From positions 1-15,858 of the forward strand of contig JABIQT010000266.1 in NCBI GenBank assembly GCA_018667995.1: a stretch of DNA of 15,858 nucleotides, given 5' to 3'. Both the position numbers and the translations under genes were made by a program. The stretch comes from Candidatus Latescibacterota bacterium. GTDB lineage: Bacteria > JAAXHH01 > JABIQT01. Below are positions 1 through 15,858 of the stretch, in pieces. Each line of letters begins with the position of its first letter. Position 1 is the first letter of the stretch. The notes below the pieces were generated by a model. That model searched no databases. It was not told where the DNA came from and worked only from the letters and a program-made list of their open reading frames with translations.

Positions 1-384
1 ATGAAAATGCAATTGATGATTGATTGCGATCTTTACCCGGGCAGTGCGCGCGAACTCCCGAATCGCCAGGTAGTCTTCCCCCTGAATCGCCAACGGTTTC
101 TCAACGATAATTGATGCCACTGAAGCCGCTTCTGCCGCTTCAAATACTTCGAGACGCACAGATGGTGGCGTATTGACGTGCACAAGGTCCGGCGACTCGG
201 CCGCGAACATCTCACGATAGTCCGTATACCTGGACGACACACCGAAACGGTCCCCAAATTCGTCCAGATTCTCCCGGTTCCGTGTCGAGATTGCAGCCAG
301 GGTTCCCTTTTTTACATGCCGATAGGCTTCTGCAATCCCCCCGGCACGCCCACCGCTAACGCCGATAATAGCACATTTTCTCAT
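1..384 (-). CDS. Gfo/Idh/MocA-family oxidoreductase, N-terminal part (truncated by window edge)
   Basis: The minus-strand frame opens at ATG 384-382 and runs open to base 1, giving the first 128 residues. Residues 4-16 form a beta strand and glycine-rich turn (CAIIGVSGGRAGG) of a Rossmann NAD(P) site. Residues 94-98 (VEKPL) carry the E-K-P motif whose lysine is catalytic in the Gfo/Idh/MocA family. The visible part therefore covers the cofactor domain; the C-terminal substrate domain lies outside the window. A GAGAGGA ribosome site sits about 9 nt upstream of the ATG. The dinucleotide site is a variant (GxSGGRAGG rather than GxGxxG), which occurs in the family. Likely role: cytoplasmic NAD(P)-dependent oxidation or reduction of a sugar, inositol or related polyol. 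The gene is divergent from the isomerase at 519, so the two may share control from the 134-bp gap. Family assignment is firm; substrate unknown. Confidence 0.9.
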   Translation of the reverse strand, partial: MRKCAIIGVSGGRAGGIAEAYRHVKKGTLAAISTRNRENLDEFGDRFGVSSRYTDYREMFAAESPDLVHVNTPPSVRLEVFEAAEAASVASIIVEKPLAIQGEDYLAIREFARTARVKIAINHQLHFH

Positions 385-518
385 GCCTGTGTATCCTCTC
401 AATGCGCCTGCCGAATAATCGCAAGGACGCAGAAATTTAAATTGTATCCGCCTGCCAGTTCTGTATCTTGGTGGACCGCAATATGAAGATGCTCATCCTA
501 ATTTAACAGGAAAAAACC
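385..518. promoter_or_regulatory. Divergent intergenic region, candidate promoter
   Basis: This 134-bp gap separates two divergent genes and must hold the start signals of both unless either is read from elsewhere. It includes an AT-rich patch around 431-447. On the plus strand a weak sigma70-like pair is visible: TTGTAT at 442-447 and TATCTT at 464-469, with a 16-nt spacer. An AGGA ribosome site lies about 8 nt before the ATG at 519. No clear operator palindrome was recognised. The pair is far from consensus and may be chance. Confidence 0.25.
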
Positions 519-1388
519 ATGAAGCTCTGCTGCACGTCGGTAATGCTGCCGCGCTGGTCACTCGATGATACCTTCGACAACCTGGCCGAGTATGGATATG
601 ATGCTGTCGAGTTGCGTTGCCGATTCAATCCCGATGAGTCAGATAGTGAACCGTCTTTCTGGGGCCGTCATCTTAGTGACGTTAGTCCAGACAACGTGGT
701 AGAAAAAGCGAAAGCCATACGGGAGGCCTCTCAGCGAAGCGGCGTAAGGGTAGCTGCCCTGGCACCGAATTGCCTGCTGACCGATACGGACACCGTCCTG
801 AAGATCTTCAGGGGTGCGTTGGCAATTGATCCAGACAGTCCCCCCATGATTCGCATAGGTGCCCCCAGGCAGGACCGTAACCGCCCGTACGTACCCCAGT
901 TCCTGGCCGCACGATCGGGATATGCCGGCCTGGTAGAAATTGCTCGGGAATACGGCGTCAAGATTCTCTACGAAATCCACGTGGGCACGGTCGCAGTGAG
1001 CGCGGCCCGTACCATAGAGCTCCTGCGAGACCTGGATCCCGACCACATCGGTGCCATCTACGATGTGCCGAACATGCTGCGGGTCGGACTCGAAGACAGC
1101 TTAATGGGTATGGAGCTACTGGGCCCATATCTCGCACACTGCCACATGGGGAATGGGATTCCAGTGCCCGGCGAGCGTGATGGTCATGGTGTAATTCCTT
1201 ATCAGTGGGCCTTCAGAGGCCTCAAAGATGGAATCGCAAATGTCGCCCAAATAGTTGGAGATCTGAGATCCACGGGTTACATCGGTCACATCTCATTGGA
1301 AGATTTCGGTCCTGGAGAGGATAGTGACAAAGTACGCGATCAGGGCGCTTATCTACATTCGCTCATGAACGATAGCCATGACGACTGA
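519..1388 (+). CDS. Sugar phosphate isomerase/epimerase-like TIM barrel (AP-endonuclease 2 superfamily)
   Basis: The 289-residue length is typical for xylose-isomerase-like TIM-barrel proteins. It starts directly with a barrel strand (MKLCCTSVML), followed by DAVELR at 28-33. Strand-end residues that usually bind the divalent metal are visible: E152 in YEIHVGT, D182 in IYDVPN, H207/H209 in AHCHMG, and E261 in ISLEDFG. The pattern E...D...H...E matches hydroxypyruvate isomerase, tagatose-3-epimerase and IolE/IolI relatives. There is no signal peptide, so it should act in the cytoplasm. AGGA lies about 8 nt before the ATG. It is the first gene of a plus-strand group with two PhyH dioxygenases and an SGNH hydrolase, and is divergent from a Gfo/Idh/MocA gene, a common partner in polyol and sugar catabolism. 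Substrate and exact reaction (isomerase, epimerase or dehydratase) cannot be told. Confidence 0.88.
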   Translation: MKLCCTSVMLPRWSLDDTFDNLAEYGYDAVELRCRFNPDESDSEPSFWGRHLSDVSPDNVVEKAKAIREASQRSGVRVAALAPNCLLTDTDTVLKIFRGALAIDPDSPPMIRIGAPRQDRNRPYVPQFLAARSGYAGLVEIAREYGVKILYEIHVGTVAVSAARTIELLRDLDPDHIGAIYDVPNMLRVGLEDSLMGMELLGPYLAHCHMGNGIPVPGERDGHGVIPYQWAFRGLKDGIANVAQIVGDLRSTGYIGHISLEDFGPGEDSDKVRDQGAYLHSLMNDSHDD

Positions 1389-1506
1389 TCTCATCAATGG
1401 CATCCCAGATTTCGATTCGACTCGCAATGATACCGGAATAATCACTCAGTCAGAATCCATCGATGTGCCTGTTCTGCGGCTTGGTATCCTCGCCTCCCCG
1501 CAATGA
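1378..1506 (+). other. 42-codon ORF overlapping isomerase end, in frame with downstream phyH
   Basis: An ATG at 1378 lies inside the last codons of the isomerase gene (ATGACGACTGA arrangement). It opens a 42-residue frame that ends in TGA at 1504-1506. After that TGA the same frame continues for 9 codons into the ATG of the dioxygenase at 1534, so one stop codon separates the two. No Shine-Dalgarno is visible at 1378, whereas the dioxygenase has a strong one at 1520-1525. It may be a leader peptide, a decayed N-terminal extension, or chance. The end, VLRLGILASP, resembles a beta strand but matches no family recognised here. Confidence 0.2.
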
Positions 1507-1533
1507 GACAGAGAACACCCCAAGGAGACTTCA

Positions 1534-2298
1534 ATGCCGTTGTCGCAGGAGAAAATTAACCAGTTCAATAGCGATGGATTTCTTCCCTTCCCGGAAATGT
1601 TGACGTCGCTGGAAGTCAAATCACTGCACCAGCGCCTCGAGGATATCGGCAATGAAGTGGTCGATTTTCCACAAGAGTACGTGCAGATCGAACCCCGGGT
1701 GACTGCTGGTGAGGCCGAAGCAGATCCCATCCGATTCAACAATGTTCGGAAGATCTGGAATCTCACCCGATACGATCTGGTATTTCAGGAACTGGCGCGC
1801 CATCCGAAAATCCTGGATGTGGTCCACGGTTTGATCGGACCTAACCTGAAAATCTATGTGGACCAGACATTGTGTAAGCCGGCGCGAGTCGGCTCCGCCA
1901 AGCCTCCTCATCAGGATTCAGCCTACTGGACCAACATCTCCCCCCCCGACCTTGTCATCTGCTGGATCGCCCTCGATGATGCGACCGAAGACAATGGTTG
2001 CATGCGATTCATTCCCGGATCTCACAAACTGGGCGTAGTCGAGCATAAACATCTGGAGGATTTCAGAGTCGAGGACGAGAAAATCGCCTATGATCGCGAG
2101 GTCTCCATTCCTCTCAGAGCAGGTGGATGCTCATTTCACCATAGCCTCGCACTTCATCGCACCGATGCAAATACCAGTGATAAACGTCGCATTGGCCTGA
2201 CGGTGGCCTATATGGATGCCCACTCAAAGTACGTTGGTAAGCCCCCACAGCCAGAGTATGCCCTGGTGGCTGGTCAGGCTCAAGACGGTTGTGTATAG
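1534..2298 (+). CDS. Phytanoyl-CoA dioxygenase (PhyH) family Fe(II)/2-oxoglutarate oxygenase
   Basis: The 254-residue protein carries the canonical facial triad. H126 and D128 lie in PPHQDSAYW, the distal H208 is in SLALHRTDAN, and R219 eleven residues later is placed to bind the 2-oxoglutarate carboxylate. Other family marks are the start 'F..DGFLPF' at 11-19, 'ALDDATEDNGCMRFIPGSHK' at 146-165, and a short Gly-Cys-Val C-terminus often seen in bacterial PhyH proteins. Predicted activity is oxygen-dependent hydroxylation or oxidative cleavage of a small molecule in the cytoplasm, with 2-oxoglutarate converted to succinate and CO2. AAGGAG lies 7-8 nt before the ATG. The stop codon is embedded in the ribosome site of the following SGNH hydrolase, so the two are surely co-transcribed. 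The true substrate need not be phytanoyl-CoA; environmental PhyH proteins act on many polar compounds, including phosphonates and ectoine. Confidence 0.93.
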   Translation: MPLSQEKINQFNSDGFLPFPEMLTSLEVKSLHQRLEDIGNEVVDFPQEYVQIEPRVTAGEAEADPIRFNNVRKIWNLTRYDLVFQELARHPKILDVVHGLIGPNLKIYVDQTLCKPARVGSAKPPHQDSAYWTNISPPDLVICWIALDDATEDNGCMRFIPGSHKLGVVEHKHLEDFRVEDEKIAYDREVSIPLRAGGCSFHHSLALHRTDANTSDKRRIGLTVAYMDAHSKYVGKPPQPEYALVAGQAQDGCV

Positions 2299-2307
2299 GA
2301 GGAGCAG

Positions 2308-2907
2308 TTGGAAGATATCCGAATAAACTTCATTGGCGATTCTTTCGCCAACGGTACCGGCGATTCGCAATTCCAGGGATGGCCCGGGCGCCTCTGTGCC
2401 CAGGCACGGCTGCAGGGCAGTCCCGTGACGTGCTACAACTTGGGTATCCGGGCTGACACCAGCACCGACGTTCTGAATCGCTGGGAGCACGAAGTTGACG
2501 CCAGGCGCCTGAAACCTCACGACACCCGCATTGTTTTCCAATTCGGTGCAAACGACTGCTGGATGGAGGAAGGCAAGACGCGGGTAGCCCACGATACTAC
2601 CGTGGCTAACTCCCATGCAATTCTTGCGAAGGCATCGGGACTATATCCAACACTTTTGATTGGCCCGCCTCCGGCGCTGGACGCTCAGGAGGACGTGCGT
2701 CGGCAGTCCATGTGTGATCTGCTCAGTGATATTGCGGCACAGGAAGGCGTTCCATATCTATCTGTGATCGATGCGCTCAGAACGGGTAAAACCTGGCAGA
2801 CGGAACAGGAGGCTGGCGACCTGATACACCCGTCGACGGGTGGCTACCAGGCACTATCGGTACTGGTCTCCGGATGGTCATCGTGGTGGTTTCAAGCACA
2901 CATATAA
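2308..2907 (+). CDS. SGNH/GDSL-type hydrolase (esterase/acylhydrolase)
   Basis: The 199-residue protein shows all four SGNH blocks. Block I is FIGDSF with nucleophile S12. Block II is the oxyanion Gly in YNLGIR (G46). Block III is FGANDCW with N82. Block V is GDLIHPS with D171 and H174. It should be an ester or acyl/acetyl hydrolase. No signal peptide or membrane segment is seen, so it is predicted cytoplasmic. The start is TTG at 2308: an almost perfect AGGAGGAG lies at 2298-2305, overlapping the stop of the preceding dioxygenase, and the first strand (EDIRINFIGDS) begins right after it, leaving no room for an earlier start. Nine nt separate it from the upstream stop. It may remove an acyl group from the compound handled by the flanking oxygenases; this is inferred from position only. 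Confidence 0.92.
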   Translation: MEDIRINFIGDSFANGTGDSQFQGWPGRLCAQARLQGSPVTCYNLGIRADTSTDVLNRWEHEVDARRLKPHDTRIVFQFGANDCWMEEGKTRVAHDTTVANSHAILAKASGLYPTLLIGPPPALDAQEDVRRQSMCDLLSDIAAQEGVPYLSVIDALRTGKTWQTEQEAGDLIHPSTGGYQALSVLVSGWSSWWFQAHI

Positions 2908-2929
2908 CATCCAATCTTAAGAGGAAATC

Positions 2930-3784
2930 ATGTCGACACTCCCAATAGCGGCAACGGAGGAAAGCGAAGCTCAGGCCCCAGTTCCCATGACGGAAGAGCA
3001 GAAGTTCTTCTTCGACTTGCGGGGATGGATCCTGCTCCCGTCAGTACTCGACGAGACAGAGATTGAGGTAATGAAGGCGGAGGTATACGCTGGTGCGGAA
3101 AAGTCCTTTGGAGGCAACCTGCAGAAACTGATTGATCACCCGGCAGTTGTGGGGATCCTCACGGAGATCCTTTCAGAGCCGGCCTTCGCCTCGGATGATG
3201 GCTACAGTTTCCGCTGTGAGAATTCATTCATTACAGTACGCCCTCCCGGCTGGGATACAGGAGAAAGAAGCGACAACGGGATGCCACACGTTGTCCGGCC
3301 ACCGCAACAAGCAAATGCCATGCGCTACCAGGTTGCGGGGGGCAGGATATTCTCCGGATTAACAAGGGTCGTCTGGGAGCTGGAGGAGGTCAAGTCAGGC
3401 CAGGGAGGCACGACCTTTCTCAGTGGATCACACAAAGCGGCATTCGGATACGGCGGTCCCGATCCATATCGTCCCAGCATCAGTGAGTCTCCCTGGGAAC
3501 AGAATATGCGCGATACCATGGATCAGTACAGCTGTCCTCCGGGCTCCGTTGTCATCTTCACTGAAAGCCTCATACATGCGGCGAACAACTGGACCAATCC
3601 CGACAGTTCCAGATGTGCCGTCTTCAACTGTTACAACTCGATCTGGGCACAATGGCATCGCCTCAATCTGGGCCATGAGCTTATTTCTGCCATGCCGGCG
3701 AAGCGCCAGTCTCTCTTCCGCGGCACGTGGGCACTCGGAGCAGGTGGAAACCAAACCTACTCTGAGGACAATAGGTGCTTGTAG
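2930..3784 (+). CDS. PhyH-like dioxygenase with atypical metal motif (H-V-V instead of HxD)
   Basis: The 284-residue protein has the PhyH fold marks: 'FFFDLRGWILLPSVL' at 26-40, 'SGLTRVVWELEEV' at 142-154, 'GGTTFLSGSHKAAF' at 159-172, and a distal histidine H216 in TESLIHAANNW with R228 further on. Where the proximal H-x-D would fall, the sequence reads MPHVVRPP (H120-V121-V122), so no carboxylate ligand is seen. As I recall it, a large environmental PhyH subfamily has H-G-G there, so this is either a member with unusual chemistry or metal coordination, or an inactive one. The first about 20 residues are a low-complexity Ala/Glu/Pro tail. AGAGGA lies about 5 nt before the ATG, and the gene starts 22 nt after the SGNH hydrolase stop, consistent with one operon. 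Family is fairly sure; catalytic competence is open. Confidence 0.85.
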   Translation: MSTLPIAATEESEAQAPVPMTEEQKFFFDLRGWILLPSVLDETEIEVMKAEVYAGAEKSFGGNLQKLIDHPAVVGILTEILSEPAFASDDGYSFRCENSFITVRPPGWDTGERSDNGMPHVVRPPQQANAMRYQVAGGRIFSGLTRVVWELEEVKSGQGGTTFLSGSHKAAFGYGGPDPYRPSISESPWEQNMRDTMDQYSCPPGSVVIFTESLIHAANNWTNPDSSRCAVFNCYNSIWAQWHRLNLGHELISAMPAKRQSLFRGTWALGAGGNQTYSEDNRCL

Positions 3785-4022
3785 AGAAATAGTGTCCGTG
3801 GCGTGAAAGAATCCGCGCAAAGACGGGCAGTTGGGTTTGCGGGTCCACTGCAAGCCAGTCGCGTAGGAACAGTCGAACCAAGCCGCGCAATATGGGATCT
3901 CGCACCTGCCCAACAAAACAGATCTGCGCAGATTGTCGTGAGCGACAGAACGCAGGAATGAAACCTATATCAGGCTCGACCACCAGGAACATTAAACTGT
4001 AGACGAATTAGGAAAGCGATCC
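3785..4022 (+). other. Intergenic region, no gene recognised
   Basis: These 238 bases between the second PhyH gene and the small ORF at 4023 contain no ORF with both a start and a ribosome site. One plus frame from about 3806 to 4000 is open and encodes several cysteines (TCPTKQICADC), but it has only an internal ATG at 3892 and no Shine-Dalgarno. The minus-strand frames here run into the antisense of the PhyH gene. It could be a decayed gene remnant or untranslated sequence. Confidence 0.3.
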
Positions 4023-4202
4023 ATGGACAATCTATTCAGAAAACTGGATGACGCAGTCACCGAGTACCGTCAGATGGCCAGACTCAGAGCGCGTGGCGAC
4101 CAGGATAAACAGGTATTCGACAGCACAGTAGGCCAGCTCCACACCATAATCGATGATATTCGCTATGCTGCCAATCAAGCTTATCTGGACAGCACGGAGT
4201 AG
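4023..4202 (+). CDS. Small hypothetical protein, 59 aa, helical, soluble
   Basis: ATG at 4023 to TAG at 4200-4202 encodes 59 residues beginning MDNLFRKLDDAVTEYRQMAR. AGGA lies 9 nt upstream (4010-4013), and an in-frame TAA at 3993 rules out a longer version. The protein is rich in charged and polar residues with spaced hydrophobics (L4, F5, L8, V12, L39, I42, I43, I46) and has one Arg-Gly-Asp break near the middle, which suggests a two-helix hairpin. It has no cysteine, signal peptide or membrane segment. It ends just before an inverted repeat at the convergent junction with the kinase gene. No family is recognised and no function is proposed. Support is the ribosome site, the residue pattern and the otherwise empty gap; a chance ORF remains possible. 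Confidence 0.5.
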   Translation: MDNLFRKLDDAVTEYRQMARLRARGDQDKQVFDSTVGQLHTIIDDIRYAANQAYLDSTE

Positions 4203-4221
4203 GATTGGACTTGACCCCTTG

Positions 4222-4272
4222 CTCCAATCGTTGACTGCCAGAAAGGCCGAATGAAGCATCACTCGATTGGAG
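4222..4272. terminator. Inverted repeat at convergent junction, possible bidirectional terminator
   Basis: CTCCAATCG at 4222-4230 is the exact reverse complement of CGATTGGAG at 4264-4272, giving a 9-bp stem with a 33-nt loop. It lies between the plus-strand small ORF (ends 4202) and the minus-strand kinase gene (ends 4285), where a shared terminator is expected. No T-run follows either arm, so it is not a classical intrinsic terminator. It could stabilise 3' ends or be a protein-binding site. Confidence 0.3.
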
Positions 4273-4284
4273 ACTGAAATTTGC

Positions 4285-5214
4285 TCAGCAGCTAGTTGAA
4301 CCAACTGCCTCCAGCGCCAGGTCTACGTACCAATCGTGCTGTCTTGACATCCGGTCAGCCTCTTCCTGGTTGCTGGCGAACTCCGCGATATCGAATGTAT
4401 GCCGCAGAGATGTACAGAGATCCCAATAAGGAAGATTTGTAAATTCAATAGTCGATACTGATTTATAGGCGTCGGTAAATGAATCCATGGCGTCCTCTCC
4501 GAAGGCCCAGAGCAACTCAAGCCTGGCATTGGCCAGATCCGCCAATGGCTCGCCGAACTGCGCGTCCTCCCAGTCGATAATCCCCGCCAACTTACCGTTC
4601 TCCCAGAGGACATTCCCCGGCCAATAGTCTCCATGTAATAGTACTGGGATATTGTTTGACTGGAGTGGCCAAACGGCCTCCAGTGCCGCCCGAGTCTTCT
4701 CCTCGCGGGTTGATCCATCCCGATGCCCCGGCCCGCTCTCGAACTTCTGAGCATACAGCACGGTCTGGTCTCTCAGGAAGGTCAGATCCTGTTGGACGCA
4801 ATCTATCTCATGTATGTATGTCAGGTGCCTGGCCATTTGGGAGACATAGTCGATAACATCGACAGGTTCAAACTCGGTTTCGCCCACGAGGTACTCCAGG
4901 ACCACGTAGGCGGTCGGGAATATATCACATTTCTGATCCAGAAATCGAGGCTTAGGCGTGACCAAGCCGGACCTGCCAGTTATCTCGAGCAACCTGTACT
5001 CATCCTCCGCCACATTAGGGTTCTGCTGCAAATCCACGGGACCGTGTCGTCGGAGGACCATTTCTTCTATTTCACCATCCGGGCGCTCTACCTCAATAAG
5101 CGTTACCTCAGCTGAAACGCCTCCGGGTAGTCTACGTGCCCCGACCAGACGACTGTCGGGGTCCATGCGCCCTACAACATGGGCAAACTTCGCTTTGTCT
5201 TTCAGACTTGTCAT
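4285..5214 (-). CDS. APH/choline-kinase-like phosphotransferase family protein
   Basis: From ATG 5214 the protein is 309 residues. The kinase-like fold is shown by LLHGDYWPGNVLW (catalytic D196, N201, in the H-G-D-x4-N loop) and IIDWEDAQFGEPLADLA (metal-binding D214). Upstream are 'GGVSAEVTLIEV' at 31-42 (nucleotide loop), 'VLRRH' at 53-57 (ATP-binding lysine replaced by Arg) and 'YVVLEYLVGE' at 103-112 (hinge). A frame extension to 5286 exists, but AGGGGAAG lies directly before 5214 and the conserved fold begins after it, so the shorter start is chosen. The family phosphorylates small hydroxyl compounds (aminoglycosides, choline, homoserine, fructosamine) or acts on acyl-CoA-linked substrates (ACAD10-like). 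Resistance should not be assumed: this sequence looks like the environmental 'phosphotransferase family protein' class. It is the last gene of the minus-strand run, 142 nt after the serine hydrolase. Confidence 0.88.
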   Translation of the reverse strand: MTSLKDKAKFAHVVGRMDPDSRLVGARRLPGGVSAEVTLIEVERPDGEIEEMVLRRHGPVDLQQNPNVAEDEYRLLEITGRSGLVTPKPRFLDQKCDIFPTAYVVLEYLVGETEFEPVDVIDYVSQMARHLTYIHEIDCVQQDLTFLRDQTVLYAQKFESGPGHRDGSTREEKTRAALEAVWPLQSNNIPVLLHGDYWPGNVLWENGKLAGIIDWEDAQFGEPLADLANARLELLWAFGEDAMDSFTDAYKSVSTIEFTNLPYWDLCTSLRHTFDIAEFASNQEEADRMSRQHDWYVDLALEAVGSTSC

Positions 5215-5356
5215 TCTTCCCCTGGCCTGATTTACTCGGTGCGACGGCATCAGCTCATTACACGATTTCCGCCTGGCTACGCGCACCCAAGTGTGAAGTG
5301 GTTTCGCCGAACGATAAATACAATGGAAAATCAGGAGCCGAGAAGTGGGAGTTTGC

Positions 5357-6607
5357 TCAATTACCCGATTCGGGAAGAGCAGCTACAATATCACGAATAA
5401 CCCTATGAGCAAACATCGAGGCCCCTCGTCCCGGTCGACTTTCATTACCTTGTCGCACGACTACGAGATCCAGACTGGGAATGACGTAACAGTGGTTCAT
5501 GTTGTGCCCACGAGCCATGAATAGATCGGCAGGGACGCCGTCCCACTCGTCCATGATCCAGAAGGTATAGCCATAGCCTGCAGGAGTAGATCCGTCATCA
5601 CGCACGTAACGGCTTGTTGCCTGCCTGATCCAGGCCGCTGAAACCAACTGCCGATTTGCCCATCGTCCACCCCGCAACCAGAGGTACCCCAACCGGGCAA
5701 AATCCCTTGGACTGCATCGAAAGGTGCTTCCGACAATGGAGTTGTATCCATAACTGCTGAGGCTCCTGTCTGCTCCGTAGGCATTGCAGCCTTCACTCCC
5801 GCCACGCCCCCAACCAGGTTCTGAGGCAAAATTCAATTCCTGGTCATCCGAGTACGGCATCTCGACATAGGCATTGTCCCGAATTCCAGGAGGCATGCCG
5901 ATTGGTTCGAGAACACGATCGTAGAGGTAGGGACCGACTTCCTGTCCGGAGATGTTTCGCATGGCCAGCGCCACCATCTCCAGGCCGAAATTACTGTAGT
6001 TGAAGTCGGATCCTGGATCAAACATCAGAGTGTGATGGTCGGCAATGCCTTCGAATCGCCACCAACCAAAGCAGTACTCGAACATTTGAAAAGGTCCCGT
6101 ATATCCCGTTGCATGCATGCGCTTAGAAGGCGCCAACCAAGGCTCACGCGATTCATGCCCGGAGGTCATAGAGAGGGCGTGCTTCACCTTGATCCGACGC
6201 TTACGATCATCGGTCAGTGGCTGGTCCCATATTTGCGGTATGAGCGAGTCTTCCTTGGTTTCACCGACCAGCAAAGTCTCAAGGTTGACCTGATCATCAT
6301 ATTCCTCCAGGAAGACGCCCACTGCCGTGCCGAACACAGATTTTGTCGATGACTTCATGTCGTTGCACGTACTGTGGCCCCATGGCTGGGGGCCGCCTCT
6401 CGAACCAGTAACATAGGTCTCGCCTATGATATGACCTCGATAGATTATGAGGAGCGCTCCCCCATCATGCCCCGTGTAGGTCTGGTCCTGATTGTGAGCG
6501 TCAATGGCAGCCCGAAGCAAGTCTGCATCTACACCCAACACTCGGGGATTCTCAGTGCGCCATCCACCTGCCCATTCTGGCAGAGGAAAGTAGTCGTCAT
6601 TCTGCAT
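5357..6607 (-). CDS. Serine hydrolase, class-C beta-lactamase/penicillin-binding-like family
   Basis: From ATG 6607 the protein is 416 residues. The catalytic S-x-x-K is in MKSSTKSVF (S86, K89), the Y-x-N motif is in FNYSNFG (Y204, N206), and the third motif appears as ARGHNMNH near 366-371. The order and spacing match the beta-lactamase-related family (EstB, 6-aminohexanoate dimer hydrolase, D-aminopeptidase types). Further marks are 'VKHALSMTSGH' at 141-151 and 'SPRDFARLGYLWLRGG' at 299-314. No signal peptide is present from this start, so it is probably a cytoplasmic esterase or amidase. The frame extends to 6733, but ATG 6607 has AGGA about 9 nt upstream and the fold begins after it. The start overlaps the end of grpB by 11 nt, which suggests coupled translation. 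Substrate unknown; antibiotic hydrolysis is not implied. Confidence 0.92.
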   Translation of the reverse strand: MQNDDYFPLPEWAGGWRTENPRVLGVDADLLRAAIDAHNQDQTYTGHDGGALLIIYRGHIIGETYVTGSRGGPQPWGHSTCNDMKSSTKSVFGTAVGVFLEEYDDQVNLETLLVGETKEDSLIPQIWDQPLTDDRKRRIKVKHALSMTSGHESREPWLAPSKRMHATGYTGPFQMFEYCFGWWRFEGIADHHTLMFDPGSDFNYSNFGLEMVALAMRNISGQEVGPYLYDRVLEPIGMPPGIRDNAYVEMPYSDDQELNFASEPGWGRGGSEGCNAYGADRSLSSYGYNSIVGSTFRCSPRDFARLGYLWLRGGRWANRQLVSAAWIRQATSRYVRDDGSTPAGYGYTFWIMDEWDGVPADLFMARGHNMNHCYVIPSLDLVVVRQGNESRPGRGASMFAHRVIRDIVAALPESGN

Positions 6608-7178
6608 GGGAACTGTCCTGTGATTTTGATGGGGGTTTGATCTTGTTAGCGCTGGCAATTTTCGAAAGACGATCATCAGAGAAGCCCTGCGCCCGCAAAA
6701 TCCCCTGAATAAAATCGGATTTCCCTGCCACATACTCGTCTATGTCGTCGGAAAACTGCTCCGCCAACCACACTTTGAGATTGCTGTAAGCTTGAACCAT
6801 ATCCCAATTCAGCCGAAGGTAATCACGCACGGCGAGCTGGTTATCGAGTCCCAGACTGCCTTCGGGACAGAGATACAGGTGGTGTCGAATCGGTCCCGGT
6901 GGACTCTTGAACGCCTCTCGTCCTTCGATTCCAAGATCGCCTCGATGTTCGTAACCCACGGCACCCAGACGCTCTATGGCGCCTGCGATCTGACTACTGC
7001 AGGCCACCACGATACTCATATCTATGATGGGTTTGGACGCCAATCCCGGCACCGAGGTACTGCCCACGTGCTCGACACGAAGCGCCAAATCCGAAACAAT
7101 AGGCCACACATGATCCCTGAGCCGCCCATAGGCACGGGGCCACTCAGGATCGTAGTCTACGACAATGACGGTAGCCAT
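6597..7178 (-). CDS. GrpB family protein (UPF0157, nucleotidyltransferase-like)
   Basis: The 193-residue length matches GrpB proteins. The hallmark HVGSTSVPGLASKPIIDM stands at residues 37-54 (EHVGST, then KPIID), as in the nucleotidyltransferase-like fold. 'VVDYDPEWPRAYGRL' at 6-20 and 'HHLYLC' at 99-104 are also typical. Biochemistry of the family is poorly known; it is related to nucleotidyltransferases and is sometimes fused to CoaE (dephospho-CoA kinase). GGAG lies about 9 nt before ATG 7178. It starts 44 nt after the third PhyH stop, and its last 11 nt overlap the serine hydrolase start. The C-terminal about 30 residues, rich in Lys, Ser and Asp, look like an unstructured tail. The family call is secure; the role is not. 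Confidence 0.93.
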   Translation of the reverse strand: MATVIVVDYDPEWPRAYGRLRDHVWPIVSDLALRVEHVGSTSVPGLASKPIIDMSIVVACSSQIAGAIERLGAVGYEHRGDLGIEGREAFKSPPGPIRHHLYLCPEGSLGLDNQLAVRDYLRLNWDMVQAYSNLKVWLAEQFSDDIDEYVAGKSDFIQGILRAQGFSDDRLSKIASANKIKPPSKSQDSSHAE

Positions 7179-7222
7179 GGCAATTGCTCCATCAAATCTG
7201 ATTAGTCAAAAAGATCAATCCA

Positions 7223-8035
7223 TCAGCTTCCGGGCAACAACTCGTCCCCATCGCGTCTCGATCGGTACCCGCTGACAATTAAGCCGGGACGGCCGAAACT
7301 CTGCCCAAATTCCTGACGATTGTCCGGATCTCGATAGCCAAGTCGGACCAATCGACGCGGTTGCTTAGTCTGGTTGATATAGGATCCGTGTACCGTATCA
7401 ATACAGAAGAGAACCACATCACCCGACCTCGCTGGTACCGGCACCGTGTCATCCATGCTGTATTCGTCGGTCGGAAGGTGCGGAGAGCACGGTCCGTCCT
7501 CTGTTTCCAGTACGTGTTCGAGATGTCCCCTCTTGTGCGATCCCGCGAGAAAGCGAATTTCACCATTCTCATGACATGTATCGTCCAGGTGGACGAGGCA
7601 ATCTATGTACCTGCCATCACTGTGACCGTAGAATGGGTTGTCCTGATGCATCGGAAAGGGATGGCCTGTTTGGGGCGGTTTGATATGCATCGTCGTATGG
7701 TGCAACTCCAGGTTCGGCCCCAGCAACTGAGTCAGACCCCCAACCAATCTGTGATTGATTACGGCCCGTGCCCACGCTCCCGAATATAGATGGAGATCAT
7801 GCATTGCCGTAAGCTTCGACTGGGCCTCGGTTTCGGGATCCATGTAGGCGTGCCGCCATGGACCGGACCAGCCTGGACTGGTAAATGCCCAATCCTCTAC
7901 GAGCCGATCCATTTCATTCGAGAGCTCCTGCGTTTCTTCAGCTGTATACACTTCCGGGATGTGGAGGAATCCATTGTCATTATAAAAGGCAACTTGATCC
8001 TCGTTCAACACATCGATTTCGGTCATTACAGACAC
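7223..8035 (-). CDS. Phytanoyl-CoA dioxygenase (PhyH) family oxygenase, canonical triad
   Basis: The 270-residue protein starts at GTG 8035. AAGGAGG ends 5 nt before that GTG but 14 nt before the next possible start (ATG 8026), so GTG is preferred. The facial triad is intact: H130 and D132 in PMHQDNPF, and H216 in DTVHGSYIN, with R227/R228 positioned for 2-oxoglutarate. Typical segments are 'FYNDNGFLHIPEVYTAEE' at 17-34, 'HLDDTCHENGEIRFLAGSHK' at 149-168 and 'PARSGDVVLF' at 201-210. It should catalyse 2-oxoglutarate-dependent hydroxylation in the cytoplasm. It differs clearly from the two plus-strand PhyH proteins, including a longer insert between the DxxxENG motif and the distal histidine, so it is not a recent duplicate. 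It lies between the Ldh2-type dehydrogenase and grpB. Confidence 0.94.
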   Translation of the reverse strand: MSVMTEIDVLNEDQVAFYNDNGFLHIPEVYTAEETQELSNEMDRLVEDWAFTSPGWSGPWRHAYMDPETEAQSKLTAMHDLHLYSGAWARAVINHRLVGGLTQLLGPNLELHHTTMHIKPPQTGHPFPMHQDNPFYGHSDGRYIDCLVHLDDTCHENGEIRFLAGSHKRGHLEHVLETEDGPCSPHLPTDEYSMDDTVPVPARSGDVVLFCIDTVHGSYINQTKQPRRLVRLGYRDPDNRQEFGQSFGRPGLIVSGYRSRRDGDELLPGS

Positions 8036-8210
8036 GTGCCCCTCCTTTCAAGGTCGATGATACCCTCTGGTATTTCAGTTGACTCAGAATGCTTTATTGG
8101 GAGATCTGATGTGATAATGGATACAGGTCAGGCAGCGGTAGACCGAGATAAGCACACCCCCTCACCGGGCTCAATCTCCCACCGTGATGCATTGGTTCGA
8201 TAAAACGATG

Positions 8211-9254
8211 CTATCCTATTTCCGGCACGGTGACGCCAAGTTCCTGTGCCGTTTCCAGGATCTCTTCCCAGGTCGGATCCGGAATCAATATACCATCCCG
8301 AAGGCGTTCCGTACGGCGCTCCTCCTCAATGTCACCGGGTGCGTATATTTTGGAGAATCCCGGCACGGTTCTGGCCGACCGCACATAATCCGCGTGGGTT
8401 TCGACCTCTTCCTTGTATTCTTCCAGATCCATGAACTGGGCAACGTCAATTGCCAGGATCATGATTCCTCCCCCGCCCTTACCGCCGGTGCATCCAGCCA
8501 GAGCGAGCGGACCGACGATCATTTCGATCATCATAGCCAGGCCGTGCCCTTTGTGTCCGAACTGCATGCCTCCCAGCGGGAGCACTCCGACATTTTCAGG
8601 TTCTGCGTGGTATCGTTTTCCGTCATTGACGTACTTGCCATCCTGATCCACGAGCCAACCATCCGGAATGGGTTCGTCGCGCAGGATTTTCTGCTCAATC
8701 TTCCCTCCGGCGACGACACTCAGTGTCATATCCAGCATAAAGGCCGGACCATTCTTGCGGGGAACAGCAAAAGCAATGGGCTCGGGTCGCAGACGCCGAT
8801 CAGCGCTTCCAAAGGGAGAAAGGAACTCGCCTCCACCGTTCATCCAAACCATGCCAATCATTCCCTTCTCGGCCATTCTCGGTGGAAAGTCGCCCAGCCG
8901 ACCGATGTGCGATACGTTCTTTAAACCCACCATCCCAAAGGCTGTATTGCTCGCTTTCTCCATTGCCAGATCAACCGCCCTCGTGACCGCAACGATACCA
9001 TTGGCTCCTTTTCCGTCTATCTGGACAAAGGAGGGCGCATCTTTAGTTACCTCATGGTCTTCCCACTTCCGGTAATTCGCTCGAAGCGCGGGTACGTAAC
9101 GCGGCATGAACCAGACTCCATGGCTATCATGTCCGAGAAGATTGCTGGTAGTTACATGGTCTGCGAGTATTCGGGCATCGTCTTCAGGGATTCCTGTAGC
9201 CTTGAAAATGTCGAGACTTACCGTGCACAAAGCGTCATAGGGGACGACGGGCAT
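8211..9254 (-). CDS. Malate/L-lactate dehydrogenase-like (Ldh2 superfamily) NAD(P)-dependent oxidoreductase
   Basis: From ATG 9254 the protein is 347 residues, normal for the Ldh2 superfamily (malate, sulfolactate, ureidoglycolate and 2,3-diketogulonate dehydrogenases, and delta-1-piperideine-2-carboxylate reductase). Marks are 'NLLGHDSHGVWFMPRY' at 38-53 (the GxxSHG substrate loop), 'VSHIGRLGDF' at 114-123 (candidate catalytic histidine H116), and 'MQFGHKGHGLAMMIE' at 230-244 (GxKGxGL loop). These proteins do not use a classical Rossmann fold. AAGGAG lies 6 nt before ATG 9254; the frame runs on to 9356, but that stretch holds a promoter-like sequence instead. It likely oxidises a 2-hydroxy acid or reduces a 2-oxo acid, and could process a product of the adjacent dioxygenase. 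Which acid is not readable. Confidence 0.92.
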   Translation of the reverse strand: MPVVPYDALCTVSLDIFKATGIPEDDARILADHVTTSNLLGHDSHGVWFMPRYVPALRANYRKWEDHEVTKDAPSFVQIDGKGANGIVAVTRAVDLAMEKASNTAFGMVGLKNVSHIGRLGDFPPRMAEKGMIGMVWMNGGGEFLSPFGSADRRLRPEPIAFAVPRKNGPAFMLDMTLSVVAGGKIEQKILRDEPIPDGWLVDQDGKYVNDGKRYHAEPENVGVLPLGGMQFGHKGHGLAMMIEMIVGPLALAGCTGGKGGGGIMILAIDVAQFMDLEEYKEEVETHADYVRSARTVPGFSKIYAPGDIEEERRTERLRDGILIPDPTWEEILETAQELGVTVPEIG

Positions 9255-9327
9255 CGATTGCTCCTTGGTGCTGTCTGTGTACGTAAAGGTGGATTCTGCG
9301 AGATGGACTGCTGTGCATTGAAGATAA

Positions 9328-9356
9328 AATATAGGAGTTTCGAGGTAGGAACACAA
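9328..9356 (-). promoter_or_regulatory. Candidate sigma70-type promoter upstream of Ldh2-type gene
   Basis: On the minus strand, TTGTGT (9356-9351) and TATATT (9333-9328) are separated by exactly 17 nt, close to the sigma70 consensus. It lies in the 119-nt gap between surE and the dehydrogenase and would give an untranslated leader of roughly 65-70 nt before ATG 9254. It would let the dehydrogenase-to-kinase half of the run be expressed apart from the upstream FHA/Gfo-Idh/SurE half. The motif was found by eye. Confidence 0.45.
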
Positions 9357-9373
9357 CTAGGAAAGGCTGGTCG

Positions 9374-10075
9374 TTACCGAGCGTTTGTAACATCAAGCGG
9401 TACCTTCGAAATGGCAATATGCCCGTCAAAGCAGACATCCACATCCCTACCAGACTGACGGGGTCTGGCGTGATAATCACCAGAGTAGGAATAGTGGTCT
9501 CCTTGACGCTCGAATCGTACATCCAGGGGCCCCGAGTCAACATCACAGAATGTGTGAGGGAGGCTTTCACGATCGTGAGTCGGATGAGGTAGATTTACGT
9601 TCCAAAAGTGGTTCTGCGGGAGATCCATTTCCAGGAGCATTTTCAGAATTGGCGTTATCCGCCGCTCTGTCAGCGCCCAATCCAAGGGCCGGTCCCTGAC
9701 TATATAGTGTGAGACCGCCATAGCCCGATACCCAAGTAAAGCCGCTTCACGCGCAGCAGCCACCGTGCCCGACATATAGACATCCACGCCCAAATTGCCA
9801 CCATTATTAATTCCTGCTATTACCCAATCGGCATCGGGGAGGAACTCTCTAAGACCGATTCGTGAACAGTCGGCTGGTGTACCGTGTACGCGGTATCGAT
9901 TAGTGTCATCCGCTGCTACCAGTATGGGATCATAAGCCGTCACCTGATGGCCAATACCCGATTGGGGAAGGGCAGGTGCAACCACAACCAAGTCGCCCAA
10001 TGGTCCTGCCACATTGGCCAGGGAAGCAATGCCCGGAGCGTCGAATCCATCATCATTAGTCACCAGTAACTTCAT
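9374..10075 (-). CDS. surE: 5'/3'-nucleotidase SurE
   Basis: The 233-residue protein begins MKLLVTNDDGFDAPGI, the SurE signature with metal ligands D8 and D9. S39 in LPQSGIGHQ and the Asn-rich loop AGINNGGNLG at 87-96 complete the metal site. 'YRVHGTPADC' at 61-70 and 'MSGTVAAAREAALLG' at 101-115 are likewise conserved. The family releases phosphate from 5' and 3' nucleoside monophosphates and some short polyphosphates in the cytoplasm. The start codon overlaps the stop of the upstream phosphoesterase in an ATGA arrangement (10075-10072), and no strong ribosome site precedes it, so translation is probably coupled. A pairing of two phosphoester-cleaving enzymes suggests consecutive steps on a nucleotide substrate. 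In many bacteria surE lies beside pcm/nlpD/rpoS; none of those is present here. Confidence 0.95.
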   Translation of the reverse strand: MKLLVTNDDGFDAPGIASLANVAGPLGDLVVVAPALPQSGIGHQVTAYDPILVAADDTNRYRVHGTPADCSRIGLREFLPDADWVIAGINNGGNLGVDVYMSGTVAAAREAALLGYRAMAVSHYIVRDRPLDWALTERRITPILKMLLEMDLPQNHFWNVNLPHPTHDRESLPHTFCDVDSGPLDVRFERQGDHYSYSGDYHARPRQSGRDVDVCFDGHIAISKVPLDVTNAR

Positions 10076-10899
10076 GAGGTAATCTCACCGTCAGCGGAAA
10101 TGGATATGGAAGGTTGCTTCCCAAAGCCCTCCAACTCCAGTCGTCCGTCCTCAAAAACAGAGAGTATGGCATAGGCATTCTGATCCAGGCCTGGACCGAC
10201 GACCATGGCCCGCAGACCGATATAGGGAATGCACCCCACGACATTTGCGAGACCGGTGTGATAATGCCCCTGAATTACAGCACGAACCACTCCTGAATCC
10301 TCCAGAAGGGCACGAACCCTGGTCGCGTTCTTCACCACATGGGGATCCAATTGCCCGTTCCACAATCTGCCATCCAGGTTTCCGTGACAGAATACGAGTA
10401 CTTGTTGATCATGGGCGGACGACAACTCGGTGCTGAGCCAGGCGATTTGGGAATCGGAAATCCAGGCATTGTCCCAATCAAAATCACCTTCGGAGAAATC
10501 ACGCCCGTCTCTATGACAGTTGCTGTCAAGGATCACACAGCGCACACCATGGCAGTCAAATGCGTAGTAGGTCTTTTCCGTTGCTGTCCCGCAGCCTGCC
10601 AGGAATTCAGATTTTGTGAGTGTGGCCACGTCGTGATTACCGATGACGAAATGTCGTGAGCCCTGGAAGTGCTCGAAAACACCTCGGATAGTATTGAGAT
10701 TCTCAAGTTCAGTATGCTTGTCTTCGGCCTTGTCGATGAAATCACCCAGGTTGATCACCGTATCAAGACCTCGACTGGAAAAGATCTCAACACACGCTGA
10801 GAGCTTGTGAAGCGAGTCCTCACAGTGCCGATCACCATAGAAAAGATGGGCGAAATGGGGATCAGTGAAGAGTCCGATGGTAGCAATAGGATGGATCAT
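10072..10899 (-). CDS. Calcineurin-like metallophosphoesterase
   Basis: The 275-residue protein shows the complete dimetal site: D13 and H15 (DPHF), D53 (LGDFID), N88 and H89 (IGNHD), H172 (FCHGN), and H212 and H214 (GHYH). The insertion 'ENLNTIRGVFEHFQGSRHF' between the GD and GNHD motifs recalls Mn-dependent ADP-ribose/CDP-alcohol diphosphatase and cyclic-nucleotide phosphodiesterase relatives, so a nucleotide diphosphate or cyclic nucleotide substrate is plausible. There is no signal peptide; it should be cytoplasmic. The ATG at 10899 follows the small membrane protein gene by 27 nt, with no clear Shine-Dalgarno, and the 3' end overlaps surE by 4 nt. The product of a diphosphatase (a nucleoside monophosphate) would be a SurE substrate; this link is inferred from context. 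Confidence 0.92.
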   Translation of the reverse strand: MIHPIATIGLFTDPHFAHLFYGDRHCEDSLHKLSACVEIFSSRGLDTVINLGDFIDKAEDKHTELENLNTIRGVFEHFQGSRHFVIGNHDVATLTKSEFLAGCGTATEKTYYAFDCHGVRCVILDSNCHRDGRDFSEGDFDWDNAWISDSQIAWLSTELSSAHDQQVLVFCHGNLDGRLWNGQLDPHVVKNATRVRALLEDSGVVRAVIQGHYHTGLANVVGCIPYIGLRAMVVGPGLDQNAYAILSVFEDGRLELEGFGKQPSISISADGEITS

Positions 10900-10926
10900 A
10901 TAGGAAAGGCTATCAGGCGCGAGGGA

Positions 10927-11106
10927 CTATTCTTTCGGATCTATAGGGGTGCTTCTCGTACCGACGTCATTGCCACGCGTCAAGCGTGCTCTGATGCTTC
11001 GAAAGAACGGGACTGTGATGATGAATACCAGGCAGATGACAATCCATGCTATGCCGCCGTTGACTCCCTGAATCACACGTGCGACGCGCAGGTTATGGAC
11101 TGGCAT
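10927..11106 (-). CDS. Small single-pass membrane protein, 59 aa
   Basis: ATG 11106-11104 overlaps the stop of the upstream Gfo/Idh/MocA gene by one base (TAATG), and the frame ends at TAG 10929-10927. The 59 residues have a basic N-terminus (R7, R10) and a hydrophobic stretch at about 18-35 (GIAWIVICLVFIITVPFF), long enough for one membrane helix. An Arg-rich segment follows (R36, R39, R41, R44), then a polar tail ending TPIDPKE. Positive charge is greater after the helix, so by the positive-inside rule the tail should be cytoplasmic and the N-terminus outside. The overlap with the preceding stop and the 27-nt distance to the phosphoesterase place it firmly within the operon. The protein is easily missed because of its size. 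No family is recognised; it might tether or regulate a neighbouring enzyme. Confidence 0.75.
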   Translation of the reverse strand: MPVHNLRVARVIQGVNGGIAWIVICLVFIITVPFFRSIRARLTRGNDVGTRSTPIDPKE

Positions 11107-12239
11107 TATCTTCGGGCCTGATTTCTATAACGGGGTGGAATTCTTGGCTCAATCGAGTCGAATAATATAGAAGAATCTACGTCTTTTGTCAACGGCAGAT
11201 TGATCTCTCGATGCTCGATCGCTGAGAGGTAAGCAGCGCAGATTACCTCCATAACCGCTCGGCCAGATGGCCCGTCAGTAGTCGGTCGGTTGCCCTTGCG
11301 TACACACGATGTAAAATGATCGAGTTCCACCTTGTACTGACCAAATATACGACCTTCTTCGAGCCAGTTCCGGCTAAAACTGGGACTGATATTCTCACGC
11401 GTTCTACCATATCTGTGCAGATAGGCTTCATAGGGTGTCGTGTGCTGCCACACTCCGGAGGCGTGCCGTAGCTCGATCGACCCAGTTTCACCAAATATCT
11501 CGTAGTGCTCTTCATTCTCTCTATGCAAGAATTTGGTCGACTGGTGTACGCTGCGGACACCAGATTGATGGGTACAGATCACGTTGTACTCGTTCTCCAC
11601 ATCATAATTGGGTTCGGTTATGTCAAAAGTAGCCATGACGGAACGAATTGGCCCCGCCCACCAATGGGCCAGATCCACGCTGTGGGATCCATGATCCTGC
11701 CACTGCCCCCCCAATGTCTCGCGACGGCCACGCCATTGATCGGCGAAGCTCGCCTGTTCGTTTCCACCCCAATCCCAGTTGTGCCGAATGCCCATAACCT
11801 GACCGATCGCTCCGTTGGACAACAATGTATCCACCGCCAGCATGGTCCGATTAAATCGCTTCATAAAGGCCATCATCAAGATCGTATCGGCAGATTCGTG
11901 CGCCGAGATAATCGCCTCGCACTCACTCAGATTTCTGGCCATAGGCTTCTCGAGAAGCACATGGATGCCCTTCTTAGCACAAGTTATAGCCAGATCCTGG
12001 TGCATGAATACTGGGGCGGCGATGAGAGCAGCGTCTATGGATTCCTTCTCAAGACACTCCTCCAGCGTCGTGTACCCCGCTGTAATTCCGTAGGTGTCAC
12101 ACGCCAAAGCAAGAGCCGTAGCGCTGGGATCCACTGCAGCGACAACGTCTAGTCCATCGATGAAGGGCAGCACTGGACCGAAACTCACAGTGAGACAGTT
12201 GCCACAGCCAACAAAGGCCAGCTTGACACGATCAGGCAT
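11106..12239 (-). CDS. Gfo/Idh/MocA-family oxidoreductase
   Basis: The 377-residue, full-length protein has 'LAFVGCGNC' at 7-15 (Rossmann turn, with Cys replacing the last Gly), 'VVAAVDPSA' at 32-40 (acidic residue for NAD ribose), 'VLLEKPMA' at 94-101 (E-K-P lysine), and 'QDHGSHSVDLAHWW' at 181-194 (C-terminal-domain substrate residues). No signal peptide is present. It should oxidise or reduce a sugar, inositol or glycoside-like compound with NAD(P). AAGGA lies 7 nt before ATG 12239 and overlaps the stop of the FHA gene, from which it is 9 nt apart. Its own stop is fused to the start of the small membrane protein. It is not a close copy of the partial family member at 1-384. Co-transcription with an FHA protein is unusual for this enzyme class. 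Confidence 0.94.
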   Translation of the reverse strand: MPDRVKLAFVGCGNCLTVSFGPVLPFIDGLDVVAAVDPSATALALACDTYGITAGYTTLEECLEKESIDAALIAAPVFMHQDLAITCAKKGIHVLLEKPMARNLSECEAIISAHESADTILMMAFMKRFNRTMLAVDTLLSNGAIGQVMGIRHNWDWGGNEQASFADQWRGRRETLGGQWQDHGSHSVDLAHWWAGPIRSVMATFDITEPNYDVENEYNVICTHQSGVRSVHQSTKFLHRENEEHYEIFGETGSIELRHASGVWQHTTPYEAYLHRYGRTRENISPSFSRNWLEEGRIFGQYKVELDHFTSCVRKGNRPTTDGPSGRAVMEVICAAYLSAIEHREINLPLTKDVDSSILFDSIEPRIPPRYRNQARR

Positions 12240-12248
12240 GGTTGATCC

Positions 12249-12851
12249 TTAGAGCATGAAAAGCATGGCCACCCGCCCAAGACGGATCTCGTCACCTGCA
12301 ACCAACGGACGAGCTGCGGAGGGTTCCTGCTTCTCTTTGTTGACCAAGGTATAGTTCGTGCTATTCAAATCCTCAATGCTGTATTGGCCCGCAGATTCGA
12401 TCAGTTTAGCATGCTTTCTTGAAACCCCACCCTCCAACCCACCGAAAGGCGTAGTATCGATGTCTGGGAAGATATTGCTGATCGGATCCTCGCGACCAAT
12501 GACCATCTCGGGTTTGGTAAGAGGTATTTTGTCGCCCGTCGTAACCACTACGAGATATGGCCCCTCGAGCTGCTCCCCGTCGTCAGCGACTTCTACCAAT
12601 TCATCGGCAACATCTGAGGCATTCTCATCGGTGGAGACATCTGCGTCCAAATCCTCGCCCACCTCAAGCTCGATGGCGTCTCCTGATTGGTCATCCGAAA
12701 CCTCAGCAGCATCCGATGTAGAAGCAGGGGTCTCCTCCACTTCGGCATCGGCTTCATGTTTTACTTCAACGGCTGTCAAATCCACACCGCAGTCCTTGCA
12801 GTATTCGACTACATCTTCGTTCTCGGTATTGCAGTCGGGACATACTTTCAT
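12249..12851 (-). CDS. Zinc-ribbon plus FHA-domain protein
   Basis: The 200-residue protein has three parts. A short zinc ribbon has four cysteines (C4, C7, C18, C21 in CPDC and CKDC). A strongly acidic, low-complexity linker of Asp, Glu, Ala, Ser and Val spans about 31-95. A C-terminal forkhead-associated domain spans about 98-200, with MVIGRED (G119, R120), GGVSRKHAKL (S144, R145, H147) and LNSTNYT (N163-N166), the usual phosphothreonine-binding residues. FHA domains read phosphothreonine signals from Ser/Thr kinases; no kinase is in the window. No membrane segment is seen. A strong GAGGAGAGG site precedes ATG 12851. It is 62 nt after the VWA gene and 9 nt before the Gfo/Idh/MocA gene. The likely job is an adaptor that docks phosphorylated partners; the partner is unknown. 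Confidence 0.93.
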   Translation of the reverse strand: MKVCPDCNTENEDVVEYCKDCGVDLTAVEVKHEADAEVEETPASTSDAAEVSDDQSGDAIELEVGEDLDADVSTDENASDVADELVEVADDGEQLEGPYLVVVTTGDKIPLTKPEMVIGREDPISNIFPDIDTTPFGGLEGGVSRKHAKLIESAGQYSIEDLNSTNYTLVNKEKQEPSAARPLVAGDEIRLGRVAMLFML

Positions 12852-12913
12852 GGGTCACCTCTCCTCTTCGATTTGGTCCCTGAAAATCAGAACCTATCCA
12901 TCGGACAATGCTC

Positions 12914-14173
12914 CTAGCCTTCTTCGCTCAGTCTCTGCGTCAATTTCCGAGTACCATACTGAAGCTTCTTTGTTCCAGTCGACGACATCTCGCCCTGATT
13001 TTCAAGATTATCTGCCTCTTCCGATGCTGCGGCGGCGAGCTCATTTTCGCCCATATCAAGCAAATGTGTCGCGGCTTCTCTGAGCTTTACAGTGGCGACG
13101 TCGAGTTTCCCAGTAGCCAGCGCCTCTCGCGCCTCCAATTGAAGTTGGAAGGCTGTCACACGTTCAATGATATTCATCACCGCCCCCTCACGCGTCCGAG
13201 TCTCTTCCTTATTGTCAGACGTTTGGATGATAATATCAGATGTTACAGACTCACTGACGGGCGCCTCTCCAGGCACCGTGTAGGCTATCTCAGCCTGGGC
13301 TATTCGATAGCGGCCGGCAGGCCGTGCCGGCAGCCCTAGTTCGAGCAAGAGAGTTTGACCATTCTGTTTGTCGACAGTTCCCAATTCAACAGAAATATCG
13401 CGATCTGACGAAGCTGTGTGACTCAGATCAATAATATCTGGAATGACACGGTAAATTCTACGTGGCGTCACTCCTTTGCTTAAGTGGATGGATGCACTGG
13501 TTCCCTGGATTGCCACATTCTGCAGCAGATACAGCTCGTCCTCAAAATTCGAGATGATCTTCTCGGGCGAATCCACATAATCGGCCCGACCAGAAGAGTT
13601 GCGGGCTATTGCATCCAGAAGCGTCTCATTCCAGTCCTCACCGACACCCAATGCGGTAATGGTTATGTCGCTCAGCTGACACTCTGAAGCGAGATGCTTG
13701 CAGTCGGCTTCATCTTCCCACGTCTGCCCGTCGGTCAGTAGCAGCATGCGGCTGGTTCGCGTAGGCCCTGTGTGCTTGCGCAATTCGTCCAGACCATCCT
13801 GCATACCCTTGGACATCGATGTTCCACCCTCAGCCTGCAGCGACCCTATTCGCGCCTTGAGTCGCTCAATATCCTGGATATTCTGGGCAGGTAAAGCAAC
13901 GAGAGACCTCTCATTGAAAAGAACCAGAGAAATGTAATCGTCAGGACCAAGACGATCCAATATCTGTGCTACAGCCTTCTTCACGCTATCTATCTTTTCA
14001 CCGGTCATCGATCCACTTCGGTCGACGACGAGGCAAAGATTCACCGGCGTTCGCGTGAACGATTCGATCTCCGCCGGTCGAATTTCCAGTAAAACGTGGA
14101 CGGCCTGATCAGATCCTGTTACCGGGTACAAAGGTCTGTCTGTCTGGCATTGGAGTGATACGTCTCCCGCCAT
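12914..14173 (-). CDS. von Willebrand factor type A (VWA) domain protein
   Basis: The 419-residue protein has a VWA domain at about 44-215 with an intact metal-ion-dependent adhesion site: D51, S53 and S55 in VVDRSGSM, T118 in EGGTSMSKG, and D148 in LLLTDGQT. A short beta segment precedes it. A beta-rich region at about 225-330 follows, then a largely helical C-terminus (about 335-419) rich in Ala, Glu and Leu that may form coiled coil. There is no signal peptide or transmembrane helix, so it is probably cytoplasmic, unlike secreted VWA adhesins. A GGAGG site lies before ATG 14173. VWA and FHA neighbours occur together in Ser/Thr-kinase-linked and stress-response clusters. The upstream PPC gene ends 105 nt earlier. 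The function here is likely metal-dependent protein binding in a signalling assembly, inferred from domains and neighbours. Confidence 0.93.
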   Translation of the reverse strand: MAGDVSLQCQTDRPLYPVTGSDQAVHVLLEIRPAEIESFTRTPVNLCLVVDRSGSMTGEKIDSVKKAVAQILDRLGPDDYISLVLFNERSLVALPAQNIQDIERLKARIGSLQAEGGTSMSKGMQDGLDELRKHTGPTRTSRMLLLTDGQTWEDEADCKHLASECQLSDITITALGVGEDWNETLLDAIARNSSGRADYVDSPEKIISNFEDELYLLQNVAIQGTSASIHLSKGVTPRRIYRVIPDIIDLSHTASSDRDISVELGTVDKQNGQTLLLELGLPARPAGRYRIAQAEIAYTVPGEAPVSESVTSDIIIQTSDNKEETRTREGAVMNIIERVTAFQLQLEAREALATGKLDVATVKLREAATHLLDMGENELAAAASEEADNLENQGEMSSTGTKKLQYGTRKLTQRLSEEG

Positions 14174-14255
14174 GCGCTTCCTCCGTTAATTGGTGGTTCT
14201 ATGCGGCATGTGAGTGCGGGCGACATGCGCAGGAGACGTACCTGTCAAGTCGCCC

Positions 14256-14276
14256 TCCGGTGCACCAATCACCGGA
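14256..14276. repeat. Short inverted repeat between PPC and VWA genes
   Basis: TCCGGTG (14256-14262) and CACCGGA (14270-14276) form a 7-bp perfect stem with a 7-nt loop, just downstream of the PPC gene stop codon on the minus strand. No run of T follows, so an intrinsic terminator is doubtful. It might attenuate readthrough, protect the 3' end, or bind a regulator of the VWA gene. Confidence 0.3.
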
Positions 14277-14278
14277 CA

Positions 14279-15858
14279 CTATTCATTCTTCTGCGTAAAC
14301 GACGCAGCTACCCTGTATTTGCTTTCATCTCCGGCACCATGGGCATATATCTCAACATAATACCAACCTTCTTCTTCAACATCTACCGATACGATTTCAC
14401 GACTGTTCTGGTTGGAGGAGGAACCGTCCACAAGGGTGCTGTCACCATTGGTATACACATTCAAGTTCAGATCAGCCATGAACTTGTCCGTTTCCAATTC
14501 CAGGATCAGCGTACCCGGCCCGGGGGTCTCAACCTTCCACCAATCCGTCTTATCGCCATCGTCAAAGTTTACACTGTTCCTGGCAGACCTGCCTACACTT
14601 AGCTCCCGGGCGCCCGTTGCCGTACGATCGAGTCCGGAATTCGCATTGGGAGCGACCGAAAACCAGGTGCTCAGCTGATAGGCACTAGCGTCACCTTCTG
14701 CCTCTGCGTACACCTTGACAAGATATGTCCCACGATCCGACAATTCCCAGGATAGCTCCTCCCTGCCAGCAGCTGTGGTAGACTGCTCGAGCAGTTTCTC
14801 CGCCTCACTGTCATACACTTCCAGTTGAAGATCTGCTGAGGCCTTTCGGCCGCTTAAAGTTATAGTCAACTGACCAGGTCCAGGAACGGATACACGCCAC
14901 CAATCAGTTTTATCACCACGATCGTAATCAAGTGACTCTCGCACGCCATCGTTTAGGGGCAGGGGATTAGCTCCGGATGCAGTCGCATTCGGTCCCGAAT
15001 TGGCATCGGGATCCAATGAAAATGAGGAAAATAGACGATAATCACTGCCCTCAGAATCACCAACAACAGCCACTGTCAGATAATAGGCAGCTCCGGCAGC
15101 TCCGTCGATACGGCCCTCCTCGTCACCGTCAAGCGTCAATAGCGCCACTTTCTCGTCCAAGGCTAAGCCATCGCCCACGTCGCCTGCTCGAAACACCTGA
15201 AGACGAACATCCTCGGCGTCATCTGCCTCGAACTGTATCGCCATTTTTCCGGACGCAGGCATCTCCACACGCCACCAGTCCGTGAGATCTCCCTCATCTA
15301 TGGAGACGGAGTCATCGACCCTCTTCTGGAAAGCTAGCCTTCTGGCACCATCAGGTCGTTGATCAGGTCCTGAAAAGATCTCAAGGTCCTCTTTGAACCT
15401 GGCAAGAACGGTATAGGGGATATGCACCTGACTATCCTGGGCGAAAACCTTGACCAGGTAGTCCTCGCCACCAAGTACAGCCAACTGGAGGCGTTCCCGG
15501 GCATCATAGAATGTCTCAACCGGGTTCTCGTCCTCATCATAGAGCCCTAAATATGGAGGAGCGAGGTTGCTCGGAGCGGCCAATTCTATCGTCACGGTCC
15601 CCGTATGGGTCGGTTGAATGCGCCACCAGGTCAAACCAATTCCCCTGGTTACGTTCAGCCGTGCCTGGGTTACTGTGTCAAGCTCCAGGTCGGGTGCATC
15701 GTCGGATTCCGGGTAGTTGGGAAAGTCAGCGGTCTCTTCTGGAGGTTCGACCAAGGCATCCATAGTTGGTCCCGCGAACAGGGGCAGCGAGTCCGGGAGT
15801 TGCGCGCCGGTGTGACTAGCCTCTATCGTGTATCTGGCATCATCCCAAATCCGGGGTG
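14279..15858 (-). CDS. Tandem PPC-like beta-domain protein, 5' end beyond window
   Basis: The frame stays open from the window edge to TAG 14281-14279, giving at least 525 residues. The ATG at 15763 looks like an internal methionine: 31 in-frame codons precede it without a stop, and they read like the end of another repeat (ARYTIEAS, compare KYRVAASF at the C-terminus). Four PPC-like (pre-peptidase C-terminal) beta-sandwich units follow, each with a 'TDWWRV'-type strand; the Trp pairs fall 117, 125 and 120 residues apart. Each unit also has a 'Y.V.V.A...D.S.Y.L' C-terminal strand pair. Composition is very acidic. PPC domains are usually on secreted or surface proteins; the signal region is not in view, so export is a guess. 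No enzyme domain is seen in the visible part. It lies 105 nt upstream of the VWA gene on the same strand. Confidence 0.85.
   Translation of the reverse strand, partial: PRIWDDARYTIEASHTGAQLPDSLPLFAGPTMDALVEPPEETADFPNYPESDDAPDLELDTVTQARLNVTRGIGLTWWRIQPTHTGTVTIELAAPSNLAPPYLGLYDEDENPVETFYDARERLQLAVLGGEDYLVKVFAQDSQVHIPYTVLARFKEDLEIFSGPDQRPDGARRLAFQKRVDDSVSIDEGDLTDWWRVEMPASGKMAIQFEADDAEDVRLQVFRAGDVGDGLALDEKVALLTLDGDEEGRIDGAAGAAYYLTVAVVGDSEGSDYRLFSSFSLDPDANSGPNATASGANPLPLNDGVRESLDYDRGDKTDWWRVSVPGPGQLTITLSGRKASADLQLEVYDSEAEKLLEQSTTAAGREELSWELSDRGTYLVKVYAEAEGDASAYQLSTWFSVAPNANSGLDRTATGARELSVGRSARNSVNFDDGDKTDWWKVETPGPGTLILELETDKFMADLNLNVYTNGDSTLVDGSSSNQNSREIVSVDVEEEGWYYVEIYAHGAGDESKYRVAASFTQKNE
14536..15640 (-). 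repeat. Four degenerate DNA repeats encoding the Trp-Trp strand of each PPC unit
   Basis: On the plus strand, related blocks of the form C-x-CCACCA followed by variable bases occur near 14536, 14895, 15271 and 15621, i.e. every about 350-376 bases. They encode the W-W-R/K-V/I core of each PPC unit. Three of the four share the preceding Gly-Asp-x-Thr-Asp, while the most N-terminal one (GLTWWRI) has diverged. This fits old tandem duplication of a single beta domain. Confidence 0.7.

Follow-up and report, generated by a model that had tools for sequence, protein, structure and literature searches.

Conserved single-pass microproteins are usually accessory or regulatory subunits, and PspB is a small protein that crosses the membrane once. 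Small stress-related single-pass proteins such as YohP have been described in E. coli (PMC12719787). At the level of gene organization, short gene overlaps couple translation, and genes for the subunits of heteromeric complexes show an excess of −1 and −4 overlaps (PMC10666635). Here, we analysed a 15,858-nucleotide stretch of DNA from a Candidatus Latescibacterota bacterium (hereafter the window). A preliminary description had pointed out a 59-aa membrane protein in it, whose gene is joined by a TAATG junction to a Gfo/Idh/MocA gene, and had proposed that the protein anchors or regulates either this oxidoreductase or the phosphoesterase encoded on its other side. We found the small gene to be more widespread and more independent than was then supposed: it belongs to the core genes of a small bacterial phylum, where it occurs in single copy, and its coding sequence is conserved and under selection.

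The small gene (10927..11106, minus strand) is a complete ORF that runs from an ATG at 11106 over 59 codons to a TAG ending at 10927, and its product (MPVHNLRVARVIQGVNGGIAWIVICLVFIITVPFFRSIRARLTRGNDVGTRSTPIDPKE) contains a single strong hydrophobic segment (residues 17–35, mean Kyte-Doolittle value 2.5). AlphaFold, run on 16 homologues, likewise returned a single helix (residues 4–49, mean pLDDT 73, pTM 0.36), in keeping with the one hydrophobic helix noted before. Four arginines fall within the 15 residues C-terminal to the segment and two lie N-terminal to it. Of the Arg-rich cytoplasmic side claimed earlier, the arginine cluster thus stands for the window protein, but its cytoplasmic location is not established, the two helix flanks being about equally positive in the relatives. 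Ahead of the helix, the homologues have in common the motif N-L-R-x-A-R-x-I-Q-x-x-[SN]-G, and P-x-x-R follows the helix; R10, I12, Q13, G17 and P33 are invariant, N5, L6, A9 and R36 nearly so, and the tail, which in genus g3 contains many Ser, Pro and Gly residues, varies in length. Judging from these sequences, the gene is predicted to encode a single-pass inner-membrane protein made up of a basic N-terminal helix (NLRxARxIQ), a transmembrane helix, the P-x-x-R element and a variable, disordered tail. With fewer than 100 aa, one predicted transmembrane helix, conservation and purifying selection, it would belong to the general kind of the single-pass membrane microproteins.

A tblastn search with the window protein, one of the checks suggested at the outset, recovered homologues (E 7e-7 to 0.04) from almost every genome sampled in its order, and a profile search placed the small gene in 16/16 phylum genomes from three families (E 5e-17 to 2e-36), essentially as one copy per genome; 12 of these 16 genomes represent a single genus (g3), so that the number overstates how much independent evidence there is. 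Outside the phylum, none of 368 genomes held a credible homologue in a search that scored the best candidates per genome and that a rare, distant homologue could escape. One outside match, in G287 (E 6.6e-5), was attributed to chance: it covered the C-terminal half only, lacked NLRxARxIQ and lay in a frame with upstream stops. Pfam, NCBIfam and PDB sequences offered no credible match to the small protein, and nothing was found in the literature on such a family. DUF5433 (PF17498) scored at chance level (14.4 bits, E 0.046 for the window protein, against a cut-off of 27 bits; 0/15 of the other homologues), and the PspB model (PF06667) matched none of the 16 homologues, with no protein above its 25.6-bit cut-off in the 16 phylum genomes and none at the locus. 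Purifying selection, which the preliminary description had named as a further check, was borne out: over the 36–37-codon core in 12 g3 species, pooled pN/pS was 0.34 in the coding frame, whereas the five alternative frames gave 1.05, 1.90, 1.38, 0.49 and 3.01. Constraint on the tail is weak in this genus (pN/pS 0.74), and none of the 12 sequences has an in-frame stop.

The junction (11104..11108, minus strand) reads ...CGA AGA TAATG CCA..., with the TAA of the upstream gene (11108–11106) and the ATG of the small gene (11106–11104) sharing one base, as had been stated. This upstream gene, referred to here as idh (11106..12239, minus strand), encodes a Gfo/Idh/MocA-type oxidoreductase of 377 aa with PF01408, PF22725 and PF02894 above cut-off. 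By our own estimate, a 59-codon ORF would begin at a TAATG junction by chance at about 0.5% of gene ends, which is only mildly unlikely. The junction is unique to the window; in relatives, the two genes are some 145–160 bp apart (162 nt in G013, about 145 nt in G011) or a different gene lies upstream. Hence, of the earlier argument that such coupling is rarely chance, the reality of the gene holds up on the grounds of conservation and selection, but the overlap is not conserved. The Idh orthologue is present in 4/16 phylum genomes and missing from all 12 g3 genomes, which have kept the small gene. That of G011 is interrupted by an in-frame TAA at roughly three quarters of its length (L033 near 2627–2629), after which homology resumes, next to an intact small gene; this is either a nonsense mutation or an assembly error. 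The Idh proteins all terminate at the same place (PRIPPRY), and the window arrangement is therefore best read as the loss of a spacer: the window lineage would have lost the interval between idh and the small gene, which produced the TAATG overlap and left a promoter lying inside the 3' end of idh. As a signal of partnership with idh, the overlap has no backing from conservation; it is a local accident.

A putative promoter of the form TTGACA-17 nt-TANNNT precedes the start codon by 86–107 bp in 15/16 phylum genomes. In G001, where a second Gfo/Idh/MocA gene intervenes, no promoter was found directly before the small gene. The promoter-like sequence of the window, TTGACA-17-TATATT (11164..11192, minus strand, −86 from the ATG of the small gene), lies within the last idh codons and is the only strict TTGACA-N16-18-TANNNT match in 15.8 kb, where 0.18 would be expected; across the window and the loci of 14 relatives (10–19 kb each) taken together, the strict pattern has only five occurrences besides those before the small gene. 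Across this stretch, the Idh residues are LTKDVDSSILF versus, for example, ADPDFDYESFF in relatives, and the TTA codon used there makes up 4% of nearby Leu codons. The departed residues and the rare codon would fit selection on DNA rather than protein; the window promoter could still be a coincidence. Considered over the phylum, the small gene keeps its own predicted promoter of the sigma-70 type, whatever gene is upstream.

In g3, G011 and G013 (14 genomes), a 10-bp hairpin stands at the very start of the predicted transcript and is followed by a run of T, of which G012 and G010 have only three or four. Across the 14 sequences, 94% of cells pair and 4/10 pairs are changed on both sides; when the partner strand was slid by 1–3 columns as a control, pairing fell to 21–51%. 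A covariance model of this leader gave strong matches only upstream of the small gene in g3, g4 and g5 genomes (E 3e-11 to 1e-23), where it was also the only gene reached at E < 0.01, the next-best match being 0.03 or worse. By the same model, the full leader is absent from the window, which has no hairpin, and from G001. Rfam held no match to either of the two leader-bearing loci searched. At L038:7667–7740 (+), and at the equivalent positions of 14 genomes, the promoter is followed within a few bases by the terminator-like hairpin and U-tract. Such a leader may insulate the small gene from upstream transcription, stabilise its mRNA or attenuate. It is conceivable, if rather improbable, that promoter and hairpin form a dedicated attenuator, at which most transcripts would terminate near +36 to +41. 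Read-through would then depend on some cellular signal or on the membrane protein, and would in turn control a phylum-specific membrane regulator (together with SurE in g3).

On its 3' side in the window, the small gene is followed after 27 nt by the gene of a putative calcineurin-like phosphoesterase of 275 aa (10072..10899, minus strand; PF12850, E 1.5e-4, below the Pfam cut-off), and this overlaps by 4 nt with a gene for a SurE-family nucleotidase of 233 aa (9374..10075, minus strand; PF01975, E 2.9e-46). Tree and identities mark this SurE as the orthologue of the one directly 3' of the small gene in g3 and of one G001 SurE. A second, distinct SurE type (∼32% identical) occurs in the window genome (G000:C950:1320–1880) as well as in G001 and G013. 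Upstream, a gene for a zinc-ribbon and FHA protein (12249..12851, minus strand; PF00498) ends 9 nt before idh, and it also precedes idh in G011, G013 and G001. It is part of a signalling cassette comprising PP2C phosphatase, protein kinase with PPC domain, VWA, zinc-ribbon/FHA and Gfo/Idh/MocA genes (12249–15858 in the window, L044:8593–16457), which was seen upstream in four genera (the window, G011, G013 and G001, the visible part depending on contig extent) and is missing there in the 12-species g3. In g3, the small gene sits between a PspC-domain gene and surE; still farther upstream are genes for an ECF sigma factor, a zf-HC2 protein and another small membrane protein. Since G013 has both the cassette and the end with the sigma factor and PspC genes, the cassette was presumably either lost from g3 or acquired by the other genomes.

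Which of these neighbours, if any, the small protein works with can be judged from their distribution. The one-base overlap in the window, the second Gfo/Idh/MocA gene ending 1–4 nt before the small gene in G001 and the enrichment of −1/−4 overlaps among heteromeric-complex genes (PMC10666635) would all suit a protein that anchors or regulates the oxidoreductase, with stoichiometry fixed by the TAATG overlap. Presence and absence across the phylum already go most of the way to refuting this proposal, and we consider it very unlikely: 12/16 genomes retain the small gene without an Idh orthologue, 145–160 bp with promoter and hairpin separate the two genes in G011 and G013, and the G011 idh has its in-frame stop beside an intact small gene, which normally has a promoter of its own. 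The phosphoesterase fares no better, its orthologue being present in 2/16 genomes (the window genome and G013, there on a different contig) and adjoining the small gene in the window only. Because the orthologues occur in 4/16 and 2/16 genomes and the small gene in 16/16, neither enzyme can be an obligate partner, and the small protein is, on these gene distributions, probably not a dedicated partner of either. That the ORF is nonetheless a real gene follows from its homologues in all 16 sampled phylum genomes and from codon-level purifying selection, not from the junction; a chance ORF, for which shortness and the ease of a one-base overlap with a stop might speak, is refuted by the same evidence and can for practical purposes be set aside. 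A small hydrophobic toxin of a type I toxin-antitoxin system, held down by a structured leader, would account for the consensus promoter, the structured 5' leader and the small one-helix product. Yet the gene is universal, single-copy and under purifying selection, unlike the patchy toxins, and no strict promoter was found antisense over it, which makes such a toxin highly improbable.

SurE is the best local candidate for a partner, in one genus. In 12/12 g3 genomes, surE lies directly downstream of the small gene after a 6-nt gap or, in G015, with a stop/start overlap, so that the two would be co-expressed and probably translationally coupled there, and the window has its orthologous SurE gene two genes downstream of the small gene, both in one closely spaced series. 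That the small protein tethers this nucleotidase/phosphatase to the membrane or regulates it seems unlikely all the same, since SurE is not near the small gene in G011, G013 or G001, the g3 cases come from one genus, and other bacteria have SurE (10/14 controls) without the small protein, of which no credible homologue was found outside the phylum. Less probable still is a PspB-like role in an envelope-stress response together with the upstream sigma factor, zf-HC2 anti-sigma factor and PspC. The region does carry, in g3 and G013, genes for an ECF sigma factor, for a zf-HC2 protein, for another small protein of the membrane and for a protein with a PspC domain, and PspB shares small size and a single membrane passage. 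However, the PspB model misses the small protein and finds nothing above cut-off in the phylum; a sigma-70-type promoter and a hairpin stand between the small gene and the PspC-domain gene; and the latter is directly upstream in g3 only, being ∼8 kb away in G013 and separated or off the contig elsewhere.

To the explanation that we favour, we would give an even chance: the small gene would encode a phylum-core single-pass microprotein, expressed from its own promoter with a conserved leader, that acts as a subunit, accessory or regulatory, of an envelope complex whose genes lie elsewhere in the genome. Most likely, the small protein would use its conserved R-x-I-Q / G / P-x-x-R surface to bind this larger complex; the step to an accessory subunit is suggested by what conserved single-pass microproteins usually do. 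The locus contributes an unannotated membrane microprotein that is found throughout the phylum, has a clear sequence motif and comes with a dedicated regulatory leader. It also illustrates that two genes overlapping in one genome can hint at a partnership that the phyletic record rejects. Motif, leader and species list make the function testable, at least through heterologous expression.

Compared with described systems, the small protein resembles PspB in being a small single-pass membrane protein, and in genus g3 its gene lies near a PspC-domain gene. It differs from PspB in that there is no sequence match, in that its gene has a predicted promoter of its own as opposed to a place in a psp operon, and in that it is modelled as one helix with a disordered tail. 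With the small stress-related single-pass membrane proteins of E. coli like YohP (PMC12719787), it has in common that it is a microprotein without a catalytic domain; no sequence relationship to these was seen, and its gene differs in belonging to the core set of a whole phylum and in having a conserved promoter-hairpin leader.
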